Below are positions 1 to 64,000 of a stretch of DNA of 64,000 nt, piece by piece. The notes below the pieces were generated by a model. It ran no database searches, was not told the DNA's origin, and was given only the letters and a program-made list of their open reading frames with translations. Position numbers and translations under genes: made by a program. The DNA lies in assembly GCF_025685565.1 (NCBI RefSeq), contig NZ_JAGSYE010000002.1:682001-746000 (forward strand), written 5' to 3'. The stretch's first letter is position 1, and every line of letters starts with the position of its first letter. Source of the DNA: Granulicella aggregans (GTDB lineage: Bacteria; Acidobacteriota; Terriglobia; Terriglobales; Acidobacteriaceae).

Positions 1-676
1 CCTGCGCGTCGCGATCGACGCGCGCAATGGAGGCCACAACCAGCACGCTGTGTTCATCGCACTGGCCGAAGATGGTGTAGCCGCCGTTCAGGTCGGGATA
101 CGGGACCTCGGTGATGAAGAACTGAGAACCATTGGTTCCATGGCCATCCGTTCCCTGGCCCGCGTTCGCCATGGCTAGGCGTCCCGCGACGTCGAAGGTC
201 AACGACGGGTCGGTCTCGTTGTCGAAGTAGTAGCCTGCATCGCCCATGCCGGTTCCTAGCCGATCGCCACCCTGGATCATGAATCCCGGAATGACGCGGT
301 GGAACGTGACGCCGTTGTAAAACGGCTGGTGATGGACCTTCTTGTGGGTCGTCTGATCTTCCCAGTCCTTCGAACCTTCAGCTAAACCAATAAAATTCGC
401 CGAGGCCACAGGGGCGATCTTGTCAAAGAGCTTGCAGGTCATTCGCCCCATGGTCGAATCGATCACGACCGTCGGCCCGGTCGGCACCGGTGGTGCCTTG
501 GCGTGGCTCACCGTGCTGGGAGCGTCGGGCAGGTCCTGCGAGGCGGCCGCGGGCGCCGATTGGGTGGTAGCAGGTGCCGGGGGCGGGGTCTGCGAGGCCG
601 GAGCTTGCGCCAGAACGGGAGAACAATAGGCGGCTGGGCCAAGAAGCGCCATCAGCGCGAACGAGCGAAGGATCAT
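1..676 (-). CDS. Secreted cyclophilin-type peptidyl-prolyl isomerase (3' end cut by window)
   Basis: Prolyl cis-trans isomerase that should help fold proteins outside the cytoplasm. The start is the ATG at 676, followed by a hydrophobic signal peptide (residues 1-24, ending LAQ-A) and a Pro/Ala-rich linker to about residue 65. The cyclophilin fold begins near residue 70 (VVIDSTMGRM), with the catalytic-loop motif FHRVIPGFMIQGG at about 125-137 and the NGSQFFIT motif near 180. These are hallmarks of the family; the catalytic Arg is the one in FHRV. A GGAG lies 12 bases upstream of the start. The reading frame is open to base 1, so the C-terminus lies outside the window. Confidence 0.93.
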   Translation of the reverse strand, partial: MILRSFALMALLGPAAYCSPVLAQAPASQTPPPAPATTQSAPAAASQDLPDAPSTVSHAKAPPVPTGPTVVIDSTMGRMTCKLFDKIAPVASANFIGLAEGSKDWEDQTTHKKVHHQPFYNGVTFHRVIPGFMIQGGDRLGTGMGDAGYYFDNETDPSLTFDVAGRLAMANAGQGTDGHGTNGSQFFITEVPYPDLNGGYTIFGQCDEHSVLVVASIARVDRDAQ

Positions 677-832
677 TGAGCGGTAAATCTCCACTTAGAC
701 AGGCTATCGCAGCCATCGTTATGAAGCAAAACCGGTGGTTCAATTCGGGAGTGAAGCGAAACCAAATGTCGTTCCCAATGTAACTACCCCGCAACAGGAT
801 GCGTCTTATCGTGAAGCAATAGGAGGAAGCCA

Positions 833-1126
833 ATGGTTCGTTTCGCACTATACGGAGAGTTGAAGGCCAAGCCCGGCAAAGAAGCCGAGGTTGAGGCCTT
901 TCTGAAGCAGGGCGCGGAGATGGCAAAGCAGGAAAAAGGCACCGTCACCTGGTACGCCCTGAAGGAAGATGATGGAGCGTATGGCATCTTCGATACGTTT
1001 GAAGATGAGGCAGGCCGCGAGGCTCACCTGAACGGCGACATCGCGAAAGCATTGATGGCCAAGGCAGCCGACCTCTTTTCCGAACCGCCAAAGATCCACA
1101 AGATCGACATTGTGGCCGAGAAATAG
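833..1126 (+). CDS. Antibiotic biosynthesis monooxygenase (ABM) family protein
   Basis: A 97-residue protein of the small dimeric alpha/beta ABM fold (YgiN/quinol-monooxygenase type). The N-terminal strand pattern with KPGKEAEVEAFLKQ, the central TVTWYALKEDD and the FDTFEDEAGREAHL segment match the family in order and length. Members act as quinol or small-aromatic monooxygenases without cofactor, or have no known activity; the substrate cannot be told here. A strong ribosome site (AGGAGGAAG) stands 6-9 bases before the ATG. It appears to be a single-gene unit or to lead into the small gene at 1225. Confidence 0.85.
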   Translation: MVRFALYGELKAKPGKEAEVEAFLKQGAEMAKQEKGTVTWYALKEDDGAYGIFDTFEDEAGREAHLNGDIAKALMAKAADLFSEPPKIHKIDIVAEK

Positions 1127-1224
1127 CAGCTTCGGTTAAAGGGCGATTGTTCGATGATTGTTCGATGTCCGACAACCTCGAAGTGGCCTCCTACATCACA
1201 GAGACAAGCATGGAGGTGCTTTTC

Positions 1225-1425
1225 ATGGCACAGGGACTTGATTCAACGAAATCCGCAGCACGCCCGTCGCACGAGGCAATCGAACAGGACACCGTTGCTA
1301 CCGAGGTAGGTGACTCCGAGCAGAAGCGCTTGGATCACATTGGCATGGAAGCGGCGAAACGCGGCAATAATCGCATCATTAGCAATGAAGAGAGGATCCC
1401 CTCAAGCACGATCTTCACCAAGTAA
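1225..1425 (+). CDS. Small hypothetical hydrophilic protein (66 aa)
   Basis: Not recognised. A longer frame is open from 1147, but GGAGGTG at 1212-1218 is placed ideally for the ATG at 1225, so that start is preferred. The 66-residue product is charged, has no membrane segment or cysteine, and contains a KRLDHIGMEAAKRGNNRI stretch likely to be helical. The gene is followed 30 bases later by a strong bidirectional hairpin, which supports it being a transcribed unit. A stress-related or general small cytoplasmic protein is possible, but nothing in the sequence proves it. Confidence 0.55.
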   Translation: MAQGLDSTKSAARPSHEAIEQDTVATEVGDSEQKRLDHIGMEAAKRGNNRIISNEERIPSSTIFTK

Positions 1426-1456
1426 TTCCGAAATCACTTCCCCAGATTGAAAACAG

Positions 1457-1492
1457 AAAAGGCGCTCCGACTGGAGCGCCTTTTTCTTTTTT
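1457..1492. terminator. Bidirectional intrinsic terminator
   Basis: An 11-bp perfect stem (AAAGGCGCTCC / GGAGCGCCTTT) with loop GACT, a T-run on the plus-strand exit and A-rich sequence on the other side. It lies between the convergent small gene ending at 1425 and atpE ending at 1515, and can serve both. Confidence 0.9.
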
Positions 1493-1514
1493 ACCTTGGC
1501 CCGAAGGCCGCAGA

Positions 1515-1829
1515 CTAGACAGCCTTGAGGTAGATGATAACGAAGGTGAAGAGAGCGAGGGACTCGATGAAGGCGAGACCGAGAATCAGGAAGATGAAGA
1601 TTCCGGGACGGGCGCCGGGGTTACGTGCGAGAGCTTCGGTAGCCGAAGCAGTCGCCTTACCCTGACCGAGACCGCAGAGGCCCGATGCGAGCGCCATGCC
1701 GAGCCCGGCAGCCAGCGGAACCGAGTTGAATCCACCTGTCGCAGTTCCCTGCGCAAAGGCCGGCGATGCGATGAGCAACGCAGCCAACGACATAAAGACG
1801 TACTTGAAAACCATGAACGTGTTCTTCAT
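1515..1829 (-). CDS. atpE: ATP synthase F0 subunit c
   Basis: Proton- or sodium-translocating ring subunit of F1F0 ATP synthase in the inner membrane. The 104-residue product has a signal-peptide-like N-terminus (residues 1-27, ending SPAFA-Q) ahead of the usual two-helix hairpin. Helix 1 carries the GLGQG motif (Gln56), the polar loop is ARNPGA (69-73), and helix 2 carries the ion-binding Glu89 in FIESLALF. Without the N-terminal extension the length (about 78) is normal for the family. Gln56 with Glu89-Ser90 resembles part of the sodium-type ligand set. Last gene of the local atp cluster; the start has a GGAGCAACAC leader 5' of the ATG. Confidence 0.96.
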   Translation of the reverse strand: MKNTFMVFKYVFMSLAALLIASPAFAQGTATGGFNSVPLAAGLGMALASGLCGLGQGKATASATEALARNPGARPGIFIFLILGLAFIESLALFTFVIIYLKAV

Positions 1830-1969
1830 TGTGTTGCTCCTGCTCCCAGAATGTACGCCGCCAGTGGGTGGTTGATGCTCACCGTGCTGGCACCCTCACG
1901 CTATGCGGCGCTGTTGCAATCCCGCGGAGTGGGAGCCACTCTCCACGGCGAAACTTGTTTGCACGATCT

Positions 1970-2701
1970 CTAGTGATCGTGTGAGACAGCCAGCGAGAGA
2001 TAGATCGTCGCCAGCAGGAAGAAGACATAAGCCTGAACGACAGCCACACCAAGGTGCAGACCGAGAAAGATCAGCGGCACGCCGATCGGCACCAGCGAGA
2101 AGAACGCCAGTGTTACGAGATCACCCGCCAGCATGTTCGCGTAGAGACGGACGGTGAGCGAGAGGACGCGCGCCAGGTGCGAGATGATCTCGATGGGCAG
2201 CATCAGCGGATAGAGCCACCACACCGGCCCCAGGAACTGCTTGATGTAGCCCGCTCCGTTCGCCCGGATGCCATGGTAGTGGTAGTAGAGAAAGGTGCAG
2301 AGCGCGAAGCCGAGCGGCACGACCGCGTTCGCTGTGGGCGACTCGAGGCCGGGGATCAGGCCGAGCAGGTTCGCCAGCAGGATGAACAGGAAGAGCGTGG
2401 TCAGGTAGGCCGTGAACTTCTCATAACCATGGCCGACGATCGATTCGCTCTGGTCGGCGACAAACTCGCTGGTCATCTCGGCGAGATGCTGCACCGCGCC
2501 GGGCTTCTCAACGCTCAGCGAGACACGCACCGCGATGAAGTACAGCAGCAGGAAGGCCGTTACGAGCAGCTCCATAGCCACGGCGTTCGTGATCGGGGCC
2601 TTCGGGTGAAGCACGTGAATATGCAGCGCAGCCAGGAGCGAGTCGACCGGTCCGGCGAAGAGCGAGTTCAAAAACTTGGTCAGCAGTAGCTGTTTCGGCA
2701 T
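1970..2701 (-). CDS. atpB: ATP synthase F0 subunit a
   Basis: Stator subunit of the F0 motor that forms the ion half-channels next to the c-ring. The 243-residue membrane protein has about six hydrophobic segments. The key motif RLYANMLAGDLV includes Arg185, equivalent to the essential arginine of helix 4 in the family (E. coli Arg210), and the last helix has the usual Gln in VVQAYVFFLLATIYL. It lies 28 bases downstream of the subunit-I-like gene and 140 bases upstream of atpE, all on the same strand, as in the common atpI-B-E order. Confidence 0.96.
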   Translation of the reverse strand: MPKQLLLTKFLNSLFAGPVDSLLAALHIHVLHPKAPITNAVAMELLVTAFLLLYFIAVRVSLSVEKPGAVQHLAEMTSEFVADQSESIVGHGYEKFTAYLTTLFLFILLANLLGLIPGLESPTANAVVPLGFALCTFLYYHYHGIRANGAGYIKQFLGPVWWLYPLMLPIEIISHLARVLSLTVRLYANMLAGDLVTLAFFSLVPIGVPLIFLGLHLGVAVVQAYVFFLLATIYLSLAVSHDH

Positions 2702-2729
2702 AAGTAGTTTCTTTTGAGCTGAATTCTGA

Positions 2730-3152
2730 CTACACCGTCCAGGCCTTCATCAGCCGGATGCCCTCGATCGAGAGACAAAACACTCCCAGACCAAGGCCAG
2801 CCGCGAGCGCGAACACTGAACCGTGTAGAACCTTAAGGCTACCATACAGAAGCACGACGGTAAGCCCCAGCCGCAGGAAGAAACCCAACAAAACACGGCC
2901 CATAGGCTTGGCTTTCCCGGTTCCTCCCGGCTCGGCATCCATCTGGGCCATCACGGCTGTCATCAGGCGCAGCCACTCCCACAATCCCGAGCCAGAGATC
3001 AACGCGCCGACCAGCAGTAGCGCGGCACTCTGCCAGCCCAGCTTCAGCCAGAGCAGCACTGCTCCGACCGCCGTCAGGATCGCCAGCAGCCGGATCGCTC
3101 CGATCACGGTCCGGCGAAAGTCGGCGTCGGTAAATTCGTCAAAAGCCTTCAT
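2730..3152 (-). CDS. ATP synthase protein I-like membrane protein
   Basis: A 140-residue integral membrane protein with four predicted membrane segments (about 20-37, 42-60, 86-104, 108-130). Its position directly before atpB and its length fit the AtpI/subunit I assembly proteins, which help to build or insert the c-ring. Sequence motifs in this family are weak, so the call rests on topology and place in the operon. The N-terminal half contains a short cytoplasmic stretch with DAEPGGTGKAKP between membrane pairs. Confidence 0.72.
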   Translation of the reverse strand: MKAFDEFTDADFRRTVIGAIRLLAILTAVGAVLLWLKLGWQSAALLLVGALISGSGLWEWLRLMTAVMAQMDAEPGGTGKAKPMGRVLLGFFLRLGLTVVLLYGSLKVLHGSVFALAAGLGLGVFCLSIEGIRLMKAWTV

Positions 3153-3179
3153 CGTCCCAATATCCCCAACCCACTATGA

Positions 3180-3300
3180 AGCGTCATCTCGACCGGAGCG
3201 AAGCGGAGTGGAGAGACCCCCGCATTTGCATTTGTCCTTCTGCGCCGTGGAACATGTGCATGTGCCCCATTCATCGCGGCATTATCGCGATGAGTGGGTC
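3180..3300. repeat. Intergenic repeat block ending in a conserved-loop hairpin
   Basis: This stretch between the two small atp genes has a GTCATCTCGACCGGAGCG-type start at about 3183, similar in build to the repeat at 5429, and ends in a 13-bp hairpin: CCCATTCATCGCG (3266-3278), loop GCATTAT (3279-3285), CGCGATGAGTGGG (3286-3298), with a single T-G wobble. The hairpin matches one inside lysS (4256-4288) in length, wobble position and loop type. Confidence 0.75.
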
Positions 3301-3320
3301 TTAGTGCGCCAAATACCGCG

Positions 3321-3554
3321 CTACCGCCCATCACTCAAAAACTTCGAAGCCGTGCGGAAGATCTGGATAAAGCCAGCGACCGCCCCCAGCAGAATCCCCA
3401 GAATCCCGATCCAGTGCTGATGGAAGTGCCGGTCTGCCCATCCGCCTGCCAGCCAGCCGATCAGGCATCCAGCAGGCAGCGCAATCGCCAACTGAATCAT
3501 CGACTCGGCCTTGACCACCTCGCCCAGCCCGCGCTTCTTCTCTTCACTTGCCAT
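3321..3554 (-). CDS. AtpZ/AtpI-family small membrane protein
   Basis: A 77-residue protein with two membrane segments (about 20-40 and 48-66) separated by [12 protein letters not shown], the layout of the AtpZ/AtpI (F0F1-ATPase associated, magnesium/calcium-related) family. It is the first gene of the minus-strand atp group and diverges from lysS. The charged N-terminus [12 protein letters not shown] is cytoplasmic by the positive-inside rule. The role is assembly or cation supply for ATP synthase by family analogy only. Confidence 0.8.
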
Positions 3555-3659
3555 AGCTTTTCATTACATCATGGCGGCATCGCCGTTGGCCCTGCCGGGA
3601 TGCAGCACCTCGTTATACTGAAGTGTCTGGCCTCCACGCCAGCCTCCAAAGGGACACCT

Positions 3660-5438
3660 GTGTACGAATCGAAGTTTGAGGAAGACCTCTACCAACTGCG
3701 CCGCGACAAGCTGAAGCAGATCGCCGAATTGGGCCAGCCCAGCTACCCCAACAGCTACGCCGCCACGACGACCGTGCCCGAGATCTGGGCCGCCTACGAC
3801 GCCATCACCTCCGAGCAGTTCGAGGCCGACATCGCCGCCGGCAAGAAGATCGAGGTCTCCATCGCCGGCCGCATCATGGCCATTCGCGTCCAGGGCAAGG
3901 CCGGGTTCGCGCAGTTGCAGCAGAGCGGCCGCCGCCTGCAGATCTACGTTCGCAAGGACGACGTTGGCGAGACGTCATTCGCCATCTACAAGCTGCTCGA
4001 CCTGGGCGACCACATCGGCGTTCGCGGCCACCTCTTCCGCACCCGCACTGGCGAGCTGACCATCCACGTCGCGGAACTGACGTTCCTGACCAAGGCGATG
4101 CTCGCGCTGCCGGACAAGTACCACGGTCTCGAAGACACGGAGCTGCGCTACCGCCAGCGTTACGTTGATCTCTTCATGAACACCGGCAACACCCCGAAGA
4201 CCGCCCCCGCCCCGGCTCCGTCAACAGAACCGGGAGCCGCCACGGAACCGGGTGCCCCATATCTGGCGGCCTCATCGCCAGATGTGGGAGAAGCGCCACA
4301 GGTCCAGCCCGAAGGCCCACCCAACGTCCGCGAGGTCTTCGTCAAGCGAGCCGCCATCCTCCGCGCCCTCCGCACCTTCTTCGACTCACGCGGTTACCTC
4401 GAAGTCGAGACACCGATGATGCACTCCATCGCCGGCGGAGCCGCGGCGCGCCCTTTCACGACCCACCACAACACGCTGGATATGGATCTCTTCCTGCGCA
4501 TCGCGCCGGAGCTTTACCTGAAGCGGCTGGTGGTCGGCGGCATGGACCGCGTCTACGAGATCAACCGTAACTTCCGCAACGAAGGCGTCAGCACGCAGCA
4601 CAACCCCGAGTTCACCATGCTCGAGTTCTACCAGGCGTATGCGAACTACCACGACCTGATGAATTTGACGGAAGAGCTGGTGAAGTTCGTGGCGATGGAA
4701 GTGAACGGGACGACCAATTGTCACTTCAATGGGAACGAAATCGATCTCGACAAATGGACCAAGCTGTCGATGCGGGATGCCATCATTCGTTTCTTCCCGA
4801 CGGAGTTCGCTCAACAGCCGATAATCAGTACCTTCGATACTAGGGAATCTTTGTACAGCCTTCTCGACATGGTTGTGAATACGGGATATAGCTGCGAGGT
4901 CGCAGAGCGGAGAACCGAGCTAGACCGGATAATCAACGCCCTGAACTTGTCAAAATCAAATCTCTCCGTTGGCGACCCACTTGGCAAGGTCATCGCAGAA
5001 GTCTTCGAGACCGTCGCCGAGTCCCATCTCGTCCAACCCACGATCATCTACGACTTCCCTCTAGCCGTCTCTCCGCTCTCCAAGCAGAAGCCCAACGAGC
5101 CCGACTGGGTGGAGCGCTTCGAGTTCTACATCGGCGGCTTCGAAGTGGGCAACGCCTTCTCCGAGCTGAACGACCCCGACGAGCAGCGCCGCCGCTTCGA
5201 AGCCCAGATGGCCGAGAAAGAACGCGGCGACGACGAGGCCCACGGCATGGAAGAAGACTACGTCCGCGCCCTCGGCTACGGCCTCCCGCCCACCGGCGGC
5301 GAGGGCATCGGCATCGACCGCCTTACCATGATTCTCACCGGCAGCCGCTCTATCCGCGACGTGATCCTCTTCCCGCTCATGCGGCCCCAGGCGAAGACCA
5401 ATAGCGCTGATTCCAAGCCAGAGACTCCGTCATCCTGA
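3660..5438 (+). CDS. lysS: Lysyl-tRNA synthetase, class II, with inserted linker
   Basis: Charges tRNA-Lys with lysine in the cytoplasm. The frame is open from 3294, but AAAGGGA at 3648-3654 precedes GTG 3660 ([15 protein letters not shown]), which matches family N-termini; this gives 592 residues. The OB-fold anticodon domain is followed by motif 1 ([10 protein letters not shown], about 245), motif 2 ([10 protein letters not shown], about 302) and motif 3 (GEGIGIDRL, about 546). Between RYVDLFMN and [12 protein letters not shown], where E. coli LysS has only a few residues, sit about 45 extra Pro/Ala/Glu-rich residues (about 176-222). That insert contains a palindromic repeat (4256-4288) read in frame. 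A second, smaller extension lies between about 380 and 440. Confidence 0.96.
4241..4288 (+). repeat. Palindromic element inside lysS, translated in frame
   Basis: Stem CCCATATCTGGCG (4256-4268), loop GCCTCAT (4269-4275), stem CGCCAGATGTGGG (4276-4288), with one T-G wobble at the same stem position as the intergenic copy at 3266-3298. The preceding bases (ACGGAACCGGGTGCC) include a small direct duplication giving [11 protein letters not shown] in protein. It is read as [13 protein letters not shown] within the extra linker between the anticodon and catalytic domains of LysS. Confidence 0.8.
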
Positions 5439-5634
5439 GCGGAGGCGCGTAGCGCCGAAGTCAAAGGACCCCGATAAAGTTCACACCACCCATGCCGCTC
5501 GGACCTTTCAGCCACGTACTTGAATGTGGCTGAGAGGTTCGAGCGGTACTGGCAGGTACAAACAGCGTCGGGATCCTTCGACTCCGCTTCTCGCGATACA
5601 ACCGCGAGATGCTACGCTCAGGATGACGGGATTC
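5429..5634. repeat. Inverted pair of intergenic repeats
   Basis: The left copy (about 5429-5472) starts GTCATCCTGAGCGGAGG and ends AAAGGACCCCG. The right copy (about 5570-5634) is the same type on the minus strand (starts GTCATCCTGAGCG at 5634, ends GAAGGATCCCG). The right copy also contains a 7-bp hairpin TCTCGCG / CGCGAGA (5589-5609) whose minus-strand loop is GTTGTAT. About 100 bases lie between them. No coding frame with support is seen in 5439-5948; the rest of the gap, including an AT-rich stretch around 5800-5870, holds nothing recognised. Confidence 0.72.
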
Positions 5635-5948
5635 ACTCGCATCGACCGAGGACTCACCCGACCTGTCAAGCCATTTTCCCCGTATCTCCCTCATTCTAAA
5701 AGCCAAAAACTTGCCCAAAGGATAGTGCCCACCTGCTATCCTTAACTTATGCTGCGAAAAGAAAATTTCAGCTGCGGGCACTCATCCGGACGAATCTGCT
5801 AACCGTATAAGAATGACGACTTTAGGGTATAAGCCTTTTATTATGAGGACTTTGACCTCTGCAATTTTTTAAGTCGCACATTGCAAACAACTTATACCGG
5901 CCGAGGCTAGCGTTTTTTTTGCGGGCCATCGCACGCAGAGGAACAAAC

Positions 5949-6332
5949 CTACCCTTTCTTCATCCGCTTCACTACCTGCGCCAGCGTGGTCTCGTTCATC
6001 GCGGCCACCGCGTGCGATGCCGTCTTCTTCATCAACGAGGCCAGCGCCTTGTCCTCGACGCCGAGCCACTCCCCTGCCGTCGCCGCGAACACATCGCCGA
6101 TGCCGATCTCCTTCGCTGCCACCTTCAACTTCGCTCCGCCGCTGGGCCCCTTGCGCTGCACGATGAAGCCCGCTTCATGCAGTTGAAGAAACACACGCCG
6201 CACCATCACCGCGCTCTCGTTCAACTCGTCCGCAATCGCCTGCGAGGTGTGCATTGCCTCAGGTTCAGCCGCCAACAGTGCCAGGACACGCAGCCCCAAA
6301 TCGAAACGTCCATTCATTGCCATGCAAAGCAA
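5949..6332 (-). CDS. Rrf2-family transcription regulator
   Basis: A 127-residue DNA-binding protein with the Rrf2 winged-helix layout: FDLGLRVLALLAAEP, then the helix-turn-helix TSQAIADELNESAVMVRRVFLQLHEAGFI and the wing VQRKGPSGGAKL. The three cysteines that hold the Fe-S cluster in IscR or NsrR are absent (the only Cys is residue 3), so it belongs to the cluster-free type. The start could be ATG 6332, 6323 or 6317; no clear ribosome site decides, and MNGRFDL at 6317 gives the best family N-terminus. It diverges from the YmdB gene with at most 44 bases between starts, so promoters must overlap coding sequence. Confidence 0.85.
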   Translation of the reverse strand: MLCMAMNGRFDLGLRVLALLAAEPEAMHTSQAIADELNESAVMVRRVFLQLHEAGFIVQRKGPSGGAKLKVAAKEIGIGDVFAATAGEWLGVEDKALASLMKKTASHAVAAMNETTLAQVVKRMKKG

Positions 6333-6361
6333 GCTATCACACGCTCTGCTAGCATTTCGAA

Positions 6362-7156
6362 GTGAATATCCTCTTTGTCGGCGACGTCTTCGGATCAGCC
6401 GGCCGCCATATCGTCCGCGAACACCTCCCCCACGTCCTGGAAACCAACGCCGTCGACCTGCTGGTCATCAACGGCGAGAACTCCGCCGGCGGCTTCGGCA
6501 TCACGCCGTCGCTGGCCGAAGAGTTCTTCGACATGGGCGCGCATGTCATCACCACCGGCAACCACATCTGGGACAAGCGCGAGATCTTCGAGTACATGGC
6601 CGTCCCCGCGGACTCGCATGTGCGCGGCCGCCGCGTGCTGCGGCCGGCCAACTACGCGGTCGGCACGCCGGGCTTCGGCTACTACCAGGGCGAGCTGCCG
6701 ACGGGCCAGGAGTACGCCGTCATCAACCTGCAGGGCCGCGTCTTTATGTCGTCCTGCGACGACCCCTTCCGTAAGGCCGATGAGCTGCTCTCGAAGATAA
6801 CCGCCAAGGTCATCCTGCTGGACTTCCACGGCGAGGCGACATCGGAGAAGGTGGCGCTGGGATGGTATCTCGATGGCCGCGTGACAGCCGTGCTGGGAAC
6901 GCATACGCACATCCCAACGGCCGACAACCGCATTCTGCACAACGGGACGGCTTACCAGACGGACGTGGGCATGTCGGGGCCGTATGACTCCGTAATCGGC
7001 GTGGAGAAGGAGCTTATTCTGGCGAAGTTCCTCACCGGCATGCCGGGCAAGTTCGAGGCAGCTAAAGGCAACGCGAAGATGTGCGCGGCGCTGATAGAGT
7101 GCGACGGCGCGACCGGGCGGGCGACGCATATTCAGCGGATCATGCTAGGAGAATGA
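6362..7156 (+). CDS. YmdB-type metallophosphoesterase
   Basis: A 264-residue enzyme of the TIGR00282/YmdB family, dinuclear-metal phosphodiesterases that hydrolyse 2',3'-cyclic nucleotides and affect RNA turnover and biofilm switching in Bacillus. Metal-ligand motifs are visible in order: GDVFGSAGR (8-16), NGENSAGGFGI (38-48), TGNHIWDKREI (60-70), DFHGEATSEK (about 154-163) and GTHTHIPTAD (about 180-189). Length is normal. The start is GTG 6362 (reads as MNILFVGDV), the position conserved in the family; only a weak GA-rich site precedes it. Confidence 0.92.
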   Translation: MNILFVGDVFGSAGRHIVREHLPHVLETNAVDLLVINGENSAGGFGITPSLAEEFFDMGAHVITTGNHIWDKREIFEYMAVPADSHVRGRRVLRPANYAVGTPGFGYYQGELPTGQEYAVINLQGRVFMSSCDDPFRKADELLSKITAKVILLDFHGEATSEKVALGWYLDGRVTAVLGTHTHIPTADNRILHNGTAYQTDVGMSGPYDSVIGVEKELILAKFLTGMPGKFEAAKGNAKMCAALIECDGATGRATHIQRIMLGE

Positions 7157-7206
7157 CGGGTAGATCGGGCCTTTGGCCCGAAGAGTTCGCGGGTTGAGCT
7201 AATAAG

Positions 7207-7236
7207 AGAAGAGGCAGCCCGAAGGCTGCCTCTTCT
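7207..7236. terminator. Bidirectional hairpin terminator
   Basis: A perfect 13-bp stem AGAAGAGGCAGCC / GGCTGCCTCTTCT with tetraloop CGAA, between the convergent ymdB-like gene and the minus-strand gene ending at 7258. The T-tract is poor on both sides, so the strength is uncertain. Confidence 0.7.
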
Positions 7237-7257
7237 GCATTTGACTGCGGCCCAAAA

Positions 7258-8550
7258 CTACTTCGCAGCGGCCTTCTTGTGTACCGGAGCCTTCTTTACC
7301 GGAGCCTTCTTCGGCACAACCAACTCAGCGTCGCTCATCGTGATCATCAGCGGGCTGGGTGTGTAGGAGGCGTAGGTGCCCTCCAGCGTTACCTTGTCGC
7401 CGACTGCGGGCACAGGCGTCTTGAGCGGCTCTTTCAGGTTGAAGGTGAAGTCAGCCGTCTTGGCCTGGACCGAGTCGTCGGAGACGGATACCTGGATCGA
7501 AGAATCGGTAGCCGAGACAATTGTCACTTCAGGCAACTCAACCGACTTACCCTTGATCGTTTGCCAGACCTTATCCGCATCCTCGGGCTTGCCATTCGCC
7601 AGGATGAACTCCTTATCGCCAACCGCGAGGGCGGAGAGATCCGGAGTGTCCTTGATGACGCCGGCGACGATGTCAGCAGGCGACGGAGCGGGGGTGATGG
7701 TGAAGCCTGCCGGCGGATCAAGGTTGGTCTGGACGGCGGCGGTCACAGCGTCATAACCATCGGCCTTGCCGTGGTACTTCTTATAGCAATAGTTCGCGAC
7801 CTTCAGGAACTCGGTCTTGTAGGGGTCGGGAGCGAAGGCTGCGGCGCGCGAGGTGTACCACGTGCAGTTCACATAGTCAGGCGGAGTGGACTGGTAGTAG
7901 GCGATGCCGAGCTGGTAGGTGTCCTGGAGCAGAGGGCCGGGCTTGGTCGTCTGGTCGACCGGAACTGATGCGAGCTCCGACTTGTAGTTCGTGATCGCGG
8001 TCGCGGTGTCCTTCTTGGCTAGTGCAGCGGTAGCGATGGCGCTGTAGAAGGTCGGCGTCACACCCTTCTTCAAGTTGTCGAAGTCAGCCTGAGCCATGTC
8101 CTTTGGCTTGGTCGCGGCAAGGCCCTTGGTGGCATAAGAGGCAGCAGCGTCAAGAGCAGCCTGCTTCGCCGCCGGGTCGCTCACTGCATCCGCATTCTGC
8201 TTGCGGAGGAAGACTTCAAACGTCAAGCCACGAAGGTTGTTCGGGTCAACCTGCAGGAGGCGATCGGCTGCGTCCAGGGCTTTATCGGGCGCTGGAATCT
8301 GGCTGTAGGCAATCATCAACTGCTGCAGGACATCGCCCTTTACAGCCGACTGCGGGAACGCCGTCAAATAAGCCTCGCACGCGGGGGCCTTGGCGGCGGG
8401 AGTCGTCGCACTGGCGCAACCGTTATACGACGCAAATTCGGCGGCCGGCATCTGCACCTGCCCAGCGTCAGCTTGACCAAATGCGATCATGCTGGCTTGA
8501 GGGGCAAAGCTTGCGACCGTCAGGAGAGATGCAACCACTACCTTCTTCAT
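7258..8550 (-). CDS. Exported TPR-like repeat protein of unknown function
   Basis: A 430-residue protein with a signal peptide (MKKVVVASLLTVASFAPQASMIAFGQA). Residues about 60-270 are helical with TPR-like pairs (for example PDKALDAADRLLQVDPNNLRGL and TAITNYKSELASVP). The C-terminal part (about 300-410) is beta-rich with VTLEGTYASYTPSPLMITMSDAELV. The tail is a Lys/Ala/Pro run (APVKKAPVHKKAAAK). This build suggests a periplasmic or outer-membrane scaffold, a guess from fold only. It is a single minus-strand gene; the preceding 500-base gap contains its promoter region and that of smc. Confidence 0.75.
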   Translation of the reverse strand: MKKVVVASLLTVASFAPQASMIAFGQADAGQVQMPAAEFASYNGCASATTPAAKAPACEAYLTAFPQSAVKGDVLQQLMIAYSQIPAPDKALDAADRLLQVDPNNLRGLTFEVFLRKQNADAVSDPAAKQAALDAAASYATKGLAATKPKDMAQADFDNLKKGVTPTFYSAIATAALAKKDTATAITNYKSELASVPVDQTTKPGPLLQDTYQLGIAYYQSTPPDYVNCTWYTSRAAAFAPDPYKTEFLKVANYCYKKYHGKADGYDAVTAAVQTNLDPPAGFTITPAPSPADIVAGVIKDTPDLSALAVGDKEFILANGKPEDADKVWQTIKGKSVELPEVTIVSATDSSIQVSVSDDSVQAKTADFTFNLKEPLKTPVPAVGDKVTLEGTYASYTPSPLMITMSDAELVVPKKAPVKKAPVHKKAAAK

Positions 8551-9057
8551 TCAAAGCTCCTCAAAACATTCAGGTTGTCGATTGGCCAACGGAGCGCCCA
8601 ATTCCTATGCACACATGAAGGACGTACTCCGCTGCGTCCAACTGCCAGTGAAGCGGATTATAGAAACCGTGAACTACTCATGCAAGTTTCAGGGGTTTTG
8701 CTCAACAATACACGCAATTCGCGTCGTATCCATAGAGATTTGTAAAGATCGAAGTGCAGATCCAGACGCGGCGAATTCATCGGGGAACCGTTTTCCGTGA
8801 TGCCCTATTAGCGGCACTGAGAGGTGAGATGCAACTTTTTTGTATCCGACTTTCGATTCGTCGCGGGCAGGTCGGAGATGTGGACGACCTGCGAGGGCAA
8901 AAGGGTCTTCTTTTGCTTTGGACACCTATTTGTTGGGTTACGTCCCGATTTCCCACAAGATGTAGCGTCACACATGTTGCCGGACGAGGTTCGCCCTAAT
9001 AAAGTACAGCTAGGCGGGCTTCCACCTGATATCTGGAATCCGCATTCACGAGGCCAC
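8551..9057. other. 507-base divergent intergenic region before smc
   Basis: No gene is supported. It holds the leaders of the minus-strand gene at 8550 and of smc. Two small inverted repeats are visible: GCAGGTC (8867-8873) with GACCTGC (8886-8892), and GCAAAAG (8897-8903) with CTTTTGC (8910-8916), loop GGTCTT. Open frames here are short and lack ribosome sites. Confidence 0.5.
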
Positions 9058-12000
9058 ATGCTCAAGCTCAAAAAAGTTCAGATCCTCGGCTTCAAGTCCT
9101 TCTGCGACCGCACCGAAGTGCAGCTCTCGGGCGAAGGCATCGCTGCCATCGTCGGGCCGAACGGCTGCGGTAAGTCGAACATCTCCGACGCCATCACCTG
9201 GGTTCTCGGCGAGCAGTCGGCCAAGAGCCTCCGCGGTATCAAGATGGAAGACGTCATCTTCGCCGGCTCCCGCGAGCGCAAACCAACGGGCATGGCAGAG
9301 GTTTCCCTGACTCTGGTCGATCCGGATGTGTACGACGGCAACCAGCTTCCTGACGAGAACGACGTAGTCGCCATCAACTCCACCGCCTCGATCTCCGACT
9401 GGGACGAGACCGCGCTCCGCCAGCAACGCGCCGAGGAGACCGAAGAGGCCGTCGCCGATGCGCAGCCCGGCACCGTTATCGAAGGCGACCAGAAGATACT
9501 GCCCGCAGATGCGAACGCGGAGCCTGATCCGGCCAATCCCGACAACGTCGTCCTCAAGATTCGCCGCCGCAAGTTTGGCCGCGCTCCCGTGCGCGCCGGG
9601 GAGATCACCATCACCCGCCGTCTCTTCCGGACCGGCGACTCCGAGTACCTGCTCAACGGCAAGATCTGCCGCCTGCGCGACATCCAGGACATCTTCATGG
9701 GCACCGGTCTTGGCGGCGAGAGCTACGCCATCATCGGCCAGGAGCGCATCGGCCAGTTGCTCAGCTCGAAGCCGCTCGACCGCCGCGGCATCATCGAGGA
9801 AGCTGCGGGCATTACTCGCTTCAAGACGAAGAAGCGCCTTGCTGAACTACGTCTGGAGTCGGCAAAGCAGAACCTCTCGCGCGTCAACGACATCTTCGAC
9901 GAAGTGACCAAGCAGATGGGCACGCTGAAGCGCCAGGCCGCCAAGGCCGAGCGCTACGGCGCGCTGCGCGATGAGCTCCGCACGAAGCTCCGCGTGGTGC
10001 TTGCCAGCCGAATGTCGCAGCTGGATACCGAAGCCGCATCGGCGGCTGCGGAGATCACGCGTCTTGGAGCGGTGATCGACGCTTCCGCGTCCGACCTGGA
10101 GACGATGGACGCCGCTCACACGGAAGGCGTCAGCACCGGCTACACGCTGGACGCGCAGATTCGCGAAGCGAACACGACCGCGAACCAGTCCGCCGTCGAG
10201 CTCGAACGCATCACCGCGCGTACCGCTTCGAACACCGACCGCATCGCCGAACTCACAAATCGCCTTGAGAATGGCAGTGCGGAGCTTGAGGCCGCGCGGC
10301 TTCAGCTTGCGCAGCTCGCCGGGGAGCAGGAGCAGCACCGCAGCTTCCTCGAGACCGCGACCGAAGAGTCCGCCGGATCGCGCGAGGCCGCACAGGCCCA
10401 GCAGGCGGCCGCGCAGAACGCCATCCGCGCGCTGGCGCAGGCCGAGCAGCAGGTCGAGAACAATCGCCGCAACGGCATGTCGCTCTTGCAGCGTGCCAGC
10501 CAGACGCGCAACGAAGAAGCCCAGGCCGCAGCCGCTCTTGCCAGCCTTGATCGCGAAGGCGAGCGGCTGAGGTCTGAGTCCGACGTCGCCCGCCAGGAGC
10601 TCACCCAGCTTGGCCTCGAACGCGGCCAGGTAAAGATGTCGTTCGAGTCCGTCACCGAGCGCCTGAAGCGACTGGAGGCCGAGATTGCGGCACTTCGGCT
10701 TGAGCTCGAACAAGCCCGCAACGCCGAGAACCAGTCCAAGCGGCGAGGCGACCAGCTGCGCGGCGAGCGGGCTACGCTGGAAGGGCGCCGCAACTCGCTT
10801 GAGTCGCTGATCCGCGAGCACAGCTACTCCACAGACACCGTGAAGAATCTCTTCCGTGCCAAGCCCTCCGCTGGCGCAGGTGAGCTGGCACCGATGGGAA
10901 CGCTCGCCGACTTCCTCGACGTCGAAGGCAAGTACGAGGGCATCGTCGATGAGTTCTTGCGAGACGAGCTGAACTACGTCGTCGTCAAGAGCTGGGACTC
11001 AGCTGGCGAAGGCCTGCGTCTGCTGCAGAAGGACGTTGCCGGGCGCGCTACGTTCCTCGTCCACACTGAAAACCCCGACGGCTTCGCCCACGGCGTGAGT
11101 GCAGCGAACCCACCGCAGGGCGAAGGCATCGTTGCGCTGAAGGACTGCATCAAGGTCCGCAATGGCTTTGGCCGCTCGCTCGAAGTGGTCCTGCCTCGTC
11201 TGCGTGATGGCTACGTCGCACCCGACTCCGAGACCGCGCGCAACTTGGCGCTCGAGTACCCTCAGGCGTTCTTCCTTGCACCTTCGGGCGACACCTTCCA
11301 CAACGTCACCGTGACCGGTGGCCGCACCCGCGCTCAGGGTCCACTTGCTCTCAAGCGCGAACTCAACGAGGTTCAGCAGAAGGTCGACGCCGCAGCCGCA
11401 GAGCTAGCTGCCACCGATACGAAGACGGCGGAACTACAGCACACGATCTCCGAGCTGAACCGCACCCTCGAGGGCAAGGGACACGAGCGCCGCGACGCCG
11501 AGCGCGAGGTTGCCAACTCCGGCGCTGCCCTTCGGCAGATGGACTCTGAGGCCCAGAGGATCGAGCGGCGCCTGCAGGACTGGCAGATCAACAGCGAGCG
11601 CAACCGCGACGCGCGCACGCAGAAGGCAGACCTCATCGCCCGTCTGCAAGACACCGCGGAGAAGCTGGACGCGGAACGCGCCGCGCTTGAGGCTGGCCTT
11701 GCCGACCTGCAACAGCAGCTTGGCAATCTTCGCGAACAGCGCGAGCTTTTGCAGCAGTCGGCGGCTGAAGCGTCCGCCGCCCTGGCGGGCTTGGAAGAGC
11801 GCCGTCGCAATGCTGCCGCGAACCTCGAACAGACGACACGCCTCTTCAACACGCAGAACGCCCGCATCCAGCAGCTTGAGCAGCAGCTTGCCCAGGCGAG
11901 CGCGGAGAAGCAGCGGCGTGAAGAGGAGACCTCGTCGCTGGCGATCCAGCATGAGCAGTTGAGCGAGGCCCGCGCCACGGCGGTCGCCAACGGTGCTCGC

Positions 12001-12918
12001 CTCACAGCTGAAGCCGCAGAGCTTCGCGCCCGCATGGCGGAGCTCGACCAGAAGCTGCGCACCCTGCGCCATGAGACCGAGGCTCTTCGTGAGCAGCGTG
12101 CTGGCCTGACGGCTCGTGCCGCCAAGCTGGCCTCGGACATCGAGCACATCGAGGCGACCTGCCTCAACGATCTCGGCGTCGTCGCTACGGTACTCCGCGA
12201 AGATGCCAGCATCGTCCGCATCGAAGGCGAGGCGCTCGTCAGCGAAGAGGAAGAGTCGCGCTCGCTTAAGCAGCGCCTCGAAGCCATGGGCCCGGTCAAC
12301 ATGATGGCGCTCGAAGAGTACACCGAGACCGCCGAGCGACACACCTTCATGGAGGGCCAGCGCAAGGACCTGCTCGAATCGATCGAGAACACGCAGGCGT
12401 CGATCAAGGAGATCGACGATGTCTCGCGGCTCAAGTTCGACGAGGCCTTCAAGGTCATCAACGACAACTTCTCGGTCACCTTCACCAAGCTCTTCGGCGG
12501 CGGCCAGGCCTTTATGAAGCTGACCGACGCGGAGAACTCGAACGAGTCCGGCATCGACATCGTCGCCTCGCCTCCGGGCAAGAAGCTGCAGAACATCCTT
12601 CTGCTCTCGGGTGGAGAGAAGGCGCTCACCGCTCTCTCGCTGCTGGTTGGCATCTTCCAGTTCCAGCCCGCGCCGTTCTGCGTGCTTGACGAAGTCGACG
12701 CCCCGCTCGACGAGACCAACGTGGGCCGCTTCGCCAAGCTCATCTCCGACATGAGCGCAACGACACAGTTCGTCGTCATCACCCACTCCAAGCGAACGAT
12801 GTCGCAGGCGGACGTGATCTACGGCGTGACCATGCAGGAGCCGGGTGTCTCGAAGATCGTCTCGGTTGCGCTGGGCAAGGGCAATCGCAATGAGCAAGAC
12901 CGTCGCGCCGTCGCGTAG
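9058..12918 (+). CDS. smc: Chromosome segregation protein SMC
   Basis: ATPase that condenses and helps segregate the chromosome with ScpA/ScpB. The frame is open from 8824, but ATG 9058 (MLKLKKVQILGFKSF) is the family start, with GAGG four bases before it, giving 1286 residues. Walker A GPNGCGKSN is at 33-41, a coiled-coil arm follows, the hinge is about 610-770 (GTLADFLDVEGKYEGIVDEFL), then the second arm, signature LLSGGEKALTALS (about 1182) and Walker B FCVLDEVDAPLDE (about 1207). The head has an acidic insert of about 80 residues (roughly 90-175) between TLVDPDVYDG and EITITRRLFR, not present in Bacillus SMC. No scp gene is adjacent. Confidence 0.97.
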   Translation: MLKLKKVQILGFKSFCDRTEVQLSGEGIAAIVGPNGCGKSNISDAITWVLGEQSAKSLRGIKMEDVIFAGSRERKPTGMAEVSLTLVDPDVYDGNQLPDENDVVAINSTASISDWDETALRQQRAEETEEAVADAQPGTVIEGDQKILPADANAEPDPANPDNVVLKIRRRKFGRAPVRAGEITITRRLFRTGDSEYLLNGKICRLRDIQDIFMGTGLGGESYAIIGQERIGQLLSSKPLDRRGIIEEAAGITRFKTKKRLAELRLESAKQNLSRVNDIFDEVTKQMGTLKRQAAKAERYGALRDELRTKLRVVLASRMSQLDTEAASAAAEITRLGAVIDASASDLETMDAAHTEGVSTGYTLDAQIREANTTANQSAVELERITARTASNTDRIAELTNRLENGSAELEAARLQLAQLAGEQEQHRSFLETATEESAGSREAAQAQQAAAQNAIRALAQAEQQVENNRRNGMSLLQRASQTRNEEAQAAAALASLDREGERLRSESDVARQELTQLGLERGQVKMSFESVTERLKRLEAEIAALRLELEQARNAENQSKRRGDQLRGERATLEGRRNSLESLIREHSYSTDTVKNLFRAKPSAGAGELAPMGTLADFLDVEGKYEGIVDEFLRDELNYVVVKSWDSAGEGLRLLQKDVAGRATFLVHTENPDGFAHGVSAANPPQGEGIVALKDCIKVRNGFGRSLEVVLPRLRDGYVAPDSETARNLALEYPQAFFLAPSGDTFHNVTVTGGRTRAQGPLALKRELNEVQQKVDAAAAELAATDTKTAELQHTISELNRTLEGKGHERRDAEREVANSGAALRQMDSEAQRIERRLQDWQINSERNRDARTQKADLIARLQDTAEKLDAERAALEAGLADLQQQLGNLREQRELLQQSAAEASAALAGLEERRRNAAANLEQTTRLFNTQNARIQQLEQQLAQASAEKQRREEETSSLAIQHEQLSEARATAVANGARLTAEAAELRARMAELDQKLRTLRHETEALREQRAGLTARAAKLASDIEHIEATCLNDLGVVATVLREDASIVRIEGEALVSEEEESRSLKQRLEAMGPVNMMALEEYTETAERHTFMEGQRKDLLESIENTQASIKEIDDVSRLKFDEAFKVINDNFSVTFTKLFGGGQAFMKLTDAENSNESGIDIVASPPGKKLQNILLLSGGEKALTALSLLVGIFQFQPAPFCVLDEVDAPLDETNVGRFAKLISDMSATTQFVVITHSKRTMSQADVIYGVTMQEPGVSKIVSVALGKGNRNEQDRRAVA

Positions 12919-12941
12919 CTCGGGCGAAGACAAGTTTGCGC

Positions 12942-12976
12942 AGCCGGGAGCGTAGTCACTACGCCCCGGCTTTTTT
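12942..12976 (+). terminator. Intrinsic terminator after smc
   Basis: Stem AGCCGGG / CCCGGCT with an inner GTAG-TCA-CTAC hairpin, followed directly by six T residues, 24 bases after the smc stop. Confidence 0.88.
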
Positions 12977-13055
12977 CTGCTTCCCAACGATCACGAATCA
13001 ACTGCTATCTTTAGCGCAACAAGTATCCTTCCGACATTGGAGCAAATACCTGAGC

Positions 13056-13997
13056 ATGCGACTGCAGTCTAGGTTGTTCGCAATAACTGCACTATGGCTA
13101 GCCGTCAATGCCACGTCTCTTGCGCAAGGGCCTGTCAAGAATCCCCGCACTGTTTGTGTGTCCTCTTACAAGGTCGATGAGGCAAAGATCAACGACTTCA
13201 CCTTCAAGTCTTATGAAAAGGTGGACTCTGCTGAAGCTTGCCTTCAAGTCGTTCGCGATGGGCGAGTCCTCTATCAGCGAACCGCTCAAACTATCGCCGG
13301 ATACACACTTGGACAACCCGCAAACAACAACGACGGTATTCATTCGATTGCAAATGGATCGGACCTCACGGGACGAGGCAATCCCGACATGATTGTGTCG
13401 CTTGATACCGGCGGTGCACACTGCTGCCATCTAACATATGTCTTCGAACTGCAGCCGAAGCTCAAGCTTTTAGCGACGATTGATGCAGAAGACAGCGATA
13501 CTTCGCACTTCGAAGACCTCGATCGCGACCAGCACTTTTACTATTTGGCCGACGATTGGACCTTCGCTTATTGGCCATCCGACTTCGCCGAGTCGCCCGT
13601 CGCTCCAATCGTGTTGCGCTATGATGACGGCGCTAAGCAACACAACTATCGCTTAGCCTTGGACAAGATGCAAAGGCCCGTACCTACTCCAGTTGAGTGG
13701 CAAGAAGCTCTGGATCGGACTCGGGCAAACTTCAAAGAAGACACTTGGCAGCTGTCCTTCGGTGCGACGCTCTGGACCACCATTATCCGGCTGATTTACA
13801 CCGGACACTCCGACCTCGCATGGAAGTTTCTCGACGAGGCGTGGCCGCCATCCATCACTGAAAAAGATAAGTGGACCGGCGAATTCTGCGGAATCCTGAA
13901 AACCAGCAGATATTGGCCAGATCTCAAGGACTCGATGCCGGGTGCGCCTCCTGATTGCATCAGGGCGGAGCCACGCCGACACTTCCCGTATAAGTAG
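13056..13997 (+). CDS. Exported hypothetical protein (313 aa)
   Basis: Not recognised. ATG 13056 is preferred over the frame opening at 12936, because it begins a clear signal peptide (MRLQSRLFAITALWLAVNATSLAQ) and the upstream part overlaps the smc terminator. The mature part has a beta-rich N-terminal half with DLTGRGNPDMIVSLDTGGAHCC, reminiscent of FG-GAP/VCBS-like Asp loops seen in extracellular proteins, with paired cysteines in AHCCH. The C-terminal half is helical (RTRANFKEDTW, LAWKFLDEAWP). Role unknown. It ends 7 bases from a convergent gene, without a terminator between. Confidence 0.65.
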   Translation: MRLQSRLFAITALWLAVNATSLAQGPVKNPRTVCVSSYKVDEAKINDFTFKSYEKVDSAEACLQVVRDGRVLYQRTAQTIAGYTLGQPANNNDGIHSIANGSDLTGRGNPDMIVSLDTGGAHCCHLTYVFELQPKLKLLATIDAEDSDTSHFEDLDRDQHFYYLADDWTFAYWPSDFAESPVAPIVLRYDDGAKQHNYRLALDKMQRPVPTPVEWQEALDRTRANFKEDTWQLSFGATLWTTIIRLIYTGHSDLAWKFLDEAWPPSITEKDKWTGEFCGILKTSRYWPDLKDSMPGAPPDCIRAEPRRHFPYK

Positions 13998-14004
13998 TAA
14001 AAAG

Positions 14005-14802
14005 CTACTCCACTTGCCGCATCACCAGATCCCCAGCTTGCTCGACAGTTTCGTTTGGGGATTGCAGTTCGAACTTCGTCCGCTCATCATCCTCTTCCAA
14101 AGACACGCTCTTGAAGAGCAATGCACTCCCCACCAGGTGAACATGCAGCGCCGTAAGCTGCCATAGCGAGGGCGCGGTCTGCGATTGTTCGAGCGCGAAC
14201 GAGCTTCCCTCCTTCAGCCTCCCGAGCAGGCCGCCGCCGAAGGTCACCTCGTGGACGAGATGGCCAGCCATGCTGCGGACGCGTAGCTGCTGGTTGTCGA
14301 TGACGACGTCGCCCACCATGCCGCTGAAGACCTTGGCCTCGCGCGTTGGCGGATGGAACTTTGGATCAGGCTCGAAGTGCAACGTAGTGTTGACCGCGTC
14401 CGCACCAGTCTCCGTCCAGAGAAACGCGACCGGCAGCAACGTCAGAAAGTCGTCGATCTGCTTCGCGTCGTGGGCGTCTTCCTCCACCGACTTCTTCTGC
14501 GCGCGTGCGTCGTGCAGAAAATTCTGCACCTCGTCGCGCTGCTTCGCCTCCGGAACACGCTGCCCGTCGCGCTGATATACGCGATGCACATCGCCATGCT
14601 GCGTCGCGGCCACCCACTGCACCACGCCGCCCTTCGGCTTCTTTACCACTTCATGGTAAAGCCAGTTTGAATGATCGTTCTGGTTCGCCGCTCGCTCCGA
14701 GTTCACCGCCCGTTGAATCAACGACTGCGGAGTTTCCGCTCCAGCCGCTCCTACCGCAAACAACACGCCCGCCGCGAAGACCGCGACGCATCGCAAGCCC
14801 AT
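14005..14802 (-). CDS. Exported hypothetical protein (265 aa)
   Basis: Not recognised. A signal peptide (MGLRCVAVFAAGVLFAVGAAGAE) is followed by a helical segment PQSLIQRAVNSERAANQ, a charged linker rich in Lys and Glu (about 80-115), and a C-terminal half with strands such as TTLHFEPDPKFHPPTREAKVFSG and LWQLTALHVHLVG. The way short strands end in polar turns recalls LolA-like or outer-membrane lipoprotein-carrier folds, but no motif proves this. It is 19 bases downstream of the NIPSNAP gene (same strand), so the two may be co-transcribed. Confidence 0.6.
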   Translation of the reverse strand: MGLRCVAVFAAGVLFAVGAAGAETPQSLIQRAVNSERAANQNDHSNWLYHEVVKKPKGGVVQWVAATQHGDVHRVYQRDGQRVPEAKQRDEVQNFLHDARAQKKSVEEDAHDAKQIDDFLTLLPVAFLWTETGADAVNTTLHFEPDPKFHPPTREAKVFSGMVGDVVIDNQQLRVRSMAGHLVHEVTFGGGLLGRLKEGSSFALEQSQTAPSLWQLTALHVHLVGSALLFKSVSLEEDDERTKFELQSPNETVEQAGDLVMRQVE

Positions 14803-14821
14803 CCCCGCCCCCTTGTGCCCT

Positions 14822-15259
14822 TTACACCTTCGGCGAAAAGTCAGTCATGGTCATAAAGGTTGAATCCACCTTTTCGACGATCTTTCCGCTGGCCTCGCTC
14901 TCCGTCTTCACCTTGATCCATTCAGGATCGTCCTGGAACGCCTTCCAGTTCTTCGTCGCCTCATCGCGGCTGGGATGCTTCAGGACGTAGATGAGCGTCT
15001 TGTCCTTCAGAGGGTCATCGGTCGGCACCCAGTAGGCCACGCTGACGATACCGTGCTTCGTGAAGAGGCTGACGGTATGGTCGCGAAAGCGTGCCAGCAG
15101 CGCGGGCAGCCGTCCTTCGACCGTGTGATAGACCCGTAGCTCGAAGACCGTCGAGCCGTCCTTTGATCCGTCCTGGGCCTCTGCCGAGAGACCGCCCATG
15201 GCAAACATCATCGCTCCCGCTCCCATCGCCTTCAGCACCGTGCGTCTTTGTTCTTGCAT
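14822..15259 (-). CDS. Tat-exported NIPSNAP-family protein
   Basis: A 145-residue protein of the NIPSNAP dimeric alpha/beta-barrel fold, with the family motif FELRVYHTVEGRLPALLARFRDHTVSLFTKHG at about 35-66 and VKTESEASGKIVEKV near the end. The chosen ATG 15259 starts MQEQRRTVLKAMGAG, a twin-arginine signal, so the protein is probably folded in the cytoplasm and exported. The frame runs further upstream to 15556, but that part overlaps the divergent gene at 15330 and has no support. Function of bacterial NIPSNAP proteins is mostly unknown; oxidoreductase-linked roles have been proposed. Confidence 0.82.
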   Translation of the reverse strand: MQEQRRTVLKAMGAGAMMFAMGGLSAEAQDGSKDGSTVFELRVYHTVEGRLPALLARFRDHTVSLFTKHGIVSVAYWVPTDDPLKDKTLIYVLKHPSRDEATKNWKAFQDDPEWIKVKTESEASGKIVEKVDSTFMTMTDFSPKV

Positions 15260-15329
15260 ACCGCGAATTGTAGCGCGAGACTGTGAGTGAAGATCAAGTC
15301 CATTTGCCGCATGCACAGGGAGCGTTCCG

Positions 15330-16475
15330 ATGAAGCTGTTCCGCGCAGGGATGTACGTGGTTCCCGCAGTCTTCCTGGCGGGCCTCAGCCTTTGGCGCAC
15401 CGCGCCGGTGCAAGGATTTGCAGGACCTGCAGCACCCGGCGCGGGAGCATGGGACAAGGCTGCGGCGGCGAAGTATCTCGATGACCGCGAGGTCTGGTGG
15501 CAGGGATGGCCCAAGGCGCAGAAGGACCACGGCACGATCTGCATCTCCTGCCACACGACAGTGCCTTATGCGATGGCGCGCCCGGCGTTGCAGGCGGCGC
15601 TCCATGAGGCCTCTGCGGCTGCACCGGAGAGCGCATTAATTGCGAGCGTCGAGAAGCGCGTCGGCCAGTGGTCCGAGGTGGTTCCCTTCTACTCCGACGC
15701 GAACGACGGCCCGGGCAAGACGGCCGAATCGCACGCAACCGAAGCCGTGATGAACGCGGTCATTCTGCTCAGCTACGATGCCAGCCATGGCCATCCGCGT
15801 GCGATCACGCGCACCGCGCTCGACGAAGCCTGGGCGCTGCAGCTTCATGCAGGAGACGATGCAGGCGGATGGATCTGGCAGAACTTCCACCTCTCGCCAT
15901 GGGAGTCTAACGAGTCGAGCTACCAGGGCGCGGCCATGCTGATGCTGGAGCTCGGCACCGCCCCGGCACGCGCAGGGCGCACTGCGGAAGATGCCCATCA
16001 CGAAGCTCTGCTGCAAGGCTATCTACGCAAACACTACGCCGGACAGCCGCTGCTGAACCGGCTTTACGTCTACTGGGCGTCGGCAACGAGTCCGGGGTTG
16101 CTGAACGCGGCTCAACGTGTCGAGTTGCTCTCGCAGGTAAAGTCGCTCCAGCAGCCTGACGGGGGCTGGAAGCTTGCCTCGCTCGACTCCATCGATCGAG
16201 TGGACAAGACAGCACAGCCGACAGAGAGTGACGGCTACGCGACGGCGCTAGTCGCTCTCGCGCTCGAGGTGAATGTGCCCGATCGCAAAGACGCATCGCT
16301 GCGAAGCGCGCTGGCGTGGCTCAACACGCACCAGGGCAAGGACGGCCGCTGGCAGGCTGCTTCGCTGAACAAGCAGCGCGATCCCGAGAGCAACATTGGC
16401 AAGTTCATGAGCGATACCGCAACCGCGTACGCTGTGCTCGCTCTAGAACAGGCGCCCGCGAAGTCGACTCCGTAG
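15330..16475 (+). CDS. Exported haem-c motif protein with squalene-cyclase-like toroid repeats
   Basis: A 381-residue protein with an N-terminal membrane anchor or signal (about 8-25), a single c-type haem motif CISCH at 71-75, and an alpha/alpha-toroid region from about 130 to 370. The toroid signature QQPDGGWKLASLDS (about 273) and a weaker HQGKDGRWQAAS (about 331) are QW-type repeats as in squalene/hopene cyclases and prenyltransferases. The cyclase DxDD acid motif is not seen, so cyclase activity is unlikely. A GGGAG site lies before ATG 15330. It could be a periplasmic electron-transfer or sensor protein; this is inference. Confidence 0.72.
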   Translation: MKLFRAGMYVVPAVFLAGLSLWRTAPVQGFAGPAAPGAGAWDKAAAAKYLDDREVWWQGWPKAQKDHGTICISCHTTVPYAMARPALQAALHEASAAAPESALIASVEKRVGQWSEVVPFYSDANDGPGKTAESHATEAVMNAVILLSYDASHGHPRAITRTALDEAWALQLHAGDDAGGWIWQNFHLSPWESNESSYQGAAMLMLELGTAPARAGRTAEDAHHEALLQGYLRKHYAGQPLLNRLYVYWASATSPGLLNAAQRVELLSQVKSLQQPDGGWKLASLDSIDRVDKTAQPTESDGYATALVALALEVNVPDRKDASLRSALAWLNTHQGKDGRWQAASLNKQRDPESNIGKFMSDTATAYAVLALEQAPAKSTP

Positions 16476-16479
16476 GGCG

Positions 16480-16980
16480 CTAGCGGAGGAACAAGATCAT
16501 GTGCTCTTCATCGACATACTCATCGCCTGCTCGCAGAGCGCGCGGCTCTATGCCGAAGGTCACAAATCCCAGGGCGGTGTAGACCTTCCGCGCTCCCGTG
16601 TTGAAGAGGCCGACCGCCAGCATCAACTGTTCGAGGCTCGGGTCCTGTCTTACCTCATCGATCAGCGAGTTGATCATCGCCTTTGCTGCGCCACGCCCAC
16701 GGTGCGAGGCCGCGACATACACGCCACGAACATGGCCTTTGTGGCGCTCTTTCGCGTTCGGCTCGCGCTCGAATCGGGCGAACCCGATCATCGCTTCACC
16801 ATCGAAGGCACCCATCACAAAGGAGTTCTTACCGCACAGAAACGTGGCGATCTCGTCGATTGTGACTTGCCGGTGCTCTTCGGGTGTCGGGCCAAAGGAT
16901 CGCGGTTCGCGCTCTACCGCTTCGAGCCGCAGCGCCCAGTAGGCGGGCGCGTCCTCTTTCATCAACTTCCTATAGATCAA
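16480..16980 (-). CDS. GNAT-family N-acetyltransferase
   Basis: A 166-residue acetyl-CoA-dependent acetyltransferase. The N-terminal MIYRKLMKEDAPAYWALRLEAVE and the acetyl-CoA loop VRGVYVAASHRGRGAAKAMINSL (about 84-106; R-G-x-G-x pattern in HRGRGAA) are typical, as is the C-terminal NTGARKVYTALGFVTFG. The substrate is unknown. It ends four bases from the convergent toroid gene. Confidence 0.88.
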   Translation of the reverse strand: MIYRKLMKEDAPAYWALRLEAVEREPRSFGPTPEEHRQVTIDEIATFLCGKNSFVMGAFDGEAMIGFARFEREPNAKERHKGHVRGVYVAASHRGRGAAKAMINSLIDEVRQDPSLEQLMLAVGLFNTGARKVYTALGFVTFGIEPRALRAGDEYVDEEHMILFLR

Positions 16981-17017
16981 ATGCGTTTCCTCGATTCAGC
17001 GCATAGTGTCTCACCCC

Positions 17018-17052
17018 GAGAAAAGCAGATTCCCTCCGGGAATGACAAACAA
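17018..17052 (-). repeat. Copy of the GTCATCC...GGATCTGCTT repeat family
   Basis: On the minus strand it reads GTTTGTCATTCCCGGAGGGA then ATCTGCTTTTCTCGG: a short-stem member (TTCCC / GGGAA) of the dispersed family also seen at 24901, 54632 and 62102. It lies just before purC. Confidence 0.65.
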
Positions 17053-17080
17053 AGTTGGTTCTGCGAGATACTGGAAGTCC

Positions 17081-17986
17081 ATGAACCCCGCATTGCTTAC
17101 CACCTCTCTCGGCGACATCCCCCTCACCGCTCGCGGCAAGGTCCGCGACCTTTACGCGATGGGGGATGAGCTTTTATTTATTGCTACTGACCGCATCTCC
17201 GCCTTCGACCATGTCCTCGGCTCCGGCATTCCAGACAAGGGAAAGATCCTTACCCAGCTTTCGCACTTCTGGTTCGATTTTCTTGCGGACACGGTCCCAA
17301 ACCACCTGCTTGCAGCGCCGTCGGCCGAGCTGCTCGCGAAGATCGCGCCCTACAAGTCCCAGACCGAGGGCCGGTCCATGCTCGTCCGCCGAGCAGAGAT
17401 GTTCCCGGTCGAATGCGTCGTCCGCGGCTACCTCTCCGGCTCAGGCTGGAAGGACTATCTGGCCACCGGCTCGGTCTGCGGCATCGAACTGCCGAGCGGC
17501 CTGCGCGAGTCCGACAGGCTTCCCTGCCCCATCTTCACGCCCGCCGCGAAGATCAAGACCGGCGGCCACGACGAGAACATCTCCTTCGCGACCATGGTGG
17601 ACACGGTTGGCGAACACTACGCGAACGAGCTGCGCCGCCTGACTTTCGCCATCTACGAAAAGGCTTCGGCTCACGCGGCGTCGAAGGGCCTGATCCTCGC
17701 CGATACGAAGTTTGAGTTCGGGCTGGTCGATGGAAAGATCGTCCTCGCTGACGAGGTCCTCACACCTGACTCGTCCCGTTACTGGCCGGCCGAAAGCTAT
17801 TCTCCGGGCGGCGCGCAGCCGAGTTTCGACAAACAATACGTGCGCGATTACCTGGAATCGATCCACTGGAACAAGCAGGCGCCCGCGCCGTCGCTGCCGG
17901 TTGAGGTGATCTCGAAGACCCGTGAAAAGTATCTCGAGGCCTTCCGACTCATCACAGGCCAGTCCGACCTCGAAATGGTGAGATAG
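17081..17986 (+). CDS. purC: Phosphoribosylaminoimidazole-succinocarboxamide synthase
   Basis: Joins aspartate to CAIR with ATP in purine synthesis. The ATG at 17081 (MNPALLTTSLGDIPLTARGKVRDLY) is preferred over 17006, which would put the intergenic repeat into the protein. The 301-residue length is that of the longer SAICAR synthetase type. Visible motifs: GKVRDLYAMGDELLFIATDRISAFD (about 19-43), PVECVVRGYLSGSGW (about 109-123), KIKTGGHDENISF (about 156-168) and LADTKFEFGLVDGKIVLADEVLTPDSSRYW (about 206-235), which hold the ATP and substrate residues. Confidence 0.95.
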   Translation: MNPALLTTSLGDIPLTARGKVRDLYAMGDELLFIATDRISAFDHVLGSGIPDKGKILTQLSHFWFDFLADTVPNHLLAAPSAELLAKIAPYKSQTEGRSMLVRRAEMFPVECVVRGYLSGSGWKDYLATGSVCGIELPSGLRESDRLPCPIFTPAAKIKTGGHDENISFATMVDTVGEHYANELRRLTFAIYEKASAHAASKGLILADTKFEFGLVDGKIVLADEVLTPDSSRYWPAESYSPGGAQPSFDKQYVRDYLESIHWNKQAPAPSLPVEVISKTREKYLEAFRLITGQSDLEMVR

Positions 17987-18064
17987 ACATTACCCGCGAA
18001 GGTACCTGCACGCCATCTCTTGACCTCCATCCGTTTTACCGGCGTGAGAATAGGAGGAAGGTCC

Positions 18065-18598
18065 ATGAACGTGCCGGATATAAGATCCTTCAACCTTTTC
18101 GATTGGTTTCTGATCGCGATCGTCGCTTATTCGACCATTGCGGCGATCCTGCGCGGCTTCTTCCGGGAGGTCTTTTCGCTCGTGGGGCTTATAGCCGGAA
18201 TTCTCCTCGCCAGCTGGAACTACTCCCTCTTCAGCGTTTACCTCGAGCGTCTCCTGCCCTGGACGGTCGCCCAGATCGTGGCGTTTCTGTTGATCGTGAT
18301 TACCACTATGGTGCTCTGCGGGTTGGCGGGAACGCTGCTGCAGAAGACTGCGAAGACCGTCGGTCTGGGCTTTATCGACCGGTTGCTGGGCGGGGCCTTT
18401 GGGCTCGTCCGCGGCTGCCTGATGGGCGTCGCTCTTTTGATGGTGGGTGCCGCTTTTCTTCCCCAATCCTTCTATCTGAGAAATTCTGCTCTCTCCGGGT
18501 ATTTCCTTCAGGGAGCGCATGCGGTATCCTTCGTGGTGCCAACCAACCTTCAGCAACATATCCGCGAGGGCATCCAGCAACTCCATCACAAGAGTTGA
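18065..18598 (+). CDS. CvpA-family inner membrane protein
   Basis: A 177-residue protein with four membrane segments (about 10-25, 33-50, 66-88, 103-125) and the family feature NLFDWFLIAIVAYSTIAAILRGFFREVFSLVG. CvpA proteins are needed for colicin V release in E. coli and are tied to envelope homeostasis. A very good ribosome site (AGGAGGAAGG, 18052-18061) points to ATG 18065. It follows purC by 78 bases on the same strand; cvpA genes often neighbour purine genes. Confidence 0.85.
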   Translation: MNVPDIRSFNLFDWFLIAIVAYSTIAAILRGFFREVFSLVGLIAGILLASWNYSLFSVYLERLLPWTVAQIVAFLLIVITTMVLCGLAGTLLQKTAKTVGLGFIDRLLGGAFGLVRGCLMGVALLMVGAAFLPQSFYLRNSALSGYFLQGAHAVSFVVPTNLQQHIREGIQQLHHKS

Positions 18599-18694
18599 AC
18601 CACAGGACCTTCGATTGGATCAAGCGATCGATGTAGAGGCACAATGTAAAAGCTGGTTCCGCATAAAAAGGCGGGGCCACGGTGAGGGAACCCT

Positions 18695-18985
18695 TTGAAA
18701 CGCGAGCTCGATATCCTGGTCACCCAGATGCACGCCAACGGTGTGGATTACACAGAGGCCGTGCGCCAGTTCAAGAAGCGTTACATCTTCGAAGTCCTCG
18801 CGCACCATAAGGGCAACCAGTGCAAGGCGGCTGAAGAGCTTGGCATGCATCGCAACACGCTCAGCCGGACTCTCGCCGAGCTTGATATGGATACTTCCAA
18901 GATCCGCAGCGGCATGCGCCGGCCACCCAGCAGTGACAGAATGGGAGACCGTTCCAGAATTACAAGCATCGCCAGCGCCAGATAG
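18695..18985 (+). CDS. Fis-type helix-turn-helix protein (TTG start)
   Basis: A 96-residue DNA-binding protein. Residues about 20-65 carry the Fis/HTH_8 domain: EAVRQFKKRYIFEVLAHH, then NQCKAAEELGMHRNTLSRTLAELDM, the recognition helix being RNTLSRTLAEL. The start is TTG 18695, supported by GTGAGGG at 18682-18688 six bases before. The C-terminus is basic and low in structure. A 28-base gap to the secretin gene suggests co-transcription. It may be a nucleoid-associated or local regulator; its targets are unknown. Confidence 0.85.
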   Translation: MKRELDILVTQMHANGVDYTEAVRQFKKRYIFEVLAHHKGNQCKAAEELGMHRNTLSRTLAELDMDTSKIRSGMRRPPSSDRMGDRSRITSIASAR

Positions 18986-19013
18986 GCTCCGCCTCCGTCT
19001 AAACTGAAGTCGG

Positions 19014-20996
19014 ATGAGACTTCCCGCGGACCTTTCGCCTAGACACGATGGCTTCAGCAAGCGGCGCTGCCGCCGATGCGTCCTCGCTGCGTTTGAGCTT
19101 GGCGCTTGTCTCTGCCTGGCCTGCGCATCCTCGTTCGCACAAGCTTCCGGTCAGAGCACCGATCCTGGCATTACGACATCCGTCACCGGTGCCGTCTCCC
19201 AGCAGCGCAATCCAAAGAACAACACCCACGCGAAGGAAAACGCCAAGGCCGAAGAGGCCTACATCGAGGGCGCAAGGCTGCTCGAGCGCAACGACCGCGA
19301 AGCAGCCGAACGCCAGTTCCAGCTTGCTTCCAGCCTGGCCCCCGACAACCGCGACTACGCCCTCGCCGTGACTTCCATCCGCGAAGGCCGGATTGTGGAA
19401 CTGATTCACCGCGCGGGCAAGGCGCGCATCGAAGGCCATGCGATCGAAGCCGAAGCCCTTCTGGCGCAGGCCCGCAAGATCGATCCTGACAATCCGCTGC
19501 TGGCCCAGCACCCCAATCCCAACGAGCCCGTAAAGAGTTCAAAGGTCGACTCGTGGATACTCGATGGCCCGCGGCTCGCCGGTCCCATCGAGTTGAAGCC
19601 CGCGCAAGGTCTGAAGAGCTTCCATATTCACTCCTCCCTGCCCGAGGCCCTTCGCCAGCTGGCCGCTGCATACGGTCTGAAGGTTGTGGTCGACAGCACC
19701 GTGCCACAACAGCAGGTGAAGTTCGACCTCGAAGACGTCACCTACACGCAAGCCATACGCGTTCTGAGCCAGATGGGCACCGTCTTTACGGTTGCGCTTA
19801 CTCCGGACAGCTTCTTCGTCGCCGTCGACAATCAGGAAAGCCGAAACAAGTACCAACACCAGGTGCAGGAGACGATCTACGCGGCGGGCATGACCAACGA
19901 GCAACTGGCAGAGCTTGGCAACATGATCCGGAGCGTCTTCGAGGTCAAGCAGGTCACGGTGCAGAACAGCTTTGGCACACTGGTCGTCCGTGCGCCGGCG
20001 GACACGCTGGAAGCTCTAAACCTGACGCTGCGCGACCTGTTGGAAGGCAACGCCGAGGTGATGATCGACCTAAAGCTTTACAGCGTCGACAAGACCTCCA
20101 CGCGGAACATCGGAGTTTCGCTTCCCTCACAGGCGGGAGCCTTCAGCCTTGCCGGCGAGGCGCAGAGCCTCGTAGCATCCAATCAGTCCCTCATCAACCA
20201 GGCCATCGCGCAGGGTCTCGTTCCCGCAGGCACCAGCAATATCGAGATCGTCCTCGCCCTGATCAAGGCGGGCCTCATCACCAGCCCTCTGATCTCCGGG
20301 CTCCTTGCGACCGTTGGCGGAGGTATCACCACGGCGGGCATCTACTCGACAACGACGTCCTCGCTGAACTTCGCCTTGAACTCCAGCGACACCCGTGCGC
20401 TCGATGAGATTCAACTCCGGGTCGGAGACCGGCAGAGCGCGACCTTCCGCGCTGGCTCAAAGTATCCCATTACGCAGTCCACTTATTCGACAACCAGCGC
20501 CGCCACCACCTCGTCGCTCGCCGGGGCCACAGTCAATGGGGTCAGCGTGGCCAGCCTCCTGAATGCCGCGACCACTGCCACCACGCCCCAGATTCAGTAC
20601 GAAGACCTCGGTCTCACGTTGAAAGCCACACCCACGATTCAGAAGTCGGGCCTGGTCAGCCTTCATCTCGACCTCAAGATCGAGTCTCTGGCTGGCGGCA
20701 CCAACGACAACATCCCCATCCTGACAAACAGCTCCCTGACTTCGGACATCACGGTTGCTGATGGAACGACGGCGTTCCTCGTCAGCAATATGAACAAGAG
20801 CCAATCGGCAGCAGTGACGGGAGTTCCAGGGCTGAGCGATCTTCCCGGTTTTCAAAGCACCCCAGACCTGCTACGCACGACCGATGTAGGCGAACTGTTG
20901 ATGGTGATCACACCGCACCTCGTCCGCAAGCGTTCCAACGACACCGCTGGCCCGATCATCCCGATCAATGTGCCCGCCTCTTCGACATCCGAATAA
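19014..20996 (+). CDS. Secretin-family outer membrane protein with TPR-like N-terminus
   Basis: A 660-residue type II/IV secretin. It has a long N-terminus with a signal segment (about 17-45), then a TPR-like helical region (about 70-165; YIEGARLLERNDREAAERQFQLASSLAPD), an STN/N0-like domain (KSFHIHSSLPEALRQLAAAYGLKVVVDSTVPQ, about 200-235), N-domains, and the multimeric secretin core (about 345-650) with VTGVPGLSDLPGF and LMVITPHLVRKR at the end. Secretins form gated pores for type IV pili or type II secretion. No other machinery gene is adjacent, only the Fis-like gene before it. An inserted Thr/Ser/Ala-rich segment (about 480-520) lies inside the core. Confidence 0.88.
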   Translation: MRLPADLSPRHDGFSKRRCRRCVLAAFELGACLCLACASSFAQASGQSTDPGITTSVTGAVSQQRNPKNNTHAKENAKAEEAYIEGARLLERNDREAAERQFQLASSLAPDNRDYALAVTSIREGRIVELIHRAGKARIEGHAIEAEALLAQARKIDPDNPLLAQHPNPNEPVKSSKVDSWILDGPRLAGPIELKPAQGLKSFHIHSSLPEALRQLAAAYGLKVVVDSTVPQQQVKFDLEDVTYTQAIRVLSQMGTVFTVALTPDSFFVAVDNQESRNKYQHQVQETIYAAGMTNEQLAELGNMIRSVFEVKQVTVQNSFGTLVVRAPADTLEALNLTLRDLLEGNAEVMIDLKLYSVDKTSTRNIGVSLPSQAGAFSLAGEAQSLVASNQSLINQAIAQGLVPAGTSNIEIVLALIKAGLITSPLISGLLATVGGGITTAGIYSTTTSSLNFALNSSDTRALDEIQLRVGDRQSATFRAGSKYPITQSTYSTTSAATTSSLAGATVNGVSVASLLNAATTATTPQIQYEDLGLTLKATPTIQKSGLVSLHLDLKIESLAGGTNDNIPILTNSSLTSDITVADGTTAFLVSNMNKSQSAAVTGVPGLSDLPGFQSTPDLLRTTDVGELLMVITPHLVRKRSNDTAGPIIPINVPASSTSE

Positions 20997-21011
20997 AGAG
21001 TCGCGAGGTTT

Positions 21012-22442
21012 CTAGACGAGGTCCGCCTCAACCTCGTTGTGTATCACCAGGTGTCCACTCGTAGCAGCTCCCGCATCCGCCGACAGCCCGAGGCTGTCGA
21101 AGACCGGAGCCAGCGTCAAAAGCGACATGCAGAGGATCGCCACATGAAAGTCGTTGAGATGCGGCGCGGCAGCTTCATGGCCGTGCGCGTGTGCGACCAG
21201 CCGTATCGTCACTGCGCCGACAGCGACACCCACGCCCATAGACAACTGCATCACCGCCGAAAGAAAACCGTTCGCCTGCCCCATTCGCTCCGACGGAATC
21301 TCCGTATAAGCAAGGGTGGTCATGCAGGTGAACTCCAGTGACCGGGCGGCCCCATGAAAGTACAGGATGGCAACGATCAACAAAGGTGGTGTGCCCGGAG
21401 AGATGACAGCACACAGCGCCACAGATCCCGCAGTAATCACTCCGTTCACAATCAATATTCGCCGGAAACCGAACCGCCGCAGCACCTGGATGACGAACCC
21501 TTTCATGCTGAGATCGCCGGCAAACAGCGCCAGTAGATACAGCCCCGACTGGAAGGCAGTCATGCCAAAGCTGATCTGGAACATCAGGGGCAGGAGAAAC
21601 GGCAGAACCGCGACAGCAACCCGGAAGCCGCTGGCTCCATAGATGGAAAGCGCATACGATTTCAGCTTCATCGACTCCAGATCGATGAAGGGATAGCTTG
21701 ATCGTCGCGCCATGAAGACCGCCAGCACTCCGCTTACGACGCTCAGCGCGAGAATCAACAGCGCGGACGAGGTAGCCATCGCCGCCCCGCCCAGACTCTC
21801 AAGCGCATAGACCAACCCTGTAGAAGCCAAACCGGCAAACAGGAACGTAAGCCAATCGAACGGATGACGCTCTTCCGAGCGCAGGTTCTCCACCCATAAA
21901 AGCGTCAGTGTCAGCGCCACCGCACCCAGCGGCAGGTTCAAGAAAAAGATCCAGTGCCAACTAAAGTAGGTCGTGATAAATCCGCCCAGCGGAGGTCCAA
22001 CGACCAAGGCGGTGAGCGCCGGCCACGTCATATAGGCGATCGTTTCGGTGAGGTCTTCCTTCGGCGTATCGCGCAAGACGATCAACCGCCCAACGGGAAA
22101 CATCATCGCCCCGCCAAGCCCCTGAACGACTCGCATGAGCGTGAACTCGGTCAGCGTATGCGCCAGACCGCAGAACAAAGACGCCACTGTGAAGACACCA
22201 ATCGCAGCAGCAAAGACACTACGCGAACCGAACCTGTCTGCCACCCATCCGCTAATGGGGATGAACACCGCGAGCGCCAGCATGTACGCCGTCATCCCGA
22301 TATTCAGATGGACAGCACCGACGTTGAAGCTCTTCGCCATCTGCGGCAACGCCGTCGCGATGATCGTGCCGTCCAGCATCTCCATGAAAAGAGCAGCAGC
22401 CACCAGCGTCGTAATGTAATACCGCGAACGGACCTTCGACAT
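21012..22442 (-). CDS. MFS drug exporter, DHA2 (EmrB/QacA) type
   Basis: A 476-residue proton-driven multidrug exporter with about 12-14 membrane segments. It shows the DHA2 motif D1 LDGTIIATALPQMA (about 24-37), motif A GWVADRFGSRSVF (about 65-77), motif B LMRVVQGLGGAMMFPVGRLIVLR (about 103-125), and motif C GPPLGGFITTYFSWHWIFFLNLP (about 149-171). Substrates cannot be told; no TetR or MarR regulator or membrane-fusion partner (EmrA) is adjacent. It converges on the secretin gene with 15 bases between stops. Confidence 0.9.
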   Translation of the reverse strand: MSKVRSRYYITTLVAAALFMEMLDGTIIATALPQMAKSFNVGAVHLNIGMTAYMLALAVFIPISGWVADRFGSRSVFAAAIGVFTVASLFCGLAHTLTEFTLMRVVQGLGGAMMFPVGRLIVLRDTPKEDLTETIAYMTWPALTALVVGPPLGGFITTYFSWHWIFFLNLPLGAVALTLTLLWVENLRSEERHPFDWLTFLFAGLASTGLVYALESLGGAAMATSSALLILALSVVSGVLAVFMARRSSYPFIDLESMKLKSYALSIYGASGFRVAVAVLPFLLPLMFQISFGMTAFQSGLYLLALFAGDLSMKGFVIQVLRRFGFRRILIVNGVITAGSVALCAVISPGTPPLLIVAILYFHGAARSLEFTCMTTLAYTEIPSERMGQANGFLSAVMQLSMGVGVAVGAVTIRLVAHAHGHEAAAPHLNDFHVAILCMSLLTLAPVFDSLGLSADAGAATSGHLVIHNEVEADLV

Positions 22443-22468
22443 ACTCCATCTATTTTACGAGCAACGAG

Positions 22469-22978
22469 CTACTTCTTTGTCCCCGACCACTCCAGGTACG
22501 ACTTAAACACCGTAGCCCCCGGCGGCTCAATCTGGAACTTCCCAGTCATCACCGCCCCCTCAAGGTGATACATGAGCCGAAACTTTGGCCCCGGCGCGCT
22601 CGTGAGGAACACCACCGTCTTTGCGTCCGGAAAGCTGATGTCGTAGTGGAGAACGTGGCCTTCGTTGTCTGCATACAGAGCGTGCGGCGTCGCATCGCCC
22701 ATGTCCTGATAGATCGTCAGGAGGTCATGATGCTGGCAGTCAAAGCTGGCCGGCCCCTTGCACGTGTCCGCGGAGCCCGTCCGCGTGATGACGGTGCCAT
22801 TAAGATCGGCCTGAAACGTGTACGTCCCAAGCGAGGTAGCTCCCGCGCTTCCCTGCACATTCGTGGCAGCCGTCCACGTTCCGAGAAGGAAACCGAAGCC
22901 AGCGAACGAAGGCGGTGCCTGGGCGACCATGCGAACCGACATGAAGGCGAACAAAAAGAGAAGACGACGCATGGCCAT
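22469..22978 (-). CDS. Exported hypothetical protein, lipocalin/DUF1579-like
   Basis: A 169-residue exported protein (signal MRRLLFLFAFMSVRMVAQA from the second ATG at 22972, or two residues longer). The mature part is beta-rich: FGFLLGTWTAATNVQ, LGTYTFQADLNGTVITRTG, HVLHYDISFPDAKTVVFLTSAPGPKFRLMYHLEGAVMTGKF. The opening LLGTW plus repeated strands with LNG suggest a small beta-barrel such as nitrobindin, lipocalin or DUF1579 proteins. Two cysteines (CKGPASFDC) could pair. Function unknown. It sits 26 bases before the exporter on the same strand. Confidence 0.65.
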   Translation of the reverse strand: MAMRRLLFLFAFMSVRMVAQAPPSFAGFGFLLGTWTAATNVQGSAGATSLGTYTFQADLNGTVITRTGSADTCKGPASFDCQHHDLLTIYQDMGDATPHALYADNEGHVLHYDISFPDAKTVVFLTSAPGPKFRLMYHLEGAVMTGKFQIEPPGATVFKSYLEWSGTKK

Positions 22979-23029
22979 TTATAGCACCACGCGCCGCCAG
23001 TGGAAAACTTCATTTCAATAATTCTGAAA

Positions 23030-24082
<1,053 letters not shown>

Positions 24083-24243
24083 TTAGTAAATCTTTCTCGA
24101 TAGCAACAATAGCGTCTTGTACATCAAATCCAGCCCGACGCCACGACTCCGTTCTTGTCGAACTTGTCTTGCTTGAGGGCACGCTTCAGCCCTGCCACAA
24201 AATTCCTCGCTTGCCACACGGCTTTAGCCGCTGAGGTACTTGT

Positions 24244-24867
24244 TTACTCCTCTTCCTCATGCACATCGTCAAACTCATTCGGAAGAATCTCCTGGGGCGA
24301 GAGCTTTACGCCGCCGGTGAACGAAGAACCATTCGCGCCACCGAGCGCCTTCACCACCTTGCTCGTATGATGCCCGCGCCGCATCGCCATACGTCCAGTC
24401 CGCGAGACCTCGAGAATGTTGTAGCCGCTCTCGGTAATCACCTGGATGAGCCCTTCAATCTTCGATGCAGCTCCAGTCATCTCCAGCATGATCGACTCTG
24501 GCGCAAGGTCGACGACCCTTGCGCGAAAGACGTTCGCCAACTCGAAGATCTGCGACCGTGAGTGCTGTCCCAGCGGATGCGACGGTCCAGCCTCGACCTT
24601 AATCAGGCAGAGTTCGCGAATCACCGCCTCGCTTCGCCCGACCTCATCCACATCGACCGTAATCTCAAGCTTGTACAGCGACGCCTTGATGCGGTGCGCC
24701 GCATGCTCCGGCGCTTCGCAGACGATCGTCATCCGCGAGACATCCGCGCGTTCCGACTCACCCACCGTCAGCGACACGATATTAATATTCAGCCGCCGAA
24801 ACAGCGAGGCCACCCGAGTAAGAACTCCCGGCTTGTCACTTACCAAAGCTACAAACGTATGCAGCAT
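24244..24867 (-). CDS. ilvN: Acetolactate synthase small (regulatory) subunit
   Basis: A 207-residue regulatory partner of the acetolactate synthase large subunit, giving feedback inhibition by valine. The N-terminal ACT domain is clear (HTFVALVSDKPGVLTRVASLFRRLNINIVSLTVGESE, residues 3-39). The C-terminal small-subunit domain follows (RIKASLYKLEITVDVDE to RTGRMAMRRG). It is longer than the roughly 160-170 residues of many IlvN proteins because of a C-terminal acidic tail (VKLSPQEILPNEFDDVHEEEE). AAGGGAAT precedes ATG 24867. Confidence 0.95.
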   Translation of the reverse strand: MLHTFVALVSDKPGVLTRVASLFRRLNINIVSLTVGESERADVSRMTIVCEAPEHAAHRIKASLYKLEITVDVDEVGRSEAVIRELCLIKVEAGPSHPLGQHSRSQIFELANVFRARVVDLAPESIMLEMTGAASKIEGLIQVITESGYNILEVSRTGRMAMRRGHHTSKVVKALGGANGSSFTGGVKLSPQEILPNEFDDVHEEEE

Positions 24868-24900
24868 ATTCCCTTTCAGTTACACCAACCACTACCTAAC

Positions 24901-24970
24901 CCTTGTCGTCCTTCGCAATTTCCGATCACAGCCTCATCGTGATCGAAAATCGCGGAGGATCTGCTTCTCG
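24901..24970 (+). repeat. Hairpin repeat inside the ilv operon
   Basis: Lies between the lipoprotein gene and ilvN. Ends are CCTTGTCGTCCTTCGC and GCGGAGGATCTGCTT. The inner stem is CGATCAC (24923-24929) / GTGATCG (24939-24945), with loop A-GCCTCAT-C (24930-24938). The outer arms CGCAATTTC / GAAAATCGCG pair imperfectly. Same ends and loop type as the copy at 62102-62172. Confidence 0.8.
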
Positions 24971-24990
24971 AGCTTGCCACGAACGCTCTT

Positions 24991-25530
24991 CTAACTCCCC
25001 TTCACATAAACCTTTTCCGAATCCCACAACTCCGTCTCTTTATCCCCATCGCGAATCACTCCTCGATCCAGCTCCTTATTCGCGTATCCGCCGTAGGTAT
25101 AGTCCCCAGCTCCGTTATAGTGATTCCCGCACGGTAACGCCCCATCTGCATACTTCTCCGCCGCACACTTCGTCCCGCGATAGATATGAAACCAGACTAG
25201 CGGCTTGCGATCATCTACCAGCTTCTGACTCACCTTCAGGCTATCCAGCGTCCTTGCATGCGCCGCATCCCGCAACTGCCACAGAATCGCCTCGATCTCA
25301 TCATCCGTGGCATCGGGCTTCGTCACCAGCGTGATGATGCTGTCATGCGTATGAAACACCTTGAACGCTGGGGGCTTCACGCTGGGCCGCGCGGGATATA
25401 CAACCGCAGGCTCTGCGGCCTTCGACTGCGTGACCGGGGCAGCAGGGTGCGAACTCTTGCATCCGGCGGCAAGCATTGCCAGCACGCCCGAAGCAGCAAG
25501 GTTCGCGATCCATGGAGATCGAAGGTTCAT
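24991..25530 (-). CDS. Putative lipoprotein of unknown function within the ilv cluster
   Basis: A 179-residue protein with a type II signal: MNLRSPWIANLAASGVLAM then lipobox LAAGC (Cys24). The mature part has a Pro/Ala linker (25-55), then a compact domain with KVFHTHDSIITLVTKPDATDDEIEAILWQLRDAAHARTLD and LVWFHIYRGTKCAAEKYA. It sits 9 bases after ilvB and 120 bases before ilvN with its own good ribosome site (AGGAGCGC). The compact domain, with conserved-looking His, Cys and Tyr, does not match a family I can name. Membership of the operon is clear; a role in amino-acid synthesis is not. Confidence 0.72.
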   Translation of the reverse strand: MNLRSPWIANLAASGVLAMLAAGCKSSHPAAPVTQSKAAEPAVVYPARPSVKPPAFKVFHTHDSIITLVTKPDATDDEIEAILWQLRDAAHARTLDSLKVSQKLVDDRKPLVWFHIYRGTKCAAEKYADGALPCGNHYNGAGDYTYGGYANKELDRGVIRDGDKETELWDSEKVYVKGS

Positions 25531-25539
25531 GCGCGCTCC

Positions 25540-27348
25540 TTACTCATCCTCACTCGTCTCAAGCAAGGGATCCTTCGTCGGCCGCCTCACCATCTCATGC
25601 AGAGCCGCACCCGGAGCGATCATCGGATACACACCATCTTCTTTTTCTACCTGAAAGTTAATCAGAAACGCCTTTCCGCTCGTCCGTGCTTTTGTAACCG
25701 TGGGAGTTACATCCTTCCGTTTGCTCACGGTCGCGCCGTCGATGCCATGAGCTGCCGCCAGCATCACAAAGTCCGGTGAAAGAATGGGCGAAGCCGAGTA
25801 GTTCTTGTCATAGAACGCCTCCTGCCACTGCCGCACCATGCCCAGAAATCCATTGTTGATCACGGCGATATTGATCGCGTAGCCCTCCTGCACAATCGTC
25901 GAAAGCTCCGACGCCGTCATCTGGAATCCGCCATCGCCCGCGATCACCCAGACGTCCTTCTCCGGGCAAGCAGCTTTCGCTCCGATCGCCGCCGGTAACG
26001 CAAACCCCATCGTGCCGAGACCGCCGGATGTGATGAGACTCCGCGGCGCGTCGTGCTTGTAGTACTGCGCCTCCCACATCTGGTGCTGGCCTACATCGGT
26101 CACAATCACCGTCTGCGCCAGCCTTCCCGCAGTGAGCGCCTCGCGCCAAATGTCGTTGATCACGTGCGCCGCATACAGGTGTCCGTTGTCTGGCAGGTTG
26201 ATGATGTCCCGCACCGACGCCGTCCCCTTCATCGCGTCGATCTCGCGCAGCCATTCCGTCGGCGGCTCGCCGTACGACTTTTCGCTCGCCCTGTCCCACG
26301 TCTCAGCCGCAACCGGAGAATCACCCAGCATCGGTAGCAGCGCATCGAGCACCTTCCGCAGGTCGCCGATCAGCGCCACATCCACCTTCACGTTCTTGTT
26401 TACTTCTGATGGGTCAATGTCGATATGGATCTTCTTCGCGTTCGGAGCGTAGTGCGCGAGGTTGCCGGTCACGCGGTCGTCGAAGCGCATGCCAAAGGCC
26501 AGCAGCAGATCACTCTGCTGGATCGCCTCGTTCACCCAGCTCTCGCCGTGCATGCCCATCATGCCGAGCGAGAGGGGATGATACGTCGGGAATGCCCCAA
26601 GGCCGAGCAACGTGCTGGCCACCGGAATCTGACGGCGCTCAGCGAAGTCGATCACCTGCTCGCGCGCGCCCGACTCCACGATGCCGTGGCCGGCAAGGAT
26701 GAGCGGCCGCTTTGCCGCCTTGATCAACTCAATCGCGTCCGCGAAGGAGTTCGTCTCCGCCTTCAGCATCGGATGCGGTCGCGCCGGCTCGGGCGCTGCA
26801 GCCTCAAAGCTGAACGCCGCCATGGCCTGCTGCGCGTCTTTCGTAATGTCGACGAGCACCGGGCCCGGGCGACCCGACCGAGCCACCTGGAAGGCCTTGC
26901 GGACCGTACCAGCGATGTCTTCGGCACGCGTGACAAGGTAGTTGTGCTTCGTAATTGGCAGCGTGATGCCGGTGATGTCCACCTCTTGAAACGCGTCGCT
27001 GCCCAGCACCTTCGACGACACCTGCCCGGTGATGCAGACGATCGGAATCGAATCGAGCATCGCCGTCGCAATGCCGGTCACAAGGTTGGTCGCACCCGGC
27101 CCGGAGGTCGCCATGCACACGCCCACCTGCCCCGATGCCCGCGCATAACCATCGGCCATATGCGAAGCTCCCTGCTCATGCCGCACCAAGACGTGGTGGA
27201 TAGGAAACTTGCGCAGCGCATCGTAAATAGGCAGAATCGCACCGCCGGGATAGCCGAAAACAGTAGTAACTCCCTCGCCGACAAGCGTGGCCCAGAGAAT
27301 TTCGGCTCCTGTTAGTTGCGGGTATGTATTGCTGCTTTCCTGCGTCAT
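25540..27348 (-). CDS. ilvB: Acetolactate synthase large (catalytic) subunit
   Basis: ThDP- and FAD-dependent enzyme making acetolactate or acetohydroxybutyrate, the first common step of valine/isoleucine synthesis. ATG 27348 (MTQESSNTYPQLTGAEILW) gives 602 residues; the longer GTG start at 27387 would overlap the upstream gene, whose stop lies 4 bases before this ATG. Motifs: VFGYPGGAILPIYDAL (about 30-45), RHEQGASHMADGYARASG with the catalytic Glu (about 55-72), and the ThDP site GDGGFQMTASELSTIVQEG with INIAVINN (about 446-475). It pairs with IlvN, 673 bases downstream. Confidence 0.97.
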   Translation of the reverse strand: MTQESSNTYPQLTGAEILWATLVGEGVTTVFGYPGGAILPIYDALRKFPIHHVLVRHEQGASHMADGYARASGQVGVCMATSGPGATNLVTGIATAMLDSIPIVCITGQVSSKVLGSDAFQEVDITGITLPITKHNYLVTRAEDIAGTVRKAFQVARSGRPGPVLVDITKDAQQAMAAFSFEAAAPEPARPHPMLKAETNSFADAIELIKAAKRPLILAGHGIVESGAREQVIDFAERRQIPVASTLLGLGAFPTYHPLSLGMMGMHGESWVNEAIQQSDLLLAFGMRFDDRVTGNLAHYAPNAKKIHIDIDPSEVNKNVKVDVALIGDLRKVLDALLPMLGDSPVAAETWDRASEKSYGEPPTEWLREIDAMKGTASVRDIINLPDNGHLYAAHVINDIWREALTAGRLAQTVIVTDVGQHQMWEAQYYKHDAPRSLITSGGLGTMGFALPAAIGAKAACPEKDVWVIAGDGGFQMTASELSTIVQEGYAINIAVINNGFLGMVRQWQEAFYDKNYSASPILSPDFVMLAAAHGIDGATVSKRKDVTPTVTKARTSGKAFLINFQVEKEDGVYPMIAPGAALHEMVRRPTKDPLLETSEDE

Positions 27349-27352
27349 AGAA

Positions 27353-27691
27353 TCACCGTCCAAAGTTGTTGTAAGCAGCTCTAACACCGCCCTGAAGCAC
27401 TTCGTGTGTCACAAAGAGCATGAAGATCAGAAGGACTGCGCCAAGGACACGAGCACCAACCTCTCGTTCGAACTTCGATTGCTGCGAGCGTCCCTGCCAC
27501 ATAATTGCCATCGATGTTTCTTTAGACCCAAACAGGGCCATCACGCCAACGTAGGTCATGGTCAACCATGTGAAGCTCGCAGCAATTAGAAGCAGTTCCT
27601 TACTCTTCCATAGAAAGAGAGGAAGAAAAGAAACGAAGCTTAACATAGCCAGGTAGCCAGCAATTGAAGCTGTCTTGATTCGTCTCGTCAT
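27353..27691 (-). CDS. Small membrane protein of unknown function, coupled to ilvB
   Basis: A 112-residue protein with three membrane segments (about 10-30, 33-54, 82-100) and a charged loop SKETSMAIMWQGRSQQSKFEREVG between segments 2 and 3. Its ribosome site AGGAGGGTGGG before ATG 27691 is one of the strongest in the window. Its stop codon is 4 bases before the ilvB start, with GGTGA of its own last codons likely serving as the ilvB ribosome site, so translation of the two is probably coupled. No family recognised. Confidence 0.72.
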   Translation of the reverse strand: MTRRIKTASIAGYLAMLSFVSFLPLFLWKSKELLLIAASFTWLTMTYVGVMALFGSKETSMAIMWQGRSQQSKFEREVGARVLGAVLLIFMLFVTHEVLQGGVRAAYNNFGR

Positions 27692-27731
27692 CCCACCCTC
27701 CTGTCGTTATTGATTCATGAGACTTGAATGA

Positions 27732-29429
27732 CTAGGTCGTTACCGCTCCCTCACTAGCACTACTCACACTCTTCGCATACTTCGCGAAGACTCCCCGCTT
27801 ATACCTGGCCTCCGGAGCCTTCCACTCCTTCAGCCGTAAAGCAATCTCATCCGCCGAAACCTCCAGCCGCAGCTCGCGCTTGGGAATGTCGAAGGTAATC
27901 GTGTCGCCCTCGCGCACCGCGGCAATCGGGCCGCCAAGTTGCGCCTCAGGAGCGACGTGGCCCGCCATCAGCCCGCGCGTGGCTCCCGAGAAGCGCCCGT
28001 CGGTAAGAAGAGCGACCGTCTCAGATAGTTCAGGAATACCCTTGATCGCCGCCGTCACGGCCAGCATCTCGCGCATGCCCGGTCCCCCCTTGGGCCCTTC
28101 GTAGCGAATCACAAGCACGTCCGACGGATTGATCTTGCCTGCCTCAACCGCGGCATGGCAGTCGTCCTCGCAGTTGAAGATCCGCGCCGGGCCCTGGTGG
28201 AACAGGCGCTCGTGCCCGGCCACTTTGATCACGCAACCCTCCGGCGCGAGGTTGCCCTTCAGGATCACAAGTCCACCCGTAGCCTTCAGCGGCTTGTCGA
28301 GCGTATGGATCACGGGCTGCCCCGGCGTCTCGACCGCAAGCGCTGCCTCTTCTGAAATTGTTCGGCCAGAGACCGTCGGCTGCGATCCATCCATCAGACC
28401 CGCGTCGATCAGGCGCTTGGCTAGCACGCGCGATCCGCCCGCCTCCTGGTAGTCCGTGGCAGCATACTTGCCGCCGGGCGAAAGATCGCAGATAAACGGC
28501 GTCTTCTCGCTGATGCGGTCGAAGTCGTCCATGCTGAGCGGAATGCCAAGCTCGCTCGCAATCGCGATCAGGTGCAGCACCGCATTGGTCGAGCCGCCGC
28601 TGGCGCAGACCGCGACGATCGCGTTGTCGATCGCCTTGCGCGTAAGGATCTTGCTCGGCCGAACGTCATGCCGGCAGAGGTCCATGATCATGCGTCCCGC
28701 CTCGCGGCTCGCGCTCGCCTTCTCGGCCGACATCGCGGGAACGCCCGTCAGATTGAACGGCGAGATGCCAAGAAACTCGCCTGCCATCGCCATCGTGTTC
28801 GCCGTAAACTGGCCCCCACAGGCTCCCGGGCCGGGGCAGGCCGCTGCCTCGAGCGCCTCAAGCTGGTCGTCATTGATCTTGCCCGCGGCGTGCGAGCCCA
28901 TGCCCTCGAAGACGTTCAGGATGGTGATGTCCTTATGCGTACCATCGGGCTGAGCAAGCTTACCCGGCGCAATGCTGCCGCCATAGAGCATAATTCCCGG
29001 AATATCCAGCCGCGCCATCGCCATAATGGTTCCGGGCATATTTTTATCGCAGCCGGCGATGCAGACAATTCCGTCAAATAAATTGCCGCGGGCTACCAAC
29101 TCGATAGAGTCGGCGATCACCTCACGTGAGATCAAGCTGGCCTTCATGCCCTCGGTGCCCATGGTGATGCCGTCGGAGATAGTGACAGTATTGAACTCCA
29201 TCGGCGTCCCGCCCGCATCGCGAATTCCCTGCTTCACCGCGGCGGCGACTTCGCGCAGGTGGAAGTTACAGGGGCCAATCTCCGTCCAGGTATTTGCCAC
29301 GCCAATGATCGGCTTATGCAGGTCTTCCTTCGAGAAGCCTACGCCGCGCAGATAGCTCCGCGCCGCCGCGCGCGATGGGCCTTCAGTCAACGCCACCGAA
29401 TTTCGTTTTCCTTCGATTCTGCTGCTCAA
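27732..29429 (-). CDS. ilvD: Dihydroxy-acid dehydratase (TTG start)
   Basis: Fe-S dehydratase, the third common step of valine/isoleucine synthesis. The 565 residues include the cluster and metal motifs [18 protein letters not shown] (about 127-144), [19 protein letters not shown] (about 196-214) and the active-site [20 protein letters not shown] (about 474-493). The start is TTG 29429 with AGAGGG upstream; [11 protein letters not shown] follows and no ATG lies closer to the family start. It is 40 bases before the small membrane protein gene. Confidence 0.96.
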
Positions 29430-29472
29430 CCCTTTGCCCTCTCGTTCTTTCGGTATTCCCGAATAATCCCGC

Positions 29473-29997
29473 CTATTTAGGCGCTGTAATAATCTTCAGA
29501 TAGTCCATCAGCTTGTCGATGACATCAGGCTCGTTCTTGTGTACATGTGCGAACGAAAGCCCCTTCGGAGTACCTTCTCCGCTGACCGACCAAAGTACAA
29601 CATGCGACTTAGGATCAACTACATTGAGAAACACCAAGCCTGGGCCAGTAAAGGCGTTTCCAAACCTAAATTCCAGAATGAGATCGCAGGAGGAAGGGTC
29701 TGTGACTATTGAAAAGCGGTTCATGTGCTGCACGGCTGAATAGACCTCGTCGTACATCCTGTCGCTATCCGCATAAGTCGCGCCAAAGTTGTTCGAGATA
29801 AAGACCGATTTAGCAGCCGCAAGTTGCGGCGGCTTCGGAGTACTCGGAATATACTGTGCCCGAGCAATTTCCATGGTCTCCATAAAACCTCCGCCAAGAA
29901 GCACCAAGAACAGCAAAACTCTTGCCGTCCGTGCGCCTCGCAGAGACTTATGTTGAACAATCGCCGAATTTTCTTCCCCAACCTGTTGACCGGTCAA
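29473..29997 (-). CDS. Exported hypothetical protein between leuD and ilvD
   Basis: A 174-residue protein not assigned to a family. The start TTG 29997 is supported by AGGAGG five bases upstream. A hydrophobic segment ([24 protein letters not shown], about 25-48) follows a polar 23-residue head, so it is a signal anchor or long signal peptide. The remainder ([52 protein letters not shown]) looks like an alpha/beta fold of the type found in small periplasmic lipoprotein-like proteins. Part of the leu/ilv operon by spacing (42 bases after leuD, 43 before ilvD). Confidence 0.68.
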
Positions 29998-30039
29998 ACC
30001 GTCCTCCTGTTCTGTACCGCCGGCTTACAATTATCCGCG

Positions 30040-30675
30040 TCAAGCAGTTGCGCTTCGCGGCATCGTCCAGAACGCAGTGTCATGCTGCTTCTCAAACACA
30101 TCCAACTCAGCCTCATGGCGCAGCGTCAGCCCAATATCGTCCAGCCCATTCAGCAGGCAATACTTCCGAAACGGATCGATCTCGAACTTCGCGGAGAAGC
30201 CTTCGTCATCCGTCACCGTCTGCTCTTCCAGGTTGATGGTGATTGAATGCCCCGGTCGAGCCGCGCTGCGATGCGTCAGCAGGTTTACGTCTTCCTCGGA
30301 GAGCCGGACGAGAATCATTCCGTTTTTGCCTGCATTTGAGAAGAAGATGTCCGCGAAGCTAGGCGCAATCACCGCAAGAAAGCCAAAGTCGGTGAGTGCC
30401 CATGCCGCGTGCTCGCGTGAACTTCCGCAGCCGAAGTTCTTGCCCGCAATCAGAATCTTCGCGCCAGCGTAGTCCGGATTGTTCAACACGAAAGAGGCGT
30501 CAGCCTCACCAGCGCTGGGCCCATCCTGAACTCGACGCCAATCGAAAAAAAGAAACTCTCCGTAACCAGTCCGCTCGATTTTCTTAAGAAATTGCTTTGG
30601 AATAATCTGGTCGGTATCGATATTCGAGATATCGAGCGGTGCCGCTGTAGAAGTAAGAATATTGATTGCCAGCAT
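30040..30675 (-). CDS. leuD: 3-isopropylmalate dehydratase small subunit
   Basis: The swivel-domain subunit that joins LeuC to isomerise 2- to 3-isopropylmalate. The 211 residues include DISNIDTDQIIPKQFLKKI (about 16-34), the conserved GKNFGCGSSREHAAWAL (about 78-94) and the substrate loop around SFADIFFSNAGKNGM. ATG 30675 overlaps the leuC stop by one base (TGATG), so the two subunits are translationally coupled, as expected for a 1:1 complex. Confidence 0.97.
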   Translation of the reverse strand: MLAINILTSTAAPLDISNIDTDQIIPKQFLKKIERTGYGEFLFFDWRRVQDGPSAGEADASFVLNNPDYAGAKILIAGKNFGCGSSREHAAWALTDFGFLAVIAPSFADIFFSNAGKNGMILVRLSEEDVNLLTHRSAARPGHSITINLEEQTVTDDEGFSAKFEIDPFRKYCLLNGLDDIGLTLRHEAELDVFEKQHDTAFWTMPRSATA

Positions 30676-32102
30676 CAGTTCGCCTCCTTAAACTTCCAGT
30701 TGCGAATGTCGGTAAAATGCCCAGCAATTGCCGCAGCCGCAGCCATCGCCGGACTTACGAGGTGCGTTCTTCCACCGCGTCCCTGGCGGCCTTCGAAGTT
30801 GCGATTGCTGGTTGAAGCGCAGCGCTCGCCCGGCGAAAGAATATCGGGGTTCATACCCAGGCACATGCTGCATCCCGGTTCGCGCCAGTCGAAGCCTGCC
30901 TCGGTGAATACTTTGTCAAGACCTTCCTTCTCCGCCTGAGCCTTGACCGACTGTGATCCCGGAACGACCATCGCCCGCACCGTCGTCGCAACGTGATAGC
31001 CCCTCACCACGGAAGCGGCAGCCCGAAGGTCTTCGATCCTCGCATTCGTGCAGGAGCCGAGAAACACCGCGTCAATCCTGATCTCTTCGATCGGCGTGCC
31101 GGGCTTCAGGTCCATATACTCAAGCGCGCGCTCGAAGTTCTTCTGGTCGGCTTCGCTTGCGTTCTCGTCCAGGACAGGCACTGTTGAGGCAACGCCCGTG
31201 ACCATGCCCGGCGAAGTTCCCCAGCTTACGGTCGGCGTAATCGAAGCCGCGTCGATCGTCAGTTCGCGGTCGAAGATTGCTCCTTCGTCGGTTACAAGCT
31301 TCGACCAATGCGCGACCGCCTCATCCCATGCTGCGTCTTTCGGCGAAAACCGGCGGCCCTTAAGATACGCGAAGGTCGTCGCATCGGGAGCGATCATGCC
31401 AGCGCGTGCACCGGCCTCGATGCTCATGTTGCAGACGGTCATGCGGCCTTCCATGCTCAAGGCGCGAATCGCTGAGCCGGCGTACTCAACCACATATCCG
31501 GTCGCGCCAGCCGTGCCAATCTCGCCGATGATGTGCAGCACAATGTCCTTCGCCGTCACGCCATAAGGCAGCTCGCCTTCGATGGAGATGCGGAAGGTCT
31601 TTGGTTTGTCCTGCGGCAGCGTCTGCGTCGCCATCACATGCTCGACCTCGCTGGTGCCAATGCCGAAGGCCAGCGCTCCAAACGCCCCGTGCGTGCTGGT
31701 ATGCGAGTCGCCGCAGACGATGGTCATGCCCGGCTTGGTGAGGCCTAGCTCTGGCCCGATGATATGGACGATCCCCTGCTCCGGCGACTGCACGTCGTAT
31801 AGCTCAACACCGAACTCCGCGCAGTTCTTGCGGAGCGCCTCGACTTGTTTCGATGCAATCTGGTCGATGATGTGCAGCCGGTCCTGCACTGAAGAAGTAG
31901 GCACATTGTGGTCGACGGTAGCGACGGTACGATCCGGTCTACGCAGCTTGCGGCCAGCGAGACGAAGCCCATCAAATGCCTGTGGACTGGTCACTTCATG
32001 TACGAGGTGAAGGTCGATGTAGACGATCGAAGGCTCGCCGGCGGGCGCGGCCACAACATGTTGCTGCCAGACTTTTTCGAACAGGGTGCGTGGTGTGCTC
32101 AT
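30675..32102 (-). CDS. leuC: 3-isopropylmalate dehydratase large subunit
   Basis: Aconitase-type 4Fe-4S enzyme of leucine synthesis. ATG 32102 ([17 protein letters not shown]) gives 475 residues; it overlaps the stop of the upstream exported-protein gene (ATGA). Cluster cysteines are in [11 protein letters not shown] (about 350) and [11 protein letters not shown] (about 411-421). Other family motifs are DHNVPTS (about 50) and [26 protein letters not shown] (about 131-156). Frames running past 32102 belong to the overlap and are not supported. Confidence 0.97.
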
Positions 32103-32842
32103 TGTGCGTCCGTTTCGGGTTTGGGCTGCGGCAGCGTGATGCCAAGCGCTGCGATGGGTAACTGGTGCGGCGTTCCGTCGGGGTCGACGAGGATCACGTG
32201 CGTGATCTTTTCGACTATGCCGGTGCCGGGCATCGGTTCCTTCGTCCAACGCGAGATGCTCTGAACTAACGCAGCGGGAATGTGTTTTGTGGCGTCAGAT
32301 GTCAATCCAAATGTCTGGTTCGAAAAGAGCCACAGCGTGTATTCGGCGTCCGGCTCACTTGTCGTCTTGCTGTCGCGAATCCAATCAACTGCCGCAAACG
32401 CGACCAGATTTGCGGCCTTGGGTGCAGCGTTCAAATCGACCCACAACATGCCTCGCGAAGGGCAGAAGTGGAAGACACAACCAGTGATCGTCAAGTAGCG
32501 ATCTTCATCCGCGATTACCTTGCCCGGTACGGAGAGAAAGTCCATCGCCGTATCGGCAAGCGGCTTATACTTCGTGCCCTGCACACCCCAGAAGGATTGG
32601 GGAGCGGTCAGATTCTGCTTCAGAAATGGGTAGAACCGCGCGTCCTGGATCAACTGGTTCTCCCTTCCTTCGGCTGGTGGCGGGCTGTACTGCCACATCC
32701 ACTCCGCGTCTGAATACTGCTTCTTGTCTTTCTTGTGCTTCGCGCCGTCAACCTGTGGCGAATGAAACTGCGCACACGCACTGCCAGCCGCCAGCGCAAA
32801 CAGCGCTGTGCAGAGAGCCAGCTTCGGCGATTTACACCGCAT
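32099..32842 (-). CDS. Exported hypothetical protein wedged between leuB and leuC
   Basis: A 247-residue protein of unknown family. ATG 32842 begins a clear signal peptide ([22 protein letters not shown]); the frame opens 48 bases earlier at 32890, inside leuB. It overlaps the leuB end by 11 bases and the leuC start by 4 (ATGA), so it is a true operon member. The mature part has a basic linker [22 protein letters not shown], then [21 protein letters not shown], a two-Cys turn [17 protein letters not shown] and a C-terminal half with [15 protein letters not shown]. It looks like a periplasmic protein; no enzymatic motif is seen. Confidence 0.75.
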
Positions 32843-33941
32843 GCATCGCCTGCCGTTGGTCGATGGACTGCGCCAGGGCTTCATGCACAAGCCTGCCCAT
32901 CTCGTGCGTAGTCACCGGAGTCTGCCCCGCAGTTTGTCCGCGTGCAATGTCGCTCGTGCGGTAGCCAGCGTCAAGCACCTTCACCACTGCCGTTTCGACT
33001 GCTGCAGCGTCCTGCTCCAGGCCAGCGGAGTGGCGAAGTATCATCGCGGCCGTAAGAATTGCGCCCAGCGGATTTGCCTTGCCTTGCCCGGCGATATCGG
33101 GAGCCGAGCCATGCACAGGCTCATAAAGATTGACTGCTCCGCCAATCGTCGCCGAGGGCAACATGCCGAGCGAGCCGGTGATGACGCCAGCCTCATCCGA
33201 GAGGATGTCGCCGAAGAGATTCTCCGTCAGCACCACATCGAAGTTCCGCGGCGTATTCATGATGTGCATCGCCATCGAATCGACCAGTTGATGCTCGAGC
33301 GTGACTTCGGGATAGTCAGCGGCAACTTCGGTGACGGCGGCGCGCCAGAGCTGCGAGACCTCGAGCACATTGGCCTTATCAACACTTGTGACTTTCTTGC
33401 GACGCTTGGCTGCGAGCTCGAACGCAACCCGAGCCACACGCACTACTTCTGCCTTGGTGTAGCGCATTGTGTTGATCGCAACTTCTTTTTCGCGGTTCCA
33501 CTCGCGAGGCGCTCCGAAGTACAGACCGCCCAGCAGTTCGCGCACGAAGAGCATGTCGACGCCTTCGGTCACCTCGGGCCGCAGCGGAGAACTCGCTGCC
33601 AGCGCCTTGTAGGCTACGGATGGCCGAAGATTCGCAAAGCCGCCCAGCGCCTGGCGAATCTGCAGCAGCCCAGCCTCGGGGCGCTTGTCCGGAGTGAGCG
33701 AGTTGAACTTGTTATCGCCTACCGCGCCCAGCAACACGGCATCACACTCGAGCGCCGCATCAAGCGTCGCCGTCGGCAGTGGCGAACCGGCTTCGGTGAT
33801 CGCAACGCCGCCGATCAGCAGCGGCACAAAGCTGAAGTCGTGGCCGCCAAACTCCGCCACTGCGCGCAGAATGCTGGTCGCTTCGTTCGTCACCTCAGGG
33901 CCGATGCCGTCGCCGGCCAGTACTGCAATCTTCAGCTTCAT
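32832..33941 (-). CDS. leuB: 3-isopropylmalate dehydrogenase
   Basis: NAD-dependent oxidative decarboxylase of leucine synthesis, 369 residues. Visible motifs: MKLKIAVLAGDGIGPEV (1-17), the DAVLLGAVGDNKFN region (about 67-80), the substrate arginines in LRPEVTEGVDMLFVRELLGGLYFG, and the metal site NLFGDILSDEAGVITGSLGMLPSA (about 235-258) followed by the NAD loop EPVHGSAPDIAGQGKANPLG (about 271-290). The C-terminal tail beyond MGRLVHEALAQ is a few residues longer than usual. It starts 18 bases after leuA. Confidence 0.97.
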   Translation of the reverse strand: MKLKIAVLAGDGIGPEVTNEATSILRAVAEFGGHDFSFVPLLIGGVAITEAGSPLPTATLDAALECDAVLLGAVGDNKFNSLTPDKRPEAGLLQIRQALGGFANLRPSVAYKALAASSPLRPEVTEGVDMLFVRELLGGLYFGAPREWNREKEVAINTMRYTKAEVVRVARVAFELAAKRRKKVTSVDKANVLEVSQLWRAAVTEVAADYPEVTLEHQLVDSMAMHIMNTPRNFDVVLTENLFGDILSDEAGVITGSLGMLPSATIGGAVNLYEPVHGSAPDIAGQGKANPLGAILTAAMILRHSAGLEQDAAAVETAVVKVLDAGYRTSDIARGQTAGQTPVTTHEMGRLVHEALAQSIDQRQAMHAV

Positions 33942-33958
33942 ATCTTTCCTCGACCTAA

Positions 33959-35134
33959 TTAGTTGGCGGTTGTTACTTCGGCATGCGGTGCGCGCAGCAG
34001 ACCGATCAGGTCCTCGTCGTAGATCGCCTTCTTCTTGTCCGCAAGCTCCGTGAACCGCATGTACACCCGCTCCAATTCGTTCTTGGTAAGCGTATGCCCC
34101 AGCTCGGCGAAGCGATGTTCAAGCGCTTTGCGTCCGGAGTGCTTGCCCAGCACGATCGTCGTTCCCGTCACGCCGACCGACGCAGGAGTCATGATCTCGT
34201 AGGTCAGTGGATTCGAGAGAACGCCATGCTGATGGATGCCGCTCTCGTGCGAGAAGGCATTCTTGCCCACAATCGCCTTATTTGGCGCGACCGGCAGATT
34301 CAGAATCTCCGAGAGCATTGCGCTCGTCGGATAGAGCTTTGTGTGCACGATGTTCGAGGTGTAAGGCAGCACGTCGCGCCGCACCATAAGAGCAGAGGCC
34401 ACTTCTTCCAACGCCGCGTTGCCCGCGCGCTCTCCGATGCCGTTTACGGCCACTTCGACCTGCCGCGCGCCACCCTCGATTCCTGCAAGCGTGTTGGCGG
34501 TCGCAAGCCCAAGGTCATCGTGGCAGTGTGTCGAAAAGATCACCTTCTCCGCGCCAGGAAGTTGGCGCAACATGCGAAAGATCGCGGCGTATTCCGCCGG
34601 AGTGATGAAGCCAACCGTGTCGGGGATGTTGATGGTTGTGGCACCTGCCTCGATCGCCACCGCAACCATCGCGCCAAGGAAGGCGTGATCTGTGCGCGTC
34701 GCATCCATCGGCGAGAACTCGACGTCATCAACGAAGCTCCGCGCCTGCCGCACGGACTCGCCTGCCAGATCCAGCGCCTGGTTCCGTGACATCTTCATCT
34801 GGTGTTCGAGATGGATATCGGAAGACGAAAGAAAAGTGTGAATACGAGCGAGCTCCGCCGGAGCCACGGCTCGTGCTGCAATCTCGATATCGGCTGGCTT
34901 TGCGCGCGCGAGAGCAGCGATCTTCGCGCCTTCAACCTGTGACGCGATAGTGCGCACCGAGTCAAAGTCCCCTGAAGAGGCGATCGGGAAACCGGCCTCG
35001 ATGATGTCGACGCCAAGCTCCGCAAGCTGATGGGCGAAGCGCAGCTTCTCCGCAGGATGCATGGTGCAGCCGGGCGACTGCTCGCCATCGCGCAGGGTGG
35101 TGTCGAAGAAGACGATCTGGTTCGATTCAGCCAT
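33959..35134 (-). CDS. leuA: 2-isopropylmalate synthase, catalytic part only
   Basis: Condenses acetyl-CoA with 2-ketoisovalerate, the entry step of leucine synthesis. The start ATG 35134 (MAESNQIVFFDTTLRDGEQSPG) has AAGGAAC upstream and gives 391 residues; an earlier frame opening at 35167 is not needed. The TIM barrel shows FDTTLRDGEQSPG, HCHDDLGLATANTLAGIEGGARQVEVAVNGIGERAGNAALEE and the subdomain motif NAFSHESGIHQHGVL. The protein ends 15-20 residues after the linker (ELADKKKAIYDEDLIGLL), so the C-terminal LeuA allosteric domain (about 120 residues, leucine binding) is missing. No remnant follows; leuB begins 18 bases on. Confidence 0.92.
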   Translation of the reverse strand: MAESNQIVFFDTTLRDGEQSPGCTMHPAEKLRFAHQLAELGVDIIEAGFPIASSGDFDSVRTIASQVEGAKIAALARAKPADIEIAARAVAPAELARIHTFLSSSDIHLEHQMKMSRNQALDLAGESVRQARSFVDDVEFSPMDATRTDHAFLGAMVAVAIEAGATTINIPDTVGFITPAEYAAIFRMLRQLPGAEKVIFSTHCHDDLGLATANTLAGIEGGARQVEVAVNGIGERAGNAALEEVASALMVRRDVLPYTSNIVHTKLYPTSAMLSEILNLPVAPNKAIVGKNAFSHESGIHQHGVLSNPLTYEIMTPASVGVTGTTIVLGKHSGRKALEHRFAELGHTLTKNELERVYMRFTELADKKKAIYDEDLIGLLRAPHAEVTTAN

Positions 35135-35161
35135 AGTTCTAGGTTCCTTCTGTCTGGACTT

Positions 35162-35232
35162 GATCATAACGCAGGCTTATGATCGTCTGCACACACATCA
35201 TAATTTCTAATTCAACTATTCATTCAGAATGA
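35162..35232. promoter_or_regulatory. Candidate LysR operator cluster between leuA and the regulator gene
   Basis: Three related half-sites: GATCATAA (35162-35169), TTATGATC (35177-35184) and ATCATAA (35197-35203). The first two form a perfect 8-bp inverted repeat with 7-base spacer; the second and third form a 7-bp inverted repeat with 13-base spacer. A separate 13-base palindrome TCATTCAGAATGA lies at 35220-35232. The region is AT-rich against GC-rich surroundings and sits between divergent start sites, where LysR-type proteins bind. Confidence 0.6.
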
Positions 35233-35264
35233 TAACGAAAGCATAGTCCCTCCAGAGGAACCCG

Positions 35265-36185
35265 ATGGACCTGTTTCAACTCGAAACCTTTCTCGCGGTC
35301 GCGGAGGAGCGCAGCTTCTCCCGCGCCGCCACCCGTCTCCACCGGACGCAACCAGCCGTCAGCCAGGCGATCTCCAAGCTCGAAGGCGAGCTGGGCGAGA
35401 TTCTCTTTGAGCGCTCGTCGCGCGATGGCACGCTGACCGACGCCGGGGGCGTACTGCGCGAGTACGCCCTGAAGTTACTCAACCTCAGGACAGAAGCCTC
35501 CAGCGCGCTGGCCGAGTTGAGAGAGCTCCACAGCGGTAAGCTGCTTCTCGCAGCGAATGAGTACACCTGTCTCTACCTCCTGCCTCTGCTCGACGAGTTC
35601 CGCCGCCAGCACCCGCGCATCAAAGTTGCCGTCCAGCGATCTCTTGCCAGCCGGATTACCGATGAAGTCCTGATGCACTCAGTGGAGATTGGAATCCTGT
35701 CCTTCCGCCCCGACGACGTACAGGTCAAATCTACCGTCGTCTATCGGGACGAGCTGATGCTGGTCGTCAACCCGAAGCACCCCTTCGCCCGCGCTGGCGA
35801 AGTAGCAATCCGCCAACTCGGCACGCAAAACTTCGTCGCCCATAATATCGCGTCGCCGCAACGCCAGAAGGTGATCCAGACGTTCCGTAAGTACAAGACA
35901 CCCCTGCAGATGGGCGTCGAACTGCCCACCATGGAGGCCATCAAGCGGTTCGTCGAGATGGGCAACGGCGTCGCTCTCATCCCCGGCCTCTCCGTCCGCA
36001 AAGAACTCACCAACGGCGAGCTGGTCCGCATCCGGGTCAAGGAGCTCCAAACCGAGCGCAAACTTCGCCTCGTCTACCGCCGCCAGGCCAGCCTCTCGCA
36101 CGCGGCACTGGCATTCCTGCGGATCGTCGAGAAGTTTTCCGCCAGCCACGGCGATCCTTACAGCTTTCTTCCCGAGCGCGGCTAA
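35265..36185 (+). CDS. LysR-type transcription regulator
   Basis: A 306-residue regulator with the LysR winged helix at the N-terminus (MDLFQLETFLAVAEERSFSRAATRLHRTQPAVSQAISKLEGELGEILFER, HTH about 18-37) and a periplasmic-binding-like effector domain (LLAANEYTCLYLLPLLDEFRRQHPRIKV onward). It diverges from leuA with 130 bases between starts. LysR proteins commonly regulate the divergent operon in response to a pathway metabolite, so control of the leu/ilv cluster is the natural hypothesis. GAGG at 35256-35259 precedes the ATG. Confidence 0.93.
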   Translation: MDLFQLETFLAVAEERSFSRAATRLHRTQPAVSQAISKLEGELGEILFERSSRDGTLTDAGGVLREYALKLLNLRTEASSALAELRELHSGKLLLAANEYTCLYLLPLLDEFRRQHPRIKVAVQRSLASRITDEVLMHSVEIGILSFRPDDVQVKSTVVYRDELMLVVNPKHPFARAGEVAIRQLGTQNFVAHNIASPQRQKVIQTFRKYKTPLQMGVELPTMEAIKRFVEMGNGVALIPGLSVRKELTNGELVRIRVKELQTERKLRLVYRRQASLSHAALAFLRIVEKFSASHGDPYSFLPERG

Positions 36186-36300
36186 TCTATCGAACAAATT
36201 TCCACGCAGCGGAAACTTTTCTCTTCGGCCAGCGTTTGTACAGCCAGAACGACCAGCCCGGAGAACGCGTCCGGAATCGACGTTTCAAGAGGATGAACCG

Positions 36301-36780
36301 ATGAAGATTATGATCTCCGCAACAAACGGGATGCGCTCCGCCGCACTCGCACTATGCGCCTTCGCCGTAGTCTCCGCTCCTGTCTGGGCCCAGGCCACGC
36401 AGGACGCTCCCCCGCCCCAATCCGATGGAAGCGCTCCGCCACCGCACGCGCGGGGCGAACACATGCAGGAACGTCATCTTGAGATGATGACGAAGCACCT
36501 CAATCTCACGGCGGACCAGGTCGCGCAGGTCAAGGCGATCGACCAGGACGGCAGAACGCAGATGATGGCGCTTCACAATGACACCACCACCGCTCCTGCC
36601 GACAAGCACGCCAAGATGAAGGCGATCCACGATGCGCAGACCGCCAAGATCCGCGCCATCCTTACCGATGAGCAGAAGCCTAAGTTCGACCAGATGCTTG
36701 CCCGTGAACAGGAACACCGGGGGCATGATCGTGGTCCCGGTGGCGACGGCAACCAGCCGCCTCCGCCGCCCGCAGCATAA
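36301..36780 (+). CDS. Exported Spy/CpxP-like (LTXXQ) protein
   Basis: A 159-residue exported protein: signal peptide to about 30 (SAPVWAQ-A), a Pro-rich head, then helical hairpins with the LTXXQ-type repeats NLTADQVAQVKAIDQD (about 66-81) and ILTDEQKPKFDQML (about 119-132). Spy/CpxP family members are periplasmic chaperones or metal-stress sensors. The tail is His/Gly/Pro-rich (HRGHDRGPGGDGNQPPPPPAA) and may bind metal. It is a single gene, followed by a strong terminator at 36870. Confidence 0.82.
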   Translation: MKIMISATNGMRSAALALCAFAVVSAPVWAQATQDAPPPQSDGSAPPPHARGEHMQERHLEMMTKHLNLTADQVAQVKAIDQDGRTQMMALHNDTTTAPADKHAKMKAIHDAQTAKIRAILTDEQKPKFDQMLAREQEHRGHDRGPGGDGNQPPPPPAA

Positions 36781-36869
36781 CCAGTAGCAGCTTGTATCAT
36801 CCGGAGCTGGCCTAGTATCAAGCCGGCACGGTAACTTCAACCCCACTCTCCCAGAGACACCTTAGAGAG

Positions 36870-36912
36870 GAAGCGGGCTGGCGGTCACCTCGATCGCCAG
36901 CCCGCTTCTTCG
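36870..36912 (+). terminator. Intrinsic terminator
   Basis: A 14-bp perfect stem GAAGCGGGCTGGCG / CGCCAGCCCGCTTC (36870-36883, 36895-36908), loop of 11 bases, then a short T-containing run. It lies 90 bases after the Spy-like gene. Confidence 0.85.
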
Positions 36913-37031
36913 GGTGCAGTCACCCCCAATCGCGCGGCTACGGGTACAATTGGGTGAGCGACTTTGCCGGCAGTCTATTCCGCGGCAAGAGCCATGCCGT
37001 GTTGCGCAAATGCTAAGGGGTTTGAAGAAGA

Positions 37032-37631
37032 ATGAAGAAGACGATGTTGTTGTGTGCTCTGCTTTTGTCGGCGTTTGCCGCCCACGCCCAGGAGAGCCGT
37101 CAGGATGTAAGCATCAGCGCCACAGGCACCTTTACTCCCACCATTCACGGCGCCACCGGCACCTATACCACTACCGACACATCGCTGGGCGCCCTGGTCA
37201 GCTACCGCTATCTGCTTACGCCCCGCAGTGGTCTTGAAGCGAACTACAGCTTCACGCAGAACACCCCGAGGTACGTCGTTCCCGGAACCTCGGACAACAA
37301 CGTTCACCTTCGCCAGCAGGAGTTCAGCGGAGCGTACGTCTACACCTTGACGTTCAAGCGCTACAACCCCTTCGCGGAAGCTGGTGTCGGGGCCATGTTC
37401 TTCTCTCCGATCAAGGACTTTCAAACCACCCAGCTGGACGTGAAGCGGACGACTGTTCTTGGTGGACTCTTCGGTGCCGGCGTCGCCTACGAGCTCAGCC
37501 CGAGCTTCGACATCCGTGCCGAGTATCGCGGCTTCCTCGGCAAGACACCCAACCTTGGCTACCAGCCCTTCACTACCAACCGTTACAGGGTGCTCTCCAT
37601 GCCGACCCTCGGCATTGCTTACCACTTCTAA
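37032..37631 (+). CDS. Outer-membrane beta-barrel protein (OmpX/OmpA-like porin family)
   Basis: A 199-residue protein with a signal peptide (MKKTMLLCALLLSAFAAHAQ), then alternating amphipathic strands of an eight-stranded barrel: LGALVSYRYLLTPRSGLEANYSF, EFSGAYVYTLTFKRYNPFAEAGVGAMFF, TTVLGGLFGAGVAYELSPSFDIRAEYRGFL and the last strand LSMPTLGIAYHF. The terminal Phe is the BAM-complex recognition signal. Followed 20 bases later by a perfect terminator, so a single-gene unit. Confidence 0.9.
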   Translation: MKKTMLLCALLLSAFAAHAQESRQDVSISATGTFTPTIHGATGTYTTTDTSLGALVSYRYLLTPRSGLEANYSFTQNTPRYVVPGTSDNNVHLRQQEFSGAYVYTLTFKRYNPFAEAGVGAMFFSPIKDFQTTQLDVKRTTVLGGLFGAGVAYELSPSFDIRAEYRGFLGKTPNLGYQPFTTNRYRVLSMPTLGIAYHF

Positions 37632-37650
37632 GACGTTCTCACAGATCACC

Positions 37651-37681
37651 AACGGCCCCGAAGCTTTCCGGGGCCGTTTTT
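37651..37681 (+). terminator. Intrinsic terminator of the barrel-protein gene
   Basis: Stem CGGCCCCG / CGGGGCCG with loop AAGCTTTC, followed by TTTTT; 20 bases after the stop at 37631. Confidence 0.92.
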
Positions 37682-37712
37682 GCGTTTGGCGAAACTCGCT
37701 TATCCTGAATGC

Positions 37713-38321
37713 ATGACGCCAACGCTTGAAGGTCAAAACATCCGTCTGGAGCCGCTTACGCTTGCCCACCTGCCGGCGCTTGAGAAGATCGCTCTCGACC
37801 CCGTTGCGAAGCCGGTCATCTGGCGTTACATGGTGCATTGGCCACAGAGCGCAGAAGACCTTCGCGTCTGGGTACAGGTAGCCCTCGACGCCGAAGCCCA
37901 GGGCACCACGATGCCCTGGGTCACGGTTGTGAAGTCGACCGGACCCGGCGTGCCCGACCAGGTCATCGGCAGCACACGTTTCTTTACGCTGGACCGTGAG
38001 CATAAGACGGTAGAGCTGGGACATACCTGGATCGCTCCAGCCTTCCACGGAACCCGCGCGAATACTGAAGCGAAGTACCTTCAACTTTCGTACGCGTTTG
38101 AGGAACTTGGGCTGAACCGCGTCGGCCTTAAGACCCACCACGAAAACCGCCGTTCGCAAGCCGCCATCAAAGCTATCGGCGGAGTCTACGAAGGTACCTT
38201 CCGCAATCACCTCATCATGCCCGACGGCAGCCAACGCGACAGCTGCTGGTACAGTTTCATCAAGCAGGACTGGCCCGAGGTGAAAGACCTGCTCCGCCGC
38301 CGGCTCCAGGCTCCCATCTAG
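37713..38321 (+). CDS. GNAT-family N-acetyltransferase, RimJ/RimL type
   Basis: A 202-residue acetyltransferase. ATG 37713 (MTPTLEGQNIRLEPLTLAHL) is the family start; the longer frame from 37680 would run through the terminator. Features of the RimL-like group: GSTRFFTLDREHKTVELGHTWIAPAFHGTRANTEAKYLQLSYAFEELGLNRVGLKTHHENRRSQAAIKAIGGVYEG, which includes the acetyl-CoA loop and the conserved Asn-x-x-Ser helix. It probably acts on N-terminal amines or small molecules. It leads into ftsY (48 bases). Confidence 0.88.
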   Translation: MTPTLEGQNIRLEPLTLAHLPALEKIALDPVAKPVIWRYMVHWPQSAEDLRVWVQVALDAEAQGTTMPWVTVVKSTGPGVPDQVIGSTRFFTLDREHKTVELGHTWIAPAFHGTRANTEAKYLQLSYAFEELGLNRVGLKTHHENRRSQAAIKAIGGVYEGTFRNHLIMPDGSQRDSCWYSFIKQDWPEVKDLLRRRLQAPI

Positions 38322-38369
38322 CGGGTAACACGATAGGCCGCTACTCCATCCGCTAAACTGGAGCAAGAT

Positions 38370-39380
38370 ATGGCCTTCTCAATCTTCGGCAAGCGCAATA
38401 CCGATGCAGAACCGGAAAAACCCGCAGCCCCAGTATCAGCAGCCCAAGAACCGGCGGTAGAGCCAAAACGCGGCTTCTTCGACCGGATGAAGCAGGCGGT
38501 CACCCGCACCCGCGACAGCTTTACCGAGTCCATCAGCTCTGTCATCGCGCTCACTCGCGAGATTGACTTTGCCTCGCTGGACAAGCTCGAATCTGTTCTG
38601 CTTTCGGCAGATATCGGTTCAGCGACTGCGTCGCTCGTCATCGAAAACCTGAAGCAGCGCGCGCTCCGCCAGGGTATCGAAGGCGGTGCCGAACTCCGCC
38701 GACTCCTCAAGATCGAGCTGAAGGCGGTCCTCGACGGCGTCGCTGTCCCGGTCACCCATCCGTCGACCCCACCCGAGGTCATCATGATGGTCGGCGTTAA
38801 CGGAACCGGCAAGACGACCACCTCCGGCAAGCTCGCTGCCCTTTTTTCCGCGCAGGGAAACTCCGTCCTGCTCTGCGCCGCCGACACCTTCCGCGCCGCG
38901 GCTATCGAGCAACTTGAAGTCTGGGCCAGCCGTTCCAACGTCCCCATCATCAAGACCAAGCAGGGTGGCGACCCCTCGGCCGCGCTCTACGACGCCTGCA
39001 CCGCTGCAAAATCCCGGGGCACGCAGGTCCTGATCGTCGACACCGCCGGACGCCTGCACACCAAGACTGATCTGATGAAGGAGCTGGACAAGATGCGCCG
39101 GACGGCCGAGAAACTCGTTCCCGGAGCGCCCCACCAAACTTTGCTCGTCATGGACGCGACGACCGGCCAAAACGGTCTCCAGCAGGCACGCCTCTTCACC
39201 GAAGCCGCCCGGGTCACCGGTATCGTTCTCACCAAGCTCGACGGGACGGCTAAAGGCGGAATTGTCCTCGCCATTGCAACTGAATTGAGGCTTCCTGTCG
39301 TCTACGCAGGTGTCGGAGAAAAAATGGAAGACATCCTTCCCTTCGACAGTGATAGCTTTATTGATTCCCTTCTGGAGTAA
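38370..39380 (+). CDS. ftsY: Signal recognition particle receptor FtsY
   Basis: GTPase that docks SRP-ribosome complexes at the inner membrane. The 336 residues have a short Pro/Ala/Glu-rich A domain (5-35), an N-domain helical bundle ([21 protein letters not shown]) and the G domain: G1 [18 protein letters not shown] (about 142-160), [14 protein letters not shown] (about 173-186), G3 [16 protein letters not shown] (about 223-238), G4 [10 protein letters not shown] (about 289-298). The family C-terminal [13 protein letters not shown] is present. Confidence 0.97.
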
Positions 39381-39427
39381 CCGGGCCAACCAGAATTCAA
39401 AGATTGCTATCCGTAGAGCGTGACAAG

Positions 39428-40594
39428 ATGCCCGACGATCTCCACTTTATGCAGCGGGCCCTTGAGCTTGCCGCCAGCACTACCGCCTTGGCATCCCCCA
39501 ATCCCCAGGTCGGCTGCGTCCTGGTGCAGAATGGCAGAATCATCGGCGAGGGCGTTCACCTCTATGAGGCCCACGATCACGCCGAGATCGCGGCTCTTAA
39601 GAACGCCGCAGCGCTGGGACATGCTGTAAAAGGCGCAACCGCCTACGTCATCCTCGAACCCTGCAGCCACACCGGTCGCACCGGTCCCTGTGCCGATGCC
39701 CTCATCGCCGCCGGCATCGGGCGTTGTGTCGTTGCGACAGGCGATCCCAACCCCTTCGTGCATGGCTCCGGGCTCCAACGTCTGCGTGATGCTGGAGTTG
39801 AAGTTACGCTCGGAGTTCTCGAACAGCCCGCCCGTGAGCTCAACGACGCCTTCGCCCACTTCATCCAGACCCGGACGCCTTTCGTCACGCTTAAGGCCGC
39901 GATCTCTGTCGATGGCAAACTGGCTCCGCCACCTACGGATCGCGCCCCCGGCAAGCCGCACTGGATTACGGGCCCTGAGGCCCGGGCCGAAGTTCAACGT
40001 CTTCGCCACGCCTCCGACGCCGTTCTGACAGGCATCAACACCGTCCTAGCGGACGACCCCGCCTACACCGACCGCACCGGTCTGCCCCGCCGCCGCCCCT
40101 TGCTTCGCGTCATCCTCGACACCCATCTCCGAATCCCGCTCGACTCGCAGCTCGTCCGCTCCGCCAGCACCGGCGGCACACCGAACGAAGACCTACTCAT
40201 CTTTTGCGGCATCTCCGCCTCAGCATCAAAGATCGCCGCTCTTGAAGACGCCGGTGCTGAGGTCGAACCTATCGTCTCCCACAACGGCCGCCTCAGCCTG
40301 CCCGCCGTTCTCACCGACCTTCACGACCGGGCTATCGTCTCTCTCCTTCTCGAATGCGGATCGCATCTCAATGGCAGCTTCCTCGCCCAGCGACTGGTCG
40401 ATAAGGTCGTCCTCTTCTGCTCCGAGACCGAGCTTGGCGAGGCCGCACTCCCCTTCGCATCCGGCTTTCCATCCCCATTCCTGCTTGAGCAAAGCCTCCG
40501 CCGCACCACCCACACGCTCTTCGGCCCGCCCGATCGTCCGGACAGTTGCCTGACCGGCTACCTCACCGATCCCTGGCCGCCCTCCGTTCTCTAG
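39428..40594 (+). CDS. ribD: Bifunctional riboflavin deaminase/reductase RibD
   Basis: Catalyses two steps of riboflavin synthesis: deamination of the pyrimidine intermediate and reduction of its ribose side chain. ATG 39428 (MPDDLHFMQRALELA) gives 388 residues; the TTG opening at 39404 is less likely. The deaminase zinc site is DHAEIAALKNA (about 50) with PCSHTGRTGPCADALIAAG (about 78-96). The reductase domain starts near 150 (RTPFVTLKAAISVDGKLA). It lies 47 bases after ftsY and 66 before ribE, in one direction. Confidence 0.96.
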   Translation: MPDDLHFMQRALELAASTTALASPNPQVGCVLVQNGRIIGEGVHLYEAHDHAEIAALKNAAALGHAVKGATAYVILEPCSHTGRTGPCADALIAAGIGRCVVATGDPNPFVHGSGLQRLRDAGVEVTLGVLEQPARELNDAFAHFIQTRTPFVTLKAAISVDGKLAPPPTDRAPGKPHWITGPEARAEVQRLRHASDAVLTGINTVLADDPAYTDRTGLPRRRPLLRVILDTHLRIPLDSQLVRSASTGGTPNEDLLIFCGISASASKIAALEDAGAEVEPIVSHNGRLSLPAVLTDLHDRAIVSLLLECGSHLNGSFLAQRLVDKVVLFCSETELGEAALPFASGFPSPFLLEQSLRRTTHTLFGPPDRPDSCLTGYLTDPWPPSVL

Positions 40595-40660
40595 CCCTTC
40601 CCCCTTGAGTTGCTCCGTTGGCCCTTACACCCTATCCCCTAAACCCTGTACCCTGTTTTT

Positions 40661-41323
40661 ATGTTCACCGGACTGATCGAATCCACCGGCACCATCCTCG
40701 CGCTCACCGAATCCGGTGGCGCGACACGCATCACCGTCGCCGCACCGGGACTGACATCTCGCCTGCATACCGGCGACAGCATCGCCGTGAGTGGCGTATG
40801 TCTCACCGCATTGCACATTGAGCCCAACGCCTTCCCCCCGCGTTTCTCTGCCGATCTCGCCGCCGAGACCATCTCCCGCACCACGCTCGCGCATCTCCGC
40901 GAAGGCTCCGTCGTGAACCTCGAACTTCCTACTCCCGCCGGATCGCCACTCGGTGGTCATGTCGTGCAGGGACACGTCGACGGCACGGCAACCCTAATCG
41001 GCCTTGATGCGATCACCCCGGACGCTCCCGAGACCGACTGGCGTCTCCGTCTCCGCATTCCAGAGGCGCTCACCCGCTACGTCGTTCCGCAGGGTTCGAT
41101 CACCATCGAAGGCATCAGCCTGACGGTCGCCGCGCTGCATGGGCAGGATATAGAAATCGCGATCATCCCTCACACCTACGCAGCTACCAGCCTGTACACG
41201 CTCGCTCCCGGCAGCCTGCTGAATATCGAGGTCGATGTCCTCGGCAAATACGCCGAACGCCAAATGCAAACACCGACCAAGCACCTGCTTACTGAGGAGT
41301 ATCTGCTGGCGAACGGCTACTGA
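40661..41323 (+). CDS. ribE: Riboflavin synthase alpha chain
   Basis: Dismutates two lumazine molecules to riboflavin. The 220 residues contain the duplicated lumazine-binding barrel: first half MFTGLIESTGTILALTESGG and GDSIAVSGVCLTAL, second half GGHVVQGHVDGTATL and GSITIEGISLTVAAL. The pair of matching SGVCLT / EGISLT motifs is typical. Its end overlaps by 7 bases the stop of the convergent HD-domain gene. Confidence 0.97.
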   Translation: MFTGLIESTGTILALTESGGATRITVAAPGLTSRLHTGDSIAVSGVCLTALHIEPNAFPPRFSADLAAETISRTTLAHLREGSVVNLELPTPAGSPLGGHVVQGHVDGTATLIGLDAITPDAPETDWRLRLRIPEALTRYVVPQGSITIEGISLTVAALHGQDIEIAIIPHTYAATSLYTLAPGSLLNIEVDVLGKYAERQMQTPTKHLLTEEYLLANGY

Positions 41324-41847
41324 ATCTCCCGTCGGCTTTCTTCAACTCTCTGTGAACCGCTCGCGGCGATCTCTTCGAACGCTGAGTCCAGCCGCTCAAA
41401 GATGTCCCAACGCGATAATCCCAATCGCGCAGCCGTCTCATCGATGACGAGAAGTTCCAAGTCCGCCTCACGCTTGCCCTTCCAGAGCTTATCGGCCAAA
41501 GCGACGATTCGCTCTTCCAGTGTCACCTCCGCCAGATTCCACGCTGCGTGCGACCGGCAGCAGCGAGCAATCTCAGGCTGAACATGATGCGCAAGAAGCA
41601 GAGCCTCACCCGCTCCTTCATGGCACGAGCCTGGCTCGCCGAGTTCATGGGGATGTGCGATCTTACCTGCGTCGTGAAGCACAGCCCCCAACTGAACGGT
41701 AAGAACATCCACCGGAACGTCCAACATGCGGAAATCCAGGAGCAGCGAATCTGCCGCATCAGAGACAAAGTGTGCGTGCCGGATTAATCGATTCGAAGCG
41801 CCCAGCTGTTCGAGCAGCCCATATGCTTCGGTACGTGAGATCAACAT
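41317..41847 (-). CDS. HD-domain metal-dependent phosphohydrolase
   Basis: A 176-residue protein with the HD superfamily signature: His24 (RHAHFVSDAA), the HD pair in QLGAVLHDAGKIAHPHE (His58-Asp59 region), a third His in SCHEGAGEALLLAHHV, and Asp in EERIVALADKLWKGKRE (about 117). These are the metal ligands of nucleotidases and phosphohydrolases. The substrate is unknown. It converges on and overlaps the end of ribE. Confidence 0.85.
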   Translation of the reverse strand: MLISRTEAYGLLEQLGASNRLIRHAHFVSDAADSLLLDFRMLDVPVDVLTVQLGAVLHDAGKIAHPHELGEPGSCHEGAGEALLLAHHVQPEIARCCRSHAAWNLAEVTLEERIVALADKLWKGKREADLELLVIDETAARLGLSRWDIFERLDSAFEEIAASGSQRVEESRREIQ

Positions 41848-41945
41848 CTTCTTCCCTAAACTCCAAAGGATGGATGCTACCGCTTAGCGCAATAGTATCC
41901 ATCCTGAGTTGAGTGCTCGAGTGAAACTTGACTTTGAAGCTCGAA

Positions 41946-43196
<1,251 letters not shown>

Positions 43197-43451
43197 TTTT
43201 TACCTGGGTTCTTGCGTGGGGGATGTCTAAGAGTTCAGATGGAAGGAGGTTGATGCGGAGGCGGGATCTGCGAGACAGGGGCCGTCGGGCCGAGGGGGAA
43301 AAAACCGGTCGGTCAGACAGGGGGTCGTGCGGAAAGCCAAGTGCAGTAGTTTGAGTATAGCTCAGGAGTTCAGGATCAGGAGGCGATACAGGAAGGGTGA
43401 AATGGTTTTTGATTCAGTTGTCGTTTTACATCAGGAAAGAACTGCCGCGCG
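43197..43451 (-). promoter_or_regulatory. Leader region between rpoZ and rho
   Basis: No gene is supported here. The rho leader is GC-rich, with a TTTTTT run at about 43303-43308 on the minus strand after CGACCGG; rho leaders in other bacteria are sites of autoregulation, but no specific site is identified. Confidence 0.35.
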
Positions 43452-43673
43452 TTAAGCTGCGCGGCGTTCTTCGAGCGATACCTTCTCGACTACCGGTTCG
43501 ACGGCTTCATCCATCGGGACGGTGTCTTTGAAGCGATCCAGCACCTCGTTGGTCGTGTCCTGAAGGCGGGTGTTGGGCTTATGCAGCTTCCGTGTCGCCT
43601 TGGAGGCGAGCTGGCAGAGCTGGTAACGGTTCGTGACGTGCGTGAGTGCTCCAAAGATCAGATCTGAGCGCAT
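43452..43673 (-). CDS. rpoZ: RNA polymerase omega subunit
   Basis: A 73-residue assembly subunit of RNA polymerase. The core motif ALTHVTNRYQLCQLASKATRKLHKPN (about 9-34) with TTNEVLDRF matches the omega fold around conserved region 2, where R-Y/F-x-L precedes A-xxR. The strong ribosome site AAGGAG precedes ATG 43673. It is co-directional with rho. Confidence 0.9.
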   Translation of the reverse strand: MRSDLIFGALTHVTNRYQLCQLASKATRKLHKPNTRLQDTTNEVLDRFKDTVPMDEAVEPVVEKVSLEERRAA

Positions 43674-44319
43674 AGGTTCTTTCTCCTTCGGACCGCACAG
43701 GGGCGACAGGGACCCGGTGCAATCTTGGTTCTGGCAGTTAGAGGCGCCAATATTTGCCGCGCTCTGTCGTTCTTTTAGACGCTTGATTGCAGGACGGCGG
43801 TTCGAAAATTCACACTGCTGGAAGAATCTATATCGTTCCGGTCGTCGGCAAGGCGCATTGTGGTGTGGCGGTGTCTCTTTACTCTCTCGGCGTAACGGGT
43901 GTTTAGCCTACGGCGCAGCCGCATTCCATGCCCGATGATCCTATATGCATGACCGCCCAACTCCATCGCCAGACTCGGATGTATACGAGATAACGATTGG
44001 CAGGCCTGTAACCGATCAACTCATCGGCCCAAATGAAAAGTAACGCTTCGTCACGAGAAGGTCAATACTTTTTTTAGAAAGTTCGAGAATCCGTTATTCC
44101 ATAAACAGGATTACCGCTCAGATTGTTCCTCGAGTTCTTCCCGGACGTGAAATTATCCTCCTAAAGAACAGATTCTATTGGAAATCGCAATTCCGCTGTC
44201 CCACGTTGTCCCATTTTGACAGCACCGCTAAGGCTCTGCAAAATCTGACTCGGTGATAGATCTCGCCTCCCCTTGCGCTCAGCCGAGTCGCCTTCGTGAC
44301 GGAGGTCTCAATCCGGCCG
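43674..44319. other. 646-base intergenic region without recognised genes
   Basis: This lies between rpoZ and the comM-like gene, both on the minus strand. No frame has both a ribosome site and plausible codon use; no tRNA or hairpin terminator is clear. It is partly AT-rich (around 44050-44110). A weak inverted repeat ACTCGG (44247-44252) / CCGAGT (44283-44288) could be part of the comM 3' end. Confidence 0.4.
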
Positions 44320-45912
44320 CTAGCTCCAATAGCTTCTGTCGAGCGTCCTGTATTGGATCGCCTCGGCGATATGTTTGACTGCGATCTCATTCGACTCCTC
44401 CAGGTCCGCAATCGTCCGCGCTACCTTCAGAATCCGGTCATGGGCCCGGGCGCTCAACCCCTGCTGCTGCATCGCCCGCTCCAGCAGCCGCTCGGCGTCG
44501 GAGTTCAACTCGCAGTGCATCCGGATCTGCTGCGTCCCCATCTGGGAGTTCGCATAGACCTGCCGCGAGGCCCCAGTTGCCGTCCCGCGGGTCCGATCGC
44601 CAGCCTGTGCAAATCTATCCCGTTGCCGCTCCCTCGCCTTCAACACCCTGGCTCGAATCTCGGATGAACCTTCCGAGGCGCTCCCTCCGCGAAGCTCCTT
44701 ATACTGCACTGCGGGAACCTCGATATGGATGTCGATCCGGTCAAGCAAAGGCCCCGACACCTTCGAGACGTACCTCTGGATCATCGGTGGCGTACACATG
44801 CACTCCCGGGACTTGTCGTTGAAGTAGCCGCACGGGCACGGATTCATCGCCGCCGCCAGCATGAACCGGGCCGGGAAGCTGAGACTCATCGCCGCCCGCG
44901 CAATCGTCACCATCCCGTCCTCCAGAGGCTGGCGCAAAACCTCCAGCACATTCCGGGGAAACTCCGGCAGCTCATCCAGAAACAGCAGGCCATTGTGTGC
45001 CAGCGAGACCTCGCCCGGCCGCGGCATCATCCCGCCGCCAATCAACCCTGCATCCGAGATCGTGTGATGTGGCGACCGGAACGGCCGGTGAGTCACCAGC
45101 CCCTGCTCCGCATCCAGAACCCCGGCGACGGAATGAATCTTCGTCGTCTCCAGAGCCTCCTCGAAGCTCAGTGGCGCGAGGATCGAAGGCAGCCGCTTGG
45201 CCAGCATCGTCTTACCCGACCCCGGCGGCCCAATCATCAGGATGTTGTGTCCTCCGGCCGCCGCGACCTCCAGCGCCCGCTTCGCTACATGCTGCCCGCG
45301 AACGTCTTTGAAATCGAACGGAAAGTGCTGCAGCTCATCCAACAGATCGCTCGTCGCAACCTTCAACGGAGCCGCCTGGATTACTCCCAGCGTTGCCCCG
45401 TTCAGCAACGCCCTCACCTCCAGCAGAGAGAGCACGGGGTAGACATTCACACCCTCTACCACCGCCGCCTCACGAGCATTGCTCGCCGGAATCAGCAAGT
45501 TGCGAATTCCCTTCTCCCGAGCCGCTATCGCAATCGGCAGCATACCCTGAACCGCTCGCAGGCTGCCATCGAGGCCCAGCTCCCCGACCAGCAGATAGTC
45601 CGAGAGGTCCTTTGACTGCAGCGCTCCGTACGCTCCCAGTATCCCGATCGCAATCGGCAGGTCGAACCCTGAGCCTTCCTTCTTCAGGTCAGCCGGGGCC
45701 AGATTGATTGTGATGCGTGTAGGAGGTATATCGAAGCCGGAGTTCTTGATCGCAGACCGCACCCGGTCCCGGCTCTCGCGGACTGCCGCGTCCGGCAGAC
45801 CGACTGTGGCGAAGATCTCTTTGTCCAGCTTCGCGCCGGAGAAATCGACCTCAACGTCGATGATGTTCGCGTCAATGCCGTACACCGCAGCGCTACGTGC
45901 TTTGAAGAGCAT
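44320..45912 (-). CDS. YifB/ComM-family Mg-chelatase-like AAA+ ATPase
   Basis: A 530-residue ATPase of the ComM/YifB family; ComM is a branch-migration helicase in natural transformation. ATG 45912 ([26 protein letters not shown]) is the family start. N-terminal LonC-like part to about 180, Walker [19 protein letters not shown] (about 228-245), FLDELPEF Walker B (about 312-319), and the Cys motif [17 protein letters not shown] (about 366-382) before the sensor region [16 protein letters not shown]. The chelatase C-terminal domain ends [10 protein letters not shown]. Confidence 0.93.
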
Positions 45913-46029
45913 ATCTATTTGCCTGATAAATCCCTGAGGCCGAAAGTCTGGCGAGTATAGCATTTACAATCGCGATCATCCCCGCGACATCTAACCGGTA
46001 AACCCTACACGCATCGCCGGAGCCAACAA

Positions 46030-47010
46030 GTGAAATACTCGCTCGACAGATTCCATCCGAACCGCACAACCCGTAGCACTGTCTTCCTCTGCCTCCTCGC
46101 CGCGCTCACCTTCTCGCCGCAACTTCTCGTCGCACAGAACAACCCGCAGGCGGTCGCGGGCGATACCGACACGCCCCCGCCCTCCAACCGTCCCGCACAA
46201 GACTCACCTACTGTAGATATCGACACCGCCTGGTCCATGCTCACCTCGGCGGTGCTCGACACAAAACACACGGCGCTGCAGACGCAAGCGCTTGCCGCGC
46301 TTGGCACCATCGGCTCCAGCCCGCGCGCCGCGAAGATGATTATCGAGGCGATGCACGCGCCCGACCTCGATATCCGCACCGCCGCCGTCCTGGCTGCGGG
46401 TCAGTCTCCCGCGCAGACGGCCAAGCGCAACTTCTCGATGGAGCTTCGCACCCTGCTGGACGATAAGGAGCCGCAGGTCGCAGTGGCCGCCGCCTCGACG
46501 CTCTGGAAGATGGGCGACCACTCGGGCGAAGACATCCTCGTGGCTGTCGCCGCAGGCGAGCGCAAGGCCAGCGCGGGTCTGGTGGACTCCACGCGCCACA
46601 CGATCACGACGGACCTCCATAATCCGTCCACCATCGCTCGTATCGGCGCGCTCCAGGGAGCATCCATGCTGCTGGGGCCCTTTGGCTTCGGTATCACCGC
46701 CTACGAGTACATCCACAAGAACGGCGCGGACACTTCACGCACGCTTGCCATTGAACTCCTCGCCCAATCGAAGACCAAGCCCATCCATGACGAGTTGATC
46801 AACGCTCTTACGGACAAGGATGTAGGCGTCCGCGCCGCCGCCGCCAAGGCCCTCGGCGAATATCACGACAAGGAGACGGCGGCCGCCATCGCCAACCTCT
46901 TCTACGACTCCAAGCCGCCGGTCCGCCTGACCGCCGCAGCCGCCTATCTCCGCGCCTCCGGAGCTGTAGTCACCCCCACCTCTCCACGCGCTGCAAAGAA
47001 ATTAAGGTAA
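46030..47010 (+). CDS. Exported HEAT-repeat protein (GTG start)
   Basis: A 326-residue protein with a signal peptide (about 15-36, ending LLVAQ) and Pro-rich linker, then HEAT/PBS-type helical repeats: LTSAVLDTKHTALQTQALAALGTIGSS, APDLDIRTAAVLAAGQSP, KEPQVAVAAASTLWKMGDHS, DKDVGVRAAAAKALGEYHDK, SKPPVRLTAAAAYLRASG. Such arrays act as protein-binding scaffolds. The start GTG 46030 is chosen because no ATG lies between it and the signal segment; ACAAG precedes it, so the ribosome site is weak. Function unknown. Confidence 0.75.
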   Translation: MKYSLDRFHPNRTTRSTVFLCLLAALTFSPQLLVAQNNPQAVAGDTDTPPPSNRPAQDSPTVDIDTAWSMLTSAVLDTKHTALQTQALAALGTIGSSPRAAKMIIEAMHAPDLDIRTAAVLAAGQSPAQTAKRNFSMELRTLLDDKEPQVAVAAASTLWKMGDHSGEDILVAVAAGERKASAGLVDSTRHTITTDLHNPSTIARIGALQGASMLLGPFGFGITAYEYIHKNGADTSRTLAIELLAQSKTKPIHDELINALTDKDVGVRAAAAKALGEYHDKETAAAIANLFYDSKPPVRLTAAAAYLRASGAVVTPTSPRAAKKLR

Positions 47011-47124
47011 GAGACGCATGCCCGTTGCCCCGTCGATGCAGTTTTGATCGCATGTATGGGGGCAACGGTGTGACGACGCGCACCCGTCCTTGCCGTCGCC
47101 TGTGTCGAGGGTTAACCTGATCGC

Positions 47125-47642
47125 ATGACCGCAGTCAGATTGGCGAGCCCACAGGATGCCAGCGCAATCGCGCACGTCCACGTCGCGAGCTGGCGAACGA
47201 CCTATGCAGGCATCGTCCCTGACGAATACCTGAAAACCCTGAACGAAGCGGACCGCCTGCCCATGTGGCAGGACTGGCTGACTCGCGACCTTGAGATTTA
47301 CGTTGCCGATCTGGACGGAGAGGTTGTGGGCTTTGCGACTGCCGGGCCGGTTCGCGAGCCTCTCGACAGGTGCGATGCCGAACTGTATGCCATTTACCTG
47401 CTGAAAGGCGCGCAACGCCGTGGCCTTGGAAAACCCTGCTACGTAAGCTCGCAACCTCACTCCATGCCAAGGGCTTCAAGGCAATGATGGTCTGGGTGCT
47501 CGAACAAAATCCCGCAAGGCACTTCTACGAGAACTCCGGGGCCGTTCTTACGAAGACGAAGCATATCGAGATCGGCGGCGCGCTTCTCGAAGAGGTTGCC
47601 CTCACCTGGGCCAATCTCGCAATGCTTGCTTCGCCCACCTAG
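47125..47642 (+). pseudogene. GNAT acetyltransferase broken by a frameshift
   Basis: The first frame (47125-47487) reads as a GNAT N-terminus through DAELYAIYLLKGAQRRGLGK, the acetyl-CoA loop, then goes off family into CYVSSQPHSM. The continuing part (TLLRKLATSLHAKGFKAMMVWVLEQNPARHFYENSGAV) lies in another frame ending at 47642. At 47430-47433 four A residues occur where five would restore GKTLLRKL, so a single-base loss in a homopolymer explains it. Either a real pseudogene or a sequencing error. Together the parts make a normal ~171-residue GNAT enzyme. Confidence 0.85.
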
Positions 47643-47705
47643 CCGGGCTTCCAGACTGCCAGCTGTAGATGGACAACTATCCATAGCTCCCATCAGGAGA
47701 CATCC

Positions 47706-48107
47706 ATGGGCACTGCCAACGACTTTCGCAAACTCGCTCTCAGCCTCCCCAGCGTCATCGAGAGCTCGCACATGAACCATCCTGACTTCCGCGTGCGCTG
47801 CGCAGACAATAAGCTCCGCATCTTCGCCACGCTCTCCGGCGAGGCTATCGGTCGCGGAGTCGTCAATCTCACCCTCGATCAACAAGCCGCGTTCTGCGAA
47901 GAACTTCCCGACGTCTTCTCCCCCGTCCAGGGAGGATGGGGGAGAATGGGCATGACTTACGTTCATCTCGAAGCCGCGACAGAAGACACGCTGCTCGGCG
48001 CTCTCACCACCGCGCACCGCAACGTCGTGGCGAAGTCGATGGAGAAGAAGGCCGCCAAATCCACCGCAAGGAAAACCACGCGCACTCCAGCTAAGATCAA
48101 GAGGTGA
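47706..48107 (+). CDS. MmcQ/YjbR-family protein
   Basis: A 133-residue protein of the MmcQ/YjbR fold (double-wing-like alpha/beta), with the N-terminal DFRKLALSLPSVIESSHMNHPDFRV and the second part VVNLTLDQQAAFCEELPDVFSPVQGGWGRMGMTYVHLEAA typical of the family. The C-terminus is a Lys/Thr/Ala-rich tail ([17 protein letters not shown]). DNA-binding is proposed for the family but not proved. AGGAGACAT precedes ATG 47706. Its stop overlaps the sdaA start (GTGA). Confidence 0.85.
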   Translation: MGTANDFRKLALSLPSVIESSHMNHPDFRVRCADNKLRIFATLSGEAIGRGVVNLTLDQQAAFCEELPDVFSPVQGGWGRMGMTYVHLEAATEDTLLGALTTAHRNVVAKSMEKKAAKSTARKTTRTPAKIKR

Positions 48108-49567
48108 ACACCAGCCTCTTCGAGCTCTTCAAGATCGGGATCGGCCCCTCGAGCTCGCATACCGTCGGCCCCATGCGCGCCGCGCTCCGCTTCGTCCGCG
48201 ACCTTGAAGCCAGCGGTGCCCTGGACCGCACGGCAAGCGTCGTCGTCCATCTCTACGGTTCGCTCGCGCTGACTGGCATCGGCCACGGCACCGACCGCGC
48301 CATTCTCCTCGGCTTGCTTGGCGAAGCTCCTGATACGCTCGAACCCACCACGGTCGAAACGAAGCTCGCGGAGATCCGCGACAGCTCCTCTCTCCCTCTG
48401 CTCGGTCGTCATCGCGTTCCCTTCTCCGAGCCCGCCAGCCTTCCCTTCCACCGCGACCAGATGTACCCCACAGCCAGCGTGACCACGCACCCCAATGGCA
48501 TGCGTTTCACCGCATCCGACGCCTCTGGCGCGCTCATCGCAGAGGCGGTCTTCTACTCCGTTGGTGGCGGCTTCATCGTCACCGAAGCGGAGCTTGCTTC
48601 GCCACAGCAAACCTCATCTCGCACTGTCCCTTATCCCTTCCGCAGCGCAGCCGAACTCCTCGGGCTTGCCTCGCACCACGACCTCTCCATCGCGGACTTG
48701 TTACTCGCCAACGAGGTCGCTCTCCTCGGCGACATCTCCGTAAACATCACCCGTCCGGGCTCGCCTTCATCGCCTTCATCACCAGAAGAGACGATCAAAG
48801 GCAGCATTCTCGCCCTATGGCATGTCATGCAGGAGTGCACCACGCGCGGCATCGCCACCGAAGGCATTCTCCCCGGCGGGCTCAACGTCCGCCGCCGCGC
48901 CCATCGGCTCGCGGAACGCCTCAACACGCAAGGCTCACACGATCCGCTCGCGCCGATCGACTGGGTCACCGTTTGGGCCATGGCTGTGAACGAAGAGAAC
49001 GCCGCCGGAGGCCGCGTCGTGACCGCGCCCACCAACGGAGCCGCAGGCATCATCCCGGCCATCGCGCATTACTACGTCCACTGCGTCGCTGGCCTGCCCG
49101 ACGTCGCGCTTTCGCAGCAGGAGACCGAGGCTGGCCTCATTCGCTACTTCCTCACCGCCGCCGCCATCGGCATTCTCTACAAAGAGAACGCCAGCATCTC
49201 CGGTGCAGAGGTCGGCTGCCAGGGCGAGGTCGGCGTCGCCTGCAGCATGGCCGCCGGAGGTCTCGTCGCCGCGCTCGGAGGCACCAATGCGCAGATCGAA
49301 CACGCCGCTGAGATCGCGATGGAACACAACCTCGGCATGACCTGCGACCCCATCGGCGGCCTCGTCCAGATCCCCTGCATCGAGCGCAATGGGATGGGCG
49401 CGGTCAAGGCGATCAATGCCAGCCGCATGGCCATGCACGAGACCGAAGGCCACAAGCTGTCGCTCGATCAGGTCATCGCGACCATGTATCAAACTGGTTT
49501 GGATATGCAGTCGCGGTATAAGGAGACATCGCTGGCCGGGTTAGCCTTGAACATTATCGAGTGCTGA
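48104..49567 (+). CDS. sdaA: L-serine ammonia-lyase (single-chain)
   Basis: 4Fe-4S enzyme that deaminates L-serine to pyruvate and ammonia. The single chain of 487 residues fuses both domains: the N-terminal beta part opens with [24 protein letters not shown], and the alpha part contains the cluster cysteines in [16 protein letters not shown] (about 370-385) and [18 protein letters not shown] (about 410-427). The start is GTG 48104, overlapping the preceding stop. The [11 protein letters not shown] substrate loop is conserved. Confidence 0.96.
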
Positions 49568-49632
49568 TTGCACCGTATCCGTCATTGGCTCCGAGTCGAT
49601 TGGGAAGGCGGAGTCTACGAACTAAACACTCT

Positions 49633-50715
49633 TCACGCAATCGGCGCCCCGGCCGCTTTATAAATCCCTTCCATCGCTACCAGATCCTTCAGCCCTTCAT
49701 CCCCGCTCGTCCACGGCTCCGTCTTGTTCCGAATGCAGTCCGCAAGATGGTCGGCCTCCAGCGTGAACTGGTATGGCATAACTCCTTTGCTCGTCTCGTC
49801 GATCGGGCCTGTCTTCGTCTCGCCGGTGAACCTCACGCCCTGATATCCATACGCCGGGCTAACGCGAAGGTGGCCCTCCGAGCCGTAGATGGTCAGATAG
49901 TTGTCGCCATCCACGCCATACGACGAGCCAGCCGAAGCCAGCACTCCCGACGGCATCTTCATACTCCACTCCACCGACTCCTCCACCGAGGCGAACCTCG
50001 GCCCGGAGATCTTCGTCGCAACCTGCGCCGCAAAGCTTGCCGGCTCCTCTTCCGCGATCCAACGAATTGCATTCAGCGGATAGATGCCCAGGTCCATCAA
50101 GGACCCACCACCCGAAAACTTCCGGTCCAGTCGCCACTGCCCTGCCTTGAAGTTGGCGCGGAAGCCGCCCTGGAACTCCTGGATCTCGCCGATCGCTCCC
50201 GACCGTGCGAGTTCCTTCACCTTCAGCCAGATCGGATCGTAGTGAACGCGGTACGCGATCATCAGCTTTACGTTCGCTTTCTTGCAGGCATCGATCATCG
50301 AGCGGCACTCCTCCGAGGAGATCGCCATCGGCTTCTCACACAGCACATGCTTGCCCGCCTTCGCCGCTCGGATCGTGTACTCGGCGTGCATGCTGTTCGG
50401 CAGCCCGATGTACACCGCATCGATGTTCGGGTCGTGCGCGATCTCATCGAAGGTCTCGTAGTTGTAGATGGACTTGTCCTGAACGCCATAGAGCGACTTG
50501 TACTTCGGCGCCTTCTCCGCAACGTGACCGCTCACCAGCCCCGTGACCTTGCACTTCGTCGATTGCGAGACGGACTTCATGAAGATGTCGGATATCTGCC
50601 CCAGTCCAACTACAGCGAAGCGCAACGGCTGCTGCGCCAGCGCGAACGAAGGCATCGCCGATAACGCGGCAGTCGATGCAGCGACCCTAACAAAGCTGCG
50701 GCGGTTCATGGACAT
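49633..50715 (-). CDS. Tat-exported Gfo/Idh/MocA-family oxidoreductase
   Basis: A 360-residue NAD(P)-dependent sugar oxidoreductase of the glucose-fructose-oxidoreductase type. The twin-arginine signal MNRRSFVRVAASTAALSAMPSFALAQ suggests export in folded form with bound cofactor, as in Zymomonas GFOR. The Rossmann motif is FAVVGLGQISD (about 34-44), the catalytic motif CEKPMA (about 127-132) and the GGGSLMDLGIYPLNAIRW region (about 207-224) fit the family. The substrate is unknown. It converges on sdaA with 65 bases between. Confidence 0.9.
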   Translation of the reverse strand: MSMNRRSFVRVAASTAALSAMPSFALAQQPLRFAVVGLGQISDIFMKSVSQSTKCKVTGLVSGHVAEKAPKYKSLYGVQDKSIYNYETFDEIAHDPNIDAVYIGLPNSMHAEYTIRAAKAGKHVLCEKPMAISSEECRSMIDACKKANVKLMIAYRVHYDPIWLKVKELARSGAIGEIQEFQGGFRANFKAGQWRLDRKFSGGGSLMDLGIYPLNAIRWIAEEEPASFAAQVATKISGPRFASVEESVEWSMKMPSGVLASAGSSYGVDGDNYLTIYGSEGHLRVSPAYGYQGVRFTGETKTGPIDETSKGVMPYQFTLEADHLADCIRNKTEPWTSGDEGLKDLVAMEGIYKAAGAPIA

Positions 50716-50918
50716 GATCGGACTCCTGAAGGGATGTGGGTTGCGGCTCGCCTTGAGGCTTTCAAAATCGATTCAATACGAGCGATAGCCAGCATAGCAA
50801 AGCGATCCGTGATGGCGCTGATCGAGAGGCAATCTCGCTGCGCAGATCACGCACTCTTGTCGCAGTTCCACGGCAGCAACTTGACGACAAAAAAAGTGCG
50901 TCATCGCATCGATTTCTC

Positions 50919-50947
50919 TTGACACTCTTTTTCGCGAAATCTATACC
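50919..50947 (+). promoter_or_regulatory. Near-consensus sigma-70 promoter
   Basis: TTGACA at 50919-50924, 17-base spacer, TATACC at 50942-50947. This is the best promoter match seen in the window and lies 60 bases before the micropeptide start at 51009. Confidence 0.8.
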
Positions 50948-50954
50948 TTCGTTA

Positions 50955-50976
50955 GCTGCAATGCACGTCGTGCAGC
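50955..50976 (+). other. 5' leader hairpin of the micropeptide transcript
   Basis: GCTGCA (50955-50960) pairs with TGCAGC (50971-50976); alternatively TGCAC (50962-50966) with GTGCA (50970-50974). It starts close to the predicted transcription start. Confidence 0.45.
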
Positions 50977-51008
50977 GCACACGCTTGATCACAGGGAGAA
51001 CAGGCAAA

Positions 51009-51065
51009 ATGGCAACGAAGAAGGCAGCCAAGAAGGTCGCAAAGAAGGCAGCGAAGAAGAAGTAA
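51009..51065 (+). CDS. 18-residue Lys/Ala-rich micropeptide (histone-H1-tail-like)
   Basis: ATG 51009 to TAA 51065 encodes MATKKAAKKVAKKAAKKK, with ten lysines and no acidic residue. The composition matches the C-terminal tails of histone H1-like and AlgP-type proteins, here as a free peptide. It is preceded by AGGGAG (50993-50998) ten bases before the ATG, by a near-consensus promoter at 50919-50947, and followed by a perfect 14-bp hairpin, so it appears to be its own short transcription unit of about 160 bases. Expected to bind nucleic acid by charge; this is inference. A small RNA whose reading frame is incidental is the alternative. Confidence 0.6.
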   Translation: MATKKAAKKVAKKAAKKK

Positions 51066-51082
51066 ATCCAACAGGCAAACGC

Positions 51083-51115
51083 AACAAGGGGGACGCTCAT
51101 CGCGTCCCCCTTGTT
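51083..51115. terminator. 14-bp hairpin after the micropeptide gene
   Basis: Perfect stem AACAAGGGGGACGC (51083-51096) / GCGTCCCCCTTGTT (51102-51115) with loop TCATC. The following T-tract is poor (TTGTTAGGTT), so it may also act as a 3' stabiliser. It could serve the minus-strand gene ending at 51191 too. Confidence 0.75.
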
Positions 51116-51190
51116 AGGTTAAGGCGCTTCGTTCGGCTGGGGCCATGCGCGAAAACCCGCATGAACAATGCCTCCGAAGCGCTCCCTCGT

Positions 51191-52036
51191 CTACTGCGGA
51201 GCGTCCGCTCCCTTGGGCGCGTTCTTCGGCGTCGACAGATAGCCCGATACCTTGTTCTTGTCCAACTGGTTCACCACCAATTCGTACAGCACCGGATTCT
51301 TGCCCGTGTAGAACTGCACCGGCTCGTCGAGCCCCTTGTCCTTCTTCTCGATGTTGCGGTCGTCCGCGCTCACGTTCATGGTGTAGCGCGAGTGCTTCTC
51401 GTCCACCTTCTTCAACTGAAGCTTGATCGTCGCCAGCAGCGTTGGCTTGGCACCCTTCTGCAGGGAGAACTCATAGTAGTTCCGGTCGCCCTTGTGCTTC
51501 AGTACTTCGAGCTCGTCGTGGTTCGTCGCGATCAAGCCGCTCATCACGCCCGCATCGCCGACCACGCGGTTCAATTGCGTCTTCGTCGCCTCAAGATCGC
51601 TCTTCGTCGTCGCGACTTCGGTCTTCACGCCGCCCACGTCCGTCTTCACGCTGGCCACGTCGTTCGATACCGCGCCAACCTGCTTCTCGGTCGCAGCCTG
51701 CTGCGCCTGCAGCTTTGCCGCGATATCGCGCTGCGTCGCCTGCGCCGCGAGAAGAGCTTGCGTCTTCAACTCGATCTGCTTCTGGGTCATGCCAACACTC
51801 TGGCCAAGCGTCTCAGTGGTCGCGCGCAGCCGCGCATTGGTCGTGTCCAGCTTCGCCGATAGCTCAGTGTTCTGCTGCTGTGCCTCGGCCAGCTTCTGCT
51901 GGTTCAGGTTCACGTTCTTCTGGAGAAAGTAGCACCAACCCAGCGCGCCAACCGCGCTCAGCAGCGCCACCGCTACGACCGCAAGGAACGCCCCGGAGAC
52001 CGTCCGTTCCACTTCCACTTCCTTCACGTATTCCAT
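51191..52036 (-). CDS. Single-pass membrane protein with periplasmic coiled coil
   Basis: A 281-residue protein. ATG 52036 (MEYVKEVEVERTVSGAF) has GAGGTGA upstream; a frame extends to 52093 without support. One membrane helix (about 15-37: SGAFLAVVAVALLSAVGALGWCYFL) is followed by a long coiled coil (about 40-165) with Gln/Ala/Thr heptads (TRQDIAAKL-like, and repeated DVASVKTDVGGVKTEVATTKSDLEATKTQL), then a C-terminal beta-rich domain (about 190-265; RNYYEFSLQKGAKPTLLATIKLQLKKV). Function unknown; the layout suggests an envelope stalk protein. Confidence 0.72.
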   Translation of the reverse strand: MEYVKEVEVERTVSGAFLAVVAVALLSAVGALGWCYFLQKNVNLNQQKLAEAQQQNTELSAKLDTTNARLRATTETLGQSVGMTQKQIELKTQALLAAQATQRDIAAKLQAQQAATEKQVGAVSNDVASVKTDVGGVKTEVATTKSDLEATKTQLNRVVGDAGVMSGLIATNHDELEVLKHKGDRNYYEFSLQKGAKPTLLATIKLQLKKVDEKHSRYTMNVSADDRNIEKKDKGLDEPVQFYTGKNPVLYELVVNQLDKNKVSGYLSTPKNAPKGADAPQ

Positions 52037-52274
52037 CGCTTCACCTCGTGCCTTCGACTTGTACCTTCGAACTGATGGACGCGCACCTGCCATCCTGCAA
52101 CTGAATCAAACGCTCTCTCATCCTACAGGCGGAGACCAGAGCTCTGAGGCGGTAAATTTTTCCGTGCCGCTCCGTGATGCGTTTTCGCCTTACTGCCTTA
52201 GACGCAACACTCCCATCTTTCGACGAATGCTTTTGACCGATCCCCGCGACCGCTGCCGCCTTAGACTTGAACGT

Positions 52275-53366
52275 ATGACTCAAACGGACATCTGCATCGC
52301 CGGCGCTGGAATCATCGGCCTCTCGCTCGCGCTCGAGCTTCACGCCCGCGGACTCAGCGTCATCGTCCTCGACTCCGGCGCACCGATGCAGCAGGCCTCG
52401 ACCGCCGCCGCTGGAATGCTCGCCGCAGATGATCCACACAATCCGCCCGAGATCTCTGACCTCTCGCACCTCAGCCTAACGCTCTATCCTGCGTTCCTCG
52501 ACCGCGTTCACTCTCTTAGCGGCGTCGCGGTTCCCTTCCAGACGCAGCGCACCCTCCAGTCCCTCTCAGACAACCGCGCACCTACGCTACCACAGGAACT
52601 GCGAGCCAAACTGATGATTGAAGAGGACAGCACGGCGCTCGATCCGGACTCTGGCTTCATCTTCCTCGCCGAGCGTTCCATTGACCCACGCCAACTCGCG
52701 CCAGCACTGATAGCCGCCGTTGCCAACACACTGATCCAAGCGATCTACGATTCGCCTGTCATCTCAACCAGCTACGGCGCGGGCTCAGTCACCGTACAGA
52801 CTCCCGCCGCGACGATCCAGGCCAGCCACTTCATCGACTGCACGGGAGCATGGGCTGGTTCTAGCGATAACGACGCCAACTTCCGCGCCATCCCAGTGAA
52901 GGGTCAGATGCTCTCCCTCGCTCTGCCCGCCGATCTGCCGCTCAGGACGACGCTCCGCACGGAAGACATCTACATCGTTCCGCGCACACTCGGGCCCGCC
53001 GCAGGCCGCGCCATCGTCGGGGCGACGGTTGAAGAAGCTGGGTTCGACAGGACAGTTGAACCGGCAGCCATCGAATCGCTGCGTCAGCGCGCCATCTCTC
53101 TCATCCCCGGTCTCGCTCACGCGACGATCGTCGATTCGTGGGCCGGTCTTCGCCCCGCGACCCCAGATCGACTTCCCATCCTGGGTCGGCATCCCACCCG
53201 ACCCCATCACTGGCTCGCCGCGGGCCACTATCGCAATGGCATCCTGCTTGCGCCAGCTACGGCGAAGGTAATGTCGGACCTCATTCTGGATCGCACGCCA
53301 GCTATCTCCCTTGAAGCCTTCTCTGCGTCGCGACACACACTTTCCTTAGCGATCGGCGTCCTATAG
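52275..53366 (+). CDS. FAD-dependent glycine oxidase-like enzyme (ThiO family)
   Basis: A 363-residue DAO-superfamily oxidoreductase. ATG 52275 starts MTQTDICIAGAGIIGLSLALELHARGLSVIVLD, the FAD-binding GxGxxG motif and the acidic end of the second strand. Other family features: STAAAGMLAADDPHNPPEI (about 44-62), which is the ThiO-type substrate region, HFIDCTGAWAG (about 194) and the C-terminal WAGLRPATPDRLPILG and GHYRNGILLAPATAKVM. ThiO makes the imine for thiamine thiazole; no thi gene is adjacent, so the symbol is withheld. Confidence 0.85.
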   Translation: MTQTDICIAGAGIIGLSLALELHARGLSVIVLDSGAPMQQASTAAAGMLAADDPHNPPEISDLSHLSLTLYPAFLDRVHSLSGVAVPFQTQRTLQSLSDNRAPTLPQELRAKLMIEEDSTALDPDSGFIFLAERSIDPRQLAPALIAAVANTLIQAIYDSPVISTSYGAGSVTVQTPAATIQASHFIDCTGAWAGSSDNDANFRAIPVKGQMLSLALPADLPLRTTLRTEDIYIVPRTLGPAAGRAIVGATVEEAGFDRTVEPAAIESLRQRAISLIPGLAHATIVDSWAGLRPATPDRLPILGRHPTRPHHWLAAGHYRNGILLAPATAKVMSDLILDRTPAISLEAFSASRHTLSLAIGVL

Positions 53367-53478
53367 AGAAGAGGACCGAAATCGCACAGCCGCGCCGATA
53401 TTCGCGCACCTCTTAGACAACGCTTTCATCGCTGCGCTACCCTGAATTACTTTCATCTTCCGATTGGAGAGAGATCGA

Positions 53479-54615
53479 ATGTCCACCACGCTTGCACCAA
53501 AGGGTCTCGAAGGCATCGTAGCCACGACCTCCTCGATCTGCTACATCGACGGCGACGCCGGCGTCCTCTCCTATCGCGGAATCGACATCCACGAACTCGC
53601 GAGCCATTCCACCTTCGAAGAGACCACCTATCTTCTCTGGTTCGGCAAGCTCCCCACAGCGGATGAACTTGCTTCTTTCTCCGCTGAGCTCGCCGCTGCC
53701 CGTGTGCTTCCCGAAAAGGTCATCGAGCTTCTCCATACCGTCCCGGCAGATGCCACCCCGATGCAGGTCCTCCGCACGGCTGTGTCTCTGCTCAGCATCT
53801 ACGACGCCGACGAACCCAGCAGCACGCACGAGGCCAACGTTCGCAAGGCCTATCGCCTTACCTCGCAGATCGCCATGCTGGTCGCCACCTTCGACCGCGT
53901 TCGCAAAGGCAAGGCCATCGTCGAGGCTGATCCAACGTTCTCGCACGCCGCCAACTTCCTTTGGATGCTCAATGGCGAAAAGCCTTCCGAGACCGCGACG
54001 CGTGCCTTCGACATCGCCCTCATCCTGCACGCCGACCACGAGCTGAATGCCAGCACCTTCGCCGCCCGCGTCATCGCGGCAACCCTCGCGGACATTCACT
54101 CTGCCATTACGGGAGCCATCGGCGCGCTCAGCGGCCCGCTGCACGGCGGCGCGAACGAAGCCACCATGCGTCTGCTCTACGCCATTGAGAAGGCTGGAGC
54201 CGATCCTGTCGAATACGTCCGCGACATGCTTGCGGCGAAGAAGAAGATCTCCGGGTTCGGGCACCGCGTTTATCACACGGAGGATCCACGCGCGACCCAC
54301 CTCCGCCGTATGTCCGAGGAGCTCGGCAAGGCCGCCGGCAACACCAAGTGGTTCGATATGTCCCGCAAGATCGAGGGCTATATCAAGTCAGAGAAGAAGT
54401 TGAACGCCAACGTTGACTTCTACTCGGCCTCCACCTACACGACCCTCGGCATCGATATCGACCTATTCACTCCGATCTTCGCTGTCAGCCGCATCTCCGG
54501 ATGGGCCGCTCATGTGATCGAGCAGCACGACGACAACCGCCTCATCCGCCCCCGCGCCGACTACCAGGGTCCCGCCTACCCTGCGCCTTACATCGCGATT
54601 GCAGACAGGCCTTAA
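53479..54615 (+). CDS. Citrate synthase (or 2-methylcitrate synthase)
   Basis: Condenses oxaloacetate with acetyl-CoA (or propionyl-CoA). ATG 53479 (MSTTLAPKGLEGIVATTSSICYIDGDAGVLSYRGIDIHELA) has GGAGAGAG upstream and gives 378 residues, the type II short form of Gram-positive and archaeal type. Catalytic motifs: LHADHELNASTFAARV (about 185-200), LSGPLHGGANEATM (about 219-232) and GFGHRVYHTEDPRATHLR (about 260-277). The short form is shared with 2-methylcitrate synthase, so the acyl-CoA is not certain; no prp genes are adjacent. Confidence 0.92.
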   Translation: MSTTLAPKGLEGIVATTSSICYIDGDAGVLSYRGIDIHELASHSTFEETTYLLWFGKLPTADELASFSAELAAARVLPEKVIELLHTVPADATPMQVLRTAVSLLSIYDADEPSSTHEANVRKAYRLTSQIAMLVATFDRVRKGKAIVEADPTFSHAANFLWMLNGEKPSETATRAFDIALILHADHELNASTFAARVIAATLADIHSAITGAIGALSGPLHGGANEATMRLLYAIEKAGADPVEYVRDMLAAKKKISGFGHRVYHTEDPRATHLRRMSEELGKAAGNTKWFDMSRKIEGYIKSEKKLNANVDFYSASTYTTLGIDIDLFTPIFAVSRISGWAAHVIEQHDDNRLIRPRADYQGPAYPAPYIAIADRP

Positions 54616-54631
54616 GCAGCATCCGGAAAAG

Positions 54632-54702
54632 CTTGTCATCCTTCCGCGCAGCGGGAGGATCTGCTGTACCCAGCCGCAGATCCCCTCGCGGGAAGAGTCT
54701 TA
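54632..54702. repeat. Repeat of the GTCATCC...GGATCTGCT family with inverted partial copy
   Basis: TTGTCATCCTTCCGCGCAGC then GGGAGGATCTGCTGTACC (54633-54670) is a short-stem member. It is followed by CAGCCGCAGATCCCCTCGCGGGAAGAG (54671-54697), the same type in inverse orientation. It lies between the citrate synthase and the DinB-type gene and could act as a terminator. Confidence 0.7.
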
Positions 54703-55293
54703 CTTCGCGCTAGCCGGCGGCACAATTCCATTCATCCGCAGATACTCGCAAAGCTGCCCATAATGGTCGAAGCCATGCGCGATCACGCCGCCCGCCAGGC
54801 TGGCGCGCGTGCCGGTACCGCGAACACTCTCAAACGCATTTGCCGGCGTCAGAGTCCCAATCGCCTTATGCGCAAACGCGAAAGAGGCCTCCAGCGCCGC
54901 CACGATCTTCTCCTTACCCTTCAGGGTCTCGAGCGCCTTCGTATCGACGTCTGGCTTGGTTCCGCTGAGCGCGCTGCCGTAGTAATAGTTGGCCTCGGCA
55001 ATATGCAGCACCATCGCGCCAAACGTCCGCACGCCGTCGTACTGGGTCTTTTCTGCTGGCACAAAGATCGCCGCGCTCGGGGCGAAGTCGTACTTCTCCG
55101 CGGGCATCGCATTCACTACGCCCATCAACTGCTTCTCGAAGCTGCTCAGCCCATCACCGAAGCTCTTTGACGGCTCAATAATCGTCCCAGCAGCCACCTT
55201 TGGTGCGGACGCCATCTGAGCATTCATCGCCATCACTGAACCGCTACAAGCCAATACCGCAACCATCATCTTCAACGCAATCCGCTGCTTCAT
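54700..55293 (-). CDS. Exported DinB-superfamily protein
   Basis: A 197-residue DinB four-helix-bundle protein with a signal peptide ([27 protein letters not shown]). ATG 55293 has AGGAGATAGTG upstream. The fold shows [44 protein letters not shown] (with the metal-type His) and the C-terminal [26 protein letters not shown], whose His residues complete the usual three-His metal site. DinB proteins include thiol transferases and mycothiol-linked enzymes; an exported form is less common and its substrate unknown. Confidence 0.85.
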
Positions 55294-55412
55294 CACTATC
55301 TCCTGGCGCATCTGAGAAACGAGACCAGCCTACCAGATACTTCCCTTCACACTTGTCATCCTTCTCGCTCGAGCAACTGAATCCAATGCGCCCCGCGGCG
55401 TATCCTAAGTAC

Positions 55413-56612
55413 ATGCGCCGGATCTACATGGACGCGAACGCCACCACGCCTCTGCTCCCCGAGGTCTTCGAGGCGATGCGCCCGTTCTGGATCGAGCACT
55501 TTGGCAATGCCAGCTCGATCCATCAACAGGGCCAACACGCCCGCGCAGCCGTCGACCACGCCCGCGACTCGGTTGCTCGCCTCCTTCACTGCCGCGCGTC
55601 GGAGGTCGTCTTCACCTCTGGTGGCACTGAGAGTGACAACCTCGCCCTCTTTGGGGTCATGCAGCCTTACCTGATCTCCCAAGAACCCGCTCACCTCATT
55701 ACGACATCGATCGAGCACCACGCCGTTCTCCACGCCGCCGAGGCACTTCGCGATCGCGGCATCGAGGTGACCTTCCTCGAATGCACCCCGCAGGGTCTGA
55801 TTACGCCTGAAGCGCTTCGCGCCGCGTTGCGGCCACACACGAAGCTTGTCAGCATCATGCTCGCGAACAACGAGACCGGCGTGATCCAGCCCATCGCGGA
55901 GCTAGCCGCCATCGCGCATGCGCACGGCGCGCTCTTCCATACTGATGCCGTCCAGGCGGCTGGCAAGATCCCTCTTGATCTGTCGAAGACCGGGCAGTTG
56001 AAGGACGTCGATCTCCTCTCCATCTCGGGCCACAAGATGTACGCGCCACAAGGCACCGGCATCCTCTTCACGCGGCGGAACGTTCGCCTCTCGCCCATGT
56101 TCTTCGGCGGCACGCACGAGCGCCAGCGCCGGCCCGGCACGGAAAATGTCGCTGGCATCGTAGCGCTCGGCAAAGCCGCAGAACTGGCTCAATTCTGGAT
56201 GGCTGATGGCGGACCCGATCGTCTCGCGGAGCTGCGAGACCGCCTCGAGCGGGGCATCCTGTCGGCCATCGAAGAGTGCGGGGTCAACGGCGATGGTCTT
56301 CCTCGGGTCGCGAACACCTCGAACCTCTACTTCGACCATGTCGAAGCTGAAGCCCTGGTCATTGCGCTGGACCTGAAGGGATTGTCAGTCAGCGGAGGCT
56401 CCGCCTGCCAGTCCGGCGCGACCGAGCCCTCTCACGTCCTCACCGCCATGGGCCTCACGTCGGCCCGCGCCCGTGCCAGCGTTCGATTTTCCCTAAGCCG
56501 CCTCACCACGGCCGAAGAAGTCGACTACGCACTGGAGATTATCCCCGCCGCCGTAGACCGGCTGCGCAGCTTGTCGCCAACCTGGAAGAAACGTGTAGCG
56601 GCAGTTGCCTAA
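55413..56612 (+). CDS. Cysteine desulfurase, NifS/IscS family
   Basis: PLP enzyme releasing sulfur from cysteine for Fe-S clusters and tRNA thiolation. ATG 55413 (MRRIYMDANATTPLLPEVFEAM) is chosen over the frame opening at 55200. The 399 residues include the PLP lysine in SISGHKMYAPQGTGILF (about 204-220), the GTENVAGIVALGKA loop and the active-site cysteine loop GGSACQSGATEPSHVLTAMG (about 329-348). The tight loop is of the NifS/IscS type with a short sulfur-delivery loop. No iscU or iscA is adjacent; mnmA at 63429 is a possible client. Confidence 0.93.
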   Translation: MRRIYMDANATTPLLPEVFEAMRPFWIEHFGNASSIHQQGQHARAAVDHARDSVARLLHCRASEVVFTSGGTESDNLALFGVMQPYLISQEPAHLITTSIEHHAVLHAAEALRDRGIEVTFLECTPQGLITPEALRAALRPHTKLVSIMLANNETGVIQPIAELAAIAHAHGALFHTDAVQAAGKIPLDLSKTGQLKDVDLLSISGHKMYAPQGTGILFTRRNVRLSPMFFGGTHERQRRPGTENVAGIVALGKAAELAQFWMADGGPDRLAELRDRLERGILSAIEECGVNGDGLPRVANTSNLYFDHVEAEALVIALDLKGLSVSGGSACQSGATEPSHVLTAMGLTSARARASVRFSLSRLTTAEEVDYALEIIPAAVDRLRSLSPTWKKRVAAVA

Positions 56613-57388
56613 GTCTGTCTCCAGAACGAAAGATGAACCCGGGCGACCAGCGCGGATATCTTTCCCTCATCGATCCAATCAGGAAGCGCACTCGTAGCGG
56701 CGGCAACTTCAGCGTCGCCCCTCGCCTGTTCCGCCTCGGCAAGAAAGCGATCCAGCGTCCAACTCCCGCCTCGAAGATCGATCAATAATTCTCTCTCCGG
56801 ACGGGGCAGAGTGATTGTTCCCTCCCGCATCAACTCGGTGCATTCAAATAGCAGCCGCAGAGTGTGCATCGCCGCCTTCGTGTCATAGCCGAACGCGCCT
56901 TCATACTCTGGCCGGGTACCCTTGGCTCCCTTTCCCTTTTCTCCCGTAATTCGCTTGAGCTGGTTCTCCGCGAACCCAAGAAACTGCACGGCAGATCGCT
57001 TCGAAAGAAAAAGCTCCTTCTGATCCTGGATCAGCGACCATACCGGCGCACTCGCGGCTGTCGCATCCGCGAATAGAAAATGGAGTGCAGTTGCATTTCC
57101 CTTGGCCGCCATCGCCGCCCACTTGCTCAACGAATAGAGCGTCAAGTCAACATCGTCCGGTCCGTTCCGTCGATCGTCGCTCGCGGTCGACCAGACAAAA
57201 TGCTCCTGCGGATTTAAGCCCAGTACATCTTCGGGCGCTCCGATGAACACACCATAGAGGTCGAGATCGTCGGTCGCGCCAACCTTGGCACCATGCAACT
57301 CCGACCCACCCACGAAGAGGTGAACAACAGAAGTTACAGGAGAGAATCCCGAGCGCTCAACCTGCGAAAGATGAGGAGAGAACAGCAT
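56609..57388 (-). CDS. Nucleotidyltransferase of the RNA-repair (YcgL/RlaP) type
   Basis: A 259-residue DNA-polymerase-beta-fold nucleotidyltransferase (COG3541-like). The active site is GGSELHGAKVGATDDLDLYGVFIG (about 27-50), with the GGS start and the Asp-x-Asp pair binding metal. Conserved family segments DVDLTLYSLSKWAAMAAKGNATALHFLFA and GYDTKAAMHTLRLLFECTELMREGTITLPRPERELLIDLR follow. Relatives are linked to RNA-repair operons with RtcB-type ligases; none is seen here. It starts 7 bases after the KimA-like gene, sharing its operon, with GAGG inside the end of that gene. Confidence 0.82.
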   Translation of the reverse strand: MLFSPHLSQVERSGFSPVTSVVHLFVGGSELHGAKVGATDDLDLYGVFIGAPEDVLGLNPQEHFVWSTASDDRRNGPDDVDLTLYSLSKWAAMAAKGNATALHFLFADATAASAPVWSLIQDQKELFLSKRSAVQFLGFAENQLKRITGEKGKGAKGTRPEYEGAFGYDTKAAMHTLRLLFECTELMREGTITLPRPERELLIDLRGGSWTLDRFLAEAEQARGDAEVAAATSALPDWIDEGKISALVARVHLSFWRQT

Positions 57389-57395
57389 CCGGTCC

Positions 57396-59279
57396 TCACA
57401 GATACCAGGGGATGTTCACCACGACGACCCGCTGCTTCGCCTTCAGCAGCAGCAGCAGCTTCAGCAACTGCACTCTCTGCCCGTGCAGCGCGTTCTCCCA
57501 CCAGTGCCGAACCACGAGTTCGGGCAGCAGCACAGCGATCTTGCGATCCGGATTGTCCTGTTCGAGCTTCAGGATGTACTCCATCAGCGGCGCAATGATG
57601 AACCTATAGGACGAAGCAATCCGCACCAACTCCGGCTCCTGCATATTGTGTGCCTTCAAGGGACCAAGCACCATCTCGTCCCAGCAGTCCGCAAGTTCGT
57701 CGGGATCGTCTTCGGAGTGCACATGCACCACCTTGATCTCCTTCGACAGCAGCAGCGCAAAGCGGAGCGCCTTCTCCGTAATCCGGTCCCAGTGCGCCAT
57801 CGGAATGACGACGATGGGCTGAGTCAGGTTCTCCAGGTTGATGGGCGAACGGTCGATCATCTCGGCGTGGACACGGGTGTAGTGCTTCTTCACGCTGTAC
57901 ATGATGAGGATCAGCGTCGGTACCAGCAGTGCCGTCACCCAGGCTCCGGCCATGAACTTCGACGCCAGCACGACCAGCGTGGTCAGTCCCGTCGCCAATG
58001 CCCCGAGGCCGTTGACGAACATATGCCAGATTCGGCCGCCCTTGTGTTCGCCATGCTGGTTCTTCCAGTGGATGACCATGCCGGCCTGCGAGAGCGTAAA
58101 CGCAAGAAACGCTCCAATCGCATACAGCGGGATCAGCCTGTCGGTTACACCGTCGAAGAGGATCAGGATGACCGCCGTAAAGCCCGTCAACGCATAGATG
58201 CCGTGCGAGAACAGCAGCCGCCGACCGCGCAGGATGAAGACATGGGGCAGATAGTCGTGAATCGCAATTGCCCGGGTCAGCCGCGGAAAGTCTGCGAAGG
58301 CGGTATTCGCGCTCAGCGCCAGTGCGAGGAAGACGCTGCCCATCGTGGAGTAGTAGAACCATCCCCGTCCGAAGACCGCCGCTACCAGCAGGCTGAGCAG
58401 GCTCTGAAACTGCGGATCGGTCGGCTCCATCGCCATGATGCCGTACATCTTCGCCAGCCACGCCGTACCGAACAGCAGCACGATCAGAATCATGATGATG
58501 ACGGTCAGCGTGATCTGGGCCTTCTTGGCTCGCGGCTCGCCGAACGCCATCACGCCGTTCGACACAGCCTCGACGCCCGTCATCGCCGCGCAGCCGCTGG
58601 AGAAGGCCTTCATCAGCAGCCAGATCATTGCCAGCCCGACGATATGGCCGACAGCAGCCGTGGGTGGAGGCAATGCCCCCTTCGCCACTGGATGGAAGTC
58701 GCTTGTGACTGTCTTGAAGACACCCACGCCAATCGTTATCAGCAGCGTCGAGATGAACAGCAGGGTCGGCAACATAAACGCCGTGCCTGTATCCTTCACG
58801 CCGCGCATGTTCACCAGCGCCAGGACCGCGAGAATGAACAGGCAGAGCAGCAGCGTATGCGGGGCGAGCGCGGGAATTGCCGAAGTCACCGCGGTCACAC
58901 CGGCAGAGATACCCACCGCAGCCGTCAGGATGTAGTCGATCATCAGCGCCGCTGCGGCAAGCAGCCCGGCTTTCTCGCCCAGGTTCTCGCTCGCTACCGT
59001 ATAGCTGCCGCCGCCGTTCGGGTACGCCGCAATCGTCTGCCGGTAGCTGAAGAAGACGATCACCAGCAAGGTCAGGATGGCCGAGATGATCGGAACAATG
59101 AAATGTACACCCGCAAGCCCAAGCGGAATCAGCAGCGCCATCGCCGCTTCGGGACCGTATGCCGCGCTGGTCAGGGCATCTAGACCAAAGATTGGGATGC
59201 CGGCCGCGACGCCAATGTGTTCACCGCGCTCTTCGCTTGTTGCCAGGGGTTTGCCAAAAACTACGTCACTAATTGCCAT
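57396..59279 (-). CDS. APC-superfamily transporter, KimA/YdaO-like potassium importer
   Basis: A 627-residue membrane protein: twelve membrane segments in residues 30-450 (APC fold; FGLDALTSAAYGPEAAMALL near the start, YPNGGGSYTVASENLGEKAG, FSSGCAAMTGVEAVSNGVMAF) and a C-terminal cytoplasmic domain (about 480-627; PIVVIPMAHWDRITEKALRFALLLSKEIKVVHVHSEDD). This build matches KimA, the potassium/proton symporter of Bacillus, whose activity is controlled by cyclic di-AMP. Substrate is inferred from the fold, not shown. The leader is structured (59322-59382). Confidence 0.85.
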   Translation of the reverse strand: MAISDVVFGKPLATSEERGEHIGVAAGIPIFGLDALTSAAYGPEAAMALLIPLGLAGVHFIVPIISAILTLLVIVFFSYRQTIAAYPNGGGSYTVASENLGEKAGLLAAAALMIDYILTAAVGISAGVTAVTSAIPALAPHTLLLCLFILAVLALVNMRGVKDTGTAFMLPTLLFISTLLITIGVGVFKTVTSDFHPVAKGALPPPTAAVGHIVGLAMIWLLMKAFSSGCAAMTGVEAVSNGVMAFGEPRAKKAQITLTVIIMILIVLLFGTAWLAKMYGIMAMEPTDPQFQSLLSLLVAAVFGRGWFYYSTMGSVFLALALSANTAFADFPRLTRAIAIHDYLPHVFILRGRRLLFSHGIYALTGFTAVILILFDGVTDRLIPLYAIGAFLAFTLSQAGMVIHWKNQHGEHKGGRIWHMFVNGLGALATGLTTLVVLASKFMAGAWVTALLVPTLILIMYSVKKHYTRVHAEMIDRSPINLENLTQPIVVIPMAHWDRITEKALRFALLLSKEIKVVHVHSEDDPDELADCWDEMVLGPLKAHNMQEPELVRIASSYRFIIAPLMEYILKLEQDNPDRKIAVLLPELVVRHWWENALHGQRVQLLKLLLLLKAKQRVVVVNIPWYL

Positions 59280-59321
59280 ATCGATTGTTATGGTATCCGG
59301 TCTGTCAACGATCTCAACCCG

Positions 59322-59382
59322 CCAGCCGCCGGAAACTTACGCAATCTTTACGACTTCTTTCATCCGGCGATATCTCGGCTGG
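59322..59382 (-). promoter_or_regulatory. Structured leader before the KimA-like gene
   Basis: On the minus strand CCAGC (59382-59378) and, after an 8-base bulge, CGCCGGA (59369-59363) pair with TCCGGCG (59333-59327) and GCTGG (59326-59322), closing a 29-base loop. A 12-bp stem of this kind in a 150-base shared divergent region may regulate either gene. No known riboswitch consensus is matched. Confidence 0.45.
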
Positions 59383-59432
59383 GGTAGACGTTCACCGCGA
59401 CACCTTCCCCCAACGCAGGTAATAATTGAAAT

Positions 59433-59978
59433 ATGGCAAATCTCTATGACATCCCAGTCAACCGGATCACCGGCGAAGGCACCTCGCTCGCCGAATATCG
59501 TGGCAAGGCACTCCTGATCGTCAATACCGCCTCGAAGTGCGGCCTCACCCCGCAATACGACGCCTTGGAAAAGCTGTACGCCCGCTACAAAGCCGACGGC
59601 CTCGAGATTCTCGGCTTCCCCGCCAACGACTTCGGAGCCCAGGAACCCGGCTCCAATGAAGAGATCGCCACCTTCTGCAAAGGTAGCTTCGGTGTCTCTT
59701 TCCCCATGTTCCAGAAGATCGTCGTCACGGGCCCCGAAACCCATCCCCTCTACCAGGACCTGATCGCGGAGAGACCCGAAGCGGCGGCGAAGGAGCCAGG
59801 GGCCTTCCGCACAAAGCTGGCAAACTACGCTCCGCCAAACCCCGCTCCCGGCATCCTCTGGAACTTCGAGAAGTTTGTCATCGACCGCCACGGCCGCGTC
59901 GTCGAACGCTTCTCGCCGGAGACTCTGCCGGATGATCCGATGGTGCTGGCCGCCATCGAGACGGCGCTGAAGAGCTAA
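59433..59978 (+). CDS. Glutathione peroxidase family protein
   Basis: A 181-residue thiol peroxidase of the GPx/BtuE family. The catalytic Cys36 lies in NTASKCGLTPQYDALEKLY, followed by FPANDFGAQEPGSNEEIATFCKGSFGVSFPMFQKI (Gln and resolving-Cys region) and the Trp-Asn motif WNFEKFVIDRHGRVVERFSP. Bacterial members usually use thioredoxin. It diverges from the KimA-like gene with about 150 bases between starts. Confidence 0.93.
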   Translation: MANLYDIPVNRITGEGTSLAEYRGKALLIVNTASKCGLTPQYDALEKLYARYKADGLEILGFPANDFGAQEPGSNEEIATFCKGSFGVSFPMFQKIVVTGPETHPLYQDLIAERPEAAAKEPGAFRTKLANYAPPNPAPGILWNFEKFVIDRHGRVVERFSPETLPDDPMVLAAIETALKS

Positions 59979-60026
59979 CTCTCCACCGATGTCAATTGGT
60001 CGAGTCCTATAGAAGCAGTCCCCTCT

Positions 60027-60072
60027 CGATGCCCATTCATCGCGTTCTTGCATTGGCGATGAATGGGCATCG
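60027..60072. repeat. Perfect 17-bp palindromic hairpin
   Basis: CGATGCCCATTCATCGC (60027-60043) and GCGATGAATGGGCATCG (60056-60072), 12-base loop. The stem resembles that of the hairpin at 3266-3298 (CCCATTCATCGCG), while the loop is longer. It lies 48 bases after the glutathione peroxidase gene. Confidence 0.8.
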
Positions 60073-60195
60073 TTTGAGACAGCAACCGACCTCTCATCAA
60101 AGGCGGTGATTTGCGTTGCGTCTTCCCGTCCTCCGATTCGTCCTACAATCAAGCGCAAAATCCAAGTATCGCCCGAGAGGATCTACTCTACCCTG

Positions 60196-62070
60196 ATGCA
60201 CGCCATCTTTAAGACCTCCGCATTACTGCTCGCCGCAGCCACCGCAACCTCCGCCCAGACCGCTCCCATTCGCATTACCGCCGATCTCTCAGAAGCACCT
60301 CGCAAGGTCTACCACGCCGAGATCGACATCCCGGTCAAGCCGGGCCCCATCACGCTTACCACCCCAAAGTGGATTCCCGGCACGCACCGTCCCACACCGC
60401 TGGTCGACTCCATCACCGGCGTCGTCTTCACGGCTTCCGGTCAGACCCTGACCTGGCGCCGCGACGATGTGAACATGTACGAGTACCATGTAACCGTGCC
60501 GAAGGGTGTCACCAGCTTGCACGCCCACCTCGACCTCATCAACCCCGGCCGCCAGACCACGCACCTCGCCTCCCTCGAGTGGGATGGCCTGCTCCTCTAC
60601 CCCGCTGGCATCCCAGTCGCGAAGATCGCAGTCGAGCCCACCGTCATCGTTCCCAGGGGCTGGGGCGTCGGCACGGCCCTTACGCCCACAAGCCAGACGG
60701 ACGACATGATCCATCACTTCGCCGTCACCACCGTCGAGCAGCTAGAAGACTCCCCCGTAGACACCGGCCTCTACTATCGCCAGTATGCCCTTGCTCCCGA
60801 AATCTCCCCGAAGCACTTCCTCGATGTAGTCGCCGACGAGCCCGACGACGTCAACATCCGCCCCTCCACAATCGCGGAAATCAACAACCTCATTCGCGAA
60901 GCCGACGCGATGTATAAGTCCCACCACTACAACGAGTACCACCTGCTGCTCACGCTCAGCGATGCCACTGGCGGCATGGGCCTTGAGCACGGGCAGTCCT
61001 CCGACAACGGCATCAACGAAAAAGGCTTCTCTTCCGACGAGCAGCAACTCGGGAACTCCGATCTGCTCGCGCACGAGTTCACCCACTCCTGGAACGGCAA
61101 GTACCGCCGCCCCGCGCGCCTCTATCAGCCTGACTTCGCCACCGCCCAGCAGGGTGATCTTCTCTGGGTCTACGAGGGCATGACGCAGTACCTCGGCAAC
61201 GTCCTCGCTGCCCGTTCCGGCCTCAAGAGCCAGCAGCAGTATCGCGAGATGCTCGCGCTCTCCGCCGCCAACCTCGACTACAAGTCCGGTCGCCAGTGGC
61301 GCTCCACCGAAGACACCGCAATCGCCTCCAGCATCCTGCGCGGCGGCACCGCAAGCTGGTCCAACTGGAAGCGCGGGCAGGACTACTACCAGGAGGGCGA
61401 GCTCCTCTGGCTCGATGCAGACACGCTCATCCGCAAGCTCACTGACAACAAAAAATCCCTCAACGACTTTGAGGCGATCTTCCTCGCCAAGGGCGGTAAC
61501 ACCGGCCCGCTCATCGTCCCCTACGAGCGCCCCGAACTCATCGCCGACCTCAACCAGGTCGTCGCCTACGACTGGGCCACTTTCCTTCACGAGCGCATCG
61601 ACAACATCAACCCCCACGCCGACCTCGCCGGCATCGAGCGGGGCGGCTATAAGCTCGTCTATAGCGACAAACCTTCCGACGCCCAGAAGACCATGGCCGC
61701 CGCACGCAGCAGGCGCGCCAGTGGAGTGAATGCCTGGTACTCACTCGGCATCACCGCCTCCGAGGACGGCACCCTCACCGATGTCCGCTGGGGCGGCCCC
61801 GCCGACCAGGCCAAGCTTGCACCCGGCCAGAAGATCTACGCCATCGATGGTCGCACTTTCTCAGCGGACAACCTCAAGGCAGCTTTGAAGAGAGCCAAAG
61901 GCATCAGCGAACCTATCCACCTCATCCTCGAACAGGACGGTTTCGTCACCCTGGCTGACATCAACTACCACGAAGGCGAACGCTACCCAACCATGATCCG
62001 CGTGGAAGGCACTCCCGCCTATCTCGACGACATCACCAAACCGCTCACCACGCCACCCGCAGCAAAATAA
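60196..62070 (+). CDS. Exported M61-family (glycyl aminopeptidase-type) metallopeptidase with PDZ domain
   Basis: A 624-residue exported peptidase. ATG 60196 begins a signal peptide (MHAIFKTSALLLAAATATSAQ); the frame opening at 60106 is not supported. Domains: N-terminal beta-sandwich to about 190, the M61 peptidase domain with zinc motif HEFTH (293-297) followed by SWNGKYRRPARL, the third ligand in LLWVYEGMTQYLG (Glu about 327), and a C-terminal PDZ (about 515-600; SLGITASEDGTLTDVRWGGPADQAKLAPGQKIYAIDGR). M61 enzymes remove N-terminal Gly/Ala residues. Length matches the family. Confidence 0.94.
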   Translation: MHAIFKTSALLLAAATATSAQTAPIRITADLSEAPRKVYHAEIDIPVKPGPITLTTPKWIPGTHRPTPLVDSITGVVFTASGQTLTWRRDDVNMYEYHVTVPKGVTSLHAHLDLINPGRQTTHLASLEWDGLLLYPAGIPVAKIAVEPTVIVPRGWGVGTALTPTSQTDDMIHHFAVTTVEQLEDSPVDTGLYYRQYALAPEISPKHFLDVVADEPDDVNIRPSTIAEINNLIREADAMYKSHHYNEYHLLLTLSDATGGMGLEHGQSSDNGINEKGFSSDEQQLGNSDLLAHEFTHSWNGKYRRPARLYQPDFATAQQGDLLWVYEGMTQYLGNVLAARSGLKSQQQYREMLALSAANLDYKSGRQWRSTEDTAIASSILRGGTASWSNWKRGQDYYQEGELLWLDADTLIRKLTDNKKSLNDFEAIFLAKGGNTGPLIVPYERPELIADLNQVVAYDWATFLHERIDNINPHADLAGIERGGYKLVYSDKPSDAQKTMAAARSRRASGVNAWYSLGITASEDGTLTDVRWGGPADQAKLAPGQKIYAIDGRTFSADNLKAALKRAKGISEPIHLILEQDGFVTLADINYHEGERYPTMIRVEGTPAYLDDITKPLTTPPAAK

Positions 62071-62101
62071 ACGCGTCAACGTAATCCTTACCTATCCTTA
62101 C

Positions 62102-62172
62102 CCTTGTCGTCCTTCGCATGGTCGAAATACAGTTTCATCGTATTTCGACCATGCGGAGGATCTGCTTTTCTA
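62102..62172 (+). repeat. Hairpin repeat (same family as 24901)
   Basis: CCTTGTCGTCCTT, then a 16-bp perfect stem CGCATGGTCGAAATAC (62115-62130) / GTATTTCGACCATGCG (62140-62155) with loop A-GTTTCAT-C, then GAGGATCTGCTTTTCT. Ends and flanking A/C of the loop agree with the copy at 24901-24970 while the stem sequence differs throughout. Confidence 0.85.
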
Positions 62173-62191
62173 GCCATCCACCGATGCTCGC

Positions 62192-62743
62192 TTATCTCTT
62201 TGCGAACCATAGCCTGAAGTGAGTCAATCGCCACCAGCGCCACTTAAGTCTCTGTAACGCAACGAAAAACGGGCCGCCCTCATACAACAGCCTCCCAGGA
62301 TTCTCCCTCTGCGCCTCATGCGAAAACCGCCGCATCAAGCGCAACGTGTAACCCGCCCTCTTCAGCCGTCGAATCGAACCATCCTTCGTTCGCAGCGCCC
62401 CTCGCACCAGATGATCGCTCCCAATCGTCCAGCGGTTATCGCGCTCAGCTTCTTCTATCGCATAGGCCAGCGCCAGCTTTCCCGCGCTTGATAGCGGGAT
62501 ATCTCGATCAGGCGCCGCTATGCCGGTCGCGCCTGGAAACTGTAGCAGCCTACGAATTCTCTCTGCATCGTCGTGCAGCTTCTGGAATGGGCATCCTGGT
62601 TGATGCGCATCGCAAGTCGCCCCCAAAATCAGGTCGCTGGGCCCTATCTCGCTCGCCCCACGAAGACTGGCTTGATGGCGAGCATGGAACACCAAGCGTC
62701 TGGCTCTTTCCGAATAGCGTTCAAACACGATGCTCTTCTCCAC
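62192..62743 (-). CDS. Stand-alone Clp N-terminal-domain protein
   Basis: A 183-residue protein whose first ~145 residues follow the ClpA/ClpC N-domain: RYSERARRLVFHARHQASLRGASEIGPSDLILGAT and the second repeat IPLSSAGKLALAYAIEEAERDNRWTIGSDHLVRGALRTKDG. No AAA+ module follows. The C-terminus is basic and aromatic (FVALQRLKWRWWRLTHFRLWFAKR), perhaps for membrane or partner binding. ClpS-type adaptor contact or substrate recognition is the natural guess. The preceding gap holds the repeat at 62102. Confidence 0.8.
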   Translation of the reverse strand: MEKSIVFERYSERARRLVFHARHQASLRGASEIGPSDLILGATCDAHQPGCPFQKLHDDAERIRRLLQFPGATGIAAPDRDIPLSSAGKLALAYAIEEAERDNRWTIGSDHLVRGALRTKDGSIRRLKRAGYTLRLMRRFSHEAQRENPGRLLYEGGPFFVALQRLKWRWWRLTHFRLWFAKR

Positions 62744-62773
62744 CTCGAAGAATGCCTGCCCTTCGAGCTTGAT

Positions 62774-63379
62774 CTATCTCCGTCCCCAAACCCGTTCCAT
62801 CACTAGCTCAAACCCCGCCACGCCCCCAGTCCCCTGAACAGACGAAGGGTCTTCCAACACCTCTGCCTCCTGTCCCGGTCGATACACCGTCACCCGCCGC
62901 GTCTTCGGCTCAATCAGCCACGCTAACTCAGACCCGTTCGCGATCCACTCGTCCACCATCTTTTTCTTCACGTCCTTAATCCGGTCGCTCAGCGAAGGAA
63001 GCTCGATCACAAACTCGGGACACAGCGGCGCATAGCCCTCCTGTTCGGCCTCCGTTAGCGCAGTCCATTTACGTTCGCTGACCCACGACGCGTCGGGAGA
63101 ACGAACGGCACCGCTCGGCAGTTTGAATCCCGTGCTTGAATCGAATGCCAGTCCACGCTCGTCCTCGTTCGCCCAAACCAAGAGAGCTCCGAAGATCCGG
63201 CCATTGATCAATCCAGTCTTGCTACCCGCCGGCGTCATGATGAGTATCTCCCCACTCGGTTCCCGCTCCATGCGAAAGGGATCGTTCTCTCCGCTGAACC
63301 GCATAAACTCCAAGTCGCTCATCGGAGTCTCGGGCCTCAGGCGAATCGGCAGCTCCAGCGATGACAGATCCAGGTTCAT
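62774..63379 (-). CDS. Uma2-family (DUF820) nuclease-fold protein
   Basis: A 201-residue Uma2 protein of the PD-(D/E)XK restriction-endonuclease-like fold. ATG 63379 (MNLDLSSLELPIRLRPETPMSDLEFMRFSGEND) is chosen over the frame opening at 63586, which overlaps the divergent mnmA. Family motifs: RMEREPSGEILIMTPAGSKTGLINGRIFGALLVWANEDERGLAFDSSTGFKLPSGAVRSPDASWVSERKW (catalytic-type Asp in PDASW) and CPEFVIELPSLSDRIKDVKKKMVDEWIANGSELAWLIEP. These proteins occur in many copies in some bacteria; their role is unknown. Confidence 0.9.
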   Translation of the reverse strand: MNLDLSSLELPIRLRPETPMSDLEFMRFSGENDPFRMEREPSGEILIMTPAGSKTGLINGRIFGALLVWANEDERGLAFDSSTGFKLPSGAVRSPDASWVSERKWTALTEAEQEGYAPLCPEFVIELPSLSDRIKDVKKKMVDEWIANGSELAWLIEPKTRRVTVYRPGQEAEVLEDPSSVQGTGGVAGFELVMERVWGRR

Positions 63380-63428
63380 GCCCGTAGTGTACCCCGGCCA
63401 ACTCACGAACCCGCTATCATGAAAAGAG

Positions 63429-64000
63429 ATGTCTATGCCGTCCCAAAACGAGACCATCGCCGTCGCCATGTCCGGAGGAGTCGACTCCTCTGCCGTCGCC
63501 GCGCTGCTCCGCGCCCAGGGCCATACCCTGATTGGCCTTACGTTGCAGCTCTGGAACCAGCGCCGCCTCGCCGGCCACGAGGGCATGCCTGAAGCCGTTC
63601 AAGGCCGCTGCTGCTCCATCGACGACGTCTACGATGCCCGCCGCGTCTCCGAACAGCTCGACATCCCTTACTACCTCGTCAATCAGCAGGACCGCTTCGA
63701 AGCTGAAGTCGTAAAGCCCTTCGTCAGCGAATACCTCGCCGGCCGCACGCCCATTCCCTGCACCCTCTGCAACAACCACCTCAAGTTCGACCAGCTCCTC
63801 ATCACCGCCCGCCAGATCGGCGCCGACCGCATCGCCACCGGGCATTACGCGCGCAATCACTTCGACGCGTCGCGTGGCCGCTGGATTCTCTCCCGCCCCG
63901 AAGACAAGTCGAAGGACCAAACCTACTTTCTCTTCGGTCTGACGCAGGAGCAGCTCTCCCGCACACTCTTCCCTCTCGGCGAAATGCAGAAGCCCGCCGT
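63429..64000 (+). CDS. mnmA: tRNA-specific 2-thiouridylase (3' end cut by window)
   Basis: Adds sulfur to U34 of Lys, Glu and Gln tRNAs with ATP. ATG 63429 (MSMPSQNETIAVAMSGGVDSSAVAALLRAQGH) contains the PP-loop SGGVDSS (about 15-21). Further motifs are CCSIDDVYDARRVSEQLDIPYYLVN, GRTPIPCTLCNNHLKFDQLL with the first catalytic Cys (CTLCN, about 111), ATGHYAR (about 137) and the tRNA-binding KDQTYFLFGLTQEQL. The frame is open to the window edge. GAAAAGAG precedes the start. It diverges from the Uma2 gene with 49 bases between starts. Confidence 0.96.
   Translation, partial: MSMPSQNETIAVAMSGGVDSSAVAALLRAQGHTLIGLTLQLWNQRRLAGHEGMPEAVQGRCCSIDDVYDARRVSEQLDIPYYLVNQQDRFEAEVVKPFVSEYLAGRTPIPCTLCNNHLKFDQLLITARQIGADRIATGHYARNHFDASRGRWILSRPEDKSKDQTYFLFGLTQEQLSRTLFPLGEMQKPA

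Follow-up and report, generated by a model that had tools for sequence, protein, structure and literature searches.

In the enteric SgrS/SgrT system, some homologues (Yersinia; E. coli O157) lack the ORF or its start codon while the RNA is kept (PMC4021124). AlgP has an N-terminal domain of 124 aa and a C-terminal region of 195 aa; its tail is DNA-binding, and the protein is found at polyphosphate granules (PMC9239181). A candidate structured RNA of Acidobacteria, Acido-1 (RF01686), has also been described (PMC2864571). The locus analysed here appears to be an ancient transcription unit of about 170 nt, with a strong housekeeping-type promoter and, as far as its letters allow us to judge, two products: a very short Lys/Ala peptide and a small RNA. 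We did not find an earlier description of this unit in the open-access literature.

Layout of the unit in the window

The window, the whole 64 kb stretch of DNA that was analysed, comes from a genome of 5.7 Mb. All parts of the unit lie on the plus strand. The promoter (50919..50947) was read directly, with TTGACA as -35 (50919-50924), a 17-nt spacer and TATACC as -10 (50942-50947). TTGACA-17-TATACC has no other match in the 64 kb with one mismatch allowed, 0.06 being expected. The -10 element agrees with TATAAT in four of six positions, so a strict sigma-70 scan does not include this promoter. In 30 copies from the window's genus, CTATAC in the -10 region and the adjoining TTCGTTAGCTGC are almost invariant.

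Two leader hairpins follow. Hairpin 1 (GCUGCA/UGCAGC, 50955..50976) is a helix which covaries in 60 copies; hairpin 2 (50983..51005) is a folding prediction, its form in the window's genus being GCUUG/CAGGC with the ribosome binding site in the loop. This site, AGGGAGAACAG, occupies 50993..51003 (AGGGAG is 50993-50998), and its GGGAG box is also found in orthologues which have no ORF. The ORF (51009..51065, ATG to TAA) has 18 codons, encodes MATKKAAKKVAKKAAKKK and is supported by its frame and by pN/pS. Between the stop codon and the last hairpin there is a conserved motif of the GGCAA type, CAGGCAAACGCAAC (51072..51085). The terminator-like hairpin, read and folded, is a perfect helix of 14 bp with the loop UCAUC (51083..51115; arms 51083-51096 and 51102-51115). 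It has no strong T-run in the window; distant orthologues do have one (AGTTTTTT). Looking at 51083-51120 in different genera, we observe that the T-run has been lost in the window's genus and kept in distant ones. Because the hairpin has no good U-run there, termination and Hfq binding are uncertain in this genus. The hairpin possibly serves the convergent gene too.

Direct reading thus found the promoter, leader hairpin, ribosome site, frame and 14-bp hairpin where the preliminary description had placed them; the ten lysines it gave to the peptide are nine by our count. The window contains the string GGGGACGC-N-GCGTCCCC a single time, with 0 expected, and the whole unit is found in at least 30 genomes of the same genus, so it stands far above chance.

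The next gene on the 3' side (51191-52093, minus strand) is convergent, an arrangement which recurs across the genus. It codes for a 300-aa coiled-coil-looking protein, which is syntenic beside the unit throughout the genus and has no match in Pfam. A serine dehydratase gene lies upstream of the unit in g1, g22, g24, g30, Terracidiphilus and related copies. Since it precedes copies with and without the ORF, many of these are positional orthologues.

Distribution and coding selection

Blastn matched the unit in most of 36 genomes of the window's genus. In the window copy and the 29 other same-genus copies examined, the ORF is in frame at the same place in all 30, and peptide length differs by whole codons only. 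A covariance model built from these copies (R1) matches 277 of 299 genomes and 76 of 79 genera of the Acidobacteriaceae; the 277 are an upper bound, some weak matches being K/A-rich stretches of long proteins. We read free-standing units directly in about 20 further genera, where the hairpin is often followed by a good T-run; free-standing copies are found in more than 20 genera of the family.

A broader model (R2) matches 29 of 37 genomes in other families of the class. Most of those full-length matches which we read were free-standing K/A micro-ORFs of 11-26 aa with their own -35/-10 and ribosome site, for example MAKATKKPAKKAAKKTAKKKK, MKNATKKAAKKAVKK.., MKCATKKPAKKKAKKK and MKKKAAKKKKK. 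Similar Lys/Ala micro-ORFs are found in most of the other class families sampled. Several genomes of the neighbouring family f2 have two such loci. The second micro-ORF in f2 (L250, L258, L259, L261, L265, L275, L276) is of the MAAKKKAAKKTAKKKK type; in most of these loci the leader is different and longer, and the ribosome site is AGGAGG. Elsewhere in the phylum there are similar micro-ORFs with unrelated leaders. The low-complexity K/A peptides of distant families could have an independent origin.

The unit was not recognisable in one complete genome of the window's genus (G421) and in most of the sampled g30 genomes. It is therefore not essential. Some other matches were set aside. In the window's own genome, a further DNA match (C1:1299472) is just the Lys/Ala tail of a long protein, second R1 matches (L210, L211) are K/A proteins, and two matches outside Acidobacteria, in Desulfarculales (L093) and a 'Klebsiella' MAG (L135), are chance patterns inside other genes. 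In the long protein of the window's own genome (L002:1023-1976; G000:C1 near 1299472), the N-terminal half is acidic and rich in Asp and Glu, and the C-terminal half is rich in Lys and Ala. Genomes without the ORF have similar acidic proteins with a K/A tail (L337-L339, L346, L352).

The ORF is intact in all 137 distinct copies which carry it, with 13-30 codons. Of the 137 peptides, 131 begin with MATKK; K makes up 51% of the residues, A 36%, T 7% and P 4%. The lengths of 129 distinct coding sequences are all divisible by three, their distance from the ribosome site is maintained, and pS is 0.51-0.63 against a pN of 0.045-0.13, depending on the region (0.71 and 0.14 in the last four codons). 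With pN so much smaller than pS, selection acts on the peptide; judged by these comparisons, the ORF is coding and under strong purifying selection. This agrees with the preliminary description, which had proposed a free-standing, independently transcribed Lys/Ala peptide and a test at codon level: the frame is kept in the 137 copies, length changes are in frame and pN is much lower than pS. Four of the longer peptide homologues had no match in Pfam or NCBIfam.

Codon 2 is a separate case. Its GCA (51012-51014 and orthologues) has an invariant synonymous site in 129 of 129 sequences, while other third positions vary, and AUGGCAAC at this codon repeats the 3' UTR motif GGCAAC. Two loci, L080 and L159, code for divergent peptides with unusual residues (MAAKKAAKKSAKKAAKKTSKKK and MATKKAPAKKTETKAPAKKSSKK).

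RNA conservation and loss of the ORF

The RNA of the unit folds better than 200 of 200 shuffled sequences (z -3.8). In the leader helices of 60 copies there are 71 cells with double changes, compared with 31.6 in shuffles. When leader and terminator-like helices are taken together, 91.7% of the cells are paired (82.6% in shuffles) and 81 show double changes (23.6 in shuffles); slid versions of the helices are 37-48% paired. The terminator-like helix, in 41 copies, is 96.6% paired, with double changes. Outside the window's genus, hairpin 2 is replaced by a covarying helix of the UCGAUG/CAUCGA type just upstream of the ribosome site. At this site AGGGAGAA is invariant in the 30 same-genus copies, the AGGGAGAAYAGRC box is almost invariant in the genus, and GGGAG is invariant in 60 family copies, including those without ORF.

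Of 121 3' UTRs from the inner clade, 110 contain the GGCAA motif, where 5.2 would be expected, and 76 contain the longer AAGGCAA, where 0.8 would be expected. All 24 tails of ORF-less units contain GGCAA, 54 copies in total; in outer genera it is weak (6 of 16). From these comparisons, conservation of the RNA is independent of that of the peptide. Rfam gave no match to threshold for the window locus and seven orthologue loci.

The K/A ORF is absent from all 10 distinct loci examined in g22, from 10 units and five more in g24, and from three units and one more in g30. In all three, promoter, leader, GGGAG box, GGCAA-rich tail and hairpin are kept. The same situation is found in a species belonging to the window's genus (G419, locus L360), whose unit has promoter, hairpins, GGGAG box and GGCAA tail and no K/A ORF. 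In g22 the RNA body (+60 to +120) shows 83-92% identity among ten species; the 120 bp upstream show 25-31%. The g24 units retain relics of the ORF that lack a start codon (ATRTAKKK, ATAQGKAVAKAA). When presence of the ORF is mapped on a rooted rpoB tree, three changes are the minimum, and the genera without it are nested among genera which have it. This nesting, the outgroups with ORF and the start-less relics indicate repeated loss. Alternative ORFs in the g22 tails were considered and rejected: no common frame is kept, and the alignment has a one-base indel. No replacement micro-ORF was found among secondary matches in ORF-less genomes, only long K/A-tailed proteins.

According to the preliminary description, a conserved promoter and hairpin with a lost frame would speak against the peptide and for a small RNA. 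This is what g22, g24, g30 and one same-genus species present; lineages with the ORF do not. Both functions are thus indicated, since the frame is lost with the RNA kept in some lineages only. The suggestion of a dual-function small RNA, made in the preliminary description, gains support from a selected ORF together with ORF-less orthologues which keep the RNA. In summary, across the genomes compared, promoter, structure, frame and motif are conserved, and several lineages have lost the ORF with retention of the RNA.

Explanations and comparison with known systems

We consider it probable, without great confidence, that the unit began, long ago, as the mRNA of a nucleic-acid-binding polycation and became a dual-function RNA, and that the peptide was discarded repeatedly. 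In its first role the transcript would encode a free-standing polycationic micro-protein of 12-30 aa, with about 50% Lys, 36% Ala and a MATKK N-terminus. Its composition and the KPAA tail of AlgP suggest that it is most likely a loose counter-ion of nucleic acid or polyphosphate, like a detached histone-H1/AlgP tail. Within the inner clade of the Acidobacteriaceae, the transcript would in addition be a structured small RNA, made up of the two leader hairpins, the AGGGAG box, a single-stranded motif of the AAGGCAAC type before the terminator hairpin, and this hairpin itself. The RNA probably works by base-pairing or protein binding, perhaps with Hfq, which is encoded in six of six genomes searched. 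Several lineages would have dropped the peptide and retained the RNA. We infer transcription, translation, the partners of the peptide and the role of the RNA from these patterns.

The main rival is a plain mRNA, whose hairpins, AGGGAG box and GGCAA motif would serve stability or translation, while the copies without ORF would be slowly decaying relics. The eroded ORFs of g24 and the loss of the whole unit from most g30 genomes fit it, and in species with the ORF all the features may also be explained as those of an mRNA. Conservation in g22 counts against it: the ORF has left no trace there, yet promoter and RNA body remain similar (83-92%) in 10 species, compared with 25-31% in the upstream flanks. 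GGCAA has multiplied (54 copies in the 24 tails) instead of decaying, and the RNA was kept after several separate losses. We therefore regard the plain mRNA as unlikely, although it deserves to be taken seriously. The opposite suggestion, a small RNA only, with the ORF as an untranslated by-product of an AAGGCA-rich RNA repeat, is improbable. The codons AAG GCA are similar to the GGCAA motif and some lineages do without the ORF, but third positions vary (pS 0.51-0.63) while residues are held (pN 0.045-0.13), indels comprise complete codons, and the start, the stop and the distance to the ribosome site are all preserved. The peptide also persists in class relatives whose leaders differ.

Two further explanations have very little in their favour. 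A Lys-codon leader peptide, part of an attenuator of the downstream gene, would match a short Lys-rich ORF followed by a hairpin; the next gene (51191-52093, minus) is convergent, as it is repeatedly across the genus, so that there is nothing co-directional to attenuate, and such an attenuator is highly improbable. Slighter still is the chance of a CsrA-sequestering RNA of the RsmZ/PrrB type. RF00166 is the best weak Rfam match (18.4 bits, E 0.051) and AGGGA is compatible with ANGGA, but the score is far under the gathering score of 44, and CsrA was not found in six of six genomes searched.

Returning to the dual-function RNA, a wider claim may be put forward tentatively, with slightly less than even confidence: a class-wide, unannotated polycation micro-gene, whose mRNA turned into a regulatory RNA with the AAGGCAAC-type motif, at least four lineages now having a pure small RNA. 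If true, this would be a natural series of an mRNA turning into a non-coding RNA. As a conserved protein family (12-30 aa), the peptides would be among the smallest, spread across an abundant soil phylum and below the usual limits of gene calling. The unit also shows that low-complexity Lys/Ala tails can be free-standing genes under selection. The replicated, phylogenetically placed cases in which the RNA outlives its protein would allow the relative value of both functions to be tested in cultured strains of Edaphobacter, Granulicella and Terracidiphilus.

As regards known systems, the unit differs from Acido-1 (RF01686), to which neither the window locus nor any of seven orthologue loci matched when scanned with Rfam. 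CcaF1 and other small basic RNA-binding DUF1127 proteins (PMC10253847) likewise come from a short transcript, RNA binding being a prediction for our peptide; composition and host are different, and there is no Pfam similarity to DUF1127. The peptide shares with AlgP and the histone H1-like, KPAA-tailed proteins a low-complexity composition rich in Lys and Ala (with or without Pro), here K 51% and A 36%. Unlike AlgP, the tail stands alone, with 12-30 residues and its own promoter; the protein in the window has 18 aa and no N-terminal domain.

The unit would work like a dual-function RNA, a likeness which has been half tested: conservation is found both for the coding sequence and for the RNA. 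It resembles SgrS/SgrT (PMC4021124) in having a 5' small ORF, a conserved motif before the terminator-like hairpin and a host which encodes Hfq, and also in the loss of the ORF from some homologues while the RNA stays. The sequences are unrelated, however, and the peptide here is a polycation, whereas SgrT is a transporter inhibitor. A neighbouring regulator like SgrR was not identified here. Finally, unlike SgrS/SgrT, the present unit is spread across a whole family and beyond.
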